A DNA stretch of 64,000 nt from Chloroflexota bacterium (GTDB taxonomy: Bacteria > Chloroflexota > Dehalococcoidia > Tepidiformales > Tepidiformaceae), in the NCBI GenBank assembly GCA_026705605.1, contig JAPPAK010000001.1, positions 558,001 to 622,000 of the forward strand, read 5' to 3'. A model generated the notes under the pieces. That model made no database searches. It saw only the letters and a list, made by a program, of their open reading frames with translations, and was not told the DNA's origin. Numbering within the stretch: position 1 is the first letter of the stretch; each line of letters starts with the position of its first letter. Below are positions 1-64,000 of this stretch, piece by piece. The position numbers and the translations under genes were made by a program.

Positions 1-1
1 C

Positions 2-538
2 GACGGTGAGAAGCGCTACATCCTCGCGCCCAACGGACTGGAAGTCGGCACGAGCCTCATGAGCGGCCCCGACGCCGAGCTGCGCACGGGCAACGCCCTT
101 CCCCTCGCGAACATGCCCACCGGCACCCAGATCCACAATGTGGAGCTGACCCCGGGCCGCGGCGGCCAGCTGGTTCGCACCGCCGGCGCCTCCGCCCAGC
201 TCATGGCGAAGGAAGGCGAGTACGCCCTCATCCGCCTCCCCAGCTCCGAGATGCGCCGCGTGCGCATCGAGTGCATCGCGACGATCGGCCAGGTCGGGAA
301 CGTCGAGCACTCCCTTATCAAGCTCGGCAAGGCGGGGCGCTCCCGCCACCGCCGACGCCGTCCGCAGGTGCGCGGCTCCGTCATGAACCCCGTCGATCAC
401 CCGCACGGCGGAGGCGAGGGGCGCGCCCCCGTGGGCATGCCCGGACCCAAGACCCCGTGGGGCAAGCCCACCCTTGGTCATCGCACCCGGCGCAACAAGC
501 GCACGGGCAAGTTCATCGTTCGCAGGCGGGGGAGGTAG
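2..538 (+). CDS. rplB: 50S ribosomal protein L2, C-terminal part (5' end outside window)
   Basis: The frame is open from the first bases and encodes 178 residues ending RRRGR before a TAG at 536-538. It is the C-terminal two thirds of L2, which binds 23S rRNA close to the peptidyl transferase centre and helps join the subunits. The diagnostic stretch [13 protein letters not shown], which holds the conserved histidine of the family, is intact. The gene begins the visible part of the S10/spc superoperon and is followed after 3 bases by rpsS. The missing start lies upstream of the window, so full length cannot be judged. Confidence 0.97.
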
Positions 539-541
539 TCC

Positions 542-826
542 GTGTCACGCTCCACCAAGAAGGGCCCGTTCGTTCATCCCTCGCTCTACAAGCAGATCGT
601 GCAGGCGCGGAACTCCCGCAGCCGCGAGGTCATCCGCACCTGGTCGCGCGCCTCCACCATCCTGCCCGACATGATCGGGCTCACCATCGCCGTGCATAAC
701 GGCCGCCGCCACGTGCCCGTCTTCGTCACCGAGAACATGGTCGGCCACAAGCTGGGCGAATTCGCTCCCACCCGCACCTTCCGCGGTCACATCGGCAGAA
801 GCGACCGCAGCACGAGGATCGGCTAG
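542..826 (+). CDS. rpsS: 30S ribosomal protein S19
   Basis: The 94-residue product begins at a GTG and has the usual S19 length. It starts [15 protein letters not shown] and contains the family stretches [15 protein letters not shown] and [16 protein letters not shown]19 sits in the head of the small subunit beside S13 and contacts 16S rRNA. The gene lies 3 bases after rplB and 2 bases before rplV, so it is surely cotranscribed. The GTG start is set by alignment of the conserved N-terminus and because there is no room upstream. Confidence 0.97.
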
Positions 827-828
827 CG

Positions 829-1167
829 ATGGAAGTGCAAGCGAGCGCACGCAACATCAACGGCTCCGCCCGCAAGGTGCGGCTCATCCTCGAACGCCTG
901 CCCGGCCTCTCCGTCGATCAGGCGCTCGCCCTGCTGCGCTACGTGCCCTCGCCTCACGCCCGCGACGTCTCCAAGGTCGTGCTCAGCGCCGCCTCCAACG
1001 CCGAGAACAACCTCAACCTCGATGTCGACAACCTCTACATCAAGCGCGCCTTCGCCGACGAGGGCGTCACCGTCAAGCGCTACAAGGCGCGGTCGCGCGG
1101 TCGCGCGGCCCCGCGCCTCCGGCGTCACAACCACATCACCGTCGTTCTCGACGAGCGCGAGGGATAG
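829..1167 (+). CDS. rplV: 50S ribosomal protein L22
   Basis: The product has 112 residues, normal for L22, which lines the polypeptide exit tunnel with its extended beta hairpin. The signature near the C-terminus, [19 protein letters not shown], matches the rRNA-binding loop region of the family. It begins with ATG two bases after rpsS and ends 4 bases before the GTG of rpsC, in the order rpsS-rplV-rpsC expected for the S10 operon. No unusual residues were noticed. Confidence 0.97.
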
Positions 1168-1171
1168 GAAC

Positions 1172-1984
1172 GTGGGTCAGAAGGTTCATCCGCACGGCTT
1201 CCGCCTCGGCGTCATCTACGACTGGGAATCCAAGTGGTTCGCCGAGAAGGACTACAAGGACCGCCTGCGCGACGACATCGAGTTGCGCGCGCACATCCTC
1301 GATCTGCTGCCCGACGCCGGCATCAGCCGCATCGAGATCGACCGCAACGCCAACCTCGTCACCGTCACGGTGCACACCGCCAAGCCGGGCATCGTCATCG
1401 GTCGGGGCGGCGCCCGCGTCGAGGAGCTGCGCGGCTCCCTGGAGGAGCTCACCGGCGGACGCGTCCGCGTCAACATCCAGGAGATCCGCACCCCGGAGCT
1501 CGATGCCTTCCTCGTTGCCCGCTCGGTTGCCGACCAGCTTGAGCGGCGCGTCGCTTTCCGCCGGGCCGTCAAGCAGGCGGTGCAGCGCACCATGCAGCGC
1601 GGCGCCCAGGGCGTGCGCATCTCCGTCGCCGGGCGCCTTGGCGGCACCGAAATGTCCCGCCGCGAGACCGAGACCGCCGGCCGCGTTCCCCGCCACACCC
1701 TTCGCGCCGATATCGACTACGGACTGGCCGAAGCGCACACCACCTTCGGCCGCATCGGCGTGAAGACCTGGATCTACAAGGGCGACATCCTCCCCGACGA
1801 GGTCGAGGAAGAGGTCGAGGAGCCCATGAACTTCGAGGAGGAGGAGCCCGTCGCCGAGCCCGAGCCTGAAGAGGCTCCCGCTCCCGAGCCACCCCCCGTC
1901 GAGGTCGTCCGTGGCCCGCAGCACACCGCCATCTCCGTCGAGCAGCAGGAAGCCGTTGCCCGCCAGAGCCAGGAGGACGACTGA
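1172..1984 (+). CDS. rpsC: 30S ribosomal protein S3 with long acidic C-terminal tail
   Basis: The GTG at 1172 gives the canonical N-terminus [14 protein letters not shown] and a 270-residue protein; the open frame extends further upstream but there overlaps rplV. A type II KH domain is visible with its GRGG loop at residues 77-80, followed by the conserved S3 C-domain up to about residue 205. From about residue 209 the protein adds some 60 residues rich in Glu, Pro and Ala, which exceed the common S3 core of about 210-230. S3 shapes the mRNA entry channel. The stop overlaps the rplP start (TGATG). Confidence 0.96.
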
Positions 1985-2403
1985 TGCTGCAGCCCCGGCG
2001 CGTCAAGCATCGCAAGCACCACCGCGGCCGCATGAAGGGCAAGGCCACGAGCGGCAACGTCGTGTCTTTCGGCGAGTTCGGACTCCAGGCGCAGGCGCCC
2101 GCCTGGATCGACTCCCGCCAGATCGAGGCTGCCCGCCGCGCCATGACGCACGAGATGCGCCGCGGCGGCAAGGTCTGGATCCGGATATTCCCGGACAAGC
2201 CCGTCACCGCCAAGCCGGCCGAGACCCGCATGGGCTCCGGCAAGGGCAACCCCGAGAAGTGGGTCGCCGTAGTCAAGCCCAACCGCGTCCTCTTCGAGAT
2301 CGCCGGTGTTCCCGAGGAAGTCGCCCGCGAGGCGCTGCGCCTTGCCGCCCACAAGCTCCCAATCCCCACGAAGGTCGTCCAGCGCGACGAGTTGGTGATC
2401 TAG
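1984..2403 (+). CDS. rplP: 50S ribosomal protein L16
   Basis: The product has 139 residues, standard for L16, which organises the A-site region of the large subunit. It begins [15 protein letters not shown] and contains the conserved [19 protein letters not shown] and [15 protein letters not shown] stretches. Its ATG overlaps the rpsC stop codon by one base, which suggests translational coupling. It is followed after 2 bases by rpmC. Confidence 0.97.
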
Positions 2404-2405
2404 TC

Positions 2406-2627
2406 ATGCCCAACCAGAAAGCCACGGCCGTCCGCGAGTGGGACGACGCCCGCCTCGATAATGAGATCAATGAGGCCTACCGCGCCCTCTTCACCCTTCG
2501 CTTCCAGCAGGCCACCCGCCAGCTGCAGAACTACCGGGCCCTGCGCGATGCCAAGCGGACCATCGCCAGGCTCCGAACGATCAAGCGCGAACGCCAGATC
2601 GCGCAGCTCGATGAGGCTTCCGAATGA
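2406..2627 (+). CDS. rpmC: 50S ribosomal protein L29
   Basis: The 73-residue helical protein starts at the ATG two bases after rplP; the longer open frame upstream belongs to the rplP antiphase. L29 is recognised by the helical hairpin with [20 protein letters not shown] followed by [11 protein letters not shown]. It binds beside the tunnel exit next to L23. Its stop overlaps the start of rpsQ by 4 bases (ATGA). Its length is normal for the family. Confidence 0.95.
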
Positions 2628-2998
2628 GCGCTCGCATCCTCCAGGGCGTCGTCGTCAGCGACAAGATGGATAAGACCGTCGTCGTCAACGTCGCGCGCCG
2701 TAAGCAGCACGCCCTCTACCGCAAGGTGATCAACCGCAGCAAGCGCTTCAAGGCGCACGATGCCGAGAACGAGTGCAACATCGGCGACACGGTACGCATC
2801 CTCGAGACGCGCCCCATCTCGAAGGGCAAGCGCTGGCGCGTCATCGAGATCCTCGAGCGCGGCGACGTCGCCGAGGTCTCCCCCGAGGACATCGGCCGCA
2901 GCATCGAGGAAGAGGTGCAGGCCTCGCCCACCGCTGCCGCCGTTGCCGGGGCTGAGGCGGAAGCCGGGGAGACGGCCGACGAGGAGGACGGCTCGTGA
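2624..2998 (+). CDS. rpsQ: 30S ribosomal protein S17 with acidic tail
   Basis: The protein has 124 residues, whereas S17 is usually 80-90. The OB-fold core is clear: [18 protein letters not shown], then [15 protein letters not shown] and [13 protein letters not shown]. About 35-40 extra residues follow, rich in Ala, Glu and Gly and ending ADEEDGS. S17 is a primary 16S rRNA binder. The gene overlaps both neighbours by 4 bases, so expression is probably coupled. The tail resembles those on S3, L17, L13 and L9 in this window. Confidence 0.95.
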
Positions 2999-3366
2999 TC
3001 CAGCAGGAGTCCCGCCTCAAGGTTGCCGATAACTCGGGCGCGCGCTCCATCCTCTGCATCCGCGTGCTCGGCGGCAGCCGCCGCCGCTACGCCCGCCCCG
3101 GCGACATCATCGTCGCCTCCGTCAAGACCGCTCAGCCCAACTCCCCCGTCAAGAAGGGCGAGGTCGTGCGCGCCGTCATCGTGCGCACCGCCAAGGAGTA
3201 CGGCCGCCCGGATGGCTCCTACATCCGCTTCGATGAGAACGCCGCCGTGCTTCTCGCCCCCGACGACGAGAACCCCCGGGGCACGCGCATCTTCGGCCCC
3301 GTCGCCCGCGAGCTCCGCGATCACAACTTCATGAAGATCGTCTCGCTCGCCCCGGAGGTGCTGTGA
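2995..3366 (+). CDS. rplN: 50S ribosomal protein L14
   Basis: The GTG start overlaps the rpsQ stop (GTGA) and gives a 123-residue protein of exactly the expected length. Family stretches are intact: [17 protein letters not shown] at the start and [24 protein letters not shown] and [11 protein letters not shown] later on. L14 forms part of an inter-subunit bridge and contacts L19. The gene continues the spc order rpsQ-rplN-rplX-rplE. Confidence 0.97.
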
Positions 3367-3683
3367 TGCCGGCGAAGATTCGTCGCGGCGACCGGGTCGT
3401 GGTCATCAGCGGCCGCAGCAAGGGCGCGCGCGGTGTCGTGCGCTCCGTCGACCGCAAGAAGCAGCGCGTCACCATCGAGGGCGTCAACATGATCAAGCGC
3501 CACCAGCGGGCGCGCTCCATGCAGCAGCAGTCCTCGATCATCGAGCGCGAGGGGCCCGTGCACATCAGCAACGTGATGCTGCTCGACCCCGCCACCGATG
3601 AGCCCACCCGCGTCACCTTCCGCCGTCGCGACGACGGCACGACGGTGCGGGTCAGCAAGCGCACCGGGGAGGATGTCGAATGA
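3366..3683 (+). CDS. rplX: 50S ribosomal protein L24
   Basis: I choose the ATG at 3366, which overlaps the rplN stop as TGATG and gives 105 residues starting [13 protein letters not shown]; an in-frame GTG at 3363 would add a single residue. The KOW motif region near the start ([20 protein letters not shown]) and [12 protein letters not shown] identify L24, an assembly initiator of the large subunit. Length is typical. Its stop overlaps the rplE start by 4 bases. Confidence 0.95.
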
Positions 3684-4237
3684 CCCAGGCAACGCTTCCC
3701 CGCCTTCGCGTTCGCTACGAGGACGAGGTCGTGCGCCAGCTGCGCGAGCACTACGGCTTCGAGAACCCGATGGAGGTGCCGCGCCTCTCCAAGGTCGTGC
3801 TCAACATTGGCATGGGCGAGGCCCTCACCGATGCCAACAGCCTCGACCGCGCCGCCGAGGACCTCCAGACCATCAGCGGCCAGAAGCCCGTCATCCAGCG
3901 GGCCAAGCGCTCCATCGCGAACTTCCGCCTGCGCGAGGGCAATCCCGTCGGCGTCTCCGTAACGTTGCGGGGCCAGCGCATGTACGAGTTCCTCGACCGC
4001 CTCATCAGCGCCGCCCTGCCCGCCATCCGGGACTTCCAGGGCCTCAGCCCCAACGCCTTCGATGGCCGCGGTAACTACAGCATCGGGCTGCGCGAGCAGC
4101 TCGTCTTCCCCGAGATCGACTACGACCGCGTCGATAAGGTGCGCGGTCTCCAGGTCACCATCGTGACCACCGCCCGCACGGATGACGAGGGCCGGCGCCT
4201 GCTCGAGCTCCTCGGCATGCCCTTTGCCCGGAACTAG
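3680..4237 (+). CDS. rplE: 50S ribosomal protein L5
   Basis: The 185-residue protein is of normal size for L5, the protein that holds 5S rRNA in the central protuberance. Recognised stretches include [17 protein letters not shown] near residue 30, [22 protein letters not shown], and [15 protein letters not shown] near the C-terminus. The ATG overlaps the rplX stop by 4 bases. Eleven bases separate it from rpsN, with a GAGGGGG ribosome-binding sequence in the gap. Confidence 0.97.
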
Positions 4238-4248
4238 AGGGGGACACC

Positions 4249-4554
4249 ATGGCGAAGAAGAGTCAGATCGCACGCGACGAGAAGCGCCGCGCCCTATACC
4301 AGAAGTATCGCCATCGTCGCGAGGAGCTAAAGGCTGCCCGCCGCGCCGCCCAGGGCAACCCCACCGAGCTGGCCCGTATCCAGTTCGAGCTTGCCAAGCT
4401 CCCCAACAACAGCAGCCCCACGCGCCTGAAGAACCGCTGCATCGTCACCGGTCGCTCGCGCGCCTACATCCGCAGGTTTGGCCTCTCGCGCATCACCTTC
4501 CGCGAGATGGCCCACAAGGGTTACCTGCCCGGCGTCACCAAATCGAGTTGGTAG
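4249..4554 (+). CDS. rpsN: 30S ribosomal protein S14 (long, zinc-independent form)
   Basis: The protein is 101 residues, the long form of S14. It lacks the CxxC...CxxC zinc ribbon of the 61-residue type; only one cysteine is present in the [16 protein letters not shown] region. The C-terminus ends KSSW, as in the long family. S14 helps assemble the head of the small subunit. Carrying only this form in the main operon suggests no zinc-dependent switch at this locus, though a second copy elsewhere cannot be excluded. Confidence 0.96.
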
Positions 4555-4585
4555 ACCGCCCGGACGCCACGGAGGCAACGAACCG

Positions 4586-4990
4586 ATGACCATGAGTGAC
4601 CCGATCGCGGACATGCTCACCCGCATCCGCAACGCCGTCAGCTCGCGCCACGATGCCGTCACCATCCCCTCCTCCAAGGTCAAGGTCGCCATCGCCGAGG
4701 TGCTCAAGAGCGAAGGCTTCATCCGCGACTACGACGTGCAGAAAGGGCCGGACGAGCCCCAGGCCACCATGAAGGTCGAGCTCAGCTACGGCGGCCGCCG
4801 GCAGCCCGTCATCAACGGGCTCCAGCGCGTCAGCAAGCCCGGACTGCGCGTCTACGTGCAGCGCCGCGAGATTCCGCGTGTCTACGGCGGCCTCGGCGTC
4901 GCCATCATCTCCACGCCCAAGGGCGTCATGACGGGGCAGGAGGCCCGCCGCCAGCAAGTTGGCGGCGAGCTGCTCTGCTACGTCTGGTAG
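4586..4990 (+). CDS. rpsH: 30S ribosomal protein S8
   Basis: I start at the ATG at 4586, ten bases after a GGAGG at 4571-4575, giving 134 residues beginning [17 protein letters not shown]; a second ATG at 4592 is also possible. The upstream part of the open frame overlaps rpsN and is not S8-like. The C-terminal signature [13 protein letters not shown] is intact. S8 binds the central domain of 16S rRNA and in other bacteria represses the spc operon, although no such leader was tested here. Confidence 0.96.
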
Positions 4991-4998
4991 GAGCCGCC

Positions 4999-5544
4999 AT
5001 GTCTCGCGTCGGCAAGCAACCCGTTCCCATCGCCTCCGGCGTCCAGGTCACGCTGGGAGATGGCAACGCCATCACCGTGAAGGGCCCGAAGGGCGAGCTG
5101 CAGCGCACCTTCCCCGGCGAGATACGCTTCGCCATTGAGGACAACGAGGTCGTGGTCACGCGCCCCAGCGATGCCAGCGGGCACCGCGCCCTGCACGGCC
5201 TCTCTCGCTCGCTCCTGAACAACATGGTCGTAGGCGTCACCGATGGCTTCACCAAGACCCTCGAGGTCCAGGGTGTCGGCTACCGCGCCCAGCTCGAAGG
5301 TTCGAGCCTGCGGCTCGCCGTGGGCTTCTCCCATCCCGTCATCGTCGAGCCCCCCGAGGGCATCACCTTCGCCGTCGAGGGACCGCGCATCAACGTCAGC
5401 GGCATCGATAAAGAGCAGGTCGGCCAGGTGGCTGCCGATATCCGCAAGGTCCGCCCGCCCGAGCCCTACAAGGGCAAGGGCATCCGCTACCTCGGCGAGC
5501 GCGTTCGCCGCAAGGCCGGCAAGGCCGGAAAGGTGGGAATCTGA
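4999..5544 (+). CDS. rplF: 50S ribosomal protein L6
   Basis: The 181-residue product is typical for L6, with two duplicated alpha/beta domains. It starts [15 protein letters not shown] and carries the C-terminal signature [17 protein letters not shown]6 lies near the sarcin-ricin loop where elongation factors bind. A GGAG sequence precedes the ATG. Its stop overlaps the rplR start by one base. Confidence 0.97.
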
Positions 5545-5909
5545 TGGCCCAGGCCAACCGTTACCACGCCCGCCACCGCCGCCACCGGCGCGTTCGCAAG
5601 AACGTTGCGGGGACAGCCGGGCGTCCGCGCCTCAACGTCTTCCGCAGCGCCTCGCACATCTACGCCCAGGTCATCGATGATGACCAGGGGCACACCATCG
5701 CCGCCGCCAGCGACCTCGACGCCGACCTTGCCGGCGAGATCGCCGGCAAGCCGAAGGTCGAGCGCGCCGCTGCCGTCGGCGCCGCCATCGCCACCCGCGC
5801 CAAGGAGCACGGCGTCGCCGAGGTCATCTTCGACCGGGGCGGCTACAAATACCACGGCCGCGTGAAGGCTCTCGCCGAGGCCGCGCGCGAAGCCGGATTG
5901 GGATTCTGA
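5544..5909 (+). CDS. rplR: 50S ribosomal protein L18
   Basis: The 121-residue protein begins with a basic segment ([18 protein letters not shown]) and continues with [20 protein letters not shown], the classic L18 5S-rRNA-binding pattern. It ends with [26 protein letters not shown], the diagnostic C-terminus. Length is normal. The stop overlaps the rpsE ATG by one base (TGATG). Confidence 0.97.
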
Positions 5910-6421
5910 TGGGCAACTTCGAGAACTCGGGCGACGAGCTCAACGAGAAGGTCATCTATATCAACCGCGTGGCCAAGGTGGTCAAGGGCGGACGCCGCTT
6001 CAGCTTCACGGCCCTGATGGTCGTGGGCGATGGTCACGGCAATGTGGGCATCGGCCTCGGCCGCGCCAACGAGGTGCCCGAAGCGATCCGCAAGGGCGCC
6101 GCAATCGCCCGCAAGGAGATGTTCTCCGTCCCCCTCAAGGGCGGAACCCTCCCGCACGACTACGTCGCCGAATTCGGCGCCGCTCGCATCCTCATGAAGC
6201 CCGCCAGCCCCGGCACGGGCGTGATCGCCGGCGGAGCCGTGCGCGCCATCATGGAGGCCGCCGGCGTCACCGACGTTCTGACCAAGTCGCTCGGCAGCCG
6301 CAATCCGATCAACGTCGCCCGTGCAACGGTGAAGGGTCTCGCAACGCTGCGCGATCCCGATGTCGCCCGCGAGCGCCGCTTCCAGATCATCGCCGAATCC
6401 ACGGCGGCGGAGGCGACGTAA
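5909..6421 (+). CDS. rpsE: 30S ribosomal protein S5
   Basis: The product has 170 residues, typical of S5. The N-terminal double-stranded RNA-binding domain is seen as [19 protein letters not shown], and the C-terminal domain carries [18 protein letters not shown] and the LGSRNPINV motif. S5 helps control decoding accuracy and mRNA unwinding. It overlaps rplR by one base, and rpmD starts immediately after the TAA. Confidence 0.97.
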
Positions 6422-6619
6422 ATGGCGAAGGTCGCGATCACCTGGCGCAAGAGCGCCATCGGCTACAACCAGCGGCAGAAGGACACCATCCGCAAGCTCG
6501 GCCTGCGCCGCCTCCACCAGACCGTCGAGCACGACGACAGCCCGGCCCTCCGCGGCATGATCGCCAGGGTCGGGCACCTCGTCGATGTGGATGACGGAGA
6601 AGCAGGGGAAGCCTCGTGA
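6422..6619 (+). CDS. rpmD: 50S ribosomal protein L30
   Basis: The short protein of 65 residues contains ITWRKSAIGYNQRQKDTIRKLGLRRL, the L30 signature in which a lysine-rich helix follows the IGY turn. L30 lies on the solvent side near domain II of 23S rRNA and is absent from some phyla; here it is present. There is no gap from rpsE, and its stop overlaps the GTG of rplO by 4 bases. Confidence 0.94.
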   Translation: MAKVAITWRKSAIGYNQRQKDTIRKLGLRRLHQTVEHDDSPALRGMIARVGHLVDVDDGEAGEAS

Positions 6620-7113
6620 GCATCCACGCCAACGAACTCGCCCCGCCCCGTGGCGCGACCCGCAACCGCAAGCGCCTGGCCCGCGGCAATAGCGCCGGTG
6701 GCGGCACTTACGCGGGCAAGGGCCTCAAGGGCCAGAAGTCCCGCAGCGGCAGCAAGATACGCCTCGGCTTCGAGGGCGGCCAGATGCCGCTCATCCGCCG
6801 CATGAGCACCCTCCGCGGCTTCAACAACAAGTGGCGCGTGGCCTACCAGCCCGTCAATACCGGCACGCTCCAGGAGCGCTGCGAGGACGGCGCCGAGGTC
6901 ACGCCCGAGTCGCTCCTCGCGATGGGCGTGCTCCGCCACCTGCGCGAGCCCGTGAAGATCCTCGCCCACGGCGAGCTCTCCCGGCCGCTCAACGTGCACG
7001 CCCACAAGGTCAGCGCCGCCGCCCGCGCCCGCATCGAGGGCGCCGGCGGTACCGTCACCCTGATCGGCGACGCCAGCGGCGAAACCGAAGCGGAAACCCC
7101 AACCGAGGAGTAG
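6616..7113 (+). CDS. rplO: 50S ribosomal protein L15
   Basis: A GTG start overlapping the rpmD stop gives 165 residues. The glycine-rich N-terminal region (RGNSAGGGTYAGKGLKGQKSR) threads into the 23S core and the stretch FEGGQMPLIRRMSTLRGF is diagnostic. The last 15 or so residues are acidic (GETEAETPTEE), a mild version of the tails seen on other ribosomal proteins here. It precedes secY, as in most spc operons. Confidence 0.96.
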   Translation: MSIHANELAPPRGATRNRKRLARGNSAGGGTYAGKGLKGQKSRSGSKIRLGFEGGQMPLIRRMSTLRGFNNKWRVAYQPVNTGTLQERCEDGAEVTPESLLAMGVLRHLREPVKILAHGELSRPLNVHAHKVSAAARARIEGAGGTVTLIGDASGETEAETPTEE

Positions 7114-7125
7114 GAGCGCCGAACC

Positions 7126-8481
7126 GTGTCGTTCATGGGCGAGACCACCACCGTCCCGGGCACCAACCGCCCGCGCCTGCTCCAGGCCATGGTCGACGCC
7201 TTCCGCCAGGAAGAAGTGCGGCGAAAGCTGCTCTTCACCATCGGCATGCTCATCATCTTCCGCTTCGTCGCCCACGTTCCCGTCCCCAACGTAGACCGCA
7301 ACGCCCTGGAGCAGGCCTTCGACGGCAACGCCGTGCTCGACTTCCTCAGCATCTTCTCCGGCGGCGCCCTCCAGAACCTCAGCGTCGCCGCCCTCGGGGT
7401 CTACCCGTACATCACCGCCTCGATCATCATGCAGATCGTCACCCCCATCTCCGGGCGCTTGCGCGCGCTACAGGAAGAAGGCGAGCAGGGCCGCCGGCGC
7501 ATCCAGGTCTACACTCACTGGCTCGCCGTGCCCCTGGCGTTTGTGCAGGGATATGGCCAGATCATCTTCATCAACAACCAGGGTGGCGGCGCCGTCATTC
7601 GCGACTTCGGTTTCCAGAACGACTTCATTGGGACCATCGCCACGCTCTTCACACTCTGCGCGGGAACCATGTTCCTCGTCTGGCTGGGCGAGCTCATTAC
7701 CGAGCACGGCATCGGCAACGGTGTTTCCCTCATCATCTTCGGCGGCATCGTCGCCGTCCTCCCCGGCCTCGTTCCCAACATCTCGACCAGCTCGATCATC
7801 GCGGTCGCCGCGATCCTGCTCTTCGCCGTCGCCCTCATCTTCGTCATCGTCTTCTTCCAGGAGGCCCAGCGGAGAGTGCCCGTCCAGTACGCCCGATCCT
7901 CCTTCCGGGGAGGGCGGATGTACCGTCAACAGGGCCAGAGCTTCATCCCCCTGCGCGTCAACATGGCCGGGATGATCCCGCTCATCTTCGCCTTCTCGAT
8001 CGTCATCCTCCCCGCCGTCGTCGCCGGCTATTTCTCCGGTGCGGGCGGCTGGGTCGAGACCGTCGCGGACTTCTTCGTCAACCAGTTCCAGGGTGGCCGT
8101 GGAGGCGGCGGCACGGGCATCTACTGGCTCGTGCTGTTCGTCCTCGTCGTGGGCTTCGCCTTCTTCTATACGATCGTCCAGTACAACCAGCAGAACATCG
8201 CCAAGAACCTCCAGCGACAGGGGGCCTTCATACCCGGCATTCGTCCAGGGCCCCCCACCGAGGCTTACCTCTTACGGGTCGTGACCCGCATCACCTGGGG
8301 AGGCGCGCTCTTCCTCGGGGCGGTTGCGGTTGCCCCGTTCTTCATCGGCCTCACCACCGATGTCCAGGCCCTCACTATCTCGAGCGCCGGCTTCCTCATC
8401 GTCGTCGCCGTCGTGCTCGACACCATGAAGCAGCTTGAGGCCCAGCTCCTCATGCGGAACTACGAAGGGTTCATCCGCTAG
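7126..8481 (+). CDS. secY: Preprotein translocase subunit SecY
   Basis: The 451-residue, strongly hydrophobic protein is of normal length for SecY, the central pore of the Sec translocon in the cytoplasmic membrane. Recognisable segments include RFVAHVPVPNVDRNALEQ near the first membrane span and ALGVYPYITASIIMQI near the plug/lateral-gate region, plus the cytoplasmic loop with VPVQYARSS. A GTG start follows a GGAG sequence. The loop rich in glycine near residue 325 (GGRGGGGTG) is a lineage-specific insertion. It is cotranscribed with rplO and adk. Confidence 0.97.
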   Translation: MSFMGETTTVPGTNRPRLLQAMVDAFRQEEVRRKLLFTIGMLIIFRFVAHVPVPNVDRNALEQAFDGNAVLDFLSIFSGGALQNLSVAALGVYPYITASIIMQIVTPISGRLRALQEEGEQGRRRIQVYTHWLAVPLAFVQGYGQIIFINNQGGGAVIRDFGFQNDFIGTIATLFTLCAGTMFLVWLGELITEHGIGNGVSLIIFGGIVAVLPGLVPNISTSSIIAVAAILLFAVALIFVIVFFQEAQRRVPVQYARSSFRGGRMYRQQGQSFIPLRVNMAGMIPLIFAFSIVILPAVVAGYFSGAGGWVETVADFFVNQFQGGRGGGGTGIYWLVLFVLVVGFAFFYTIVQYNQQNIAKNLQRQGAFIPGIRPGPPTEAYLLRVVTRITWGGALFLGAVAVAPFFIGLTTDVQALTISSAGFLIVVAVVLDTMKQLEAQLLMRNYEGFIR

Positions 8482-8483
8482 CC

Positions 8484-9122
8484 ATGTTTGTTGTGCTTCT
8501 CGGCCCTCCCGGCGCGGGCAAGGGAACCCAGGCCCAGCGCCTCACTACCTCGACGGGCCTGCTCCACCTCTCGACCGGCGACATGTTCCGCGAGAACGTG
8601 CGTGAGGGCACCGAGCTCGGCACCCTCGCCAAGAGCTATATGGACCGCGGCGAGCTTGTTCCCGACGAGGTCACCATCAAGATGCTGCTCGAGCGGATCA
8701 CCCGCCCCGACGCCGCCGAGGGCGCCATGTTCGATGGCTTCCCCCGCAACGTCGTGCAGGCCGCCGCTCTCGATGAGGCCCTTCAAGGCCGAGGCGACTC
8801 CATCGACCACGCCCTCCTGATCGCCGTCCCTGACGAGGAGCTCGTCGCCCGCCTCGGCGGTCGCTGGCTCTGCCGCGTCTGCGGCGCGGTCTACCACGAA
8901 CTGAACGACCCCCCCAGCAGGCCAGGCGCCTGCGACACGTGCGACGGCGAGCTCTACCAGCGCGACGACGACCGCCCGGACGTGGTTCGTACCCGCCTGG
9001 AGAAGATGAAGCCGCCCGCCGACCTCATCGACCACTACCGCGATGCGGACGTGCTCCGCGAGATCGACGGCGAGCGCGACCTCGATTCCGTCACCGCCGA
9101 CCTCCTGGAGGCGCTCAGGTAA
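8484..9122 (+). CDS. adk: Adenylate kinase with four-cysteine LID
   Basis: The 212-residue enzyme interconverts ATP + AMP and 2 ADP in the cytoplasm. The P-loop GPPGAGKGT is at residues 7-15 and the AMP site motif DGFPRN at 84-89. The LID domain carries C130, C133, C150 and C153, the zinc-binding type found in many Gram-positive and Chloroflexota enzymes. The gene starts 2 bases after secY, a conserved arrangement. A few bases separate it from map. Confidence 0.97.
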   Translation: MFVVLLGPPGAGKGTQAQRLTTSTGLLHLSTGDMFRENVREGTELGTLAKSYMDRGELVPDEVTIKMLLERITRPDAAEGAMFDGFPRNVVQAAALDEALQGRGDSIDHALLIAVPDEELVARLGGRWLCRVCGAVYHELNDPPSRPGACDTCDGELYQRDDDRPDVVRTRLEKMKPPADLIDHYRDADVLREIDGERDLDSVTADLLEALR

Positions 9123-9127
9123 CCCCT

Positions 9128-9892
9128 ATGCCGATCATGCTCAAGTCCGAAGCCGAATTGGATGTCATGCGCGAGGCCGGCCGTATCGTCGGCCAGACCC
9201 TCGCCGGCATCCGCGAAATGGTCCGGCCCGGCCTCAACCTTCTTGAGGCCGAGGCGTTCGTCACGGAACAGTTCAAGAAACACGGCGCCATCGAAACCTT
9301 CCGAGGCTACGACCCCGCCGGCAAGCCGCCCTACCCCTCCAACGTCTGCGCCAGCGTCAACGAGGAGCTCGTCCACGGTATCCCCCGCGACCGCATCCTG
9401 GAGGAAGGCGACATCGTGACCTTCGACCTCGGCGCCACCTACAAGGGCTTCGTCGGCGACTCCGCCATCACCGTGGCCGTCGGCAAGATCAGTCCCGAGG
9501 CGAAGCGCCTCATGGAGGTCACCGAGGGCGCCCTCTGGGCCGGTATCGAGGCGATGGGCACGGGCACGCACCTGAACGATGTCAGCGCCGCCATCGAGGA
9601 CGCCATCCCCGCCGAGTACTCCATCGTGCGTGAGTACACCGGCCACGGCGTCGGCCGTCAGATGCACGAGGAGCCGCAGGTGCCGAACTACCGGCGCCGC
9701 TTCCGCGGTCCGCCGCTCAAGCCCGGTCTCGTCCTCGCCCTCGAACCGATGGTCAACATCGGCAGCCCCCGCACGCGTGAGCTGGACGACAGTTGGACCG
9801 TGGCCACCGAGGACGGTAGCCTTTGTTGTCACTTCGAGCACACCATCGCGATCCGGAAAGGGCAGCGCCCGGAGGTGCTGACCCTTCCGTGA
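9128..9892 (+). CDS. map: Methionine aminopeptidase, type I
   Basis: The enzyme removes N-terminal methionine from nascent proteins. The ATG at 9128 gives 254 residues starting MPIMLKSEAELDVMREAGRI; the longer open frame upstream overlaps adk. The dinuclear metal site is visible: the two Asp in FDLGATYKGFVGDS, His in GHGVGRQMHEEP, Glu in LALEPMVN and the final Glu in FEHTIAI. The substrate His is in EELVHGIP. Downstream one would expect infA, but the next gene is rpmJ. Confidence 0.96.
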   Translation: MPIMLKSEAELDVMREAGRIVGQTLAGIREMVRPGLNLLEAEAFVTEQFKKHGAIETFRGYDPAGKPPYPSNVCASVNEELVHGIPRDRILEEGDIVTFDLGATYKGFVGDSAITVAVGKISPEAKRLMEVTEGALWAGIEAMGTGTHLNDVSAAIEDAIPAEYSIVREYTGHGVGRQMHEEPQVPNYRRRFRGPPLKPGLVLALEPMVNIGSPRTRELDDSWTVATEDGSLCCHFEHTIAIRKGQRPEVLTLP

Positions 9893-9932
9893 GTGCGTAT
9901 TTGGCTGGACACCAGAGAGTTGGTAGGCGATC

Positions 9933-10046
9933 ATGAAAGTTCGGGCCTCGGTCAAGCGGCGTTGTGACAAGTGCAAGGTGATCCGTCGCCACGGACGGGT
10001 CATGGTCATCTGCGAGAACCCGAAATGTAAGCAGCGGCAGGGCTAG
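9933..10046 (+). CDS. rpmJ: 50S ribosomal protein L36 (four-Cys zinc form)
   Basis: This short gene, missed by length-limited ORF finding, encodes 37 residues beginning [15 protein letters not shown] and ending KCKQRQG. L36 is a zinc-ribbon protein of the large subunit. The ligands are C11, C14, C27 and C32; in many bacteria the last is histidine, here it is cysteine. It lies 40 bases after map and 3 bases before rpsM. Confidence 0.96.
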
Positions 10047-10049
10047 GTC

Positions 10050-10433
10050 ATGGCGAGGATTTCCGGCGTCGATATCCCCAACGAGAAGCGCATCGAGATA
10101 TCGCTGCGCTACATCTATGGCATTGGCCCAACCCGAGCCAGCCAGCTCCTGACATCCACCCGCGTCGACCCCGGAACGCGTACGCGCGACCTCACCGACG
10201 AAGAGCTCGTGCGCATCCGCGACTTCATCGAGAAGAACTACACGGTTGAGGGTGACCTTCGCCGTGAAGTGCGCCAGAACATCCAGCGTCTGGTCGAGAT
10301 CAACTGCTACCGCGGCCAGCGCCATCGCCGCAACCTTCCTGTACATGGGCAGCGCACGCGCACCAACGCACGCCAGCGCCGCGGCGCCCGCAAGACCGTC
10401 GCCGGCCGCCGTCGCGCCGCCACGAAGAAGTAA
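10050..10433 (+). CDS. rpsM: 30S ribosomal protein S13
   Basis: The 127-residue protein is of normal size. It starts [19 protein letters not shown] with [14 protein letters not shown], and ends with the basic tail containing [20 protein letters not shown] that reaches between P- and A-site tRNAs. S13 bridges the head of the small subunit to L5. It follows rpmJ after 3 bases and precedes rpsK by 15 bases. Confidence 0.97.
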
Positions 10434-10448
10434 CCGGAGAACGAGCGA

Positions 10449-10838
10449 ATGCCCGAGGGAACCCGCCGATCCAGGCGCCGCGAGCGCAAGTCCGTGCCCC
10501 GCGGTCGCGCCTACATCAAGAGCTCGTTCAACAACACGATCGTGACCCTGACCGACCCCAACGGGAACGTCGTGGCGCAGGCCACCGCCGGCCAGACCGG
10601 CTTCAAGGGCTCGCGCAAGAGCACGCCCTTCGCCGCCCAGCTCGCCGGCGAGGCCGCCGCCCGCCGCGCCCAGGAGCACGGCATGCAGACCATCGAGGTT
10701 TTCGTGCGCGGCGCCGGCAGTGGCCGCGAGGCTGCCATCCGCGCCCTCCAGGCGACCGGGCTCGACGTGACCGCCATCCGTGATGTCACGCCCATCCCCC
10801 ACAACGGCTGCCGCCCTCCGAAGAGGAGGCGCGTCTAG
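10449..10838 (+). CDS. rpsK: 30S ribosomal protein S11
   Basis: The product has 129 residues, standard for S11. It contains [20 protein letters not shown], the [14 protein letters not shown] stretch and the C-terminal signature [19 protein letters not shown]11 sits on the platform near the mRNA exit and E site. It is followed after 2 bases by rpsD in the alpha operon order rpsM-rpsK-rpsD-rpoA-rplQ. Confidence 0.97.
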
Positions 10839-10840
10839 CA

Positions 10841-11470
10841 ATGGCCCGCTACACCGGCCCCGTCTGCCGAATCTGCCGCCGTCGTGGCGACAAGCTCTAC
10901 CTGAAGGGCGAGCGCTGCTACTCGCCCAAGTGCGCCTTCGAGCGTCGCCCCAACCCCCCGGGCCCGCGTCCCGCCCGCCGCCGCAAGGTGAGCGACCGTG
11001 GACTCCAGCTCCGGGAGAAGCAGCGCGCCCGCGCCACCTACGGCGTGCTCGAGCGGCAGTTCCTGCGCTACTACAAGGAGGCCGTGCGCCGCCCCGGCGT
11101 CTCCGGTCTCAACCTTGTGCGCATCCTCGAAAGCCGCCTCGACAACGCGGTCTACCGCGCCGGTTTCGCCGATTCGCGCGCCCAGGCGCGCCAGATCGTC
11201 CGTCACGGGCTCATCACCCTGAACGGGCGCAAGACCGATATTCCCTCCGCCCAGTTGCGCGATGGCGACACCATCGGCTTCACGCAGCGCGGCGCCCGCA
11301 GCGAGCACTACAAGGTGCTCCAGGAGACCATCGCCGCCAAGACGCCTCCGTCCTGGCTCGTGGTCGATCCGGGCGCTCTCACCGCCCGCGTCGCCGGTCC
11401 GCTCGAGGTTGTCCCTGGGGAAACCCACCGGTTCAACGAGAACGTCGTCATCGAGTACTACTCTCGCTAG
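10841..11470 (+). CDS. rpsD: 30S ribosomal protein S4 (zinc-binding form)
   Basis: The 209-residue protein is normal for S4, a 16S assembly initiator. The N-terminus holds C9, C12, C26 and C31 (CRICRRRG...CYSPKC), the zinc-containing variant. The S4 RNA-binding domain follows with LNLVRILESRLDNAVYRAGF and ARQIVRHGLITLNGRK. In other bacteria S4 represses the alpha operon. The intergenic gap to rpoA is only 17 bases. Confidence 0.97.
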   Translation: MARYTGPVCRICRRRGDKLYLKGERCYSPKCAFERRPNPPGPRPARRRKVSDRGLQLREKQRARATYGVLERQFLRYYKEAVRRPGVSGLNLVRILESRLDNAVYRAGFADSRAQARQIVRHGLITLNGRKTDIPSAQLRDGDTIGFTQRGARSEHYKVLQETIAAKTPPSWLVVDPGALTARVAGPLEVVPGETHRFNENVVIEYYSR

Positions 11471-11487
11471 GCAGGTCAGCAGGTTCT

Positions 11488-12648
11488 ATGACGCTCGAAA
11501 CCCCTCTCGATCCGCTCGACATGCCGCCCGCTCCGGTCCCTGTGCCGGTGCCGGAGCTGACCATCGAGAACGAGGACGACGGCTACGCCCGTCTTGTCGC
11601 CGAGCCGCTCGACCCCGGCTACGGCACCACCCTCGGGAATGCCCTGCGCCGCATCCTCCTCAGCTCGCTCGAGGGCGCCGCCATCACTTCCGTGCGCATC
11701 GACCAGGTGCAGCACGAGTTCTCCACCATCGAGGGCATGCAGGAGGACTGCACCGAGTTCCTCCTCAATGTGAAGGAGATCCGGCTGAAGGCGCTTAGCA
11801 ATCGCCCCGGCACCCTCACGCTCGACGCCGAGGGAGCCGGCGAGATTACCGCCGGTGACCTCCAGGTTCCGGCCGACTTCGAAGTCGTGAACCCCTCTCT
11901 CCACCTCGCCACCCTCGATGGACCCGAGTCCCGCATCAACGCCGAGTTCCACGCCCAGCTCAAGAGCGGCTACACCCCGGCTACCGAGGTCGAGGGAATG
12001 CCTATCGGCGTCATCCCCGTCGACGCCGTCTTCTCCCCCGTGCGCAAGGTCAACTTCCACGTCGAGAAGGTGCGTGTTGGCCAGGCCACCGACTTCGACC
12101 GCATGGTGCTCGAAGTGTGGACCGACGGCACGGTCGCTCCCGTGGACGCCGTCGGCCAGGCCGCCAACATCCTGATCGACCAGTTCGGCCTCTTCAACAC
12201 GATGGGCGCCCCCGGCGCCCCCGCGGCCGCGCCTCCCGCCCCCGCCACCAGCCTCCCCATCTCCCCCGAGCGCTACCACACACCCATCGAGGCGTTGCAG
12301 CTCTCCGTCCGCGCCTACAACTGCCTGCGCCGCAGCGGTCTCATGACCATCGGCCAGGTGCTCGAGCGCACGGAGGACGAGCTCCTCGCCCTCCGCAACT
12401 TCGGACACAAGTCGTACGACGAGCTGCGCGACCGCCTCATCGAGATGAACTACATCGATGGCAGCGCGGCCGGTCTCCAGATCGTGCCCGACCTCGCCGC
12501 CCCGGCCACCCCGCCGCCACCGCCCTCCAGCGTCATCCTCGATGAGGAAGACGACGAGGAGAGCCTTGGCGCCCTCGGCAAGGCCCTGCGCGAGGCTCTC
12601 CGCGAAGTCGGCGACGACGACCTCCTTGGCGCGGACGACGAGGAGTAG
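11488..12648 (+). CDS. rpoA: DNA-directed RNA polymerase subunit alpha with extended acidic C-terminus
   Basis: The ATG at 11488 gives 386 residues, longer than the usual 310-330; the upstream open frame overlaps rpsD. The N-terminal dimerisation domain is clear ([20 protein letters not shown]). A Pro/Ala linker leads to the C-terminal DNA-binding domain with [16 protein letters not shown] and [16 protein letters not shown]. About 60 additional residues follow, including an acidic [12 protein letters not shown] stretch and a final LLGADDEE. The function of the tail is unknown. The short gap from rpsD and the ATG two bases before rplQ place it in the alpha operon. Confidence 0.97.
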
Positions 12649-12650
12649 CC

Positions 12651-13241
12651 ATGCGTCATCGCAAGGCGGGCCGTCACCTCGGGCGCGACAGCGCCCATCG
12701 CAAGGCCCTCTACCGCAATCTCGTCACGGACCTGCTCCGCTACGAGCGCATCACCACAACCGATGCGAAAGCGCGTGAGATACGCCCGATCGCGGAGAAG
12801 ATGATCACGCTCGGCCGTCGCGGCGACCTGCACGCTCGCCGCCAGGCCCTGAGCTACATCTATGACCGCTACGTCGTCGAGAAGGTCTTCGAGGATATCG
12901 CCCCTCGCATGGCCGACCGTCCCGGCGGCTACCTGCGCATCACCCGCCTTGAGCCCCGCAAGGGCGACGGCGCCAAGATGGCCGTCATCGAGACCGTCGA
13001 CTACCAGGACGTCATCAACCTCGCCGAGGCCCCGCCTGCCGAGGAGACGGATGAGGCACCCCCAACCGAGGCCGAGCTCGAAGAGGCCGCCGAGGTTGAT
13101 GAGCCCGAAGCTGCCGTCGAGGCCGACGGCGACAGCGCCGAGGTCGAAGAAGCCGAAGCCGCTGTCGAGTCCGAGGACACTGCGGAGGTCGAGGAGACAG
13201 AGGCCGAAGACGCTCCCGAAGCGGAGGACGAGGAAAAGTAA
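12651..13241 (+). CDS. rplQ: 50S ribosomal protein L17 with acidic tail
   Basis: The first 120 residues are L17: [36 protein letters not shown] and a C-terminal [12 protein letters not shown] segment. The remaining 75 or so residues consist almost only of Glu, Ala, Asp, Val and Pro. L17 is normally 115-140 residues, so the 196-residue length reflects the added tail. It lies at the end of the alpha operon, 2 bases after rpoA and 2 bases before truA. Confidence 0.96.
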
Positions 13242-13243
13242 CC

Positions 13244-14002
13244 GTGTCCGATACCACCCGCTTCGCCGCCACCGTCAGCTACGACGGACAGGAGTTCGCC
13301 GGCTCCCAGCGCCAGCTCCACGCGCGTACCGTGCAGGGCGAGCTCGAGACTGCGGCCGAGCGCCTCTTTGGCGGCGTTACGCGCGTCGAACTGGCCGGCC
13401 GCACCGATGCCGGTGTCCATGCCATCGGGCAGGTAGCCGCCTTCTCCGCCGATACCGCGCTGGAGTCAGGCACCGTCGAGCGGGCCCTCAACGCCCACCT
13501 TCCCGAAGATGTTGCCGTCCGCGATGTACGCGAGGTGCCCGAGGGCTTCGACCCCAGGCGCTGGGCGCGACGCCGCTGGTACCGCTACTCGGTTCTCACC
13601 TCGGCTGTCCGGCTGCCGCTGCAGCGCCGCACCGCCTGGCGCATCGGCAGCCCTCTGGATCTGGGCCCCATGAAGGACGCCGCCCGCACCCTGCTCGGCC
13701 GCCGAGACTTCAGCGCCTGCGCCGGCCCCCTCGAGGAGGGCCGCTCGCCCGTGCGCACCGTCGCCGAAGCCAACTTCTCGCAGGCCGGGTGCCTGCTCGC
13801 ATTCGACATCGAAGCCGACGCCTTCCTCCCGCAGATGGTCCGCCGCATCGTCGGCGGCCTCGTACGAGTGGGACGTGGCGCCATCAGCGCCAGGGAGTTC
13901 GAGGACGCCGTGGCCGCCGCCACGCCCGCTACCGTGGGCCCGCCGGCGCCCCCGCACGGTCTCTGCCTGCAGCGCGTCTGGTACGACGAGGGATACGCCT
14001 GA
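13244..14002 (+). CDS. truA: tRNA pseudouridine(38-40) synthase TruA
   Basis: The 252-residue enzyme converts uridines 38-40 of the tRNA anticodon arm to pseudouridine. The catalytic aspartate is D55 in AGRTDAGVHA. Near the C-terminus FLPQMVRRIVGGLVRVGRG is the family's RNA/active-site helix region. It starts with GTG and overlaps rplM by one base (TGATG). The rplQ-truA-rplM-rpsI order is common in Gram-positive bacteria and Chloroflexota. Confidence 0.95.
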   Translation: MSDTTRFAATVSYDGQEFAGSQRQLHARTVQGELETAAERLFGGVTRVELAGRTDAGVHAIGQVAAFSADTALESGTVERALNAHLPEDVAVRDVREVPEGFDPRRWARRRWYRYSVLTSAVRLPLQRRTAWRIGSPLDLGPMKDAARTLLGRRDFSACAGPLEEGRSPVRTVAEANFSQAGCLLAFDIEADAFLPQMVRRIVGGLVRVGRGAISAREFEDAVAAATPATVGPPAPPHGLCLQRVWYDEGYA

Positions 14003-14766
14003 TGACTTCGACCGTGCGCCGCAAGGCCTCCGAGATCGCCAAGGGCTGGCATGTCGTCGACGCCGCCGACCGCCCCCTCGGGCGCGTCGCCAGCGAAGTC
14101 GCCGCCCTCATCCGCGGCAAGCACAAGCCAACCTACGAACCCCACTTCGACGATGGCGACTTCGTCATCATCATCAACGCTGGCAAGGTCCGCCTCAGCG
14201 GCCGCAAGGCCGAGCAGAAGGTCTACTACCGCCACTCCGGCTACCCCGGCAACCTGCGCAAGCGCACCTTCGCCGAGCAGATGGCCCGCCAGCCCGAGCG
14301 TGTGCTCGAGCGTTCCGTCTGGGGCATGCTCCCGAAGGGACCGCTGGGCAAGCGCATGCGCCGCCACCTGAAGGTCTACGCCGGCCCCGACCATCCCCAC
14401 CAGGCCCAGGTCACGGGTGCAGAGCGTGCTGCCGAGGTGGCCGCTCAGGCCGAGGCCGAGGCGCTCCAGGCGAGCATCGAGAACCCGCCCGCGCCTCCCC
14501 GCCTGCGCCCCCTCTCCGTTCCCGAGACCCCGACCCCACGGCCGACCCGCGCCGAGAAGGTCGCCGCCTGGCTCGCCGAGATCGAGGAGGCTCGGGCCGC
14601 AGCGGAGGCGGACGCGGCAGCCATGGCTGAGGTTGAAGACGACGACCTCCCCGAGGAGGATGACGCCCCCGAAGACCAGCCCGTTGCCGAGGCCGAACTC
14701 GCTGCCGAAGCGGAAGCCGAGGCCGAGGCGGATGACGAGTCCGAGCCCGAGGACGAGGAGAAGTAA
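14002..14766 (+). CDS. rplM: 50S ribosomal protein L13 with ~115-residue acidic tail
   Basis: The ATG at 14002 gives the expected N-terminus (KGWHVVDAADRPLGRVASEV) and 254 residues. The core includes GDFVIIINAGKVRLSG, KVYYRHSGYPGN and the diagnostic GMLPKGPLGKRMRRHLKVY, ending near residue 137 with AGPDHPHQAQ. The following 115 residues are Ala/Glu/Pro-rich and end EPEDEEK, nearly doubling the usual 145-residue length. L13 is an early assembly protein. Its stop overlaps the rpsI start by one base. Confidence 0.95.
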   Translation: MTSTVRRKASEIAKGWHVVDAADRPLGRVASEVAALIRGKHKPTYEPHFDDGDFVIIINAGKVRLSGRKAEQKVYYRHSGYPGNLRKRTFAEQMARQPERVLERSVWGMLPKGPLGKRMRRHLKVYAGPDHPHQAQVTGAERAAEVAAQAEAEALQASIENPPAPPRLRPLSVPETPTPRPTRAEKVAAWLAEIEEARAAAEADAAAMAEVEDDDLPEEDDAPEDQPVAEAELAAEAEAEAEADDESEPEDEEK

Positions 14767-15161
14767 TGGCCGAGCAGTACTACTACGGCACCGGACGCCG
14801 CAAGACGGCCATCGCGCGCGTGCGCCTCTACCCGGGCGGCGGCGCGATCATCGTTAACGGCAAGCCCCTCGACGATGTCTTCGACCGAGACATGCACCGC
14901 GACGAAGTCATGCTTCCCCTCAAGCGCGTAGGCGCCGAAGGCAAGTTCAGCGCCCAGGTCAAGTGCGAAGGTGGGGGCGTTTCCGGCTGGGCCGGGGCCA
15001 TCCGTCTTGGCATCGCCCGCGCCCTCGTCGAGGCCGACCCCTCGCTCAAGGTCACGCTCAAGCGGTCCCCCAGCCTCCTCACCCGAGATGCCCGCGTCAA
15101 AGAGCGCAAGAAGCCCGGCCTCAAGCGCGCCCGCAAGGCTCCGCAGTACACCAAGCGCTAG
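14766..15161 (+). CDS. rpsI: 30S ribosomal protein S9
   Basis: The 131-residue protein begins AEQYYYGTGRRKTAIARVRLY and ends KKPGLKRARKAPQYTKR; the C-terminal KR reaches the P-site tRNA anticodon loop. Length and both signatures are typical. It is the last gene of the ribosomal superoperon in view; the next gene starts 263 bases downstream and is unrelated. Confidence 0.97.
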   Translation: MAEQYYYGTGRRKTAIARVRLYPGGGAIIVNGKPLDDVFDRDMHRDEVMLPLKRVGAEGKFSAQVKCEGGGVSGWAGAIRLGIARALVEADPSLKVTLKRSPSLLTRDARVKERKKPGLKRARKAPQYTKR

Positions 15162-15200
15162 GCGGCGCGCACCGGCGATTCCGCCCTTCTGCCGTCTCGC

Positions 15201-15239
15201 AAGGGGAAACCGTTGCGCTTCTCGGGGTTTCCACCCCTT
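15201..15239 (+). terminator. Possible hairpin after the ribosomal superoperon
   Basis: AAGGGG-AAACC pairs with GGTTT-CCA-CCCCTT, giving two short helices with a 3-base bulge and a 14-base loop, 40 bases after the rpsI stop. There is no T-run, so this may be a weak or Rho-assisted terminator or mere chance. Confidence 0.3.
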
Positions 15240-15245
15240 GTCGGG

Positions 15246-15276
15246 TTGTTGGTCAGGTTAAGAATCGGTGTAAGCT
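15246..15276 (+). promoter_or_regulatory. Candidate promoter for the MMPL gene
   Basis: TTGGTC (15249-15254) and TAAGCT (15271-15276) are spaced by 16 bases, and an overlapping alternative is TTGTTG/TGTAAG with 17. Both are weak matches to sigma-70 elements. The rest of the 263-base gap before 15425 shows nothing else I can name. Confidence 0.28.
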
Positions 15277-15424
15277 GAGCCCTGCGCTTTCGCCCCTGAA
15301 GGACTAGCGCGATCGTGTTACTGGCTTTGGCAGTGCAGCAATTGAACGTCGGTCTCTTCCGTGGACATCGCCCCCGTGCCGCGCTCGCTTCCGCGAGCCT
15401 CTCCCCCGGGGAGGTTGTTGGCTC

Positions 15425-17698
15425 GTGACCGACGCCCTGGCTCGTATCTGCGCCCGCAGGCCCTGGTGGACCGTCGCTCTCTGGGGACTCGCTGTTCTCG
15501 TCGGCCTCGTGCTGGTTCGAGAGCTGCTTGGGAGCGCTACGACCACCGAGCTTACGCTCACCACCGAAGTCGAGGCGGACACGGCCACGAGCCTCCTCGA
15601 CACCCGGCTGCGCCCCGTACCCGAGCCGGTAACCGAGGTCGTGGTCGTTCAGTCGGACTCCCTCACGGTGGACGACCCTGCCTTCCGCGAGAAGGTTGAA
15701 TCGGTGTTCACCGAGATCGGCGAACTCCGTCCCGATGTCGTCGCCACGGCCAGGCACTACTACCAGGGCAACGATGACGCTCTCGTCTCCGAGGACCGCG
15801 GCACCGCCATCCTCCCCCTCGTGCTGACCGGCACCCTGGAAGAGGCCACGGACAACGTCGCCGATCTCGTCGAAGTCGTCGAACACGCCAATACGAACGA
15901 TGGCTTCCGTGTGCTCACCGTGGGAACGGCCAGCATTGCGCACGAGCTGAACGAGCTTTCCCAGGAAGACCTGGAGCAGGGCGAGCGCTTCGGCGTGCCC
16001 ATCGCCCTCATCGTTCTCGTGGTGCTCTTCGGGGCGGTCGTGGCCGCCCTCGTGCCGCTGGGCCTGGCGGTGGTCTCGATTGCCATCGCCCTCGGCATCG
16101 CTGCCCTCGTCGGCCAGGTCATGGACCTGATCTTCTTCATCACCCTGATGATTACGATGATTGGCCTGGCGGTCGGAATCGACTACTCGCTCATCATCAT
16201 CTCCCGCTTCAGGGAAGAGATGGATCGCGGCCTGGACAAGATCCAGGCTGCCGAGCGCGCGGGCGCAACTGCTGGACGCACCGTCCTCTTCAGCGGTCTC
16301 ACCGTCGTCGTGGCCCTTATCGGGATGCTCATCGTTCCCGCTTCGTTCTTCCAGTCCATCGGCCTCGGCGCCATCATCGTCGTCCTCGTCGCCCTGGCGG
16401 TGACCCTTACGCTCCTGCCGGCGGTGCTCGCCCTCCTCGGGTCCAACGTGAACCGGCTCTCGCTCCCATTCCTTCGCAGATCCTCGGCTGGTGACGAGGA
16501 ACACTCGCACGATGGGTTCTGGGAGCGCGTGACCCGCATCGTCGTCAGGTACCCCGTGGTCAGCATCATCGTGATCGCGGCGCCCATGCTCGCTGCCGCC
16601 TACTTCTACTTCGAAATCGACACCGGCCTGAACGGCGTCGATGTATTCCCCGAGGGCGCCCAGACTCGGGAGGCCTTCTTCGTGCTGGAGGAGGAGTTCT
16701 CGTTCGGTCTGGTTACGCCCGCCGAGATCGTCATTGATGGCGCTGTCAACTCACCCCAAGTGAAGGAAGCCATCGCCGCCCTACAGGAGTCGATTGCGGC
16801 CGACGGACGGTTCACGGTACTCCTGCCCCAGCAGCTGCTCAGCTCCGATGAGATAGCAGGGCTGCGCGCCTTGAACTACCAGATTCTCCCATCGGGGCTC
16901 GTGGTGAACCCCGCAGGCGATCTCGCCCTTCTTTCCGTGGCGCCTCCCGGGGAACCGAGCGCACGCCCCGCCGTTGAGGCGGTCGAAGACCTGCGCGACA
17001 GCTACATCCCCGCCGCCTTCTCCGGCGTCGACGCCGAGGTATACGTCGGTGGCCGTACCGCCCTCACGATCGATATCTTCGGCGTGGTCGAGACCTATAC
17101 GCCCATCGTCTTCGCGTTCGTGCTCGGGATCAGCTTCCTCATCCTCATGCTCGTCTTCCGCTCCATCGTGATCCCCATCAAGGCCATCATCATGAACCTG
17201 CTCTCCGTTGGCGCCGCCTACGGGTTGCTGGTCCTCGTCTTCCAGAAGAGCGGCGGCATCTTCGGGTTCCAGCACGCCGAAGCCATCGATGTCTGGATTC
17301 CCCTCTTCCTCTTCTCCATCCTCTTCGGCCTCTCGATGGACTACCACGTGTTCCTTCTCAGCCGTATCCGCGAGCGCTACGACGAAACGGGCGACAACGC
17401 CGGGGCCGTTGCCTACGGCTTGCGCTCGACGGCCGGACTCATCACCGGCGCCGCGCTCATTATGGTCGTGGTGTTCGGCGCCTTCGCCTCCGGCAAGACC
17501 ATCATCAATCAGCAAGTCGGCTTCGGGCTTGCCGTCGCAATCTTCCTCGACGCCACCCTCGTTCGCTCCGTCCTCGTACCGGCCAGCATGGAGCTGCTGG
17601 GCGGACGCAACTGGTACCTTCCCTCGTGGCTCACCTGGCTCCCGGACCTGCGCATTGAGGCCGAGGAGAGTCCCGCGGAGGGGTCGGCCGGCAAATGA
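15425..17698 (+). CDS. MMPL/RND-family membrane transporter
   Basis: The 757-residue protein starts with GTG and shows the MMPL plan: an N-terminal membrane span, a periplasmic domain, a cluster of hydrophobic spans around residues 195-340, a second domain and a second cluster near 560-745. The two transmembrane signatures with a conserved Asp-Tyr pair are present as GLAVGIDYSLIIISR and FGLSMDYHVFLLSR, which in RND-type exporters carry the proton relay. Such proteins export lipids or hydrophobic compounds using the proton gradient; the substrate here is not indicated. The stop overlaps the next gene by 4 bases, hinting at a two-gene unit. Confidence 0.88.
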   Translation: MTDALARICARRPWWTVALWGLAVLVGLVLVRELLGSATTTELTLTTEVEADTATSLLDTRLRPVPEPVTEVVVVQSDSLTVDDPAFREKVESVFTEIGELRPDVVATARHYYQGNDDALVSEDRGTAILPLVLTGTLEEATDNVADLVEVVEHANTNDGFRVLTVGTASIAHELNELSQEDLEQGERFGVPIALIVLVVLFGAVVAALVPLGLAVVSIAIALGIAALVGQVMDLIFFITLMITMIGLAVGIDYSLIIISRFREEMDRGLDKIQAAERAGATAGRTVLFSGLTVVVALIGMLIVPASFFQSIGLGAIIVVLVALAVTLTLLPAVLALLGSNVNRLSLPFLRRSSAGDEEHSHDGFWERVTRIVVRYPVVSIIVIAAPMLAAAYFYFEIDTGLNGVDVFPEGAQTREAFFVLEEEFSFGLVTPAEIVIDGAVNSPQVKEAIAALQESIAADGRFTVLLPQQLLSSDEIAGLRALNYQILPSGLVVNPAGDLALLSVAPPGEPSARPAVEAVEDLRDSYIPAAFSGVDAEVYVGGRTALTIDIFGVVETYTPIVFAFVLGISFLILMLVFRSIVIPIKAIIMNLLSVGAAYGLLVLVFQKSGGIFGFQHAEAIDVWIPLFLFSILFGLSMDYHVFLLSRIRERYDETGDNAGAVAYGLRSTAGLITGAALIMVVVFGAFASGKTIINQQVGFGLAVAIFLDATLVRSVLVPASMELLGGRNWYLPSWLTWLPDLRIEAEESPAEGSAGK

Positions 17699-18879
17699 CG
17701 ATGCCCACCGACTACCTCGAGGGCTACGAGCAGGCCCGTGCCGTCAATCCGGAACTGGCCGAGAAATACGTCGCCCACACGACGATCGGCGATCCCGAGG
17801 CCGACGCGATGATGGAAGAGCTTGCCACCATCGACGCCGACGCGGGATTCCGCTTCCTCCAGGCGGGCATGGATGAAGAGCACGACGTCCTTCGCGATGC
17901 CCCTCCAACCGTCCAGTCCTTCTTCCAGGGCATCGAGAACCCGCCTGAGTGGGTCGACCTCGAGTCCTTCGGCGCCGGCGTCCGCCTCTTCCACAAGAAC
18001 TCGAAGCTGTTGCTCGCCGGGATGCTCGGAGGCGTCCTCGTCGAGGGCTTCTCGACCAACATCTCGAAGTCGTTCTTCATCACCGGACGGCTTCGCGACC
18101 AGGGCGTCAGGCGGCTGCAGCAGAACAACCGCCAGATGATCGAGCTCTTCTTCCCCGGCGGCATGATGCGACAGGGCGATGGCTGGAAGCTCTCCGTACG
18201 GGTTCGCCTGGTTCATGCCCAGGTCAGGCGCCTGTTGGCCCAATCCTCCGACTGGGAGCACGACGCATGGGGCGTGCCCCTCAGCGCGGCCCACGTGGGA
18301 TTCGCCATCACAGCTTTCTCCGCCCGCCTGCTCAGGCACATGCGGAGCCTGGGCGCGAGGTACAACGAGGAAGAGGCCAGGAGCTTCATGCAGATCTGGC
18401 GCTACTCCGGTCATCTCATGGGCATCCCCGATGCCATCCTCTTCACGAACGAGGAGGACGCCCTGGAGCTCTTCCGTATCGGGCTCCTCTGCGAACCCGA
18501 GCCGAGCATCGAGTCCGTTGTGCTCGCCAACTCGCTCGTCAACTCGGCGCCGCTGGTCGCGGGGATCACCTCCTCGGAGGAGCGCCGCAGCCTCTCCGGG
18601 TACGTCTATCACGTCTCTCGGGCCCTCATCGGCAAGGAGCTCGCGGACCAGCTCAACTACCCCGAACCTGGCCTCTTCGCCACCTCCTTCGGCGTACTCG
18701 CCTGGTTCCGCCTGAACGAGAAGTACGACACGCTCATGCGCCGGCTCTTCCCGAACCGTGCCCGTGATAGCGACTTCGCCAACTTCTCCGCTCTCTTCGA
18801 CGTCTCCAACTACGACGAAGAGGGAATCAGCTACCGCCTGCCCACCCACGTCTACGCCGAGGAGTCCAAGCGCTGGTAG
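17695..18879 (+). CDS. MpaB-like (DUF2236) putative oxygenase
   Basis: The 394-residue protein matches the DUF2236 family, which includes rubber oxygenase (Lcp) and MpaB, heme-dependent or heme-like oxygenases. Visible features are the long helical central part with FSTNISKSFFITGRLRDQGV, the RLVHAQVRRLL histidine-containing helix, and a segment LMGIPDAILFTNEEDA typical of the family. There is no signal peptide, so it is probably cytoplasmic or membrane associated. It overlaps the MMPL transporter gene by 4 bases, which suggests shared expression and perhaps work on a hydrophobic compound. The substrate is not known. Confidence 0.72.
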   Translation: MTMPTDYLEGYEQARAVNPELAEKYVAHTTIGDPEADAMMEELATIDADAGFRFLQAGMDEEHDVLRDAPPTVQSFFQGIENPPEWVDLESFGAGVRLFHKNSKLLLAGMLGGVLVEGFSTNISKSFFITGRLRDQGVRRLQQNNRQMIELFFPGGMMRQGDGWKLSVRVRLVHAQVRRLLAQSSDWEHDAWGVPLSAAHVGFAITAFSARLLRHMRSLGARYNEEEARSFMQIWRYSGHLMGIPDAILFTNEEDALELFRIGLLCEPEPSIESVVLANSLVNSAPLVAGITSSEERRSLSGYVYHVSRALIGKELADQLNYPEPGLFATSFGVLAWFRLNEKYDTLMRRLFPNRARDSDFANFSALFDVSNYDEEGISYRLPTHVYAEESKRW

Positions 18880-18953
18880 GGCCGGCGCCTGCACGCGCTC
18901 CTGCGGACCTCAGGCGGTAGGCTTCCCGCACGCACCGTTCCGGAGGCCCCCAG

Positions 18954-19994
18954 ATGGAATCCCTGCACGTCCAGACCGCCGACCTGCGCATGCACTATCT
19001 GCAGGAAGGCACGGGTGAGCCCGTCGTCTTCCTGCACGGCTTCCCCGAGACCTCCTACGAGTGGCGCAAGCAGTTCCCTGCCCTCGCCGGCGACTACGCC
19101 CTCTTCGCTCCCGATACCCGTGGTTTTGGCGGCACCGACAAGCCCGGCGTCCGTGTCAACCGCACGATGCTCGCCCAGGACATCGTCAATTTCATGGACG
19201 CCCTCGATATCGAGCGCGCCGCCGTCGTCGCCCACGACTGGGGCGGCATCATCGCCTTCAAGCTCGCCATCGACTGGCCCGAGCGCGTCAGCCGGCTGGC
19301 CATGCTCGATACCCTCTGCACCGTCTGGGCCCCCGCCGGCGCTCACGGCTACTGGTTCAAGGCCGAGCCCCTCCCGGAAGAGTTCTTCGCCGCTCACCAT
19401 CGCGGCTTCATCGAGAGCATCTTCACGGGCGGCTCCGAGCCACCGCTCCCCGGCCGCCCCCAGTCCCCCTGGCCCAGCGCCCGCCCGAATCCCAACGCCA
19501 CTCCCTGGGCAACATCCGAGGACATCGAGGAGTACGCCCGCGCCTTCGCCGACCCCCTCAGCCACTTCCACGCCATCTCCTACTACCGCTACGGCCTCCC
19601 CTTCCACCGCGTCGTCGAGGACGCCTCCGCTCCCCACGGCGAGCGGTACGAGTCCCTCAGCGAACGCGATGTCGCCGGGATGTGGCTCCACCCCGAGGGC
19701 CTCGAGCAGCACCCCAACTTCGGCGACTCCCACGACTACGGTCCTGAGGACCGCCACAAGACCTTCGAGGCTCCTGTCCTCTGGATGTTCGGTCAGTACA
19801 TGGCCGGACGCATCGGAACCGAGGGGGCCGAGCGCGAGCACGCCATCCCCCGCGGCAACCCCTTCGTGGACCAGTTCAGCCGCTACTTCCCCGACCTTCG
19901 CGTCCGTCGCGTCAACGCCGGCCACTTCTTCCCCGAGGAAGCGCCGGACGTCACCAATGAGGCGCTCCAGGCCTTCCTTGGCGGCGCGCTCTAG
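18954..19994 (+). CDS. Alpha/beta hydrolase, epoxide-hydrolase-like
   Basis: The 346-residue protein has an alpha/beta hydrolase fold with the oxyanion HGFPE at 28-32, DTRGFGGTDKP at 54-64 and the nucleophile D95 in HDWGG. An aspartate nucleophile within HDWGG points to epoxide hydrolases or the related haloalkanoate dehalogenases rather than to esterases. The catalytic histidine is probably in NAGHFFPEEAP near the end. Fluoroacetate dehalogenases carry Arg after the nucleophile, whereas here it is Trp, which favours an epoxide hydrolase. The start is preceded by GGAGG 12 bases upstream. Confidence 0.82.
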   Translation: MESLHVQTADLRMHYLQEGTGEPVVFLHGFPETSYEWRKQFPALAGDYALFAPDTRGFGGTDKPGVRVNRTMLAQDIVNFMDALDIERAAVVAHDWGGIIAFKLAIDWPERVSRLAMLDTLCTVWAPAGAHGYWFKAEPLPEEFFAAHHRGFIESIFTGGSEPPLPGRPQSPWPSARPNPNATPWATSEDIEEYARAFADPLSHFHAISYYRYGLPFHRVVEDASAPHGERYESLSERDVAGMWLHPEGLEQHPNFGDSHDYGPEDRHKTFEAPVLWMFGQYMAGRIGTEGAEREHAIPRGNPFVDQFSRYFPDLRVRRVNAGHFFPEEAPDVTNEALQAFLGGAL

Positions 19995-20016
19995 GCGTTA
20001 TGCCGGCCAGAGCATA

Positions 20017-20044
20017 TTGCGCCGCGTTCCCCATCCCGTAACAT
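20017..20044 (+). promoter_or_regulatory. Candidate promoter of the aldehyde ferredoxin oxidoreductase gene
   Basis: TTGCGC at 20017-20022 and TAACAT at 20039-20044 with 16 bases between resemble a sigma-70 promoter in the 101-base gap before the gene at 20096. The ribosome-binding sequence GAGAAGGGG follows downstream. Confidence 0.42.
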
Positions 20045-20095
20045 CCGACCCACACTATTGGCCCGCTCACGCACGCGGAGAAGGGGTATCTGGCT

Positions 20096-21985
20096 ATGGC
20101 TGATTCCAACGGGAACGGAGCCGTCGAAACCGGCTACAACGGCAAGATGCTGGTCGTCGACCTGACGTCCGGCGAGATCAACATCGAGCACCCCGACGAG
20201 TCGCTCTATCGCGAGTACCTCGGCGGGTACGGCATCGGCGCCCGCATGCTCTGGGACCGCGTCCCTGCCGGCGTCGACCCCCTCGCTCCCGAGAACATGC
20301 TCGGCATGCTCCCCGGCCTCCTCACCGGCACGCCCCTCTTCGGGCAGCGCTGGCAGGTGGTCTGCAAGAGCCCCCTCACCGGTGGCTGGGGCGATGCCAA
20401 CTGCGGCGGCGACTTCGGCGGCGTCCTCAAGCTCGCGGGCTGGGATGGGGTTGTCTTCTTCGGCAAGGCCGATCGCCCAACCTACCTCCTGATCGAGGAC
20501 GACAACGTCGAGCTCCGCGATGCCAGCGACCTCTGGGGCACCGGCGCCATCGAGAGCGAGATGGAGCTCAAGGGCCGCCACGGCAAGCGCGCCAGCGTCG
20601 CCAACATTGGCCAGGCCGGCGAGACGCTCTCCCTCATCAGCGGCGTTTGCAACGACCACGGCCGCCTCGCCGCCCGCTCGGGCGTCGGCGCCGTCATGGG
20701 CTCGAAGAACCTGAAGGCCGTCGTGGCCGTCGCCGAGCGCAAGATCATTTCCCAGACGCCGGAGACCATCAAGATGCTCCGCGCCAACCTGGACGACATG
20801 GTCAAGCCGCTCAAGGACTTCTTCTCGAACTTCGGCACCACCGGCATCACCGCCGGCAGCGCGCTCAACGGCGACTCCCCGGTCAAGAACTGGGGGGGCG
20901 TCGGCGTGGTGGACTTCCCCCAGGAAGTCTCCAGCCAGATCGACGGCGGCTCCATGATCAACCCCAAGATGGAGAAGAAGTACGGCTGCTGGCACTGTCC
21001 CATCGCCTGCGGCGCCGAGTCCGTCGAGTCCACCAACGAGAAGTACCCGTACCCGCATCACACCCACCGTCCCGAGTACGAGGCCATGGCCTCCTACGGG
21101 ACGATGAACCTGATGAACGACCCCGACGCCCTCATCTACCTGAACCACCTCTGCAACGAGTACGGGTTCGACGTGATCAGCGCGGGCGTCACCGCTTCCT
21201 TCGCCATCGAGTGCTACGAGGCCGGCATCCTCACCAAGGAGGACACCGACGGCCTCGAGCTCAACTGGGGCAACGCCGAGGCTATCGTGGAGCTCACGAA
21301 GATGATGGGTGAGCGCCGCGGCATCGGCGACGTCCTCGCCGACGGCGTCAAGGTGGCCGCCGAGAAGATCGGCGCCGGCTCCGATGCCTACGGCATGCAC
21401 ATCGGCGGCCAGGAGCTTCCGATGCACGACCCGAAGCTCCAGCCGGAGTTTCACACCACCTACAAGCTCGACCCGACCCCGGGTCGCCATACCCAGTACG
21501 AGGGCAACCGCCGCGTCGGCACCATCCCGCCCGCCCCCCAGGACTCGCGCGACTACGACGGTCGTGGCGAGCACCACAAGGCGGCGAGCGAGTACATGCA
21601 CGTCGTGAACGCCGGCGGCATGTGCCAGTTCATCATGATGACCGCCAACACCGCGAACATCCCCGACTGGTTCAACGCCGTCACGGGCTGGGACATGGAC
21701 ATCGAAGAGGCCATGCAGGTCGGCGAGCGCATCGCCAACCTGCGCATGGCCTACGAGGTGCGCGAGGGCGGCAACCCCCGCCAGCGCCCCGTCCCTTCCC
21801 GCGTCACGGGCGCGACCAACGAGGCCACCCACACCGGGCCCCTCGAGGGTGTCAACCTCGACACCGAGCGTCTCGAGGTCGACTTCCTCAACGCCTGCGA
21901 CTGGGATGCCGACACCTGCAAGCCCTCCGCCTCCAAGCTGGAGTCGCTGGGCCTGTCCGAGGTGGCCGAGGCGCTCCACGCCTAG
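20096..21985 (+). CDS. Aldehyde ferredoxin oxidoreductase (tungsten-pterin family)
   Basis: The 629-residue protein belongs to the AOR family, which oxidises aldehydes to acids with a tungsten bis-pterin cofactor and passes electrons to ferredoxin through a [4Fe-4S] cluster. Cluster ligands are C298, C301 and C305 in CWHCPIAC, with the fourth probably C601 in LNACDWD. The N-terminal domain shows GGYGIGARMLWDRVP and the pterin-binding stretch NIGQAGE with SGVGAVMGSKNLKAV. Domain 3 contains HIGGQELPMHDPK. Length fits the family (about 600-630). It stands alone with its own promoter and a strong terminator-like palindrome behind; moaD and moaE, which make the pterin dithiolene, are 7 kb away. 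The specific aldehyde is unknown. Confidence 0.9.
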   Translation: MADSNGNGAVETGYNGKMLVVDLTSGEINIEHPDESLYREYLGGYGIGARMLWDRVPAGVDPLAPENMLGMLPGLLTGTPLFGQRWQVVCKSPLTGGWGDANCGGDFGGVLKLAGWDGVVFFGKADRPTYLLIEDDNVELRDASDLWGTGAIESEMELKGRHGKRASVANIGQAGETLSLISGVCNDHGRLAARSGVGAVMGSKNLKAVVAVAERKIISQTPETIKMLRANLDDMVKPLKDFFSNFGTTGITAGSALNGDSPVKNWGGVGVVDFPQEVSSQIDGGSMINPKMEKKYGCWHCPIACGAESVESTNEKYPYPHHTHRPEYEAMASYGTMNLMNDPDALIYLNHLCNEYGFDVISAGVTASFAIECYEAGILTKEDTDGLELNWGNAEAIVELTKMMGERRGIGDVLADGVKVAAEKIGAGSDAYGMHIGGQELPMHDPKLQPEFHTTYKLDPTPGRHTQYEGNRRVGTIPPAPQDSRDYDGRGEHHKAASEYMHVVNAGGMCQFIMMTANTANIPDWFNAVTGWDMDIEEAMQVGERIANLRMAYEVREGGNPRQRPVPSRVTGATNEATHTGPLEGVNLDTERLEVDFLNACDWDADTCKPSASKLESLGLSEVAEALHA

Positions 21986-22008
21986 CCTCCAACCAGCGCC
22001 AACCAACC

Positions 22009-22034
22009 GAAGGGCGGCCCCGGGGCCGCCCTTC
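22009..22034 (+). terminator. Perfect GC palindrome after the AOR gene
   Basis: GAAGGGCGGCCCC at 22009-22021 is followed at once by its exact reverse complement up to 22034, giving an 11-bp stem with a 4-base loop, 24 bases after the stop. No T-run follows, as is common in GC-rich genomes. It could end transcription in both directions. Confidence 0.6.
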
Positions 22035-22088
22035 GCGATCGCCGGACTCGCTGCCCGTTTGCCAATAGGCGTACCCTTGGCGGCCAGC

Positions 22089-22709
22089 ATGAGCGCGACC
22101 AGCACTGCCACCTATCCCCTCGCGATTGCGGGCGACGGCCTCGAGCTGCGCCCCTGGGACGAGGATCTGCTCGAGCAGCTGGCGCAGTGGGGCGAGCGCG
22201 GATTTCCCTACCACGCCTTCGACCTCGGCCATCTGCGCGACCCCGCCCGCGCACGCGCCGAGCTGGTACGCGCCCGCGAGGCTGGCCCCCACCGCCACTT
22301 CGTCGCCTGCGAAGGGGATACCGCCGTCGGCCGCATCTCCGTGAATCTGCACGATCGCGCCGGGCTCTACCTCTGGGCCGTCCACGTGCCCCCCGAGCAC
22401 GAGGGTCGCGGCGTCTGTCGCCGCATGATGGCCGCGCTCATCGAGTGGCTGGAGGCGGAGCACCCCGGTTCCGACTTCGTCCTCACTACCAATACCTTCG
22501 CCGAGCACGCTCACCGCGCCTACCAGGCGGTTGGTTTCAAGGTCGCCGAGACGCGCTGGCACTACGACCGCCCCCTCGCCGAACAGCTCTGGCGCGTCCC
22601 CCGCGAGCAGCGCAAGGCCATCGAGAAACACCTGCGCTTCCACAACGGGCGCTGGGAAGTGCGGACCCACCTCATGGCCCGCCCCCAGGGATGGTCGCCT
22701 TCTTCCTAG
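22089..22709 (+). CDS. GNAT-family N-acetyltransferase
   Basis: The ATG at 22089 gives a 206-residue protein. The GNAT acetyl-CoA-binding core is seen as LYLWAVHVPPEHEGRGVCRRMMAAL, where the EGRGVCRRM turn matches motif A (Q/R-x-x-G-x-G/A), followed by AHRAYQAVGFKVAETR near residue 155. The acceptor is not indicated by sequence. The gene converges on the unknown gene at 22706-23833 with stops overlapping by 4 bases. It may share read-through from the AOR gene but the palindrome between them argues for separate units. Confidence 0.82.
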   Translation: MSATSTATYPLAIAGDGLELRPWDEDLLEQLAQWGERGFPYHAFDLGHLRDPARARAELVRAREAGPHRHFVACEGDTAVGRISVNLHDRAGLYLWAVHVPPEHEGRGVCRRMMAALIEWLEAEHPGSDFVLTTNTFAEHAHRAYQAVGFKVAETRWHYDRPLAEQLWRVPREQRKAIEKHLRFHNGRWEVRTHLMARPQGWSPSS

Positions 22710-23833
22710 TCCGGGGCCGGCCCGATTCCCAGGCGCCGGTCGTTCTCCAGCCAGGCCTGGTCGGCCAGCGCCATCAGCCCCCCGCTCAGGAGGGAGTGCC
22801 CCCCGGCCAGAACGGGCACCTCGGCGGTCGCCAGCGCCGCCGTCAGGTCGCGGAGCCACGGTTCCGTCACCTTCTCCGGCGCCAGCAGATCGCCCTGGAA
22901 CCGGTCTTCGCGGCTTGCCTGCGACCCCGCATGCGCCAGCAGGACGCGCGTATCCAGCACCACTCCGTCCGCCAGTGACGCCAGCTCCTCCGCGAACCGC
23001 TCCACGCCAAGCTCCTCCAGTAGCCTCCCCACCAGCGAACGGGCCGTGTGCCCCTCGGGCACGCTCGCCATCCCGCGCTCCTCGCTCACGAGCCGTACCC
23101 GGCAGGCGGTTTCCCGCTCGAGGTGCGCCCACGTCGCGCTCCCCACGCGACCCGCGACCAGGATCTCGGCGTCGGGGTCGCAGAGCAGGGGCATCATTGC
23201 CCGGTAGGGCGCGAGCGGCAGCGACCCCTCCACCGGCAGTGCCGCGCGGATCGCCACCGGCGTCGCTTCGCTGAGTGCCAGCACCACCAGGTCCGCCGGT
23301 GTGTCCAGATCGAACGCCGTCCGCACCGAACGTGGCAGCACCGTCACCTCGCACCCCGCCTCGTCGCGCAACCGCCGCGGGAGCACGTTGTCCCGCTCGA
23401 GCGCCCCCACCTGCGCGATCGCCGTCGCCGGCGACCACGCCGTCAGGTCCGACGAGTAGAAGTTGTTCGTCACGGCCACGTCCCCGCCCCCCGCCAGCGC
23501 CTGCCGCACCGCCGCGTAGTCCTCTGCCTTCAGGAACGGCAGCGCCCCCGCCCCCATAACCGCCACCGCCCCTGCGTCCAGCTTCTCGACCAGCCCCAGC
23601 ACCCGCTTCTGCAGGGAGAATGCCTCCCCCGGCGCGTCGCGGTCGACGCTGTACGAGGGGTCGTCGCCTACGCCAGAGTCGTTCGTCGCAAGCACCACGC
23701 TCGCGAAGCCTCCCTCGCGCGCCGCCCGCGCGCTCACCCCCGCCGCCGCCAACCGCGCCCGCGCCACTATCCCCTCGGCCTCGCCCGTGGCGCCACCGCC
23801 GTGCAGCATGATCAATGCGGGCCCGTCGCGCAT
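22706..23833 (-). CDS. Unrecognised protein with possible nucleotidyltransferase-like fold
   Basis: The 375-residue protein is not one I recognise with certainty. The segment AVAVMGAGALPFL followed by VAVTNNFYSSDLTAW, and later AFDLDTPADLVVLAL, resembles the pattern of GT-A nucleotidyltransferases such as CofC or MobA, where a DxDTPxDL loop is typical; the glycine-rich start LIMLHGGGATGEAEG is weaker. A C-terminal half of about 170 residues has no known motif and includes a GGHSLLSGG stretch. Start ATG at 23833. It is a single-gene unit divergent from rplI. Function is unknown. Confidence 0.5.
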   Translation of the reverse strand: MRDGPALIMLHGGGATGEAEGIVARARLAAAGVSARAAREGGFASVVLATNDSGVGDDPSYSVDRDAPGEAFSLQKRVLGLVEKLDAGAVAVMGAGALPFLKAEDYAAVRQALAGGGDVAVTNNFYSSDLTAWSPATAIAQVGALERDNVLPRRLRDEAGCEVTVLPRSVRTAFDLDTPADLVVLALSEATPVAIRAALPVEGSLPLAPYRAMMPLLCDPDAEILVAGRVGSATWAHLERETACRVRLVSEERGMASVPEGHTARSLVGRLLEELGVERFAEELASLADGVVLDTRVLLAHAGSQASREDRFQGDLLAPEKVTEPWLRDLTAALATAEVPVLAGGHSLLSGGLMALADQAWLENDRRLGIGPAPD

Positions 23834-23850
23834 CCTGAGAGCTTAAGGGC

Positions 23851-23878
23851 TTGACACGACGAACATATGTACTAGGCT
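23851..23878 (+). promoter_or_regulatory. Strong sigma-70-like promoter for rplI
   Basis: A perfect TTGACA at 23851-23856 is followed after 16 bases by TAGGCT at 23873-23878. It is the best promoter match in the window and lies 158 bases before the rplI start, so a long leader is predicted. Confidence 0.72.
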
Positions 23879-23911
23879 CGTGTTAAGTGTTCACAGAAGC
23901 CGGGGAGCCCA

Positions 23912-23946
23912 GTGAAACCTTCAGCGCCACTCGCCGGAAGCTTCAC
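23912..23946 (+). promoter_or_regulatory. Hairpin in the predicted rplI leader
   Basis: GTGAA-AC-CTTC pairs with GAAG-C-TTCAC, a 9-bp interrupted stem with a 14-base loop, located 30-65 bases after the promoter. It is a candidate leader structure; I know of no described L9 leader of this shape. Confidence 0.35.
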
Positions 23947-24035
23947 ACGGATGGGGTGTAGGGCGTTGAGCACCTAAGATCGCCTGACTATCGTCGCTCG
24001 CAGGCCGACTGCGGACGATGCAGAGGTCACCAGCC

Positions 24036-24674
24036 ATGAAAGTCGTGTTTTTCGAAGACGTTGAGGGCACTGCCCAGGTCGGCGACGTGAAGGTCGTCAA
24101 GAACGGCTTCGCCCGCAACTTCCTGCTCCCTCGCGGTATCGCCGGACCGGTCACGCCCCCCAATCTCCAGCGCGCCAACTCCCTCGCCGAGAAGGAAGCG
24201 CGCCGCCAGGCCAAGCTCGATGGTGAGGCCGAGGTCCACAGGGAGCGGCTCGACGGCTACACCGTCAGCTTCGAGGCCCGCGTTGGAGAGACCGGTCGCC
24301 TCTACGGCTCCGTGACCAGCCGCGATGTCGCTCAGAAGCTCGAGGAGAGCACGGGCATCGAGGTCGACTCGCGCGGCATCCTCCTCGCCGAGCCCATCCG
24401 CGAGCTCGGTTCCAAGACCGTAACCATCCGCTTCACCCGCAACGTCAGCGCCGAGATCACCATCACCGTCGATCCTGACGAGGACTCGAAGGAGATCGTC
24501 GAGCAGCTCCGGGCACGGGAAGCCGAAGAGGCCCTCGCAGCGGCCGAAGCCGAGGCTGCCGCCGCCGCGGCAGCTGCCGAGGCCGAAGCCGAAGCACAGG
24601 CAGAAGCCACCGCCACCGAGGAAGAAACAGCCGAAGACGCCGAGCCACCCGCCGAAGAGACCACGGACGGCTAG
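24036..24674 (+). CDS. rplI: 50S ribosomal protein L9 with Ala/Glu tail
   Basis: The ATG at 24036 gives MKVVFFEDVEGTAQVGD and 212 residues; an ATG 18 bases upstream is possible but lacks family support. The N-domain shows VKNGFARNFLLPRGIA and the central helix ANSLAEKEARRQAKL, and the C-domain is complete up to about residue 150. About 60 residues of Ala and Glu follow. L9 stabilises translocation from the L1 stalk base. Unusually it is not next to rpsF, ssb or rpsR; it leads a replication gene cluster instead, with its own promoter. Confidence 0.95.
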   Translation: MKVVFFEDVEGTAQVGDVKVVKNGFARNFLLPRGIAGPVTPPNLQRANSLAEKEARRQAKLDGEAEVHRERLDGYTVSFEARVGETGRLYGSVTSRDVAQKLEESTGIEVDSRGILLAEPIRELGSKTVTIRFTRNVSAEITITVDPDEDSKEIVEQLRAREAEEALAAAEAEAAAAAAAAEAEAEAQAEATATEEETAEDAEPPAEETTDG

Positions 24675-24755
24675 CGGGAAGGGGGGCGGAAGAGCGGGGA
24701 CAGGCACTCAGCACCAGCCATCGCGCTTCGGCGCGTCCCCGCCGTTCCGGTCGGT

Positions 24756-26171
24756 ATGACCCTCCCCTTCCTGGAGCGCCTCCCACCGCACGACGTCGAA
24801 GCCGAGGAGGCCGTGATTGCGGCTCTCCTCGTCGATCCCGAGGCCATCTCGAAGGTCTCGTCCATCCTCAAATCTCCCGACTTCTTCCGCGAGAAGAACG
24901 GCTGGATTTACGAGGCCGCCAACGAGCTCTGGGAACGCGACGAGTCGATCAACCAGATCACCATCGCCCACGAGCTCGACCGCCGCGAGCGCCTCGAGGA
25001 GGTCGGCGGCCAGAGCTACCTGGGCGACATCATTCGCCAGCTCCCCACCAGCGTCGGCGTCGAGTTCTACGCCCAGATCGTCAAGCGCGACAGCACCTAC
25101 CGCGGCCTCATCAACGCCGCCACCGGCATCCTCCAGCTTGCCTACGAGGCGCCCGCCGACCTTGAGTCCGTCTTCTCCCGCTCCGAAGAGCTGCTCCAGC
25201 GCCTCCGCGGCGGCGAGAACTTCCGCGACTTCGTCCACATCGGCCAGATCCTCCAGGCCTACCTCGATGAGGATGCCGAGGCCGCCGAACGCCGCGAGCT
25301 TGCCGCGGTCGAGGCCGGCTTCAGCGATCTCGACCACCTGCTAGGCGGCCTCAAGCGCGAGGACCTCGTCATCGTGGGCGCCCGCCCCAGCGTCGGAAAG
25401 TCGTCCTTCGCCCTCGGCATCGCCCGCAACGCCGCCATCAACCAGGGCGCCAACGTCGCCTTCTTCTCCCTGGAGATGTCGGCCGAGCAGCTGGCGGTTC
25501 GTCTCCTCGCCGCCGAGTCCGGCGTCGACAGCACGCGTCTCCGGCTCGGCGGCCAGACCGAGCTGGAGGAGCGCCGCATCATCCGCGCCACCGGCGAGCT
25601 CGCCGGCGCCAACATCTGGTTCGACGATTCCCCCACCCTCACCGTCGCCGAGCTGCGCTCCAAGGTTCGTCGTCTTGCCAGCTCCCATGGTGTCGACCTC
25701 GTCGTCGTCGACTACCTCCAGCTCATGCAGTCCGATACGAGCTGGAACGGCCGCGAGAACCGCGTCCAGGAGATCAGCTACATCTCCCGGACACTCAAGG
25801 GCCTCGCCCGCGAGCTGAACGTGCCCGTCATCGCGCTCGCCCAGCTCTCGCGCGCCATCGAGCAGCGCCACCCCCGCATCCCCATGCTCTCCGACCTCCG
25901 TGACTCGGGCTCCATCGAGCAGGATGCCGACGTCGTCATCTTCCTCAGCCGCGAGGAGCTCTACACCAGTCGCGAGCAGTGGATGGCCGAGCACCCGGAG
26001 ATGCCCGAGACCGCGTACCCCCAGGGTGTCGCCCAGGTCATCGTCGCCAAGCACCGCAACGGCCCCACCGGCACGGTCGACCTCCGCTTCCGCCAGCGCC
26101 TCGCCAAGTTCGAGGACTGGGTGCTCCAGGGCGAGGACGAGGACCTGCCGCCCGAAGGGATCGACCAGTGA
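24756..26171 (+). CDS. dnaB: Replicative DNA helicase DnaB
   Basis: The 471-residue protein is the hexameric 5'-3' helicase of the replication fork. The N-terminal domain spans about 1-110 and begins RLPPHDVEAEEAVIAALL. The RecA-like domain has Walker A GARPSVGKS at 208-216, the H1a ESxAAE-like MSAEQLAVRLLA, Walker B VDLVVVDYLQLM and the arginine-rich IALAQLSRAIEQR followed by LSDLRDSGSIEQDAD. The length is standard and no intein is present. The rplI-dnaB pairing is common in bacteria. The stop overlaps the GTG of the next gene (GTGA). Confidence 0.97.
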   Translation: MTLPFLERLPPHDVEAEEAVIAALLVDPEAISKVSSILKSPDFFREKNGWIYEAANELWERDESINQITIAHELDRRERLEEVGGQSYLGDIIRQLPTSVGVEFYAQIVKRDSTYRGLINAATGILQLAYEAPADLESVFSRSEELLQRLRGGENFRDFVHIGQILQAYLDEDAEAAERRELAAVEAGFSDLDHLLGGLKREDLVIVGARPSVGKSSFALGIARNAAINQGANVAFFSLEMSAEQLAVRLLAAESGVDSTRLRLGGQTELEERRIIRATGELAGANIWFDDSPTLTVAELRSKVRRLASSHGVDLVVVDYLQLMQSDTSWNGRENRVQEISYISRTLKGLARELNVPVIALAQLSRAIEQRHPRIPMLSDLRDSGSIEQDADVVIFLSREELYTSREQWMAEHPEMPETAYPQGVAQVIVAKHRNGPTGTVDLRFRQRLAKFEDWVLQGEDEDLPPEGIDQ

Positions 26172-26884
26172 GCGAGGGCGCACCCTTCGAGGGCTTCCCC
26201 GGCATCGGCAAGGCCACCGCCGTCCCCAACATGTTCTTCTCGGCGGTGCTACCCGCCATGCGCGAGCCCGGCGACTTGCTTGCCTTCCTCTGGGTTGCCC
26301 GCCTCGTCCAGGAACAGCAGGGCGATGCCCGCTTCGTCAGCGCCGACCAGGTCTGGGCGCTGTCCGATGCCGCCTCGACCTTCGAGACGCTCTCGGATGG
26401 CCGCGAATCCCTCGATCGAGGGCTCGCCGCCTGCGTCGAGCTCGGCGCCCTGCTCGCGCTCGACCTCGCCGGCAGCGGCCGCCAGGAGACCGTCTATTTC
26501 GTGAACAACCCCGCCTCCCGCCGTGCCGTGGCCCGCGCCCGGGGCGGCGACCTCGAACTCCGCCCCGGCGCCATCGCCTACGAGCCCCAGCCCGCCCGAC
26601 GCCCCAACATCTTCCACCTGTACGAGGAGCACGTTGGCACGATCACCCCGCTCGTCGCCGAACGCCTCCTCGTCGCCGCCGAGCAGTACCCGCAACACCT
26701 GGTCGAGTCCGCCTTCCGCGAAGCGGCCGAGCGGAACGTCCGCAACTGGAAGTACATCGAGCGCATGCTCCAAAACTGGTCCGAGGGGAACCAGCACCAT
26801 GAAGCGACTGGACAAAGCCTTGCTGACCGCCGCCGTCGATACGACCGCGACGGAGCCGCAGGATCCACCTCCCGCCCCCGCTGA
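26168..26884 (+). CDS. DnaD-domain replication initiation protein
   Basis: Starting at the GTG overlapping the dnaB stop, the frame encodes 238 residues. The C-terminal part at about 147-204 (NIFHLYEEHVGTITP, then YPQHLVESAFREAAERN and RNWKYIERMLQNW) carries the DnaD/DnaB2 domain signature with the tyrosine-helix and the YIxxxLxxW ending, which binds DNA and remodels primosome complexes. The N-terminal half is compatible with a winged helix. The final 28 residues overlap the next gene by 86 bases in another frame and are Arg-rich, so they may be a late frame extension. The role is inferred to be helicase loading with the following ATPase. Confidence 0.75.
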   Translation: MSEGAPFEGFPGIGKATAVPNMFFSAVLPAMREPGDLLAFLWVARLVQEQQGDARFVSADQVWALSDAASTFETLSDGRESLDRGLAACVELGALLALDLAGSGRQETVYFVNNPASRRAVARARGGDLELRPGAIAYEPQPARRPNIFHLYEEHVGTITPLVAERLLVAAEQYPQHLVESAFREAAERNVRNWKYIERMLQNWSEGNQHHEATGQSLADRRRRYDRDGAAGSTSRPR

Positions 26885-28151
26885 CGAGCCGGACGAAGAC
26901 GCCTGTCCACGCTGCGACGGTGCCGGCTTCGTCCGCCGCGCGCGTGAGCTCGAGGATCCGCGCTTCGGCCGCGCGGAACCCTGCGCCTGCATCCTCGACG
27001 AGACCGGCGAGGTGCGCCGCTCCCGACTCGAGCGCATCAGCAACCTCGGCGCCCTCACTCGCTTCACCTTCGATGCCCTCCAGGGCGAAGCGACCGCTGC
27101 CGCCGCCCAGGTCCGCGCCTACGCCGACGCGCCCGACGGCTGGCTCGTCCTGAAGGGGCCCAGTGGCTCCGGCAAGACCCACCTCGCTGCCGCCATCGCC
27201 AACGAGCGCATCGCCCGCGGTGAGCCTGTCCTCTTCATGTTCACACCCGACCTCCTGGACGGCCTTCGCGCTTCCTACGAGCCCGCCGAGGGCGAGCCCG
27301 GCTTCGACACGCTCTTCGAGCAGGTCCGCACCGCCCCCCTCCTCATCCTCGACGACATCGATGCCGCCGCTTCCAGCGAGTGGGCGCGCGAGAAGCTCTT
27401 CCAGTTGGTGAACGCGCGCTACAACTCCGCCCTCCCCACTGTCTGTACCTGCCACTCCCTTACCGACGCACTTGACGAACGCCTCTCCCGGCGCCTCGCC
27501 TCCGGCGCCGTTCTCGACCTCGAAGGCGGCGCCCCCCTGGCGCGCTACCGCCAGGTTGGCGGCATGACCCGCGAGCGCCTTGAGGACTTCGGCTTCCACA
27601 ACTTCCACACCCGCTTTCCCAACTACGCCTCTCAGGAGAACGAGTCCCTGCAGACCGCCTGGGAGAGCGCCCACCGCTTCGCCGACGCCCCCGAGGGCTG
27701 GATGCTCATGCTCGGCGAGAGCGGCTGCGGCAAGACGCACCTCGCCGCGGCCGTCGCGAACGCCGTCCTGCGCAACGGCGGCGATGCCTTCTTTGCCGTC
27801 GTCCCCGACCTCCTCGACCACCTCCGCGCCTCCTTCGCCCCCAACCGCGGAGACCCGGGCTACGACGAGCTATTCGAGAGCATCCGCAACGCCGGACTCC
27901 TCGTCCTCGACGACCTCGGCCCCCACACCAGCTCGTCCTGGGCCGTCGAGAAGCTCTTCCAGATCGCGAACTACCGCGCCTCCTCGCGCCTCCCCACCAT
28001 CATCACCGCCGCCCTCTCCCTCGACGAGCTCCGCGAGGCCCACCCCCGCGTCGCCGTGCGCGCCCTCGATCCGAAGCTGAGCCAGCACGTCGCCATCCTC
28101 GCCCGCCCCTACAACCTCCCGCCCCGCTCCGGCGGGAGTCGCCGCCGCTAA
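26799..28151 (+). CDS. DnaC/DnaI-like helicase loader with two tandem AAA+ domains
   Basis: The ATG at 26799 follows a GAGGGG ribosome-binding sequence and gives 450 residues. The N-terminus has a zinc-knuckle-like C36xxC39 and C62xC64, as in DnaC/DnaI loaders. Two full ATPase modules follow: Walker A GPSGSGKT at 120-127 with LILDD at 182-186, and GESGCGKT at 306-313 with LLVLDD at 367-372. The modules are clearly duplicated (SGxGKTHLAAA, PDLLDxLRAS and VEKLFQ or REKLFQ recur). Ordinary DnaC and DnaI carry one module. It lies at the end of rplI-dnaB-dnaD, consistent with loading DnaB. The second module's arginine-finger region is more diverged. Confidence 0.88.
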   Translation: MKRLDKALLTAAVDTTATEPQDPPPAPADEPDEDACPRCDGAGFVRRARELEDPRFGRAEPCACILDETGEVRRSRLERISNLGALTRFTFDALQGEATAAAAQVRAYADAPDGWLVLKGPSGSGKTHLAAAIANERIARGEPVLFMFTPDLLDGLRASYEPAEGEPGFDTLFEQVRTAPLLILDDIDAAASSEWAREKLFQLVNARYNSALPTVCTCHSLTDALDERLSRRLASGAVLDLEGGAPLARYRQVGGMTRERLEDFGFHNFHTRFPNYASQENESLQTAWESAHRFADAPEGWMLMLGESGCGKTHLAAAVANAVLRNGGDAFFAVVPDLLDHLRASFAPNRGDPGYDELFESIRNAGLLVLDDLGPHTSSSWAVEKLFQIANYRASSRLPTIITAALSLDELREAHPRVAVRALDPKLSQHVAILARPYNLPPRSGGSRRR

Positions 28152-28681
28152 CCCGACGGCCGCTCCAGGCCCCGCCGCTCCAACCACGCCCCCAGCGCCC
28201 AGTGCGTCGTGTCGAAGGCGAGCTCGTCCCAGGGGATCGCGTCCGGCGCGAACCACCCGATCTCGCTCGTCTCCGACCCCGCCGATCCCTCCCCCAGCGC
28301 CCGCGCCTCGTACACGATCACGACCACGCCGGCATGCGTACGCGTGTACACACCCAGCAGCGACAGTTCGTCGACGTCGAGGTTCGCCTCTTCGCGCGTC
28401 TCCCGCGCGGCCGCCTCCTCCGCCGTTTCCCCCACGTCCATGAAGCCGCCCGGAAACACCCAGGACCCCAGTCGCGGCTCGATCGCCCGCCGCACGAGCA
28501 GCAGGCTACCGTCCTCGCGCTCGGGAATCGTGCCCGCCACCGGCCGCGGGTTCAGGTAGTGCACGAACCCGCAGGCATCGCAGACCAGCCGCGTCATCGT
28601 GTCGCCCGGCGGGACCCGCTCCGTCAACTCGGCGCCGCACTGCATGCAGAAGCGGCCGGTGGCGTGGGGGTGGCTCGTCAC
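28148..28681 (-). CDS. Nudix hydrolase with N-terminal zinc ribbon
   Basis: The 177-residue protein starts with a GTG overlapping the moaE stop. A zinc ribbon (FCMQCG and LVCDACG) precedes the Nudix domain, and the Nudix box is readable as GFMDVGE with seven residues and then RETREEANL. The consensus Gly after the second Glu pair is Asn here. The arrangement resembles NudC-type and ADP-ribose-type hydrolases that cleave nucleoside diphosphates linked to other groups. It ends 4 bases into the end of the DnaC-like gene on the other strand. Its precise substrate is not shown. Confidence 0.86.
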   Translation of the reverse strand: MTSHPHATGRFCMQCGAELTERVPPGDTMTRLVCDACGFVHYLNPRPVAGTIPEREDGSLLLVRRAIEPRLGSWVFPGGFMDVGETAEEAAARETREEANLDVDELSLLGVYTRTHAGVVVIVYEARALGEGSAGSETSEIGWFAPDAIPWDELAFDTTHWALGAWLERRGLERPSG

Positions 28682-29133
28682 GAGCCGCGCATCGTGGCGG
28701 GCGCGCGCTCCATCCCCAGCGACTCCGGTCCCTCAATCCACTCCTCGCCGTCCGCCCACACTTCCTTCTTCCACACCGGCACCCGTCGCTTCACTTCGTT
28801 CACGAGCCAGTGGCCCGCCTCGAACGTGGCTGCCCGGTGACCCGCGCTCACGGCGACCAGCAGGCTCGTCTCACCGATCTCCAGCCGTCCCGTGCGGTGC
28901 AGCACGGCGCTGTCCGTCAGGTCAAAGCGCGCCAGCGCTTCCTCCGCCAGCTCCCGCATCGTCTTCTCCGCCATCGAGGGATAGGCGTCATACACGAGGT
29001 GGTCGACCGCTCGCCCCTTGTTGGTGTTGCGAACGATTCCCAGAAACACGTCCACCGCCCCCGCTTCGTCGCGCCGCACGGCCTCGATCGCTTCCTCTGG
29101 GTTCAGACGCTCTGGCGTCACGCGGATCAGCAT
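28678..29133 (-). CDS. moaE: Molybdopterin synthase catalytic subunit MoaE
   Basis: The 151-residue protein has the MoaE pattern: VFLGIVRNTNKGRAVDHLVYDAYPSMAEK near residue 30-60, the RTGRLEIGETSLLVAV strand and HRAATFEAGHWLVNEVKRRVPVWKKE with the catalytic lysines (K and VWKKE). With MoaD it inserts two sulfurs into precursor Z to form molybdopterin, the precursor of molybdenum and tungsten cofactors. It lies just 2 bases downstream of moaD. Its stop overlaps the Nudix gene start. Confidence 0.95.
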   Translation of the reverse strand: MLIRVTPERLNPEEAIEAVRRDEAGAVDVFLGIVRNTNKGRAVDHLVYDAYPSMAEKTMRELAEEALARFDLTDSAVLHRTGRLEIGETSLLVAVSAGHRAATFEAGHWLVNEVKRRVPVWKKEVWADGEEWIEGPESLGMERAPATMRGS

Positions 29134-29135
29134 TG

Positions 29136-29381
29136 CTAGCCTCCCGATACCGGCGGAATCAGGGCCAGTGTCGCGCCCGCCGGCACCGGCGCGTCCTCGT
29201 CGGCGTACTCTTCGTCGACCGCGTACAGCAGCGTTTCTGTGAACTCCGAGACCTGCGGATGCACTGCTATCAGCCTGTCGCGCACGGACGCCACCGTATC
29301 CCCGGCCACGTGCGCTAGCGAAAGCTCGCGCGTGCCGACGGCATCGGCCAGTGAGGCGAAGAACAGCACCGTGATCACCAT
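29136..29381 (-). CDS. moaD: Molybdopterin synthase sulfur carrier subunit MoaD
   Basis: I start at MVITVLFFASLADAVG (ATG at 29381), giving 81 residues; a further ATG 30 bases upstream is less likely because the ubiquitin-like fold begins with this beta strand. The C-terminus ends PPVSGG, the Gly-Gly that is adenylated and thiocarboxylated. MoaD donates sulfur to MoaE in the adjacent gene. The subunit pair supports the pterin cofactor needed by the aldehyde oxidoreductase at 20096. Start choice is the main uncertainty. Confidence 0.9.
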   Translation of the reverse strand: MVITVLFFASLADAVGTRELSLAHVAGDTVASVRDRLIAVHPQVSEFTETLLYAVDEEYADEDAPVPAGATLALIPPVSGG

Positions 29382-29438
29382 CGTGAGGATTGTAGCGTGT
29401 AGCGCTAGCACCGCCCGACAGCGTTATCCTCCCCGCCC

Positions 29439-30140
29439 GTGGCCACCCTCGTCACCCGCGCCCTCGACCTGCTCTACCCCCCGCGCTGCGTCGGCTGCGC
29501 CGCCTTCGGCCACAACCTCTGCGTGGATTGCTCCACGCTGCTCCTCCCCGCGAGCGGACCGGGCCGCTGCGGACGCTGCGGGGTAAGGAAGGACGATGAG
29601 GGCCGCTGCCCCGACTGCTTCAGCTGGCGCGACCTCGACGGCGCCCGGGCCGCCTTCGAGATGACGGGCCCGGCCCGCGGTGTCGTTCACGGCCTCAAGT
29701 TCAGCGGCATCCGCGACCTCGCGACCGACATGGCCGAGGCGCTCCACCCCGTCGTCGACGGGCTCGGCCCCGATGCCATCTTCCCCATCCCCCTCCACCT
29801 GCGGCGCCGTCGCTCGCGCGGCTTCAACCAGGCCGAGGTGCTCTTCGACCGTCTCGGCTGGCCGCCCGCCCCCGGCCGCCTCGACCGCATCCGCCCCACC
29901 GCCAGCCAGGTCGGCCTGAGCGCAGCCGAGCGTCGCGAGAACGTCGCCGGAGCCTTCCGCTACCGGGGCCCCAGCCTCAAGGGAGCCACCGTCGCCGTCC
30001 TCGACGACGTTGTCACGACCGGCGCGACCGCGAGCGAGTGCGCTCGCGTCCTCCGAGAGCACGGCGCTGGTCGCGTCTACGCCCTTGCCTACGCCCGCGC
30101 CCCCTACCACTCCCCCACCTCCGGCCGCTCAGACGACTAG
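29439..30140 (+). CDS. ComF-family phosphoribosyltransferase-like protein
   Basis: The 233-residue protein has a zinc-finger-like N-terminus with CVGCAAFGHNLCVDC and CGRCG...CPDC, followed by a phosphoribosyltransferase domain containing the PRPP loop VAVLDDVVTTGAT and the helix SRGFNQAEVL typical of ComF. In competent bacteria ComF takes part in uptake of transforming DNA; elsewhere its role is uncertain. It starts with GTG at 29439 and converges on the damaged methyltransferase gene, with ends overlapping by 4 bases. No competence genes were seen nearby. Confidence 0.87.
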   Translation: MATLVTRALDLLYPPRCVGCAAFGHNLCVDCSTLLLPASGPGRCGRCGVRKDDEGRCPDCFSWRDLDGARAAFEMTGPARGVVHGLKFSGIRDLATDMAEALHPVVDGLGPDAIFPIPLHLRRRRSRGFNQAEVLFDRLGWPPAPGRLDRIRPTASQVGLSAAERRENVAGAFRYRGPSLKGATVAVLDDVVTTGATASECARVLREHGAGRVYALAYARAPYHSPTSGRSDD

Positions 30141-30949
30141 GCTCCCCGATGGTCGGAAGCGCGAACTGGTGGGTGTCCCCAGGTGATGGTTGTTGCCATG
30201 TCTAGGAGGAGCATCTTCTGGTGGGCGTACGGGGAGACTAGGTCGCGCACGGCGGCATCGAATTCGTGAGCTGTCTCGGCAGCCATGCGCTGCCTTGAGA
30301 AGCCGTTCCTTGCGTGCAGCAACTCGACGTAGGCCTCAACGCTCACTCGGTGCTGGCGAGCAGATGTGCGCTTTCTGCCCTCAACAACCAATAGGTTTCT
30401 CTGTTGAAGCTCGTCGATGACGTTGAATCGTCCGAAATGCTCGTTCGTCGAATACTTCGGGAGCATGCCATTGAGATCCTCGACCCAGGGAGCGGCGATC
30501 TCGTGGCCCCCAAACAATCGCGAGGTGCCCGCGAAGAGACAGCGCAGCACCTACCTTCGGCAGGACGACATGCCAGTCCATCCAGTGGATGCTGGCTCCG
30601 GCAACCACGAGGGCAAATCGCGTCTCGTACGGAAGTCTTCGGCGCTCTGGTGTATCCATCTGATGTTCGACCGGCCACCCCCTTCTCTCTGTCGGCCGAG
30701 TCTGATCATCTCCTCCGACGCATCCACCGCGTCCACTCGCTCGACATGCGGCGCGAGCGGCCTGGCCAACTCGCCTGTTCCGCACCCCAGGTCCAGCACG
30801 ATGCGTGGTTCGTCTTCCATGAGGTCGTGGAGGGTCTCGAAGACCTCGTTGGAGTACGGCGGATAATTCACGTACGCGTTCGCGACGCTCTGATCTCGGA
30901 ACTGTTGGGCATACTCAGGTGCCAAGTGCCTGGGTCTTGGTCTGCTCAA
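30137..30949 (-). pseudogene. Frameshifted SAM-dependent methyltransferase
   Basis: Three successive frames together give one class I methyltransferase. The first has the N-terminus and motif I (VLDLGCGTGELARPL, then DASEEMIRLGR) up to SAEDF; the second carries LPYETRFALVVAGASIHWMDW and LRGHLAIVW; the third continues EIAAPWVEDLNGMLPKYSTN to the end with NGFSRQRM. The first shift lies about 30622-30626, the second near the five-C run at 30508-30515. A TTG at 30949 overlapping the upstream gene's TGA is the likely original start. Translation should be disrupted, so it is either a decayed gene or two sequencing errors. Base composition here is clearly lower in G+C than around. Confidence 0.75.
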
Positions 30950-31800
30950 AGGGTGTCTACCTTCTCCAGCTCCCAGACGATGACGATGGAAAGTCCCTCG
31001 ACCGCTGCCTCGAGGAGGCCCGGTCGCTGGTCGGCGAAGCCGAGGGCCGCGATGGCGTCCCCGGTCCACACCGGTTCCCGGCAGTCGGTGACGCTCAGCC
31101 CGGCATCCCGGAACGCCGACAGGTAGTCCGACACCTGGTGGACATGATTCTGGACGAAGCCGAACTCTCCCTGGTCTCGGGCATATCTGGCGTGAGACCC
31201 AAGCATGGCCATGAGGGGATGCACGTCCGAGATGATGACGCGCCCACCCGGCCGGACGACGCGCGCCAGTTCTCCGATCGGAGGGCGGAGCCTGGTGAGG
31301 TGCGTGAGGGCGAGCGTGCAGACCACCAGGTCGAAGGCTTCGGGTGGCAGGGGGATCGCGGTCAGATCGGCCAGCTCAAAGTGGGCCGCAGGAACCTTCC
31401 TCCGTGCCGCTTCAAGCATCTCCGGAGTCGCGTCGAAGCCCGTGACCGCATGTCCGAGCGACGCCAGGTGTTGCGCCCATCTCCCCGTGCCACAGGCGGC
31501 ATCCAGGGCCGTTCCGATGGGGACTGCGTCCAGCATCTCCCGCACGACGGGCTCCTCCGCCAGCAGTACCGGGTTATCCGGGCGGTCGTAACCCTGGGCC
31601 CACTCGCCGTATCCCGTCGCGACCTCGTATTCGATCTCGACGAGCGGGGTAGACCATGGCGGTTCCCCCCGGCTTTCTACGACTTCGGCGATGCTCCTTG
31701 CCCGCTCCTGAACCGTTCCAGGATCGAGACCCCACGACCGCAGGATCGCGAGCCCCTCGAACCCCAGGATGAAGTCACCAAACGTCGGGTGCTCGGTCAT
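30946..31800 (-). CDS. Class I SAM-dependent methyltransferase
   Basis: The 284-residue protein shows motif I ALDAACGTGRWAQHL, the acidic turn TGFDATPEMLEAAR, motif II DLTAIPLPPEAFDLVVC and the motif III segment VVRPGGRVIISDVHP, so it should transfer a methyl group from S-adenosylmethionine. The substrate cannot be read from sequence. An AGGAG precedes the ATG at 31800. Its stop overlaps the TTG of the broken methyltransferase downstream by 4 bases, so the two formed an operon. Codon use is less G+C-rich than that of neighbouring genes, suggesting recent acquisition. Confidence 0.85.
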   Translation of the reverse strand: MTEHPTFGDFILGFEGLAILRSWGLDPGTVQERARSIAEVVESRGEPPWSTPLVEIEYEVATGYGEWAQGYDRPDNPVLLAEEPVVREMLDAVPIGTALDAACGTGRWAQHLASLGHAVTGFDATPEMLEAARRKVPAAHFELADLTAIPLPPEAFDLVVCTLALTHLTRLRPPIGELARVVRPGGRVIISDVHPLMAMLGSHARYARDQGEFGFVQNHVHQVSDYLSAFRDAGLSVTDCREPVWTGDAIAALGFADQRPGLLEAAVEGLSIVIVWELEKVDTL

Positions 31801-31868
31801 GGCGCTCGCTCCTGCCGCCGATGTAGGGGCCTACTGACACCGTAGGCGGACGGTGCGCTACCGGCCAA

Positions 31869-31889
31869 GGCCGGCCCGAGAGGCCGGCC
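31869..31889. repeat. 8-bp GGCCGGCC inverted repeat in the methyltransferase/moxR divergent gap
   Basis: GGCCGGCC at 31869-31876 and again at 31882-31889 around a CGAGA loop form a perfect hairpin; another CCGGCC precedes it. The 120-base gap also holds a TACAAT at 31906-31911, ten bases before the moxR start, which would be a -10 element with an almost leaderless transcript. Role as operator or transcription barrier is a guess. Confidence 0.4.
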
Positions 31890-31920
31890 CCCCGGTTGTT
31901 GTCGCTACAATGGTCTGTCG

Positions 31921-32916
31921 ATGGCTCTCCCTGCCCAGCCACCACTTTCCCCCGATGCGTCGGCCGCCGCCGACTCGCTCGCTCGCGTCCGCAAGGAGAT
32001 TCACGCCGCCGTCGTCGGCCAGGACGCGCTCATCGACCGGCTCCTGATCGGCCTGCTCGTCTCCGGGCATGTGCTCGTCGAAGGCGTGCCCGGTCTCGCC
32101 AAGAGCCTCACGGTCACGAGCCTCGCGAACGCCCTCGATGTCTCCGGCGTGCGCATCCAGTTCACGCCCGACCTGCTTCCTGCCGACCTCATCGGGACGG
32201 AGGTCCTGAATCCCGCCGAGGGCAACTTCGCCATCCGCCAGGGACCCATCTTCGCCAACATCGTCCTCGCCGACGAGATCAACCGCGCACCCGCCAAGGT
32301 GCAGTCCGCCCTTCTCGAAGCGATGCAGGAGCGACAGGTCAGCATCGGCGGCCAGACCCTCACTTTGCCCGACCCCTTCTTCGTCATGGCTACGCAGAAC
32401 CCCATCGAACAGGAGGGCACCTACCCCCTCCCCGAGGCGCAGCTCGATCGTTTCCTCCTCAAGGTTCGCGTCGACTACCCCACCCGCCAGGAGGAGCGCG
32501 AGGTGCTTGAGCTCGGGCTGGACGGCGGCGCTCCGCCCCCCGTCCGTGCCATCGCCACCCGCGATGAGCTCCTCGCCGCCCGCGATGCGCTCAACAGCGT
32601 CGCGCTCGACGAGGCCCTCAAGGACTACTGCGTCCAGATCGTGCAGGCCACCCGCCGCCCCGCTGCCTACCGCCTCCCCGAGCTGCGCACGCTCATCGCC
32701 TACGGCGCCTCCCCCCGCGCCACCATCGCCCTCGCCCGCACCGCCCGCGCCCGCGCCCTCCTCGAAGGCCGCGCCTACACCATGCCCGACGATGTGAAGG
32801 CGCTCGCCCACGACGTCCTCCGCCACCGCATCGTCACCACCTACGAGGCGGACGCGGAGGAGATCACGACCGACGACATCATCGACCGCGTCCTCGAAGC
32901 CATCGAGGTGCCCTGA
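31921..32916 (+). CDS. MoxR-family AAA+ ATPase
   Basis: The 331-residue protein has Walker A GVPGLAKS, Walker B VLADEINRAPAKVQSALLEAM, the sensor ATQNPIEQEGTYPLPEAQLDRF and the C-terminal winged region, all typical of MoxR. MoxR ATPases act as chaperones that mature or assemble partner complexes, usually together with von Willebrand factor A (VWA) proteins. It heads a compact operon with DUF58, a BatD-like protein and two VWA proteins. Length is normal. Confidence 0.93.
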   Translation: MALPAQPPLSPDASAAADSLARVRKEIHAAVVGQDALIDRLLIGLLVSGHVLVEGVPGLAKSLTVTSLANALDVSGVRIQFTPDLLPADLIGTEVLNPAEGNFAIRQGPIFANIVLADEINRAPAKVQSALLEAMQERQVSIGGQTLTLPDPFFVMATQNPIEQEGTYPLPEAQLDRFLLKVRVDYPTRQEEREVLELGLDGGAPPPVRAIATRDELLAARDALNSVALDEALKDYCVQIVQATRRPAAYRLPELRTLIAYGASPRATIALARTARARALLEGRAYTMPDDVKALAHDVLRHRIVTTYEADAEEITTDDIIDRVLEAIEVP

Positions 32917-32924
32917 GGGCGGCC

Positions 32925-33881
32925 ATGCGCGCGTGGTGGCCGCGGCTCTGGCGCTCCCGGCGCGACCCCTCCCGGCCCGCGTCCGACGAAGCGGCTTCGC
33001 TCGATGGCGCGACCGAACTCCTGCGTCGCGTCCGCGCCATCGAGATACGCGCCCGCCGCCTTGTGGATGACCTCTTCCTGGGCGAGTACCACGCCGTCTT
33101 CCGCGGTCGCGGCATCGAGTTCGACGAGCTCCGCCCCTACGTCGTCGGCGATGACGTGCGCTCCATCGACTGGAAGTCGTACGCCCGCACGGGCCAGCCC
33201 CTCGTCCGCCGCTACCGCGAGGACCGCGACCTGACCGTGCTGTTCGCCGTGGACGTGAGTGCCTCGCAGACGGCAGGCGCCGCCGAGCGCTCCAAGGCCA
33301 GCCTCGCCGCCGAGCTCTGCGCCGTCTTCGCCCTCGCCGCCATCCGCAACAACGACCGCGCCGGGCTCCTGCTCTTCGCGAGCGCCCCCGAGCGCTACCT
33401 GCGCCCCGCCGGCGGCAGCATCCACGTCCTGCGCCTCGTGAGCGAGGTCCTCTCCGCCCGACCCGAGACCCGGGGCACCGACCTCGGTGCCGCCCTCGAG
33501 TACCTGACAGGCGTTCAGCGCCGTCGCGCCACCCTGTTCATCATCTCGGACTTCCTCACGGAGGGGTACGCCCGAGCCCTCCGCGCCGCCGCCCGCCGCT
33601 TCGACATCATCGCCGTCCGCATCCGCGAGCCCCTCGACGAGCAGCTTCCCGCCGCCGGAATCGTGCGGCTCGAGGACGCAGAAGGCGGCCCCGCCTACGA
33701 GGTCGACAGCGACGACGAGGCCGTGCGCGAGGCCTACGCCGCCCGCGTCCGCGAGATCGATGCCGAGCGGGAGCGCCTCTTCGGCGAGCTCGGCATCGAT
33801 GAGATAGCCATCGTCACCGGCGAGGACTACGTGCGTGCGCTCCTCGCCTTCTTCCGCCGCCGCGCCCGGGCCGTCGCGTGA
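32925..33881 (+). CDS. DUF58 domain protein (VWA-like)
   Basis: The 318-residue protein shows the DUF58 signature ELRPYVVGDDVRSIDWKSYARTGQPLVRRY followed by VLFAVDVSASQTAG, where the DxSxS residues of a VWA metal site are present (DVSAS). It is cytoplasmic by sequence, lacking a signal peptide or membrane spans. DUF58 genes nearly always accompany moxR. It starts 8 bases after moxR and its stop overlaps the next gene's GTG by 4 bases. Confidence 0.9.
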   Translation: MRAWWPRLWRSRRDPSRPASDEAASLDGATELLRRVRAIEIRARRLVDDLFLGEYHAVFRGRGIEFDELRPYVVGDDVRSIDWKSYARTGQPLVRRYREDRDLTVLFAVDVSASQTAGAAERSKASLAAELCAVFALAAIRNNDRAGLLLFASAPERYLRPAGGSIHVLRLVSEVLSARPETRGTDLGAALEYLTGVQRRRATLFIISDFLTEGYARALRAAARRFDIIAVRIREPLDEQLPAAGIVRLEDAEGGPAYEVDSDDEAVREAYAARVREIDAERERLFGELGIDEIAIVTGEDYVRALLAFFRRRARAVA

Positions 33882-34771
33882 GGCGCCTCGCTCTCCTCTG
33901 TGCCCTCGCCGTCGTGCTGGCGGTTCCTGCGCTCGCCTCCGCGCAGGAACCCGAGGCAACCGTTTCGCGGACATTCGCCGCGATCGGCGAGCAGATTGTC
34001 GTCACGATCACCCTCGACACACCTGCCGACGCTGTCGTCGAAGTGGACCCGGCCGGGGAGTCATGGGGCGACGTTCGCGTCATCCGCGTCCTCTCGCAGT
34101 CCGCCACCGCGACCGAGGCGGGGCTGCGGCACCGAATCGAAGTGCTGGTGGCGCCCTTCGCCCTCGGCGCGGTGACTTTCTCGCCCGCCGTGGTTGTCAC
34201 GACCGATTCCGGGTCCGCCCCCGCCGCGCTCCCCGCCCTCACCCTTGAGGTGCCCTCCACCCTCTCGCCCGATGAGCCGCTGACCCTTTCCCCCCTCCCG
34301 CCGCCCGTCCCCATCGATGGTGCCCAGTCTGCATTCCTCTGGCCGGGGGTCGCGCTTGGCGGGTTCGTCGCGGTCGCCATCGCGGCCATTGTCTCCGTCC
34401 TCGCCCGGCGCTGGTGGCGAAACCGGCCCGTCGACCCCGGCGAGGTCGTCCCCGAGCCGCCCCCCGGCCCCGACGTCCTGGCAAGCGCCGAAGCGCTGCT
34501 CGAAACCGACGCCGCCGGCGCCTATCGCGCCATCTCCAGCGCGGTCCGCCACGTCCTCGGGGAGCGCTACGAGTTCCCCGCCCAGTCCCTCACGGCTGCC
34601 GAGTTGGAGACGCGCATGGCCGACGCGGGCGTCGACGGCTGGGAGGAACGCATGGCGCGCGAGTTGCTGCGCGAGTGCGACGCCGTCGTCTACGCCGGTT
34701 ATCGCCCCGTCGTGGAGCGCCGCGTCGCCGACCTCAGGATCGCCCGCGAGATCATCGGAGGGACCGGCTGA
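33878..34771 (+). CDS. BatD-like membrane-anchored protein
   Basis: The 297-residue protein starts with a GTG and has a signal peptide at about 1-22 (hydrophobic LALLCALAVVLAVPALA, then SAQE). An Ig-like extracytoplasmic beta region occupies about 25-130, a Pro-rich segment follows, a single membrane span lies at about 153-177, and a cytoplasmic helical tail follows. The layout matches BatD/DUF4381-type proteins of MoxR operons. It overlaps the downstream VWA gene by one base (TGATG). Assignment rests on context as much as on sequence. Confidence 0.68.
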   Translation: MRRLALLCALAVVLAVPALASAQEPEATVSRTFAAIGEQIVVTITLDTPADAVVEVDPAGESWGDVRVIRVLSQSATATEAGLRHRIEVLVAPFALGAVTFSPAVVVTTDSGSAPAALPALTLEVPSTLSPDEPLTLSPLPPPVPIDGAQSAFLWPGVALGGFVAVAIAAIVSVLARRWWRNRPVDPGEVVPEPPPGPDVLASAEALLETDAAGAYRAISSAVRHVLGERYEFPAQSLTAAELETRMADAGVDGWEERMARELLRECDAVVYAGYRPVVERRVADLRIAREIIGGTG

Positions 34772-35724
34772 TGCACTTCGCCGACCCCTGGCTGCTGCTC
34801 GTCGCGCTCGTCGCCGTACCCCTCGTCATCGCACGCTGGCGGCGGACCCCGCCGGTCATCGCCGTGCCCTTCGCCCTCGGACTCGGGGACGCCCCCGCCG
34901 GCTGGCGCGTCCGCGCCCGGCGACTGCTGCCGCTCCTGCGGGTCGCTGCCATCCTGCTGCTCGTGGTCGGCCTCGCCCGCCCCCGCATCGGTGAAGCCGA
35001 GACGCTCGTCCCCGCTGAGGGCGTCGACATCGCTCTCGCTGTCGATGTGTCCAGCAGCATGGCCACGAACCCGTTCAGCAACGACAACACCCGCCTCGAC
35101 TCCGTGAAGGAGGTTCTCCGCGGCTTCATCGCCACCCGCGAGAACGACCGTGTCGGCCTCGTCGCCTTCCAGCGTGAGGCTCTTCCCCTCGCTCCCCTCA
35201 CCCTCGACTACGAGGCCCTCGACACGATCGTCGCCGACCTCGGCTCCGACCTTCTCCCCGACGGCACCGGCATCGGCGTGGGCATGGCCAGCGCCGTGTC
35301 CATGCTGGAGGAGTCCAGCGCCTCCAGCCGCATCGTGATTCTCCTGACGGACGGGCGCCACAACGCCGACTCCATCAGCCCCGACGAAGCCGCCGAAATC
35401 GCGGCCGCCCTCCGTATCCGCGTCTACACGATCGGTGTCGTCGAAGACCGGGACCGCCCCTCGGGCTTCTCTCCCGCGACCATCGACGCCGACCTGCTCG
35501 CGTTCATCGCCGACCACACCGGCGGAAGGTACTTCGAGGCGGCGACGCCGGAGGACCTCGCGGACGTCTACGAAGAGATCGGCTCGCTGGAGACGAGCCG
35601 CGTCGGAGACGAGACTTTCGCGCGCTACAGCGAGCTCGGCCTCTGGCTGATCGCCGCGGGCGCCGTGCTCCTGCTCGGCGAGGTCGGGCTTGGCCGCACC
35701 TGGCTGAGGAGGACGCCCGCATGA
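34771..35724 (+). CDS. BatA-like VWA-domain membrane protein
   Basis: The ATG at 34771 gives 317 residues; the longer upstream frame overlaps the BatD-like gene. Two N-terminal membrane spans (about 7-22 and 50-67) precede a VWA domain whose metal site is D92, S94 and S96 (DVSSS), with VILLTDGRHN supplying a further ligand aspartate. A last span lies near the C-terminus. The length, about 320, equals BatA. It overlaps the next gene by 4 bases. Confidence 0.88.
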   Translation: MHFADPWLLLVALVAVPLVIARWRRTPPVIAVPFALGLGDAPAGWRVRARRLLPLLRVAAILLLVVGLARPRIGEAETLVPAEGVDIALAVDVSSSMATNPFSNDNTRLDSVKEVLRGFIATRENDRVGLVAFQREALPLAPLTLDYEALDTIVADLGSDLLPDGTGIGVGMASAVSMLEESSASSRIVILLTDGRHNADSISPDEAAEIAAALRIRVYTIGVVEDRDRPSGFSPATIDADLLAFIADHTGGRYFEAATPEDLADVYEEIGSLETSRVGDETFARYSELGLWLIAAGAVLLLGEVGLGRTWLRRTPA

Positions 35725-37457
35725 GCGACCTCAGCTTCGGCCGTCCGCTCTGGCTCCTGCTGGTCCCCTGCGCCCTCGTGCTGCTCCCGCTCGCATGGGT
35801 GATCGCGAATCGGGCCTTCGCCGCTGCCACCGCCCTCACACGCGAACCACCGAGGCCGCGCCGCGTCGCGACTGTCGTGCTCGCCCTCGCGGTCGTGCTC
35901 GCCGCCCTCGCCGCCGCCCAGCCCCGTTGGGGTGAGCGCAGCGCTACCGTCCAGACCGGCGGCGCCCAGCTCGTCGCCGTCCTCGACGTGTCTCGCAGCA
36001 TGGGCGCCACCGACGTCGCGCCCTCGCGCCTGGCTGCTGCCCGCACCGCCCTCGCCGAGACATTCGCCCGACTCCGTGGCGACCGCGTCGCGCTCGTGGT
36101 GTTCGCCGGCGACGCCCGTCTTCGCTTCCCGCTCACCCGCGACCTGCAGGCGGCCGCCACGGTCGTCGAGACCATCGAGGGAGGAACGCTGCTTCTGGAA
36201 CGCGGCACGAGCGCCGCCTCCGGGCTCGACGTGGCCCGTGAGCTGTTCGATGAGGACACCAGCGGTGGCCGCCTCGTCCTGCTCGTGTCCGACGGCGAAA
36301 GCCTTGGCGGGGACCCCTCCGCCAGCGCCGCCGCCCTTGCTGCCGAGGGCATCGATGTGCTCGTCGCGGGCGTAGGCACGCCTTCCGGTGGACCTGTGCC
36401 TATCCGCAACCCCGTCACCCGCGAGATGGAACCGCTGATGAACGATGACGGCGAGCCCGTCATCACGCGCCTCGACGAAGCCGGCCTCCGCGCCATCGCC
36501 CAGGCGGGCGATGGTCGCTACCTCGGCGCAGACCTCGCCGCCCTTCCGGGGGCGGTACGCGCCCACGTGGCCGGGCTCGACCAGGCTACCTACCGGGCGA
36601 CGACGATCTCCCTTCCGATCGAGCGGTTTCACTGGTTCGCCGTTGCCGCAGTCGTGCTGGTGCTGCTGGGAACGGCGGTCGAGTGGCGCGTCCTCGTTCG
36701 CTGGCGGAGCGCTCCCGCCCTTGCCGTTGTCGTTGGGTTTGCGCTGGCTCTCTCCGCCTGCGCGACGGCCGCCTACAACCTGAACGAGCGCGCCCTCGAT
36801 GCCCTCGACGACGGTGATCTCGATACCGCCATCGAGCTCCTCTACGAGGCGCAGGCAGAGGACCCCCGGGATGGCCGTATCGCCCTGAACCTCGCGGCCG
36901 TTCTCGACCAGGCCGGCCGCTACGAAGAGGCCGTCAGCGCCGCTCGTCGCGCCCTCAACGACCGCGACGCGGGCATCGCTGCCGCCGCCTACTCCAGCCT
37001 TGGCCACCACCTCTTCGCCCTGGGGGAGCTCGAAGAGGCGCTCGAAGCGTTCACCGAGGGCCTGCTGCTCACTCCCGAGGACGACATCCTCCGGCGCGAC
37101 TTCGAGGTCGTCTGGCGCCTGCTCCACCCGCCACTCCCGCCCGAACAGCAGACTGCCCCCGCGCCGCCCGAGGGAGACTCCGGGGAAGGCGAGCAACCCC
37201 CCGAAACCCAGCCCGCCCCCGGTCCCGAAGGCGCACCGGCCGACGGCGGCGAGGGCGGCGAGCAAGCGCTCTCCCCCGAGGCTCTCCAGGAACAGCTTGC
37301 CGCCATCGACGCCGAGGTCGCCCAGCTACGGGAAGAAGCCGGCGAGGTGCTGAGCGCTCGCGAGGCGCTCGCCATTCTGGAATTGCTGGAGGAACGCAGC
37401 CGCCTCTCCGCGCAGAATCCCGTGCGCGGAGTCTGGACCGATGCCAGCGACTATTGA
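35721..37457 (+). CDS. BatB-BatC fusion: VWA domain plus TPR domain
   Basis: The 578-residue protein joins two normally separate Bat proteins. Residues 1-320 are BatB-like: N-terminal membrane spans, VWA metal site D89, S91 and S93 (DVSRS), LVLLVSDGESLGGDP, and a span near 305-320. A second hydrophobic segment (330-346) ends in a lipobox-like LSACA, now internal. Residues 353-455 contain tetratricopeptide repeats (LDDGDLDTAIELLYEAQ, YEEAVSAARRAL, LEEALEAFTEGLLL), like BatC. A Pro/Glu/Gly-rich region and a short helical end follow. This suggests that a lipoprotein-like BatC gene fused onto BatB. Confidence 0.85.
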   Translation: MSDLSFGRPLWLLLVPCALVLLPLAWVIANRAFAAATALTREPPRPRRVATVVLALAVVLAALAAAQPRWGERSATVQTGGAQLVAVLDVSRSMGATDVAPSRLAAARTALAETFARLRGDRVALVVFAGDARLRFPLTRDLQAAATVVETIEGGTLLLERGTSAASGLDVARELFDEDTSGGRLVLLVSDGESLGGDPSASAAALAAEGIDVLVAGVGTPSGGPVPIRNPVTREMEPLMNDDGEPVITRLDEAGLRAIAQAGDGRYLGADLAALPGAVRAHVAGLDQATYRATTISLPIERFHWFAVAAVVLVLLGTAVEWRVLVRWRSAPALAVVVGFALALSACATAAYNLNERALDALDDGDLDTAIELLYEAQAEDPRDGRIALNLAAVLDQAGRYEEAVSAARRALNDRDAGIAAAAYSSLGHHLFALGELEEALEAFTEGLLLTPEDDILRRDFEVVWRLLHPPLPPEQQTAPAPPEGDSGEGEQPPETQPAPGPEGAPADGGEGGEQALSPEALQEQLAAIDAEVAQLREEAGEVLSAREALAILELLEERSRLSAQNPVRGVWTDASDY

Positions 37458-37487
37458 TCCGTCCCGTACGCTGGTGGGGGGTCTGTC

Positions 37488-38396
37488 ATGAGCGACGCCG
37501 CCCCGGGTTTCGGCGAGGTCATCGCGCAGTTCGCCTTCGATGCGCCCTGGTACGGCCTGCTGCTCGCCGCCGCCGGGTTCTACGCGGTCGCATGGTTCCG
37601 GGTGCGCGCGGAACGCCCCCGCGTCCCTCCCCGTGTCTGGCAGCTCGTCGCCTTCATGCTGGGGTTGGCGCTCATCTTCGTCGCCACGCAGTCACCGCTT
37701 GAGCACTACGGCAACCAGCTCCTCTGGGCCGACTTCGGCGGGATGCTGCTCCTCACGATGCTCGCCCCTCCGCTCCTCCTTCTCGGCTCGCCCCTCACCC
37801 TCGCCTTCCGCGTGAGCGGCCCGCGCGGACGTGCCCGGCTTCGCCGCCTGTACCGCGGGCGAACCGCCCGCATCGTGGCCATGCCGATCGTCTCGTGGCT
37901 CCTCTTCGCCGTCGTCACTTACGCGTGGCAGTTCATGGGCCTCACCGAAGAGGCCGCCGAGAACGTCTTCGTGCGCGATGTGCAGCAGCTCTCCCTGCTC
38001 GCCGTCTCTCTGCTCTTCTGGTGGCCGGCCCTCTGCGCCGACCCCGTTCCCTGGCGGATGAACCACCCCCTGCGCGTCCTCTACGTCGCCGTCGAGATGA
38101 CGCACAAGGGGCTGTTCGGGGGCATGTTCCTGAGCCTCAACACACCCGTCCACGAGACCTTCGCGGCCAACTCCCCTGCCTGGGGACCTTCGCCCATGAT
38201 GGACCAGCGCCTCGCCATCCTCGTGCTCTGGGTTGGGGGAAGCCTGGTGTTCCTCGTGGCCCTTGCCGCCATCGCCGTGAGCTGGATCCGCTACGAGGCG
38301 CGACAGTCGCACCGCATCGACCGCCGCCTCGAAGCCCTGCGAGAGGCCCGGCGTGAGCGCGCCCGCGCCCTCGGAAGCGTCTTCGAACGCTCCTAG
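37488..38396 (+). CDS. CtaG-type (caa3) cytochrome c oxidase assembly protein
   Basis: The 302-residue integral membrane protein contains six to seven hydrophobic spans and the caa3_CtaG family elements ALIFVATQSPLEHYG, WADFGGMLLLTMLAPPLLLLG, and the His-containing EMTHKGLFGGMFL loop. Family members aid copper-site maturation of cytochrome oxidase. It lies 30 bases after the Bat operon with a good GGGGG ribosome-binding sequence. No oxidase genes are nearby, so the target enzyme is not shown. Confidence 0.78.
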   Translation: MSDAAPGFGEVIAQFAFDAPWYGLLLAAAGFYAVAWFRVRAERPRVPPRVWQLVAFMLGLALIFVATQSPLEHYGNQLLWADFGGMLLLTMLAPPLLLLGSPLTLAFRVSGPRGRARLRRLYRGRTARIVAMPIVSWLLFAVVTYAWQFMGLTEEAAENVFVRDVQQLSLLAVSLLFWWPALCADPVPWRMNHPLRVLYVAVEMTHKGLFGGMFLSLNTPVHETFAANSPAWGPSPMMDQRLAILVLWVGGSLVFLVALAAIAVSWIRYEARQSHRIDRRLEALREARRERARALGSVFERS

Positions 38397-38409
38397 GCCG
38401 GCCGCTCCG

Positions 38410-39885
38410 CTAGATGCCGAGCTCGCCCCACAGCTCGTTCGCCTGCTTCTGCAGGTCGGCCCGGAAATCCGGATGCGCCACGCTGATCAGCTCGGCGGCG
38501 CGCTGCCGGTGGTTCTTGTCGAGCAACCGTGCCACCCCGTACTCGGTCACGATCGTGTCCGCCAGGTAGCGCGGGATCGTTACGAGCGTGCCCGCCTCGT
38601 GCTTCGCCACGATCTTCGAGAGCGAGCCCTCGATGGCCGTCGAACGCAGCACCGTGATGGCGCGTCCGTCCGGGCAGAGCGCCGCGCTGATATGCGTGTC
38701 CGGCTGCCCGCCCGTCCCGTTGATCATCTGGCCGCCGTAGCGGTCCTCGCTCGCGATCTGCCCCAGCAGGTCGACCGCCACAGCGCTGTTGATCGAGGTC
38801 ATCTGGCTGTTCTGCGACATCAGCGCCGGGTTCAGCAGGTAGTTCGGGTCGTACACCTCGAACGCGGGGTTGTCGTTGATGATCCCGAGGTCCACGCCGT
38901 CGCAGCCCGTCCACGCCACGGCCACGCAACGCTCCTTGTGGATCGTCTTCCGCGAGTTGTCGATGATGCCCCGCGCCCAGAGCTGCGCCAGCCCCGGCGA
39001 ACCCAGCTCCGTGTGTACGCCGAGGTGCTTCGCGTGGTCGAAGGCGCCCGCCTTGAACATCAGCGCGCTCGGCGTGCCCACGCCCACCTGAATGGTGTCG
39101 CCGTCCCGGATCAGCGGCGCGAGATTGTCGGCGATCGCCTGCGCCTCATCGTCGACCTCCGCCAGCCCGAACGCCTGCCGCACGATCTTCGGCGGGAGCA
39201 TGTGGTACATGCTCTCCGCCAGCGCGATTTGGTCGGGACTGGCCATGTCGAGCAGCTCCAGCAATTCCGCGCGGTTCTCCTCTGGCGCCTGGGTGTTCAC
39301 CCGTTCCCGCACCGCCTCCGCGTTCACCGGCTGGATGACGCCCTCGATGAAGGCCGCGAACTCGCTCACATGCACCCACACGTCACCGTGCGCGGGCGTG
39401 ATGTTCGGGTCGATCATCCCGATGGTCCTGGGGCAGCGCTTCGCGTACGACTTGCGGGTCCACATGTGCACCCCGAACTGCACGTAGCCGGCGTCGTTCG
39501 GCTCGCTGCACGAGGTGATCTGCACGTCCGGAAGGCGCGCCTCCTCGCGGCCCGCGTCGAACGCCTTCATGCCCAGCATGAACGTGTTCGGCAGGTAGGT
39601 TGCGATCTTGGCGTCGTGCGCCGCCCGGAGCGGCTCGCCGATGAAGAGCTCGAACTCGCGCTCGCCGTTCTGGCCGGGACTGAAGAGCCGCGGCTCCGTG
39701 GGCGAGAGCGCGCGCACATGCATGCTCCCGAGCTCATCGGCGCGGTCGGCCAGGGCCGAGGCGAGCTGCGCGGGCGTCAGAACGCCCATCGTCACCAGGT
39801 CGCCCTCGCCGATGAGCGCCATCGCCTCCTCAACGCTGCAGAGGCGCTCCTTGTAAGCCTCCCGCCAGTCTCCTGAGTGCGTCAT
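38410..39885 (-). CDS. Acetyl-CoA hydrolase/CoA-transferase family protein
   Basis: The start ATG at 39885 (MTHSGDWREAYKERL) gives 491 residues. Family I CoA-transferase features are HLGVHTELGSPGLAQLW, where the Glu of HTE is the expected catalytic residue, GDTIQVGVGTPSA in the CoA-binding region and GTGGQPDTHISAAL with RSTAIEGSLSKIV near the C-terminus. It resembles 4-hydroxybutyrate or acetate CoA-transferases. It moves CoA between acids, here probably for catabolism. It is the last gene of a minus-strand catabolic cluster, 10 bases after a Rieske ferredoxin gene. The substrate acid is not known. Confidence 0.85.
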   Translation of the reverse strand: MTHSGDWREAYKERLCSVEEAMALIGEGDLVTMGVLTPAQLASALADRADELGSMHVRALSPTEPRLFSPGQNGEREFELFIGEPLRAAHDAKIATYLPNTFMLGMKAFDAGREEARLPDVQITSCSEPNDAGYVQFGVHMWTRKSYAKRCPRTIGMIDPNITPAHGDVWVHVSEFAAFIEGVIQPVNAEAVRERVNTQAPEENRAELLELLDMASPDQIALAESMYHMLPPKIVRQAFGLAEVDDEAQAIADNLAPLIRDGDTIQVGVGTPSALMFKAGAFDHAKHLGVHTELGSPGLAQLWARGIIDNSRKTIHKERCVAVAWTGCDGVDLGIINDNPAFEVYDPNYLLNPALMSQNSQMTSINSAVAVDLLGQIASEDRYGGQMINGTGGQPDTHISAALCPDGRAITVLRSTAIEGSLSKIVAKHEAGTLVTIPRYLADTIVTEYGVARLLDKNHRQRAAELISVAHPDFRADLQKQANELWGELGI

Positions 39886-39895
39886 GGCCTCGCTC

Positions 39896-40288
39896 CTAGG
39901 TGAAGTTGAAGTTGAACCCCCGAGGATCCTCGTAGGACGGTGGCTCGGGCTTCTTGTACTGGACTTCGATCTCGTCGGTGTCCTCGTTGTAGCGCACCGG
40001 GAAGGACGCGACCGGCCGGAACGCCGGCAGCGACTTCGCCGCGCCATCCCGCACGTCGAACTTGGCGCCGTGGCGAGGGCAGTCGATCTCGTAGCCGACC
40101 AGCCTGCCCTGGCCGAGCGGTCCGTCGTCGTGCGAGCAGCGGTTTTCGATGGCGAAGTACCCCTCGACCAGGTGCACGAGCACGATCGAGTCCTCGCCGA
40201 ACTCGATGATCGCGCTTTCGCCCGGCTTCAGCATGTTCGCGGGCCCTACCGGCGTGAAGGGGGTTTCGCTGTCGGTCTGCTCGCTCAT
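39896..40288 (-). CDS. Rieske-type ferredoxin
   Basis: The 130-residue protein holds a Rieske [2Fe-2S] domain with C51, H53 (CSH) and C70, H73 (CPRHG), the standard C-x-H and C-x-x-H pairs. Free-standing Rieske ferredoxins pass electrons to Rieske oxygenases, such as the one encoded just upstream. An extended C-terminus of about 30 residues with KKPEPPSYEDPRGFNFNF is unusual. It lies between the oxygenase gene and the CoA-transferase gene. Confidence 0.88.
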   Translation of the reverse strand: MSEQTDSETPFTPVGPANMLKPGESAIIEFGEDSIVLVHLVEGYFAIENRCSHDDGPLGQGRLVGYEIDCPRHGAKFDVRDGAAKSLPAFRPVASFPVRYNEDTDEIEVQYKKPEPPSYEDPRGFNFNFT

Positions 40289-40314
40289 CCGCTCGTGCTC
40301 CTCCCGTGAGGCAA

Positions 40315-40343
40315 GCGAGCCGCGACCATGGGCCGCGGCTCGC
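40315..40343 (-). terminator. Hairpin between the Rieske oxygenase and the Rieske ferredoxin genes
   Basis: GCGAGCCGCG at 40315-40324 pairs exactly with CGCGGCTCGC at 40334-40343 around a 9-base loop, in the 76-base gap. A 10-bp GC stem without a T-run. It may partially terminate or set 5'/3' mRNA ends so oxygenase and ferredoxin levels differ. Confidence 0.5.
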
Positions 40344-40364
40344 CGGTGCGGTCTCGCGCCGGTC

Positions 40365-41645
40365 CTAGCGGTCCGGCCCGTAGATGTAGTCGTCGATCGT
40401 CTTGTGCATGTGGCGGATGCGCCGCTCTCGGTAGTTGATGAGCAGGCCCTTGTAGGCCCGCGAATTCATCCCCTTCTGCACGCGCGGCAGGTTGTAGGAA
40501 TCCTGATCGAGGACGAGCCCGATGGAGATCTCGCCATGCTTGTACGTCGTGTGCGCAGGTCGCGGTGGCGGGTCCGCCCCGTCCGGAATCCGCGTGTAGT
40601 TCTGCAGGTCGAAGTACATCTTGTTCGGGTCCGTCGCGTGCGGACGCTGCCGGAACACCATCACGCCCGTGTGATGCGTGTTCAGCGTGATGCTCGGGAA
40701 GATGTAGTAGTGGTAGTCGTCCGTCATCTGGTCGTCGTTGAGCTCTGAGACATCGATCCCGCGCGCTTCCGTGCTCTCGCGGGCCGCCGTCTGCATCATC
40801 GTGCGGACCTCTTCGGGCGCCCCGTCGAACTCATCCGGGTCGACGCCCGCGCGCACCAGCATGCCCTGCAGCGCGTCCGTGATCTCGTCCTTGTTCGGAT
40901 AGCGCGGGCTCAGCAGCCCGAACGGCACCAGGTAGCGGTTGTGGCGCTCGTACAGGTCGATCTGCACGTGGATGTCGTCGAGCGACTCCAGCAGCTGCGG
41001 GTGGATCCCCTGAACGTGGTAGACCTCGTTGAAGGCATCCACCGAGGCCTTCCAGTTTGTGTCCCACTCGATCGTCTTGTCCTGGACGATGTACATCTTC
41101 TCGAAGTGGTACGGGTCGATGTGCTCCGGCAGCACCCCCAGGAACTCTTCGAGGGGCTCCGCGTCCGGGTTCATGTTGAACCAGACCCAGCCCGCCCAGG
41201 TGTCGCACGGCACTTCGACGAGCGCCGTCTCCTGGGGAACGCCCTGGGTGAAGGTGTCCTCGTCCGGGACGAACTTCTTCGAACCGTCGAGGTTGAACTC
41301 GAAGAAGTGGTAGGCGCACTGGAAGCTCTCGGCGTGGCCCATCCCCGGATTTCGGATCTGGTTCCCGCGGTGGGGGCAGACGTTGTAGAAGGCGCGGACC
41401 TTGTCCTCCGCCTCGCGCACGATCAGGAACGACTCCGGCCCCAGCTCGGTGGTGAAGTAGTCACCAACGTTGGGGATGTCCTGCTCCCGTCCGGCGACGT
41501 TCCACACCTTGGTCCACATCCGCTCCCACTCGAGCTCCATGAACTCCTTCGAGGTGTAGCGTTCCTTCGGGATCAGCTCCGTGCCCAGCAGGGGCTCCGG
41601 CGCCTTCTCCTGGGGGGTGCCCTTCACTCGTGCTTCAACAACCAC
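40365..41645 (-). CDS. Rieske non-heme iron oxygenase, catalytic subunit
   Basis: The GTG start at 41645 follows AAGGAG and gives 426 residues. The Rieske domain carries C90, H92 (CPHRG) and C110, H113 (CAYH). The catalytic domain begins around 170; the mononuclear iron ligands are H210 and H215 in NEVYHVQGIHP, with E207 as likely bridge and a third ligand Asp probably in LVLDQDSYN. Such enzymes hydroxylate or demethylate aromatic, amine or terpenoid substrates using O2 and electrons. The neighbouring ferredoxin is the probable donor; no reductase gene is in view. The substrate cannot be told. Confidence 0.9.
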   Translation of the reverse strand: MVVEARVKGTPQEKAPEPLLGTELIPKERYTSKEFMELEWERMWTKVWNVAGREQDIPNVGDYFTTELGPESFLIVREAEDKVRAFYNVCPHRGNQIRNPGMGHAESFQCAYHFFEFNLDGSKKFVPDEDTFTQGVPQETALVEVPCDTWAGWVWFNMNPDAEPLEEFLGVLPEHIDPYHFEKMYIVQDKTIEWDTNWKASVDAFNEVYHVQGIHPQLLESLDDIHVQIDLYERHNRYLVPFGLLSPRYPNKDEITDALQGMLVRAGVDPDEFDGAPEEVRTMMQTAARESTEARGIDVSELNDDQMTDDYHYYIFPSITLNTHHTGVMVFRQRPHATDPNKMYFDLQNYTRIPDGADPPPRPAHTTYKHGEISIGLVLDQDSYNLPRVQKGMNSRAYKGLLINYRERRIRHMHKTIDDYIYGPDR

Positions 41646-41728
41646 GCCTTGACTCCTTGGATGCTTCGCCCGTTATCGCCCACGCGGGCGCCTGGCGAGA
41701 GCCCCTAGATGTTACGCGAAACGGGTCC

Positions 41729-41746
41729 GGCTCGCCCCTTCGAGCC
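41729..41746 (-). terminator. Short hairpin after the AhpD-like gene
   Basis: GGCTCG and CGAGCC flank a 6-base loop directly before the stop of the selenoprotein candidate's reading direction, that is, just downstream of its TAG. The stem is only 6 bp and no T-run follows. Weak evidence for termination before the oxygenase gene, which begins 101 bases further on. Confidence 0.3.
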
Positions 41747-42265
41747 CTAGTACGAACCCGGCGTTGGCACGATTTCCGTGCCCATCTCCTCCGGCTCCAT
41801 CCCCAGCGTGATGAGCACCTTCGAGAGGCTCATGAAGAGCCCCACCCCCAGCGCCATCTCGACGATCTCGGGGTCGCTGAAGTGCTCCCGCAGCCGCTCC
41901 TGCACCTCGGGCGTCACCTGCCTCGGGTCCCCGATGATCGCATCCGTCAGTGCGATCGCCGCCTTGTCCCGCGAGGACAGGTCCGACTCTTCGTAGCCGT
42001 CCTCAATCTCCGTTACCTGGTCTTCGGTCAGTCCTTGCTCACGCGCCACGGCGAAGCGAACGTTCTTTCAGTAGCCGCAGTCTGTCACGCGGGCGTTTCG
42101 CATCCGCGTGACCTCCTTCGTGCGGTGGTCGAGGGCGCCCTTGCTCCAGAACGTCCCGTAGAGCATCCCGAAGGCCCCCGCCAGGCCCGGCTGGTGCGCC
42201 AGCGCCGTGCCGAAGCTGGCCTCCTCGCCCGGTATCGCCGAACTCACTCGTGGTTTGGTCGACAT
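41747..42265 (-). CDS. AhpD/CMD-family protein, candidate selenoprotein (CxxU)
   Basis: One frame from ATG 42265, five bases after a GGAGG, runs to a TAG at 41747-41749 and is interrupted only by one TGA at 42068-42070. Reading it as selenocysteine gives 172 residues with MSTKPRVSSAIPG at the start, ALDHRTKEVTRMRNARVTDC in the middle and C63-G-Y-U66-K-N-V-R-F at the redox site. In the alkylhydroperoxidase D-like family this site is CxxC, so U66 replaces the second cysteine. Both halves fit the family and are in the same frame. A candidate SECIS hairpin follows (42031-42061). The alternative is a TGC-to-TGA nonsense mutation. Neighbouring catabolic genes suggest a redox or decarboxylase-like role. 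Confidence 0.72.
42031..42061 (-). promoter_or_regulatory. Candidate bacterial SECIS element
   Basis: Downstream of the TGA, GUUC-GCU-U-CGC-CGUG-GCG-CGUG-AGC-AA-GGAC can fold as a bulged stem with a CGUG apical loop. The loop starts 17 bases after the UGA and has a G at its second position, as in the bacterial SECIS consensus. The stem is irregular. Covariation and free-energy tests were not possible. Confidence 0.5.
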
Positions 42266-42284
42266 TGCATCCTCCTTCGGGACA

Positions 42285-42785
42285 TCAGTAGATCGGCCCC
42301 TCGCTCGAGGCCGGCATCGGCGCCTCGACCGGCGCGGGCTCGGTGCCCAGCGCCAGGCGAAGGCGGCAGTTCGCATCGAACAACGCCACCCCGATCGTTA
42401 GCGCCACCACCCCCGACTCGCCGAAGTGCGCGTTCAGGTCCGCGTACTCCTCGTCGGTCAGGTCGTGGTGCTGCCAGGGCATCTTCTCGGCCAGCGTCAG
42501 CGCGGCTCGCTCCTGCTCGCTGAACAGGTCGCTGCCCGCCCAGTCCGCGAGCGCTGCGACCTGCGCGTCGCTCACGCCGGATTCGGCGTGGCGAACGGCC
42601 AGCTCGGCCTCGCAGTCGTGCAACTGCGCGACCCGCAACCGGCACAGCTCAAGCAGGCTCGCGGGCAGCAGCTCCTCGTCCCAGAGCTTCCCGTAGAAGG
42701 CCGCGTACAGATCACGGAGCTCGGGCCGCAGGCCCAGCGCCGCGTCGAACGGCGCGCTTCCTTCTGCCCCTTCGAGCCAGGTCAC
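42285..42785 (-). CDS. CMD/AhpD-like family protein
   Basis: The 166-residue protein begins at a GTG (MTWLEGAEGSAPFDAALG) and has the family pattern LLELCRLRVAQLHDCEAELAVRH. Only one cysteine remains at the redox site (C of HDCEAE), so it probably lacks peroxidase activity of CxxC type. A partner helix LTLAEKMPWQHHDLTDEEY with FGESGVVALTIGVALFDANCRLR is also typical. It lies just upstream of the CxxU protein and may be its partner or a paralog. Function is unknown. Confidence 0.78.
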   Translation of the reverse strand: MTWLEGAEGSAPFDAALGLRPELRDLYAAFYGKLWDEELLPASLLELCRLRVAQLHDCEAELAVRHAESGVSDAQVAALADWAGSDLFSEQERAALTLAEKMPWQHHDLTDEEYADLNAHFGESGVVALTIGVALFDANCRLRLALGTEPAPVEAPMPASSEGPIY

Positions 42786-42833
42786 GGGCGCATTCTCAGC
42801 CCGCGACCCCTACCGCCGCAACGCCGCCCCGGG

Positions 42834-43352
42834 TCAGGTCGCCGCCACCTGCGGGATTCGCACCCGTCCCAGCCGCTGCGCGACCTCCGTGATCCCCACC
42901 GCGAACGTCGCCGGGATCAGCTCGCCCCGCTCGATTGCCTCGATGAACATCGGCAAGATCGTCAGCAGCACGCGGATGCGTACGGACTCGCGCGCGTGCC
43001 ACTCCTCCGAGACCCGCCCCTCGGCCACCATCTCCTCCAGGTCCTTTGGCAGGTAGACCCCGCCCCGGCGTGCGTACGCCATCGTGGCCACGACTGCCAT
43101 CGCTCTCGGGTCTAGGTCGGTGCGGTGGAAGCCGGCGCTCTGGCTGGCCGGAAACCGCTGGATCGCTCCCTGGACATTCTGGTGCAGCGCCTCCGCCTCC
43201 ACGACTGCCCCCGCGATGGCGCCTTCCGGATCCTCCAGCTCCGACGCCAGCAGCACGCCCCCCGCCAGCTCCGCCTCCGCCGCAGCCGTCACGTCCTCAA
43301 TGCTGGCCCCCTCCGCGGAAAGGGACTTCAGGTGGTCGATCAGCGCGCCCAT
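42834..43352 (-). CDS. Unrecognised 172-residue protein
   Basis: The frame starts with ATG at 43352 and is mostly helical: MGALIDHLKSLSAEGASIEDV, then a conserved-looking AEALHQNVQGAIQRFPASQSAGFHRTDLDPRA and a C-terminal amphipathic region. There are no membrane spans or signal peptide, and no cysteines. I do not recognise the family. It lies between the CMD-like gene and the aco-type operon, with a good terminator hairpin upstream of it, so it may begin its own unit. Codon use is normal for the window. Confidence 0.6.
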   Translation of the reverse strand: MGALIDHLKSLSAEGASIEDVTAAAEAELAGGVLLASELEDPEGAIAGAVVEAEALHQNVQGAIQRFPASQSAGFHRTDLDPRAMAVVATMAYARRGGVYLPKDLEEMVAEGRVSEEWHARESVRIRVLLTILPMFIEAIERGELIPATFAVGITEVAQRLGRVRIPQVAAT

Positions 43353-43389
43353 GACCGCCTCCGCGATCGCGTCCTGCTCCTACTGTACA

Positions 43390-43412
43390 GCCGCCGGAAG
43401 GCCCCCGGCGGC
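43390..43412 (-). terminator. Terminator hairpin of the aco-type operon
   Basis: GCCGCCGG at 43390-43397 pairs with CCGGCGGC at 43405-43412 over a 7-base loop, about 10 bases after the lpdA stop in reading direction. A perfect 8-bp GC stem; trailing bases are TGTACAG with little T. Likely end of the E1-E2-E3 operon. Confidence 0.55.
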
Positions 43413-43422
43413 GCCGGAAGGG

Positions 43423-44820
43423 CTAGACGTGCAGCACCCGGTCGTAGGCGTCGAGCACGGACTCGTGCATCGCCTCCGAGATCGTCGGGTGCGGGAACAC
43501 GGTCTCCATCAGCTCCGCTTCGGTCGTCTCCAGGCCCATCGCGACGACGAACCCCTGGATCATCTCCGTCACGTCCGGGCCCACCATGTGCGCCCCGAGC
43601 AGCTCGTCCGTATCGGCGTCGAAGACCGTCTTCACCATGCCTCCGGTGTCGCCCACGGCGATCGCCTTGCCGTTCCCGACCAGTGGGAAGCGCCCGACGC
43701 GCACGTTGAAGCCGGCTTCCTGGGCCGCCGCCTCGGTCAGGCCGACGCTCGCGACCTGTGGGTGGCAGTAGGTGCAGCCGGGGATGCGCCGCCGCTCCAT
43801 CGGCCGCGCCGAGGGAAGCCCTGCGATCCGCTCCACGCAGATCACGCCCTCGTGCATCGCCTTGTGCGCCAGCAGCGGCGGCCCGGCAACGTCGCCGATG
43901 GCGTAGAGCCCCGGCTCGCCCGTCTCCAGCCACTCGTTCACGACAATCGCCCCGCGGTCGACCGTGGCCGCTGTCGCTTCGAGCCCGAGGCCCTCGACGT
44001 TGCCGGTCACGCCCACCGCCAGGATCGCGCGGTCGAAGGTCGCCTCGATCGTGCCGTCCTCGGTCGCGATCGTGGCCGTCACGCTGTTGTCGCCCCTCTC
44101 GAGCGACTCCACCGTAGCGTTCGTGTGCATCGTGATGCCCTGCTTCTCGAACTCCTCGCGGGCGAAGGCCGAAATCTCCTCGTCCTCCACCGGCAGGATG
44201 CGGGGCAGCACCTCCACCACCGTCACCTCCGCCCCGAGCGACCGGTAGAAACTCGCGAACTCCACGCCGATCGCCCCCGACCCGATGACCAACAGCGAGT
44301 CCGGCATCGTCGTCGGCACCATCGCCTCCTTGTACGTCCAGACCAGCTCGCCGTCGGGCTCCAGGCCCGGCAGCGAACGCGGGCGGGCGCCCGTCGCCAC
44401 GATGATGTTGTCGGCGCCCAACTCGGCCACGGTCTCGCCATCCTTCTCGACGACGATCCCGCCTCCGCCAGTCAGCCGTGCTGCCCCGTCGAACACCTGG
44501 ATTTTGTGCTTCCGCATCAGGAACTTGACGCCGCTGTTGAGCTGGCGCGCCACCGACCGCGAGCGGCTCACGACCTTGTCCAGGTCGAACGAAGCCTCCG
44601 CCGTCAGGCCATAGCGCTCCGCGTCCTGCATCTCGCGGTAGAGGTCGGCCGTGTGCAGGAGCGTTTTGGTTGGGATGCAGCCCCAGTTCAGGCAGATGCC
44701 CCCCAGGTGCTCCCGCTCCACGAGCGCCGTCTCCAGCCCAAGCTGGGACGCGCGAATCGCTGCTACGTAGCCGCCCGGGCCGCCGCCCACCACCACGACA
44801 TCGAACGTTGTTTCCGCCAT
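43423..44820 (-). CDS. lpdA: Dihydrolipoyl dehydrogenase (E3)
   Basis: The ATG at 44820 gives 465 residues starting MAETTFDVVVVGGGPGGY. The FAD-binding glycine motif GGGPGG is at 12-17, and the redox disulfide is C43-LNWG-C48. The NAD site is seen as LLVIGSGAIGVEFASF and the C-terminal dimer region has PHPTISEAMHESV with the active-site His. E3 reoxidises the lipoyl group of E2 with NAD+. It is the last gene of an operon with acoX-like and E1/E2 genes, ending at a hairpin. Confidence 0.95.
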   Translation of the reverse strand: MAETTFDVVVVGGGPGGYVAAIRASQLGLETALVEREHLGGICLNWGCIPTKTLLHTADLYREMQDAERYGLTAEASFDLDKVVSRSRSVARQLNSGVKFLMRKHKIQVFDGAARLTGGGGIVVEKDGETVAELGADNIIVATGARPRSLPGLEPDGELVWTYKEAMVPTTMPDSLLVIGSGAIGVEFASFYRSLGAEVTVVEVLPRILPVEDEEISAFAREEFEKQGITMHTNATVESLERGDNSVTATIATEDGTIEATFDRAILAVGVTGNVEGLGLEATAATVDRGAIVVNEWLETGEPGLYAIGDVAGPPLLAHKAMHEGVICVERIAGLPSARPMERRRIPGCTYCHPQVASVGLTEAAAQEAGFNVRVGRFPLVGNGKAIAVGDTGGMVKTVFDADTDELLGAHMVGPDVTEMIQGFVVAMGLETTEAELMETVFPHPTISEAMHESVLDAYDRVLHV

Positions 44821-44831
44821 CGTGCCTCTCC

Positions 44832-46214
44832 CTAGACCAGCAGCCGGAACGGCGCTTCGAGGTAGTCGCGCACCGAGGCCAGGAACTGCGCCGCCGGCGC
44901 CCCGTCGAGCGCGCGGTGGTCCCACGTCAGGCTCAGCGTCATCGCCTTTTGCCGGACGGGACGCTCACCCTCCCAGCGCACGTCGTCGCGCAGCCGGTTC
45001 ACGCCGAGGATGCCTACCTCGGGCGGGTTGAGGATGGGCGTGAACGAGTCCACCCCGAACATCCCCAGCGTCGACACGGTGAACGTGCCGCCCGCCATGT
45101 CGTCGAGCCCGAGCTTCCCTTCGCGCGCCAGCCCCGCCAGGCGCGAGGACTCGAGCGCGATCTCCTTCAGCCCGAGCTGGTCGACGTGCCGCACGACCGG
45201 CACGACCAACCCCTCGTCGAGCGCCACCGCCATGCCCACGTGCACTTCGCCCCGCAGGTTCATCTCTGTGCCGAGGAACTGTGCGTTCATGCGCGGGTGG
45301 TCGAGCAGCGCCTTGGCTGCTGCCTTCATCACGATGTCCGTGTAGGAGGGGCGCACGCTGTCGCCCGCCCACTCCTCGATGAGCTGGCTGCGCAGCTTCA
45401 CGCAGTCGTCCATGGCGACGTCCATGTCCATGGTCAACTGCGCCGTCTCCTGCAGGCTCGCGTACATGCGCTCGGCGATGACCTTGCGCATGCCCCGCAC
45501 CGCCATCACTTCGTCCTCGCGCGCCGCCGCCGGAGCAGCCGCTGCTGCGGGGGCAGCAGCGGGCGCGCCGCCCGCTGCCGCCGCCTCAACGTCTTCCTTC
45601 GTGATGCGACCGCCGGGGCCGGTCCCCGTCACCGTCGACAGGTCGACGCCCAGCGCCTCCGCGCGCTTCCGCGCCAGCGGCGAGGCCGGCGCCGGGGCGC
45701 CTGCGGGGGCAGCCGCGGGTGCGGCTGCTGCCGCTTCGTGTGCGGTGCGCACATCGTCTTCCGTCACGCGCCCGCGGGGACCCGTCGCCGTAACCGTGGA
45801 GAGGTCTACGCCCAGCTCTTTCGCAAGCCGCCGTGCGGCCGGCGAGGCCGGCACGCGCTCGCCCTCGGCTCGCGCCGGGGCGGCGGGAGCTGCAGCCGCT
45901 GTTGCTGCAGGCTCTGCCTCGGCGGGAGCGGCTGCCGGGGCGTCTCCCGCGCCTGGAAGGACATCGGGAATCTCCTCGCCTGCGGCGTAGATCCAGCCTA
46001 CGACCGCTCCCGGATCGACGGTGGCCTCGGCCGGCACCAGGTGTCGCACGATGCCCGCGGCTTCCGCCTCGACCTCCATCTCGACCTTCTCGGTTTCGAG
46101 CCGGTAGAGGTCCTCGCCGAGCTTCACCTCGCCGCCGTCGGGGATGTGCCACTCGGCTACGGTTCCCTCCGTCATCGTCATGCCGAGCTTCATCATGTAA
46201 ATCTCGGTTGGCAT
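44832..46214 (-). CDS. acoC: Dihydrolipoyl acyltransferase E2 with two E3-binding domains
   Basis: The 460-residue protein has a lipoyl domain with the lysine K43 in ETEKVEME, then two peripheral-subunit-binding domains at about 122-156 (RLAKELGVDLSTVTATGPRGRVTEDDV) and 176-210 (a near copy), separated by Ala/Pro linkers. The catalytic domain ends with WDHRALDG, the His-Asp pair at H433 and D437. It transfers acyl from E1 to CoA. Two tandem binding domains are unusual; one is normal. The E1 and acoX genes upstream and lpdA downstream suggest an acetoin-dehydrogenase type complex, but pyruvate cannot be excluded. Confidence 0.88.
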   Translation of the reverse strand: MPTEIYMMKLGMTMTEGTVAEWHIPDGGEVKLGEDLYRLETEKVEMEVEAEAAGIVRHLVPAEATVDPGAVVGWIYAAGEEIPDVLPGAGDAPAAAPAEAEPAATAAAAPAAPARAEGERVPASPAARRLAKELGVDLSTVTATGPRGRVTEDDVRTAHEAAAAAPAAAPAGAPAPASPLARKRAEALGVDLSTVTGTGPGGRITKEDVEAAAAGGAPAAAPAAAAAPAAAREDEVMAVRGMRKVIAERMYASLQETAQLTMDMDVAMDDCVKLRSQLIEEWAGDSVRPSYTDIVMKAAAKALLDHPRMNAQFLGTEMNLRGEVHVGMAVALDEGLVVPVVRHVDQLGLKEIALESSRLAGLAREGKLGLDDMAGGTFTVSTLGMFGVDSFTPILNPPEVGILGVNRLRDDVRWEGERPVRQKAMTLSLTWDHRALDGAPAAQFLASVRDYLEAPFRLLV

Positions 46215-46215
46215 C

Positions 46216-47262
46216 TCATCCCCCGTCCTGTTGGAGTTGCTGTTCCTCTGGCGAGCCGCCGGCCGCCTCGTCTTTGCGATACAAACCCACGCACGCTGCG
46301 TACTCCAGCGTCGCGTGGACGTCGATCACCCAGGGACCATCCCGGGCTACTCGGAGTGTAGCCGCTTGCCCCGGTTTCAACACACGCTCGCGTTCGCCGT
46401 CGAACGCGAGCACCCCTGGTCCCGTCACGGTGACCGGTTCCCCGAGCGGGAGTCGTGCGTGTGAACGCACGGCGATGGGTTCGTACAGCCCCGGCGCGAT
46501 CGGCGCGAGCAGGGACACGCCCCCCTCGCCCGGCCCCAGCCGCAGGTGCAACGCCTCGTCCTCGTCCGGAGTCAACGGCGCCAGCAGGCCCCCGATGGAG
46601 GTGATCCCCACCGCCGACGGCTCCGCTCTCGTGACGACCGCCTCCCGCAGGCGCTCCCCGCCCCAGATCGCGCGCGATCCCACGAACCGGTCCGCCGCCA
46701 GCACGGCGTCGACCAGGGCGATGTCGTCGCGCTCACCGTCGATCTCGACGTGTACGGCCTTGACCTGCCTCGCGACCCGCTCCAGCGGCACCTGGCCGCT
46801 CGCCACCAGCCCCGCCGCCGAACCCGCCACCGTCGCCTCCACCATCGTCGGGAAGACGTTGTTGGTGCCCGTCGAGACGGGCACGATCGGTGCGTCGGGC
46901 CAGCCGAGTGCGAAGGCCCGGTTCGTGCCGTCGCCCCCGAGCGTGATGACCGCCCCGCAGCCCTCCGCCCGCAACGACTCCGCCGCGCGGATGGTGTCGA
47001 GCGTGCTCGCTGTGTGCGTCGCCTCAACCGCAACGAAAGTGGCCTCGGCGCCGAACTCCTCGGCCGCCGCTGCCGTGATCCCGTGCGTGTCGGGCATGTA
47101 GCGGAAGTCGCGCACCCCGCTCGCGAGCGCGCCTACGATGGCGCGCCGCACGATCGCGCGCTTCTCCTGGTTGTCGAAAACCGACGCGCGCGCAACGAGG
47201 CGGCGGATGTCCTTCCCCGAAGCGGGGTTGGCGGCGATCCCGAGCGGGCGCGAGGCGGTCAG
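46216..47262 (-). CDS. acoX: AcoX-like protein (NAD kinase family)
   Basis: Conserved residues GIAANPASGKDIRRLVARAS lie upstream of the first ATG/GTG/TTG, so a start at the CTG at 47262, two bases after the E1 beta stop, is proposed, giving 348 residues; the nearest usual start is GTG at 47151 (311 residues) and would cut away that motif. The core has VITLGGDGTNRAF and VPVSTGTNNVFPT, the ATP-NAD kinase-like motifs. AcoX is found with acetoin dehydrogenase genes and its function is unsettled. This is the main reason to favour acetoin over pyruvate for the complex. A start-codon oddity is likely rather than a frameshift. Confidence 0.72.
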   Translation of the reverse strand: MTASRPLGIAANPASGKDIRRLVARASVFDNQEKRAIVRRAIVGALASGVRDFRYMPDTHGITAAAAEEFGAEATFVAVEATHTASTLDTIRAAESLRAEGCGAVITLGGDGTNRAFALGWPDAPIVPVSTGTNNVFPTMVEATVAGSAAGLVASGQVPLERVARQVKAVHVEIDGERDDIALVDAVLAADRFVGSRAIWGGERLREAVVTRAEPSAVGITSIGGLLAPLTPDEDEALHLRLGPGEGGVSLLAPIAPGLYEPIAVRSHARLPLGEPVTVTGPGVLAFDGERERVLKPGQAATLRVARDGPWVIDVHATLEYAACVGLYRKDEAAGGSPEEQQLQQDGG

Positions 47263-47264
47263 GG

Positions 47265-48269
47265 CTACCCCGTCCCGAGGATGCGACGCGCCTCGGCCGC
47301 GATATGCTCGGCGTTCGGCACGTACGTCTGCTCCAGCACGGGGCTGAACGGCACGGGCGAGAACGGCGCCGCCACGCGGCCCACGGGCGCATCGAGGTAG
47401 TCGAACGCCAGCTCCGCGATCTGGGCCGCGATCTCCGCACCGACGCCGCCGAAGCGGACCGCCTCGTGCACGACGAGCGCGTTATGCGTCTTCGAGACCG
47501 AGTTGATGATCGTGTCCGTGTCGAGCGGCTGCAGCCACAGCGGGTCGATGACCTCGACGCTGATGCCTTCGCCCTCGAGGATATCCGCGGCCTTCGTGGC
47601 CTCGTGGATCATCCGCCCGTGGGCCACGACGGTGAGGTTGTCGCCCTCGCGCAGTACGTTCGCCTTCCCGATGGGAAGCGTGTACGGCTCCTCCGGTACC
47701 TCGCCCGGCAGCGCCATCAGGCCCTTGCACATCACGACGAACACCGGGTTCGGCTCGCGCGCGGCGGTGATGATCGCGCCCTTCACGTCGTAGGCCGTCG
47801 CCGGCATTACCACCTTCAGGCCCGGCGTGTGGCAGAGCCACGCCTCCAGGCTCTGGGAATGCTGCGCGGCCAGGTTCATGCCCGCGCCCGACATCGTCAG
47901 GACGGTCACCGGCAGCGTCGCCTTGCCGCCGAACATGTACCGCATCTTCGCGAGCTGGTTGACGATCTCGTCCATGCACTCGCCGATGAAGTCCATGAAC
48001 ATAATGTCCACGATTGGCTTGAGGCCCGTGGCCCCGGCCCCCACCGCCAGCCCGATGATGCCGGACTCGCTGATGGGCGTGTCGATCACGCGGTCCGGCC
48101 CGAACTCGTCGAGCAGGCCGCGGTAGATGCCGAACACGCTGCCCGCGCCGGCGACGTCCTCGCCGGCCATGAACGCCAGCGGTTCCTCCTGGAGCGCCTG
48201 GCGGACGCCCTCCGTGATCGCGAGGGTGTAAACGAGTTGCCGCCCGGCGGGCGCTTCTGCTGCGGTCAT
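47265..48269 (-). CDS. acoB: 2-oxoacid/acetoin dehydrogenase E1 component, beta subunit
   Basis: The 334-residue protein has the transketolase-like pyrimidine-binding domain with FMAGEDVAGAGSVFGIYRGL, DTPISESGIIGLAVGAG and PIVDIMFMDFIGECMDEI, and the C-terminal domain with NALVVHEAVRFGGVGAEIAAQI. Together with the alpha subunit it binds thiamine diphosphate. It lies 10 bases after acoA and 2 bases before acoX in translation order. Which 2-oxoacid or acetoin is used cannot be told from sequence alone. Confidence 0.9.
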   Translation of the reverse strand: MTAAEAPAGRQLVYTLAITEGVRQALQEEPLAFMAGEDVAGAGSVFGIYRGLLDEFGPDRVIDTPISESGIIGLAVGAGATGLKPIVDIMFMDFIGECMDEIVNQLAKMRYMFGGKATLPVTVLTMSGAGMNLAAQHSQSLEAWLCHTPGLKVVMPATAYDVKGAIITAAREPNPVFVVMCKGLMALPGEVPEEPYTLPIGKANVLREGDNLTVVAHGRMIHEATKAADILEGEGISVEVIDPLWLQPLDTDTIINSVSKTHNALVVHEAVRFGGVGAEIAAQIAELAFDYLDAPVGRVAAPFSPVPFSPVLEQTYVPNAEHIAAEARRILGTG

Positions 48270-48279
48270 TGGTTCGCTC

Positions 48280-49299
48280 CTAACTCGCCGCCGTGGGCGT
48301 GTAGACGTCGTTGAGCAGGTTCGCCGGGTCCGGCAGGGGGCTGTTCTCGGCGAATTCGATCGACTCGGTGATGTCGGCCATGACTGCGTCGTGCACGGCC
48401 TGGATCTCCTCCGCGGTCATCACGCCCATCTCGACCATGCGCTGCTCGTGCTGCGGGATCGGGTCACGGGCGCGCCACTCTTCGAGCTCCTCGTCGGTGC
48501 GGTAGTGCAGACCGATGCCGCGCAGGCCCACGTGGTCGACGAAGCGGTAGGTCTTGCACTCCACCAGCGTGGGGCCGCCACCCGAGCGGGCGCGTTCGAT
48601 CGCCTCGCCGGCGGCTTCCCAGACTGCAATCGCGTCCATGCCGTCGCAGATGACGCCCGGCATGCCGTACCCGGCGGCGCGGTCGGCGACGTCACTGATC
48701 GCCTGGTGCTCCGCCTGTGGCGTGAACTCGCCGTAACCGTTGTTCTCGCAGACGAACACCACCGGCAGCTTCCAGATGGCCGCCATGTTCGCCGCCTCGT
48801 GGAAGGCGCCCTCGTTCGTCGCGCCGTCGCCGAAGAAGGGGACGGCCACGTTCATGGAGTCGCGACCTTCCATCCGGGCGAGGTACTTGTTCGAGAAGGC
48901 CGCGCCCACGGCGATGGGCGGCCCCGCCGCCACGATGCCGTTCGCGCCGAGCATGCCCGCATCCACGTTCGAGATGTGCATGCTGCCGCCGCGGCCCTTG
49001 TTGTAGCCGGTCTCCCGGCCGTACAGCTCCGCGTACATCTTCTTGAACTCGCCGCCCTTGGCCACCAGGTGCCCGTGGCCGCGATGCGTGCTCGTGATCT
49101 GGTCCTGGTCGCTGAGGTGCACCATCACACCCGATGCGACGGCTTCCTCGCCGATGTACAGGTGCAGCGCCCCCGGCGACTTGCCCTGTTCCATCAGCTT
49201 GCCCGCCTCTTCCTCGAAGTGGCGAATTCGCACCATCCGGAGATGCAGGTCCTTCAGGACCTCTTCGCTTGGTTCCATTGCCTGGCTGCTGTTGGCCAC
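48280..49299 (-). CDS. acoA: 2-oxoacid/acetoin dehydrogenase E1 component, alpha subunit
   Basis: I choose the GTG at 49299, five bases after a GGAGG, giving MANSSQAMEPSEEVLKDLHLR and 339 residues. The thiamine diphosphate motif GDGATNEGAFHEAANMA through CENNGYG is clear, and the phosphorylation-loop-like region RYRTDEELEEW follows. The protein is the size of AcoA-type subunits. It is the promoter-proximal gene of the operon, with a predicted promoter at 49358-49386 and a palindrome further upstream. Confidence 0.88.
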   Translation of the reverse strand: MANSSQAMEPSEEVLKDLHLRMVRIRHFEEEAGKLMEQGKSPGALHLYIGEEAVASGVMVHLSDQDQITSTHRGHGHLVAKGGEFKKMYAELYGRETGYNKGRGGSMHISNVDAGMLGANGIVAAGPPIAVGAAFSNKYLARMEGRDSMNVAVPFFGDGATNEGAFHEAANMAAIWKLPVVFVCENNGYGEFTPQAEHQAISDVADRAAGYGMPGVICDGMDAIAVWEAAGEAIERARSGGGPTLVECKTYRFVDHVGLRGIGLHYRTDEELEEWRARDPIPQHEQRMVEMGVMTAEEIQAVHDAVMADITESIEFAENSPLPDPANLLNDVYTPTAAS

Positions 49300-49357
49300 G
49301 GCATCCTCCGCGCACAGTGGGATAGGGACGCCGTCGCGGGCGTCCGAGCGCCCGAGC

Positions 49358-49386
49358 ATCGTACAGGACCACTCCGACTCGACAAA
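49358..49386 (-). promoter_or_regulatory. Candidate promoter of the aco-type operon
   Basis: On the minus strand TTTGTC (49381-49386) and TACGAT (49358-49363) are spaced by 17 bases. The expected transcript would begin about 50 bases before the acoA GTG. Confidence 0.5.
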
Positions 49387-49419
49387 GGCGCGGCGCCCCT
49401 TCGCGCCTGCACTTTCGTA

Positions 49420-49451
49420 GCAGTGCGCGACTCTCTAGAATCGCGCACTGC
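49420..49451. promoter_or_regulatory. Perfect 11-bp inverted repeat in the aco/SDR divergent gap
   Basis: GCAGTGCGCGA at 49420-49430 and TCGCGCACTGC at 49441-49451 are exact reverse complements with a 10-base spacer. The spacer contains the first bases of TAGAAT (49436-49441), a possible -10 for the SDR gene at 49517; it lies 34 bases upstream of the aco -35. It fits an operator for a dimeric regulator. Confidence 0.6.
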
Positions 49452-49516
49452 CAAACAGGCGGCCGCGGCCCTGGATCCGCCCGGTCGCACCCAATACAAG
49501 GGAGGTTCCCCACACC

Positions 49517-50314
49517 ATGGATCTTGGACTGCAAGGCAAGAAAGCCCTCGTCACGGCTGCCAGCCAGGGCATCGGCAACTTCATCGCCAACACCCTCGCC
49601 GCCGAAGGCGCCGATGTCGCCATCTGCGCCCGCACCGCGGAGCGGGTTGATGCCGCCGTCGAAGGGCTCAAGTCTCACGGCACCAACGTCTGCGGCGCCG
49701 CCTGCGACGTCGGCGACGGCGACGCCCTCAAGGCCTGGGTCGAGGCCAGCGCCGCCGAGCTCGGCGGGATCGACATCTACGTCAGCAACGCCTCCGCCGG
49801 TGGCGGCGGCTCGCTCTGGAACGAGCACTTCGCCATCGACATGATGGGCACCGTCAACGGCGTCGACGCCGCCCTGCCGTTCCTCACCGAGTCCGAGGCC
49901 GCCAGCGTGGTCGTGATCAGCACGTCCGCTGCCGTCGAGGCCTTCCCGCCGCCGCCCGCGACCTCCGCCGGCGCCTACGGCGCCATGAAGGCCGCCCTGC
50001 TGAACTACGCGTCCTTCGCCGCTCAGCAGCACGCGCCCGCAGGCATCCGCTTCAACGTCGTCTCGCCCGGCCCCACCTACTTCGAGGGTGGTCCCTGGCA
50101 CAACATCGAGCAGGCTATGCCGCCGTTCTTCGAGATGATCGCAAACGGCATTCCCCTGCGCAGCAAGAGCAAGCCCGACACCCTCGCCGGCCAGATGGGC
50201 AGCGGCGAAGAGGTGGCGAACGTCGCTGCCTTCCTCGCCAGCCCGGCTTCCAGCCACACCACCGGCGTTAACGTTGTCGTCGACGGCGGCTTCACCCGCC
50301 GCGTCGCCTTCTAG
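49517..50314 (+). CDS. Short-chain dehydrogenase/reductase
   Basis: The 265-residue protein has the cofactor motif TAASQGIG at 13-20 (a variant of TGxxxGIG), NAS at 91-93, a catalytic Ser around 135-137, and Y154-xxx-K158. It uses NAD(P)(H) to oxidise or reduce an alcohol or ketone. The C-terminal half carries VVVDGGFTRR, the family's conserved end. It is divergent from the aco-type operon, with a shared regulatory palindrome. The substrate is not evident; an acetoin/diacetyl link is only speculation from position. Confidence 0.87.
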   Translation: MDLGLQGKKALVTAASQGIGNFIANTLAAEGADVAICARTAERVDAAVEGLKSHGTNVCGAACDVGDGDALKAWVEASAAELGGIDIYVSNASAGGGGSLWNEHFAIDMMGTVNGVDAALPFLTESEAASVVVISTSAAVEAFPPPPATSAGAYGAMKAALLNYASFAAQQHAPAGIRFNVVSPGPTYFEGGPWHNIEQAMPPFFEMIANGIPLRSKSKPDTLAGQMGSGEEVANVAAFLASPASSHTTGVNVVVDGGFTRRVAF

Positions 50315-50328
50315 TTCACGTACAGCGG

Positions 50329-50362
50329 GAGTCCCGCGCCGGCACACTCCGGCGCGGGACTC
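50329..50362 (+). terminator. Intrinsic terminator after the SDR gene
   Basis: GAGTCCCGCGCCGG (50329-50342) and CCGGCGCGGGACTC (50349-50362) form a perfect 14-bp stem with a CACACT loop, followed by TTCGTGCTT. This is the clearest terminator in the window. Confidence 0.82.
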
Positions 50363-50400
50363 TTCGTGCTTCGCCGCGCACATCCCGCAGGGAGGCTGCC

Positions 50401-51180
50401 ATGCCGAGAATCGACGCCTACCTCATCGCGGGTGGCAAGTGGCACGACATTAACTTCGCCCGCCTCGAGGTTCTCAAGCTCCTCCACGAGGATGACGACG
50501 TGCGCGTCCGCGTCGGCGAGGACTACAGCAACACCGAGGCCATCGCCGCCGCCGACTTCCTCATCAGCTACACCTGCGACGTGTATCCCACCGTTGAGCA
50601 GCAGGAGGTCGTGCGCGACTTCGTCGCGAGCGGCAAGCGCTGGTTCGCCCTCCACGGCACCAACTCCGTCATGGACTTCCAGGCCGACGGCGTCCATTGC
50701 CCGCGCGACTACCCCATCCTCATGGAGACGCTCGGCAGCCAGTTCCTGGCTCATCCGGCCATCGAGCCCTACCCCATCACCGTGAGCGAGTCCGCAAAGG
50801 ACCATCCCCTCGTAGCCGGCATCGAGCCCTGGCAGTGCGAGGACGAGCTCTACCTTTGCGAGTACCACGGCGACATCATCCCCCTCATGGAGACGCGTTT
50901 CGCCGGAGACAGCGGCGCCGGGTTCTTCGAGCACGACTGGCCGAACGACGAGCCCCGCCTCGTGATGTACCTCCACCCCGTGGGTGAGGGCGAGGTCCTC
51001 TACTTCACGCCTGGCCACCGCCGCTCGAAGTACGACATGCAGGATCCCCCGCTGAGCGTCCCCGAATGGCCCGTTCCCGAACTGGGCGCGTGGACTGAGC
51101 CCACCTACTACGAGATCCTCCGCCGCGGCATCGAGTGGGCGAAGGAGCCCACCCGCGCCGCCGCTGCGGCCGCCGGCTAG
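50401..51180 (+). CDS. ThuA-domain protein
   Basis: The 259-residue protein fits the ThuA/trehalose-utilisation-like fold (class I glutamine-amidotransferase-like): KWHDINFARLEVLKLL, the ADFLISYTCDVYPTVEQQEV strand, GKRWFALHGTNSVMDFQ and EDELYLCEYHGDIIPLMETRF, with LVMYLHPVGEGEVLYFTPGHRRSK at the end. Some ThuA proteins act on sugars or 3-keto-glycosides; the substrate here is not known. It follows the SDR terminator and converges on an acyl-CoA dehydrogenase-family gene with a 12-base gap. Confidence 0.78.
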   Translation: MPRIDAYLIAGGKWHDINFARLEVLKLLHEDDDVRVRVGEDYSNTEAIAAADFLISYTCDVYPTVEQQEVVRDFVASGKRWFALHGTNSVMDFQADGVHCPRDYPILMETLGSQFLAHPAIEPYPITVSESAKDHPLVAGIEPWQCEDELYLCEYHGDIIPLMETRFAGDSGAGFFEHDWPNDEPRLVMYLHPVGEGEVLYFTPGHRRSKYDMQDPPLSVPEWPVPELGAWTEPTYYEILRRGIEWAKEPTRAAAAAAG

Positions 51181-51192
51181 GCGCGGCGCTCC

Positions 51193-52389
51193 CTAGGCGA
51201 ACAGCAGCGGGTTGTCCGGAAGCTCCCCGAAGAGCATCCCGCCCAGCGTTTCGAAGTTGCGTGGCGAGGTTCCCGCGTGCTGCGTGGCCGCGTGGATGTC
51301 GCGGAAGCAGCGCTCGATCGGACTCGTCTGGAAGACGGACGTGCCGCCCGCCGCTGTGTGCACCAGGTCGGTCGCGTAGGCGGCGCTTCGGGTCGCGTTG
51401 GTGCCCGCCAGCGAGAGGTCCCGCCGCTGCTCCAGGCTCACGTCGTCGCCCCGCAGCACGGTCTCCCAGGCCTCGTCGACCATCTCGTAGAGCCACGAGC
51501 GCGCGGACTGGACGGCGGCGTGTGCCTTGGCGACCTCATTGCGGATGGCGGTGTTGTCGCTGATACGCGCCTGCGAGGTGCGCGCCGTCTTCGTCTTGGC
51601 AAGCTTGATGAACTCGTCGATAGCGCGCTGCGCGATGCCGGTCGCGATGATCCCGATCGGCGCGCCCAGGATGCCCATCACCGGGAAGTGGTAGAGCGGC
51701 CCCTCGAAGTGCTTGCCGCGCGTGGTCCCGGCGCCGAAGGCGGATGTGCGGTACTCCGGCGCGAACGCGTCCTCCACGGCCACGTCGTTGCTGCTCGTGG
51801 CGCGCAGGCCCACTACGTGCCACGTATCGATGATCTCCGCTTCTTCGCGGGGGAAGGTGACGAAGCGCATCTCGGGGATGCCCATCGGCGTCATCCGTGG
51901 CCGCCCGTTCTCCATGACCATGATGCCGCCGCCGACCCACCTGGCGTGGCTCGACCCGCTGCAGAACGGCCAGCGCCCCGTCACGCGGTAGCCACCCTCG
52001 ACGGCCACGGCGGGATTGAAGGGGAAGATGCCCCCCGCCCCCACGGCGCTCGGAGGTCCGTCCACGTAGGACTCGGCGATGGACTCTTCCGAGCTGGACG
52101 ACGAGAGCGCGGCTCCCGTGGACCAGATCCAGAGGTTCCAGGCGGCGGAGCCGTGAACCCTGGCTACCGCCTCGAACAGCTCGAACCCCTCGCGGGGCGT
52201 GGACTCGAGGCCGCCCAGCGACTCAGGAACCCAGACGCCGAGCAGGCCCTCGTCCTTCATCGCCTCGAACGTGCGGTCCGTCAGGCGCCGCTCGCGCTCG
52301 GCCTCGTCGAGGTCTTCCTCCACGATGGGCGCGATCGCTTCTGCTCGCGCGAGCAGGCTCTTCGTTTCCGTTCCGGTTGCCGTTGCCAT
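51193..52389 (-). CDS. Acyl-CoA dehydrogenase-family flavoprotein (monooxygenase-like branch)
   Basis: The 398-residue protein has the acyl-CoA dehydrogenase fold with MKDEGLLGVWVPESLGG, VTGRWPFCSGSSHARW and GLRATSSNDVAVEDAF, and the C-terminal HTAAGGTSVFQTSPIERCFRDIHAATQH. The last stretch resembles HpaB/DszC-like and hydroxylase members, which use FMN or FAD for monooxygenation rather than acyl-CoA oxidation. It starts at ATG 52389 and is followed by... in reading direction no gene; the second family member lies upstream by 25 bases, so both are likely cotranscribed. Substrate is unknown. Confidence 0.82.
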   Translation of the reverse strand: MATATGTETKSLLARAEAIAPIVEEDLDEAERERRLTDRTFEAMKDEGLLGVWVPESLGGLESTPREGFELFEAVARVHGSAAWNLWIWSTGAALSSSSSEESIAESYVDGPPSAVGAGGIFPFNPAVAVEGGYRVTGRWPFCSGSSHARWVGGGIMVMENGRPRMTPMGIPEMRFVTFPREEAEIIDTWHVVGLRATSSNDVAVEDAFAPEYRTSAFGAGTTRGKHFEGPLYHFPVMGILGAPIGIIATGIAQRAIDEFIKLAKTKTARTSQARISDNTAIRNEVAKAHAAVQSARSWLYEMVDEAWETVLRGDDVSLEQRRDLSLAGTNATRSAAYATDLVHTAAGGTSVFQTSPIERCFRDIHAATQHAGTSPRNFETLGGMLFGELPDNPLLFA

Positions 52390-52414
52390 GTCAGGTCCCT
52401 TCGTGTTGAGGCGG

Positions 52415-53584
52415 TTAGGCCCGGGGAAGCCCGAGCCCGCGTGTCGCGATGATGTTTCGCTGGATCTCGCTCGTACCGCCGGCGATCGTCTCGCGAACCT
52501 GGTTCACGTAGCCGACGCCCGGCATGCCCCGCAACGGCGCGTTCTCGTCGGAGATGTCGCCCCACATGCCGACCATGTGGGAGGCGGTGCGCGCGATGCG
52601 CTGGCTCAGCTCCGTCGTGAACAGCTTCGCGATCGAGGACTCCGCGTTTGGGATCTCGCCCGCGTCCTGCATCGAGATGATGCGGTAGGCCAGCATCGTC
52701 GCCGTCTGCACTTCGATGAAGCGCTCTGCCCACTCGAAGCGGTTGGCCTCGTACGTCGTCTGGGGAATCTCGTCCTTGTGCTCGCGCAGCCATGTCAGGT
52801 TCCGCTCGACGCTCTGGCGCAGCCCGATCGGCGTGCCGATCGACGAGCGCTCGAAGTCCAGCGTCGTCGTGCCCACGTACCAGCCGCGGTTGACCTCGCC
52901 CATGATGTTGCGAGTGGGGACGCGCACGTCCTCGAAGAACACCTCGTTGAAGTCGTGCCCCCCGGTCATGTTCACCAGCGGCCGCACGGTGATGCCCGGG
53001 GTCTTCATGTCGAGGAGGAAGTAGGTGATGCCCCGGTGCTTGGGCGCGTCCGGGTCCGTGCGCGCCAGCATGAACATCCAGTGCGCGCGGTGGGCCAGCG
53101 AGGTCCAGATCTTCTGGCCGTTGATTACGTAGTCGTCCCCGTCGCGCACGGCGCGCGTCTGCAGGGAGGCCAGGTCCGAGCCGGAGCCCGGCTCACTGTA
53201 GCCCTGGCACCACTCCACCTCGCCGCTCAGGATGCCGGGAATGTGCTGCTGCTTCTGTTCCTCGGTGCCGTGCTCGATAAGCGTCGGCCCGAGCATCATC
53301 AGGCCCAGGCCTCCCAGCCTCGGGGCGCCCGCCTCCGCGAACTCCTGGCTCAGGATGAACTGGTCCATCGGCTTCATGCCCGCGCCGCCGTACTCCGACG
53401 GCCAGGCCGGCGCGATCCAGCCGCGCTCCGCCAGTGCGACGCGCCACGCTTCCCACAGGGGCTTTTCCTCTTCTGGTCGCCCCATCGGGAACTTGCCCCG
53501 GATCTCCTGGGGGCAGTAATCGCGCAGGAAATCCTGCACCTGGATGCGCCACTCGGCCTGAGCCGGGCTGTCTCGAAAATCCAT
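52415..53584 (-). CDS. Acyl-CoA dehydrogenase
   Basis: The ATG at 53584 (MDFRDSPAQAEWRIQVQ), preceded by GGAAAGG, gives 389 residues; the further upstream in-frame ATG lacks family support. It shows GWIAPAWPSEYGGAG, QGYSEPGSGSDLASLQTRA with the FAD-binding turn, KIWTSLAHRAHWMFMLARTD, and the C-terminal GGTSEIQRNIIATRGLGLPR that is diagnostic for acyl-CoA dehydrogenases. It catalyses alpha,beta-dehydrogenation of a CoA thioester, passing electrons to ETF. It probably forms an operon with the related gene downstream. Confidence 0.9.
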   Translation of the reverse strand: MDFRDSPAQAEWRIQVQDFLRDYCPQEIRGKFPMGRPEEEKPLWEAWRVALAERGWIAPAWPSEYGGAGMKPMDQFILSQEFAEAGAPRLGGLGLMMLGPTLIEHGTEEQKQQHIPGILSGEVEWCQGYSEPGSGSDLASLQTRAVRDGDDYVINGQKIWTSLAHRAHWMFMLARTDPDAPKHRGITYFLLDMKTPGITVRPLVNMTGGHDFNEVFFEDVRVPTRNIMGEVNRGWYVGTTTLDFERSSIGTPIGLRQSVERNLTWLREHKDEIPQTTYEANRFEWAERFIEVQTATMLAYRIISMQDAGEIPNAESSIAKLFTTELSQRIARTASHMVGMWGDISDENAPLRGMPGVGYVNQVRETIAGGTSEIQRNIIATRGLGLPRA

Positions 53585-53774
53585 GTCCTGGGCCTTTCCT
53601 TGGAATCGCCGGCCTCGCCGGTATTCCTTGTCTGTTAGAGCGAAGGTCAAGCATAGCCGTACCCCTTCCCTACCGCCACGCTCCCTAACCTGAGCTTGTT
53701 GACGCCGGGCCTAGAATGACCCAAATGAACGAGTGGCCGGGATGACGGCCAGCTATAGAAAGAAGGGGTACGAA

Positions 53775-55673
53775 ATGGCTGAAGGGTATTGGGGCAAGTA
53801 CTGGCGAAGGCGCGTCTCGCGCCGCCGAGTTCTCGCCGGAAGCGCTGCCGTTGCCGCGGGAGCCGCCGGCCTCGTGGCCGTTGGCTGCGGCGATGACGAC
53901 GACGATGAAGAGCCCGAGCCGGCCGCTACCGCCGCACCGACCGAGGCTGCAACGGCAACCGAAGCCGCTCCTGATGAGGCAGCGACTGAAGCTGCTACCG
54001 AAGCGGCGGCCACCGAGGCCGCCACCGAGGCCGCGACGCAGGCCGCCGCCACCGGCCCCAGGTCGGGCGGCACCTTCAAGGCGCAGCGCGCCTTCGCCGA
54101 AACGGGCTACGACCCCGCCATCACCATCACGGGCTACCAGTGGGCGGCCGTCACCTACAACCACCTCCTCGGCTACTCCCTCATTGAGGACGAGGCCTGG
54201 GGAGATGCGGCCCAGAGCTGGGAGCAGCCCGACCCCTTCACGATCGTTTTCAACCTCGAGCCCAACCTCCGCTTCAACCCCGAGGCCGCGGGCGGACGCC
54301 CGATCACGTCCCAGGACATCGCCTACAGCTACGCGCGCCTCCCCGCCGCCTTCACCAACCTCGCCTCCGAGGTCAACCCCATGCAGTTCTCCTTCATGGC
54401 CGGGTTCGATACGCCCGACGAATCGACCTTCGCCCTGAAGATGGCCTACCCGTGGGTCTCCGCCATCCCCACGCTCGCCTCCACCTCCCTCGCCATCGTC
54501 GCCCCCGAGGTCGTCGAGGCGAACGGCGGCAACCTCACCGACACCGTCAACGCGGGCGGCGGGGCCTACATGTTCGAGTCCCGCGGGCTCGACGGGTTCA
54601 ACACCTACATGCGCAACCCCAACTACGCCGGCCATACCACTGCCCGCGGGCGCTTCACCAAGGACCCGCCCTACATCGATGCCTGGGAGGACGCCCTCAT
54701 CACCGATTCCTCCACCGCCGAGGCCCGCTTCCTCGCTGGCGACTCGGACATCCTTACCGGCGTCGTCGGCGGCATCGACGCCATCAAGGCGGAAGAGCTC
54801 CGCGGCCAGGACGGCGTCAACATCATCACCGGCCCCACCAACACCCACCTCGTCATGGCCCTCGACGCCCTCAAGTGGGCGCGGTTCCCGCAACTGCGCG
54901 AAGCCCTCTCGCACTCCATCGACTGGGACGGCTACATCGATATCGTCCACGACGGCGACGGCATCCGCGGGGCGCCCGTCGGCCCCCGCTTCCCCCAGGT
55001 CCTCTCCCAGGACGAGATCCGCCAGCTCCAGCAGTTCGATCCCGAGCGCGCCCGCCATCTGTGGGAGCAGGGCGGCGGCGACCAGGTCTTCCCCGATGGC
55101 CTCACCACCCTCCTCGCCACCTTCGCGAACACGCGCGGCACGGAGTTCATCTCCCAGAGCATCGAGGAGAACCTCGGCGTCAACGTGACGATGATGCCGG
55201 TGGATCTCGCCACCTACGTCTCCAGCCTCACGGCCCCGCCGGGCTCGAAGATCTGGCACTTCGCCCTCGTCACCGAGAACACTCTCTCGACCATCCCCGA
55301 CTACAACGCCCTCACCCACTACGTGCCGTTGGGCTACGGCGGGGCCTTCGGCCTCTTCATCCACGAGCACCCGCAGGCGCCGCTCATCCCGTCCGAGGTC
55401 ATCGACATCACGCACGACATCGGCAAGCCCATCCAGGACCTCTACAACGCCCAGTCCGTGACCCACGACCCCGAGCAGCGCACCGCCCTGCTGCACCAGT
55501 TGCAGCGCCTCATCTTCACGCAGTTCTGCTGCACCTTCCCCGTCCCCGTGGAGGCCACGGAGCAGCACGCCCTCCGCACCCGCGTCCAGAACGCGCCGTT
55601 GCCACCGGACTTCCGTGATAACGGCTCCATGGGTTACCGGCGCGCCCAGAACATGTGGCTCTCCGACGCCTGA
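53775..55673 (+). CDS. ABC transporter substrate-binding lipoprotein (peptide/nickel-type), copy 1
   Basis: I start at MAEGYWGKYW (53775, with AAGGGG nine bases before the ATG), giving 632 residues; the paralog starts identically. A twin-arginine SRRRVLAG is at 15-22 and a lipobox with C38 in VAVGCGDDDD, so export is probably by Tat and then lipidation. A (TEAA)-rich linker of about 50 residues precedes the SBP_bac_5 domain with YNHLLGYSLIEDEAW, YSYARLP and DPERARHLWEQGG. It binds a peptide-like or other solute outside the cell. Its neighbour 55778 is a tandem paralog, and two permease genes follow. Confidence 0.88.
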   Translation: MAEGYWGKYWRRRVSRRRVLAGSAAVAAGAAGLVAVGCGDDDDDEEPEPAATAAPTEAATATEAAPDEAATEAATEAAATEAATEAATQAAATGPRSGGTFKAQRAFAETGYDPAITITGYQWAAVTYNHLLGYSLIEDEAWGDAAQSWEQPDPFTIVFNLEPNLRFNPEAAGGRPITSQDIAYSYARLPAAFTNLASEVNPMQFSFMAGFDTPDESTFALKMAYPWVSAIPTLASTSLAIVAPEVVEANGGNLTDTVNAGGGAYMFESRGLDGFNTYMRNPNYAGHTTARGRFTKDPPYIDAWEDALITDSSTAEARFLAGDSDILTGVVGGIDAIKAEELRGQDGVNIITGPTNTHLVMALDALKWARFPQLREALSHSIDWDGYIDIVHDGDGIRGAPVGPRFPQVLSQDEIRQLQQFDPERARHLWEQGGGDQVFPDGLTTLLATFANTRGTEFISQSIEENLGVNVTMMPVDLATYVSSLTAPPGSKIWHFALVTENTLSTIPDYNALTHYVPLGYGGAFGLFIHEHPQAPLIPSEVIDITHDIGKPIQDLYNAQSVTHDPEQRTALLHQLQRLIFTQFCCTFPVPVEATEQHALRTRVQNAPLPPDFRDNGSMGYRRAQNMWLSDA

Positions 55674-55707
55674 CGGCGGAGGGTCTGAACCCGGTTCATT
55701 GCGCCTA

Positions 55708-55736
55708 TTGAAAGGCGTATGGGCTTCCGTTATGAA
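55708..55736 (+). promoter_or_regulatory. Internal promoter before substrate-binding copy 2
   Basis: TTGAAA at 55708-55713 and TATGAA at 55731-55736 are 17 bases apart, a good sigma-70 match in the 104-base gap between the two paralogs. GGAGG at 55767-55771 then serves as ribosome-binding site. Confidence 0.62.
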
Positions 55737-55777
55737 TGAGCCGATCGGCCCGAAATACAAGGGCCAGGAGGGATGAC

Positions 55778-57688
55778 ATGGCTGAAGGGTATTGGGGGAA
55801 GTATTGGCGCCGGCGAGTTTCACGCCGGCGAGTCCTCGCGGGAGGCGCGGCCGTTGGCGCCGGCGCCGCCGCCCTCGTAGCCGTTGGCTGCGGAGACGAT
55901 GACGACGACGATGCCGCCGCTCCTGCGGCGACGCAGGCGGCTCGGGCCACCGAGGCGGCCGAGCAGGCCGCCGAGGCTGAAGCGACAGAGGCTGCCCAGG
56001 CCGCCGAGGCTGAGGCAACAGAGGCCGCCCAGGCCGCCGAGGCTGAGGCCACCGAGGCCGCTGATCCGGTCCAGCGGGGCGGAACCTTCCAGCACCAGAA
56101 GTCGGCCCAGAACACGACGCTCGACCCCTCGGTCACCGTCACCGACCCCACCTGGACCGCGCTTACCTACAACCACCTGCTCGGCTACTCGCTGGTCGAG
56201 GAGGAGGCCTGGGGCGATGCGGCCAACGGCTGGGAGCAACCGGACGCCACCACGCTCGTCTTCAACCTCGAGGATGGGCTGAAGTTCAACCCCAACGCTG
56301 CCGGCGGTCGCGACCTGACCTCCGAGGACGTGGCCTTCAGCTACAGCCGCTTCCCGTCCAGCCTTTCGGACTTCGGCTCCGAGGTGAACCAGCTGCAGTG
56401 GGGCTGGATGGGTGTCGATCGTGGCGCATCGTTCGATACGCCTGATTCCCAGACCCTGACCATCAACCTTGCGTTCCCATGGGCTTCCGCAATCCCCTCG
56501 CTCGGATCGAGCGCCATGGCGATCGTCAACCGCGAGGCGGTCGAGGCCGCCGGAGGCGGTCTCCACGATGTCCCGAACGCCGGCGCCGGCGCCTACATGT
56601 TCGAGAACATCGACGAAACCGGAAACACGTACGTACGCAACCCCAACTACCGGGGCCATTCGACCGCCCGTGGTCGCTTCACCGACGAAGTCCCCTACAT
56701 CGATCGCTGGGAGGACGCGATCATCGTCGACCAGGCCTCGCGCGAGGCCCGTCTGATTGCCGGCGATGCTGATGTTCTCGGGGGCATCGACAAGATCCAG
56801 GCCCAGCTCTTCGAAGGGGAAGAGAACGTCCAGGTCATCGAGGGGCCGGCGAATGACCACGCCATCATGGAGCTCGATGCCTACAAGTGGGCTCCCCATC
56901 CGCTCCTTCGGGAGGCCGTGTCCCTCTCCATCGATTGGGACGCCTATATCGATGTCGTCCTTGATGGCGAAGGCATTCGAGGCGCGCCCGTCGGCCCGGC
57001 GTTCTCGCAGGTGCTGCCACAGGACGAGATTCGCCAGCTCCAGCAGTTCGACCCCGAACGCGCCCGCCAGCTCTGGGCGCAGGGTGGCGGCGACGACGTG
57101 TTCCCCGATGGGTTCGTGACCGTCATCGCGACCTTCGCTGCCAGCACCCGCCATGTCGAGTTCATCGCCCAGAGCATCGAGGAGAACCTCGGCGTTTCCA
57201 CCCGCCTCGAGCCCGCCGACCTCGCCACCTACGTGGCGATTGCGACGGCGCCGCCGAGCGAGAAGATCTGGCACTACTTCATCGCGGGCGAGAACTCGCT
57301 CTCCACCATTCCCGACTACAACGCCCTCACTCACTACGTGCCCAACGGGTACGGCGCCATTTTCGGCGGCCTCTACACGTTCGATCACGTGCTCTCGGCG
57401 TTCTACGACGACGAGATCATCGCGGTCACGGACGAGATCGGGAGCGAGCTCCAGGGTCGCTATGACCTCCAGGGCGCGACTGTCGATCCGGAGGAGCGCA
57501 AGCAAGTCCTCCAGGACATGCAGCGGTACATCTTCACGAACTTCTGCTGCGTCCTGCCCCTGCCCGTGCCCTCCGTCCAGTACTACGCCATGGGCGCCCG
57601 CCTGCGGAACGTGCCGCCCGTGCCCGACATCGCGAACAACGCGTCGATGGGCTACCGGCGCGCCCAGAACATGTGGATCGCCGGCTAG
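55778..57688 (+). CDS. ABC transporter substrate-binding lipoprotein (peptide/nickel-type), copy 2
   Basis: The 636-residue protein has the same start as copy 1 (MAEGYWGKYWRRRV), twin-arginine SRRRVLAG and lipobox C38. The linker contains three imperfect copies of an 11-residue EAEATEAAQAA unit. The binding domain shows FNLEDGLKFNPNA, FENIDETGNTYVRNPNYRG and WDAYIDVVLDGEGI. It is clearly a duplicate of 53775 but has diverged in the body. It probably serves the same permeases and a somewhat different solute. A hairpin separates it from the permease genes, so it may be made in excess. Confidence 0.9.
   Translation: MAEGYWGKYWRRRVSRRRVLAGGAAVGAGAAALVAVGCGDDDDDDAAAPAATQAARATEAAEQAAEAEATEAAQAAEAEATEAAQAAEAEATEAADPVQRGGTFQHQKSAQNTTLDPSVTVTDPTWTALTYNHLLGYSLVEEEAWGDAANGWEQPDATTLVFNLEDGLKFNPNAAGGRDLTSEDVAFSYSRFPSSLSDFGSEVNQLQWGWMGVDRGASFDTPDSQTLTINLAFPWASAIPSLGSSAMAIVNREAVEAAGGGLHDVPNAGAGAYMFENIDETGNTYVRNPNYRGHSTARGRFTDEVPYIDRWEDAIIVDQASREARLIAGDADVLGGIDKIQAQLFEGEENVQVIEGPANDHAIMELDAYKWAPHPLLREAVSLSIDWDAYIDVVLDGEGIRGAPVGPAFSQVLPQDEIRQLQQFDPERARQLWAQGGGDDVFPDGFVTVIATFAASTRHVEFIAQSIEENLGVSTRLEPADLATYVAIATAPPSEKIWHYFIAGENSLSTIPDYNALTHYVPNGYGAIFGGLYTFDHVLSAFYDDEIIAVTDEIGSELQGRYDLQGATVDPEERKQVLQDMQRYIFTNFCCVLPLPVPSVQYYAMGARLRNVPPVPDIANNASMGYRRAQNMWIAG
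55973..56062 (+). repeat. 33-base in-frame repeat coding for an Ala/Glu linker
   Basis: Copies at 55973-56005, 56006-56038 and a partial one at 56039-56062 encode EAEATEAAQAA units. The linker follows the lipid anchor of the substrate-binding protein. Length variation among strains would be expected. Confidence 0.75.
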
Positions 57689-57704
57689 CCGCTTGAGGGA
57701 GTGC

Positions 57705-57735
57705 CCGGTCCCCGGCCCGCGCGGTCGGGGACCGG
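57705..57735 (+). terminator. Hairpin between binding protein 2 and the permease genes
   Basis: CCGGTCCCCG (57705-57714) pairs exactly with CGGGGACCGG (57726-57735) over an 11-base loop, in the 77-base gap after the stop at 57688. It may be a partial terminator or mRNA-stabilising hairpin giving more binding protein than permease. Confidence 0.55.
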
Positions 57736-57765
57736 AGGTTCCGGGAGCGGAGGAGAGGAGGAGTC

Positions 57766-58713
57766 ATGCAGGCGTACATCATCCGCCGGCTGCTCCTCGT
57801 GCCCTTCACCCTGGTCCTCATCTCCATCATCGTCTTCATCTTCATGCGGGCAGTCCCCGGCGATGCCGCCGACGTCCGCTGTGGCGCTGCGGGCAACTTC
57901 GACCAGCAGTGCTTCGATGTCGTCCGGGAAGAGCTCGGCCTCAACGAGAACAAGGTCAACCAGTACTTTAAGTGGCTGGGTGACATCGTCCTCCGCGGCG
58001 ATTTCGGCTATTCCCTCTCCCAGCGTGCCCACATCAACGAGGAGATCGGAAAGCGAATCTGGAACACGGCCCAGATAGGCCTGCTCTCCATCGCCTTCAC
58101 GCTCTTGATCGGCATCCCCGTCGGGATGGTCTCGGCGGTTCAATCCGGGAAGCCGTCTGACTACATCCTGCGCTTTCTGGCCGTGATGGGACTCTCCGTG
58201 CCGGGCTTCTGGATTGCGACCCTCGTCGTGATCTTCCCGGCTGTGTGGTGGGGTGTGCGGGTCGCGCCTGACTGGGTCGGCTGGGAAGAGCCCTGGACGC
58301 ATCTGCAGATCTTGGCCGTGCCCGCCTTCATCATCGCCCTCGCTGGCGGCGGCACCATCGCCCGCATCGTGCGCTCTTCCATGCTCGAGGTGCTCCGCAG
58401 CGACCAGGTCCGCACCGCCCGTTCGAAGGGTCTCCGCGAGTCTGCCGTGGTCTCCCGCCACGTCTTCCGTCCGTCGATGATCGCGCTCTTCACCATCGTC
58501 GGCCTCCAGTTCAGCCTGGTGCTGGGCGGCTCCGTCATCATGGAGAGCATCTTCAACATCCCTGGAATGGGCCTCTGGGTTATCTCCGCCGTTGGCGAGC
58601 GCGACTTCATGATCATCCAGGCGGTGGTCGTCGTCTTCGCCGCCTGGTTCCTCCTCATCACCCTGCTCGTCGATATTGCCTATGCGTGGGTCGACCCGCG
58701 CATTCGGTACTGA
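57766..58713 (+). CDS. ABC transporter permease (DppB/OppB type)
   Basis: The 315-residue protein begins MQAYIIRRLLLVPFTLVLI, the classic DppB start, followed by a large extracytoplasmic loop and five further spans. The ABC coupling motif is visible near 190-210 and in AARSKGLRESAVVSRHVFR (EAA loop with G at the third site), and it ends YAWVDPRIRY as in the family. It forms the pore with the next gene's product. A GAGGAG precedes the ATG. Confidence 0.9.
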   Translation: MQAYIIRRLLLVPFTLVLISIIVFIFMRAVPGDAADVRCGAAGNFDQQCFDVVREELGLNENKVNQYFKWLGDIVLRGDFGYSLSQRAHINEEIGKRIWNTAQIGLLSIAFTLLIGIPVGMVSAVQSGKPSDYILRFLAVMGLSVPGFWIATLVVIFPAVWWGVRVAPDWVGWEEPWTHLQILAVPAFIIALAGGGTIARIVRSSMLEVLRSDQVRTARSKGLRESAVVSRHVFRPSMIALFTIVGLQFSLVLGGSVIMESIFNIPGMGLWVISAVGERDFMIIQAVVVVFAAWFLLITLLVDIAYAWVDPRIRY

Positions 58714-58728
58714 TCGGGGCCGCCCGCG

Positions 58729-59646
58729 ATGACGACCGCTGACGAGATTGCCGGCTCCCTCGGACTCGAGGCGCAACCGAGTTTCGCCCGGAGAAGGCTG
58801 AGCGCGCTTGGCCGCTTTATCGTCACGCAGCCACTGGGCACCATCGGCGCCATCATCATCATCGTCATGATCCTGGGGTCCGTCTTCGCAGGGCAGCTCA
58901 ACACCGTCGACCCCAAGACCTCTATCCGTGAGGCGGGCCCGCTCGACGCTCCCAACGGTGACAACTTCTTCGGCACGGACCGTAGTCGGCGAGATGTCTG
59001 GTCGCGGGTGCTCTACGGGGGCCGCCCCACGCTCCTTATCGGTTTTGGCGCGGTCGCCATCACCATGGGGGCGGCCATCGTGCTGGCGCTCGCCGCCGGC
59101 TTCCTGGGGGGAATCGTCGATGTTATCATCTCGCGCTTAATCGAGATCATCATCGCCGTGCCCGCCATCTTGTGGCTCTTAATGTTCACCACTGCCATCG
59201 ACCGCAGCGTCCAGACGCTCATGTTCTCGGTCGCCTTCACCTTCACGCCCATCGCCATCCGGCTGTTCCGGGGCAATGTCATCCAGGAGCGGTCAATCGC
59301 CTACGTGGAGGCTGCGCGCGTGATCGGCGCATCCGGCGGCCGCATCATGTTCCGCCACATCCTCCCCAACCTCGCGCCATTGGTGATCGTGGCCGCCAGC
59401 ATCACCATTCCCGCCGCGATGCTCGCGGAAGCGGGGCTCACCTTCCTCGGCCTCGGACTCGAGCCGGGCACACCTTCATGGGCCCAGGACCTCGGCCCCA
59501 GTAACCGTCCCTACTTCCGCCTCGCCTGGTGGCTCGTGGTCTTCCCCGGCGCCGCCCTCGCCCTCGCCGTGCTTGCCTTCAACTTCTTCGGCGATTCCGT
59601 GCGCGATGTCCTCGACCCGCGCCTCCGCGGCTCGGGCCTTATCTAG
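58729..59646 (+). CDS. ABC transporter permease (DppC/OppC type)
   Basis: The 305-residue protein has an N-terminal cytoplasmic segment, a first span (GAIIIIVMILGSVFAGQL), the DppC signature GTDRSRRDVWSRVLYGGRPTL and the coupling loop AARVIGASGGRIMFRHILPN. It ends with the DVLDPRLRG element typical of DppC. It starts 16 bases after DppB and ends an operon that shows no ATPase gene. The ATP-binding subunits must be encoded elsewhere, or the transporter borrows them. Confidence 0.9.
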   Translation: MTTADEIAGSLGLEAQPSFARRRLSALGRFIVTQPLGTIGAIIIIVMILGSVFAGQLNTVDPKTSIREAGPLDAPNGDNFFGTDRSRRDVWSRVLYGGRPTLLIGFGAVAITMGAAIVLALAAGFLGGIVDVIISRLIEIIIAVPAILWLLMFTTAIDRSVQTLMFSVAFTFTPIAIRLFRGNVIQERSIAYVEAARVIGASGGRIMFRHILPNLAPLVIVAASITIPAAMLAEAGLTFLGLGLEPGTPSWAQDLGPSNRPYFRLAWWLVVFPGAALALAVLAFNFFGDSVRDVLDPRLRGSGLI

Positions 59647-59667
59647 AAGCCGGGGCGCTTCGAAGCC

Positions 59668-60084
59668 TTACGACTGGCCCTCCAGCGATCGCAGCATCGC
59701 GCCGCCGTGGTGGTAGTCCACCTCCAGCGTCACCTTGCCCGCGTCGTCGAACTCCAGGTAGGTCATCCCGTCGGAGTACCACTTCTTGCCCTTGTGCTCC
59801 GCCCCGAAAGCCTCGTGGGTGACCGTCGCGCTCATGCGCCACGTGAAGGCGACGCCGTCGTCGGCAGTCCAGAACTTCTCCGGGATGAGCGCCAGGTCGG
59901 GGGCGCCCTCCAGGCCCCCCGCGAAGAACTCGCGGATGGCCGGCCAGCCGACCTTGTCCTCACCCGCCACTATGTCGCGCAGGATGCACTCCTCCGCGAA
60001 GAAGGGCCCGGGCGCGTCCGCATCGCCGCTGCTCCACGCCTTGAACAGTGCGATTGCCGTGTCGATCTCTTGCTGTCCCGCCAT
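59668..60084 (-). CDS. SnoaL/NTF2-like protein
   Basis: The 138-residue protein has the NTF2-like fold: DTAIALFKAWSSGDADAPGPFFAEECILRDIVAGEDKVGWPAIREFFAGG and a later VAFTWRMSATV and VTLEVDYHHGG. Such small cone-shaped proteins act as isomerases, polyketide cyclases or with unknown function. The substrate is not known. It is the 3'-most gene of a minus-strand set. It converges on the ABC operon. Confidence 0.75.
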   Translation of the reverse strand: MAGQQEIDTAIALFKAWSSGDADAPGPFFAEECILRDIVAGEDKVGWPAIREFFAGGLEGAPDLALIPEKFWTADDGVAFTWRMSATVTHEAFGAEHKGKKWYSDGMTYLEFDDAGKVTLEVDYHHGGAMLRSLEGQS

Positions 60085-60097
60085 TTGCTTGTCTCCC

Positions 60098-61084
60098 TTA
60101 CTCGCCCTCCCGGGCGTATGACATGCCGATGATAGTGGAGAGGTGCTGAACCATTGAGAGCTTCAGCGCCGTCCCGATTGCCGCCATGTTCGGCGCCGGG
60201 TTCGCCCCGGTGATGAAGATGCGTAGCGCCGATGTGTTGGCGCACGCCCCCTTGAACTGGTTGAACACGTCCCAGTAGGCCCACGTCTCCTTCGTGATGA
60301 CGTGTCCCGTCACGTCCGCGATGTACTCGCGCCACTGTGGCGGCTCCATCACCCCGCGTCCCCGCATCCCCCCAAGGAAGAGCCAGTCCTCGTTCGGGTC
60401 TCCGATGTGCGAGAACTCCCAGTCCGTGAACGCCTGCACCTCGTCGCCCTTGTGGATGAAGTTCAGCGGGCCCGGGTCGCCGTGCACCAGGGTGAGGTGC
60501 AGGTCGTCGGGGGCGTTCCGCTTCAGCCACGTCGCCGCTTCCTCCAGCAGGGGCTCCGGCAGCACGCGGCCCCAGCGATGGACGTCCATCCAGCGGTCTA
60601 CCTGCTGGTGGACCGCGTCGATCGGCACCGAGGGGATGCGCGCGAACGGGACCTCCTTCTTGCGCCAGTCGATCTGGTGCAGCTCGTGCAGCTTCGTTAC
60701 GTAGTCGCGCAGGGCCGCGTCGTTCGGCGGCCCGCTGCTCCCCTCCACCCAGTCCATCACGAAGAACGGCGTCCCGATGACCGCCGGGTCGAACTCCACG
60801 AAGCGGATGTTGGCCACGGGGAACCCTGCCGCCCGCATCGACCGCATCGTGCGCACCTCGTCGAGCGTGTTCGTCCCGAACATCCCCGCCTGCTCCACCC
60901 GCAGCGCGAACGACCGCTCCACCGCCTCCCCGCCCTGCCGGTAGCTCGCGTTCACGCGGAACATCCCGCGCGAGTGCCCGATTGTGATGCGCTCCAGCGG
61001 CCCCACCTCCACACCGTCGTCCGTCGATAGCTTCGCGGACAGGTACGCCGCTATCTGCGGCCGCGCGACCTCAACGTTCAACAC
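60098..61084 (-). CDS. Aminoglycoside-phosphotransferase-family (APH) kinase-like protein
   Basis: I choose the GTG at 61084, which follows GGGAGG by seven bases and overlaps no coding end beyond the previous gene's last 14 bases; a TTG at 61102 would add six residues. The 328-residue protein shows the kinase-like fold with FFVMDWVEG, the catalytic loop TLVHGDPGPLNF (HGDxxxxN) and the metal-binding FTDWEFSHIGDP. It may phosphorylate a small molecule or be an acyl-CoA dehydrogenase-associated partner as in the FadE10/11 group; no antibiotic link is suggested. Two cysteine residues are present and no transmembrane segment. Confidence 0.82.
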   Translation of the reverse strand: MLNVEVARPQIAAYLSAKLSTDDGVEVGPLERITIGHSRGMFRVNASYRQGGEAVERSFALRVEQAGMFGTNTLDEVRTMRSMRAAGFPVANIRFVEFDPAVIGTPFFVMDWVEGSSGPPNDAALRDYVTKLHELHQIDWRKKEVPFARIPSVPIDAVHQQVDRWMDVHRWGRVLPEPLLEEAATWLKRNAPDDLHLTLVHGDPGPLNFIHKGDEVQAFTDWEFSHIGDPNEDWLFLGGMRGRGVMEPPQWREYIADVTGHVITKETWAYWDVFNQFKGACANTSALRIFITGANPAPNMAAIGTALKLSMVQHLSTIIGMSYAREGE

Positions 61085-61526
61085 GGCGCGGCCTCCCGCC
61101 AAATGCCGTCAGCATTGGCATCGTCTCGTTCAGGGTGTCCGTCGCCTGCTGGACGATCAGCGGGCGAAGCTGCTCCCGAATAGCGTCCGCCTCCGCCGAG
61201 TCGTTCGCGACCGCGTGGCTCAGCAGGCGGCTCGCCTGGTCGAGCACCCTGAAGCCGCGCGTCTCGCCCTCGCTCCCCTCCAGCATCGCCTCCAGCCCCG
61301 GGTGGTCCCGCAGCAGATCGGCGATGACCCCCTCCACCGCGTCGACCCGCGCGTCGACGTGCTCGTCACCCGCAATCAGTCCCCGCGCGTATTCGAGCGT
61401 GCCCATGAGCTGGCTCGCCGCCGCCCGCGCCCAAGTGTCCTCCAGGTTGGGAAGGAGCTGGTTCTCGATCGTGTGCACCGCGCCCGCGAGCACCTCGTCG
61501 ACGGTTGGTCGTTTCGCCTCCGGCAT
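61071..61526 (-). CDS. Unrecognised 151-residue protein
   Basis: The ATG at 61526 gives MPEAKRPTVDEVLAGAVHTIENQLLPNLEDTWARAAA. The sequence is helical with LLRDHPGLEAMLEGSEGETRGF and a final LIVQQATDTLNETMPML. I do not know its family for certain. The end overlaps the start of the kinase-like gene by 14 bases, so coupling is likely, and both may act together. No cysteine, signal peptide or membrane span is visible. Confidence 0.6.
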   Translation of the reverse strand: MPEAKRPTVDEVLAGAVHTIENQLLPNLEDTWARAAASQLMGTLEYARGLIAGDEHVDARVDAVEGVIADLLRDHPGLEAMLEGSEGETRGFRVLDQASRLLSHAVANDSAEADAIREQLRPLIVQQATDTLNETMPMLTAFGGRPRRVER

Positions 61527-61537
61527 ACGGACTCGCG

Positions 61538-62572
61538 CTAGCCGCCGCGGAGCGCCGCAGCCGCTTCCGCCTCGCGCTCGAAGTCCCAGCCGCCGCCCCA
61601 GAGCGGATCCTTCGGGTTCTCCCCGATTTGCGCCATGCCTTCCTCCATGAACCACTCGAAGGTATGGGCGTGGCCGCTTCGGAAGTCGTACTCGTTCTTG
61701 AAGTCCATCAGCGTCTCCGCCTTGCGGATGCTCAGCACCGAGTGGTGCATGCGCCCGAAGAGGTGGCCGAACACTGGCTTGTTCTCGGGCTGGCGCCAGT
61801 TGAAGCCCATGTCCGGCAGCTTGTCCTCGGGGATGTACACGATGTCCGCCGGCTTCCCCACGATGTCCGCCAGTGTCTCCACGTAGTACTGGGTCGTCAC
61901 CCCTTCGTTCGTCAGGTTGAACGCCTCGCCCTTGGCCACGTCCTGTCCGGCGATGTCGATCTGGAAGCGCACGAGGTCGTCCACGTGGCCGTACGAGCAG
62001 GTGACCAGCCCCTCGTGCGGGATCAGGATGGGAAGGCCCCGCAGGAGGCGCAGGAACATCGGCGCCTCCATGTCGTAGATGTTGTTGTTCGGCCCGTAGA
62101 TGGCCGCCGGACGCACCGCCGTGACCGGGAAGCCCGTCTTCCGGTGCTGCTCGAACAGCCGCTTCTCCGTGTACGCCTTGAACCCCCCGTAGGTGTCCCT
62201 GGGCTGGTCCGTGTACCCGTTCGTCTCCGGCCAGGGCATGTTCCCCGACGGCTCGTAGCACATGATGGAGCTGCAGTAGACGTAGTGGCCGATATTCCCG
62301 TCGAGCAGGTCGATGAGGAAATCCAGGTCCGACTTGCCCGCCACCATCACGAACCCGGAGATGTCGAACACCGCGTCGAACTCGCGGCCGCCGAGTGCCG
62401 CCTTCATCGACTCGTTGTCCGTCCGGTCGGCGATCAACCGCTCCGTCCCCGGCGGCAGGTCGACCGAGGTCACGCCCCGGTTCAGCACGGTCACCTCGTG
62501 ACCGCGCGCTGCCAGCTCCTTCACGGTCCGCAGCCCCACGAACGTGGACCCGCCGAATACCAACGCCTTCAT
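61538..62572 (-). CDS. NAD-dependent epimerase/dehydratase family protein
   Basis: The 344-residue protein has an extended-SDR fold with the nucleotide motif FGGSTFVG at 6-13, a Ser at 101-102 (CSSIMCY) and Y128-xxx-K132 in DTYGGFKAY. The C-terminal substrate domain has GHVDDLVRFQIDIAG. Enzymes of this type modify nucleotide sugars or other alcohols; the target is not shown. Upstream lies the unknown large gene, and downstream the small unknown gene, all on the same strand with short gaps. Confidence 0.87.
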   Translation of the reverse strand: MKALVFGGSTFVGLRTVKELAARGHEVTVLNRGVTSVDLPPGTERLIADRTDNESMKAALGGREFDAVFDISGFVMVAGKSDLDFLIDLLDGNIGHYVYCSSIMCYEPSGNMPWPETNGYTDQPRDTYGGFKAYTEKRLFEQHRKTGFPVTAVRPAAIYGPNNNIYDMEAPMFLRLLRGLPILIPHEGLVTCSYGHVDDLVRFQIDIAGQDVAKGEAFNLTNEGVTTQYYVETLADIVGKPADIVYIPEDKLPDMGFNWRQPENKPVFGHLFGRMHHSVLSIRKAETLMDFKNEYDFRSGHAHTFEWFMEEGMAQIGENPKDPLWGGGWDFEREAEAAAALRGG

Positions 62573-62614
62573 CGCCTTCCCTCCGTGTGGCCGGCTGTGT
62601 ACGCCTGCCGTCCG

Positions 62615-63718
62615 TTACTCGAAGACCACCGCCTCGAAGTGCGCGAGACCTACGTCATCGCCGCTCCGAAGCAGCGTGAAGCTCTCCGCCCACGCATGGT
62701 CGAACTCCTTCTCCGTGCCGTCTTCCTCGATGATCTTCTGCGGGTGGGAGGCGTCCCACACCTCGCCCTCGACATGATACTCACTGCGCCAGACGCCCTG
62801 ACCGAGGCCGTCGTTGAAGCCGCCGAAGTAGCCGCCTCCCTGGCAGTAGATCCAGCCGAGGTCCTCGAACTCGTACTCCCGCTTCGTCCCGTTCTCGTCG
62901 GTCAGGCTGAACGTGCCCGACTTCACCCGCTTCGGGCCGTCGGGATAGAACTCAAGCTCGTGCTCGACCTCCGTGACTTCCATCTGTGAGTCGGGCAGCA
63001 GGATCGCGCCCTCCTGTTGAAGTCGAATGCCATCGTTCCGGTCCATGGTCTGATAGAAGCCGCCGTGGTCCGGCATGTTGAACAGGACCCACTGGCGGAG
63101 CGCCTGCGTCCGCTCCCGCCGGAACTGCGAGGGCGCGCCGTGCTCCTGCGGGCCGCCCCGCCCCGGCATCGACCCCCACGAGTGGTTCCGGAAAAAGAAC
63201 CACTTGTCCGGCGTCGCCGTGTACGTCTCCCCTGCCACCGTCACCGACCCCTCGACCGTCCCCACGACCTCGTACACGGCCCGGGAGCGCGTGAAGCGCC
63301 CGTTCTCGCGCACGTACGACGGCTGGTCCTCGTAGGGAACCGCCGTCGACCGGCAGGTCAGGTCGCAGGAGATGCCGTACTCGTTCTCCTCCAGCACCAG
63401 CCGCACTGTCTCCATCGGCTCGACGATGTCGATGCGCAGCGGCCCGATGCCGTTCGTGTTGATATCCGACCGCAGCCTGCGCGAAAGCCGGATGTTGTGC
63501 TGCTTCCCCTCGTGGCGAATGCAGACGAACCCGTCGATCACGTCGTTGTTCGTGTAGAGCCGCACCAGCCCGATGAGTTGGATGTTGCCGTCCATGTCGC
63601 ACAGGCAGATGTAGTGGCCGTCGTTCCAGTGCTTGTCCGTCGCCGCGACGGAGCCAAACGCCTCCGTGATCTGATGCACGGGGTGCTCGTCGAAGTTCGT
63701 CAGCCCGTACTGGCTCAT
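62615..63718 (-). CDS. Unrecognised 367-residue beta-rich protein
   Basis: The ATG at 63718 gives MSQYGLTNFDEHPVHQITEAFGSVAATDKHWNDGHYICLC, followed by repeated beta strands and conserved-looking aromatic residues: FFFRNHSWGSMPGRG in the middle and DLGWIYCQGGGYFGGFNDGLGQGVWRSEY near the end. There is no signal peptide. The pattern is reminiscent of lipocalin-like AttH/hydroxyneurosporene-synthase-type or DUF7064/7065 proteins, but I am not certain. It lies between an epimerase gene and a luciferase-like gene and is probably part of one catabolic unit. Confidence 0.6.
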   Translation of the reverse strand: MSQYGLTNFDEHPVHQITEAFGSVAATDKHWNDGHYICLCDMDGNIQLIGLVRLYTNNDVIDGFVCIRHEGKQHNIRLSRRLRSDINTNGIGPLRIDIVEPMETVRLVLEENEYGISCDLTCRSTAVPYEDQPSYVRENGRFTRSRAVYEVVGTVEGSVTVAGETYTATPDKWFFFRNHSWGSMPGRGGPQEHGAPSQFRRERTQALRQWVLFNMPDHGGFYQTMDRNDGIRLQQEGAILLPDSQMEVTEVEHELEFYPDGPKRVKSGTFSLTDENGTKREYEFEDLGWIYCQGGGYFGGFNDGLGQGVWRSEYHVEGEVWDASHPQKIIEEDGTEKEFDHAWAESFTLLRSGDDVGLAHFEAVVFE

Positions 63719-63748
63719 GGCGGTATCCCTTCAGTGCGCTCCGGCGGA

Positions 63749-64000
63749 CTAGTCGTGAGCCAGCTCGACCAGCGGTGCGAAGAAGTCGACCTGGTCGATC
63801 CAGTTCTGCGGGCTCGGGCAGGGCTCCCAGAACCCCGTCTCGATGATGACGTGCTCGATCCCGGCTTCCTTCGCTTCCTCAACCTTCGGCTTCATGTCCT
63901 CGGCCGTGCCGCTCCACGACATCGGCCCGAAGAATCCGCCGTGCCAGGGCTCGATGCCCGGCATGGTGGGGTTGGCGAAGATGCGCATGTAGTTCTTCAG
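63749..64000 (-). CDS. Luciferase-like flavin-dependent enzyme, C-terminal fragment
   Basis: The frame is open to the window edge and its last 79 visible residues include IFANPTMPGIEPWHGGFFG and VIIETGFWEPCPSP. This is compatible with the C-terminus of a bacterial-luciferase-like monooxygenase, but the family signatures lie outside the window. The stop TAG is at 63749-63751. The start is beyond position 64000. Treat the name as tentative. Confidence 0.45.
   Translation of the reverse strand: MKNYMRIFANPTMPGIEPWHGGFFGPMSWSGTAEDMKPKVEEAKEAGIEHVIIETGFWEPCPSPQNWIDQVDFFAPLVELAHD

Follow-up and report, generated by a model that had tools for sequence, protein, structure and literature searches.

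Background

Selenoproteins of the AhpD-like and carboxymuconolactone decarboxylase (CMD) types, with a CxxU motif, were described in 2005 and again in 2008, and a 2026 review covers them (PMC1088965, PMC2398784, PMC13188914). The AhpD-like 1, AhpD-like 2 and CMD-domain selenoproteins of the Sargasso Sea and GOS surveys have a PF02627 domain, CxxU, a bacterial SECIS element after the UGA and Cys homologues, features that recur, the SECIS element probably among them, in the gene described here and referred to as Sec-CMD. These surveys were metagenomic and gave no host or operon for the protein encoded here, and the likeness is at the level of superfamily and motif. Because AhpD-like selenoproteins with CxxU have been in the literature since 2005, Sec-CMD belongs to a kind that has already been described; what is added is a host, an operon and an expansion of paralogs.

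Mycobacterial AhpD takes its electrons from a lipoyl acyltransferase; the chain runs from NADH through Lpd, DlaT and AhpD to AhpC (PMC8945050, PMC12028322). Sec-CMD resembles Mycobacterium tuberculosis AhpD, the lipoamide-linked AhpC reductase, in its superfamily, in its vicinal redox pair and in its setting, with lipoyl-E2 and Lpd genes nearby, but differs in having Sec for the second Cys and Arg for the downstream His, and in scoring below the cut-off of the AhpD core model TIGR00778. The closest solved structures by sequence are those of the AhpD-like protein PA0269 (PDB 2ijc/2o4d), deposited as a hypothetical protein, in which CAYC aligns with the CGYU of Sec-CMD (E about 7e-12); PA0269 differs in its CxxC and in a His at +4.

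The reading frame and its TGA codon

The window (the whole 64,000-nucleotide stretch of DNA analysed) contains the following features of the gene:

41747-42265, reverse strand: CMD/AhpD-like selenoprotein gene (probable), 172 aa with U66 (single-TGA frame; PF02627, 37.7 bits; orthologs)
42068-42070, reverse strand: putative selenocysteine codon 66, an in-frame TGA in CGYU (TGA in 12 same-family genomes and in G039; TGC in five genomes without SelA)
42077-42079, reverse strand: Cys63 codon, the CxxU partner of U66 (sequence; invariant in alignment A2)
42271-42277, reverse strand: Shine-Dalgarno sequence AAGGAGG of the selenoprotein gene (sequence)

Retranslation from 42265 to 41747 on the reverse strand agrees with the original observation that the frame is broken by one TGA only and stays in phase on both sides: codon 66 (42068-42070) is the sole interruption before a terminal TAG, and the PF02627 match spans it. 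The ATG is preceded by a consensus-like ribosome-binding site (AAGGAGG), and the peptide around codon 66 reads NARVTDCGY-U-KNVRFAVAREQGLTE, which gives a redox motif C63-G-Y-U66 with U at the second CxxC position. It had been foreseen that gene finders would report two broken genes, and a list of open reading frames terminated at TGA does split the gene into fragments at 42376-42068 and 42049-41747.

Family assignment

PF02627 (CMD), with a cut-off of 23 bits, scores 37.7 bits in a match that runs over the TGA from residue 33 to residue 107 and places the protein in the superfamily, and C63-G-Y-U66 aligns with the CAYC of 2ijc at the AhpD active-site position. The earlier label 'AhpD-like' thus holds at superfamily level, but not for canonical AhpD: TIGR00778 gives 22.5 bits against a cut-off of 27.8, and the AhpD His at +4 after CxxC, present in 2ijc, is replaced by Arg70, which is invariant in alignment A2. 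The peroxidase-related enzyme model TIGR01926 also falls short (42.7 bits against a curated cut-off of 81.8). None of the curated NCBIfam models reaches its cut-off for Sec-CMD, and the same is true of its paralogs, except for the generic AhpD core domain in L003. The best-scoring named family, NF053654 'YciW-related (seleno)protein' (E 6e-12), is the sole named family listed for three of the four U-paralogs; its cut-off is 310 bits, and Sec-CMD, with 45.6 bits, is not a member. A single-sequence AlphaFold model of the protein was set aside for its mean pLDDT of 45.

Selenocysteine machinery and the distribution of the TGA

The selA, selB, selC and selD genes, proposed at the outset as the first thing to look for, are all present in the same genome: SelA (424.6 bits), SelB (302.3 bits against a cut-off of 242), a tRNA-Sec (71 bits; anticodon TCA by ARAGORN) and SelD (L026; 347 bits). 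SelD has an in-frame TGA of its own, in the motif C-G-G-U (GCGGU), and is itself a probable selenoprotein. In published sponge-symbiont bins SelA and SelB occur together in most cases, while they are absent from most reference genomes (PMC5649159).

A contig scan recovered eight relatives at 88-99% identity, from Dehalococcoidia, Chloroflexi and Tepidiformaceae assemblies, all eight with the TGA and an open frame beyond it. When 38 genomes of the order were searched, these eight came up again, together with three further genera at 66-73% identity, every one of them with the TGA. The codon is present in 12/12 Sec-form genomes of the family (66-99% identity). All eight other genomes of the genus retain both the TGA and the two halves of the frame. 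Extending the search to 393 genomes of the class added a single case, G039, from another family, with 46% identity and the motif C-H-N-U. The idea that the TGA might be a lone nonsense change in this strain is contradicted by this conservation across genera. Both before and after the TGA, dN/dS within the genus is about 0-0.14, reaching 0.19 for the most distantly related member; both sides are under purifying selection.

Orthologs with Cys at codon 66, which it had also been proposed to look for, occur in the sister genus g17, possibly Tepidiforma, where five genomes have a gene with 51-53% identity and all five have Cys at the TGA position (C-G-F-C); 2ijc likewise has CAYC. SelA was found in all 12 Sec-form genomes and was undetected in 6/6 g17 genomes. 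The association between the Sec form and SelA (Fisher's test, p = 1.6e-4) may reflect a single event, because g17 is one clade, and the absence of SelA among the Cys forms is probably one evolutionary event. In the tree used for the direction of the Sec/Cys change the deep forks are weak; Sec is likely to be ancestral in this family.

The Rfam gathering score for tRNA-Sec yields false positives in g17. Matches of about 49 bits lie above this cut-off, and both of those checked (L086 and L087, in G022 and G027) proved to be tRNA-Ser(GCT); tRNA-Sec scores near the cut-off were distrusted for this reason.

Candidate SECIS element

One further feature lies just downstream of the TGA:

42037-42061, reverse strand: probable SECIS stem-loop of bacterial type; its apical loop, CGUG at 42047-42050, comes 17 nt downstream of the UGA (fold; synonymous constraint; fit to the bSECIS model)

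The bSECIS criteria (PMC13188914) are an apical loop of 3-9 nt with an early G, a distance of 16-37 nt after the UGA and an MFE of -7.5 or below. The candidate, with its CGUG loop at 17 nt and a folding energy that varies with the segment folded, between -7.5 and -9.8 kcal/mol, falls within these limits. Hairpin energy was rejected as evidence by itself, as random windows and synonymous recodings are just as stable in such GC-rich DNA, and reliance was therefore placed on synonymous constraint and on the paralogs. Across six diverged Sec orthologs, codons 70-76 show 5/100 synonymous differences, against 56% elsewhere, and the eight-codon window from codon 70 has the lowest synonymous change in the gene; random draws of codons are as low as codons 70-76 in 1 of 100,000 cases. 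The Cys orthologs have no hairpin at the SECIS position. Covariation within the hairpin amounts to one change on both sides (C18-G27 to U18-A27), which is equal to the level in shuffles. The stem-loop just after the UGA is, on this pattern of constraint, a probable bacterial SECIS element.

It is highly improbable that the gene is broken, with a TGA that arose by sequencing error or by a recent nonsense mutation of TGC: although TGC and TGA differ by one base and the relatives are environmental assemblies, the identical codon recurs in independent assemblies from four genera and another family, dN/dS remains low beyond it, and synonymous change is at its lowest in the gene right after it.

Other genes with in-frame TGA codons

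Four CMD paralogs in the same genome have a TGA at the same position of the motif, giving GCRYU (L003), DCDFU (L006), ACDFU (L007) and QCFTU (L008); the first three are located on contig C7 of G000 and the last on contig C3. In each, a hairpin of 7-9 bp with a G-first loop lies 18-20 nt after the UGA. Five of the eight CMD genes of the genome are probable selenoproteins. A further four genes, of peroxiredoxin/thioredoxin-like type, have an in-frame TGA in TGGU, UPFC and two near-duplicate UGC types, with the TGA at about 1620 in L102, about 1821 on the reverse strand in L107 and about 1599 in both L108 and L109. Together with SelD, the genes that have an in-frame TGA at a redox site number at least 10; five are CMD paralogs.

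So many in-frame TGA codons might be taken as a sign that TGA has been reassigned genome-wide to a standard amino acid such as Trp, but there is scarcely any probability of this, given that TGA terminates neighbouring genes (at 42285, 42834 and 46216), that the in-frame TGA codons found are located at CxxU, UxxC or TxxU redox positions, and that relatives replace the TGA by Cys rather than Trp. The original prediction that residue 66 is selenocysteine is supported by the Sec machinery, the conserved TGA and the Cys in relatives without SelA, and at the level of sequence the gene almost certainly encodes a true CMD/AhpD-like selenoprotein with Sec at 66.

Operon and gene neighbourhood

The surrounding genes in the window are as follows:

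38410-39885, reverse strand: CoA transferase/hydrolase, internal ATG chosen as start (PF13336)
39896-40288, reverse strand: Rieske ferredoxin (PF00355)
40365-41645, reverse strand: Rieske oxygenase alpha subunit, downstream of Sec-CMD (PF00848, PF00355)
42285-42785, reverse strand: second CMD, the tandem partner, with C-E-A-E for CxxC and TGA as stop (PF02627, 37.3 bits; synteny; stop codon)
42834-43352, reverse strand: conserved operon protein, 172 aa, no Pfam or NCBIfam match (profile searches; synteny)
43423-44820, reverse strand: dihydrolipoyl dehydrogenase, E3/Lpd (TIGR01350, 553 bits against a cut-off of 408.8)
44832-46214, reverse strand: dihydrolipoamide acyltransferase, E2, with lipoyl domain (PF00198, PF02817, PF00364)
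46216-47151, reverse strand: NAD-kinase-like protein (PF01513, 35.6 bits), presumably AcoX-like from its position
47265-48269, reverse strand: 2-oxoacid dehydrogenase E1 beta (PF02779, PF02780)
48280-49359, reverse strand: 2-oxoacid dehydrogenase E1 alpha (PF00676, 278 bits)

The order of transcription is E1 alpha, E1 beta, the NAD-kinase-like gene, E2, Lpd, the 172-aa protein, the CEAE-CMD and Sec-CMD, followed by the Rieske oxygenase, the Rieske ferredoxin and the CoA transferase. The 172-aa protein encoded at 42834-43352 has 38-88% identity in relatives, and in two of three genomes of the genus the CoA transferase ortholog starts near residue 51-55 of the longer frame. Three other genomes of the genus, as well as g13, retain the order from E1 beta to Sec-CMD. 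The g17 locus comprises E1 beta, the NAD-kinase-like gene, E2, a diverged E3-like gene (32%) and a CMD pair with Cys, and in G011 and G008 the CMD pair is found without an adjacent E2/E3.

The tandem arrangement of a CMD lacking the redox pair with a U-CMD recurs in every orthologous locus examined. It is also seen in G039, where the partner has C-A-Y-D (CxxD), and beside the genome's own paralog L008, where the partner has no Cys. CMD partners lacking the CxxC pair (42285-42785 in the window; 8033-8428 in L091) thus stand ahead of U-CMD genes at two loci that are unrelated, and the tandem partners may form heteromers.

Possible function

Sec-CMD is most likely a selenol/thiol redox carrier. 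On the comparative evidence, SelB and tRNA-Sec(UCA) read the UGA at codon 66, probably helped by the downstream stem-loop, and a C63-x-x-U66 redox pair results. In the mechanism envisaged, U66 would attack an oxidised substrate, which might be a peroxide or else a peroxiredoxin or OsmC-type partner in its disulfide or sulfenic acid form, and a Cys63-Sec66 selenenylsulfide would then form. This could be reduced by the dihydrolipoyl arm of the E2 from the same operon, which Lpd and NADH would recharge. Potential acceptors are encoded in the genome, in the form of peroxiredoxins (L101-L109) and an OsmC-family protein (L111).

A dihydrolipoamide-fed selenol/thiol reductase is proposed because the operon is conserved with its E1, E2 and Lpd genes, the second CMD and the Rieske oxygenase genes; the lipoyl-E2/Lpd pair is the best guess for the donor because the E2 and Lpd genes are conserved. 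This remains a tentative proposal, with a probability somewhat below even, in which the lipoamide step is drawn from the conserved operon and the analogy with mycobacterial AhpD. The operon position is only suggestive as regards this step, and in G011 and G008 the selenoprotein gene does not lie beside E2/E3; a simple transfer of the AhpD mechanism is further opposed by the Arg at the +4 His position in all sequences of alignment A2.

A less probable arrangement is that the selenoprotein has no link to lipoamide and serves the downstream Rieske oxygenase pathway, for instance by removing peroxide or reducing an intermediate, the operon being shared only for substrate supply. The oxygenase and ferredoxin do come immediately after the gene in g13 and in most genomes of the genus, and the lack of an adjacent E2/E3 in G011 and G008 would be in keeping with this. 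However, the oxygenase is strongly diverged in g17 (32%) and was not found close to the gene in G028, G011 or G008, while E1 beta and E2 persist in G028 and g17.

It is rather unlikely that the tandem CMDs constitute one heteromeric enzyme of non-redox or mixed activity with the Sec subunit as its sole active site. The CxxC-less CMD precedes the U-form at all orthologous loci examined, in G039 and next to L008, as such an enzyme might lead one to expect, but the three other U-paralogs of the genome show no nearby tandem CMD.

The dihydrolipoamide-fed reading can be carried further, to a Sec-dependent accessory of the 2-oxoacid dehydrogenase complex, although this is a speculative extension and on balance a doubtful one. 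The CMD without a redox pair and Sec-CMD would form a heteromer that docks on E2, taps the lipoyl arm and feeds either peroxide defence or the Rieske oxygenase pathway, in a Chloroflexota lineage whose CxxU CMDs would have expanded to five per genome.

Implications

As standard annotation cuts this selenoprotein gene into two fragments, public genomes of the lineage probably omit the protein or give it in a wrong form. The retention of the gene with Cys in the sister genus g17, where SelA is undetectable, provides a natural comparison of Sec and Cys within the same operon. That Sec-CMD shares an operon with the genes of a lipoic-acid enzyme complex suggests a purpose for the protein, and the possible link to lipoyl-E2 and Lpd would give AhpD-like selenoproteins an electron donor that is directly testable.
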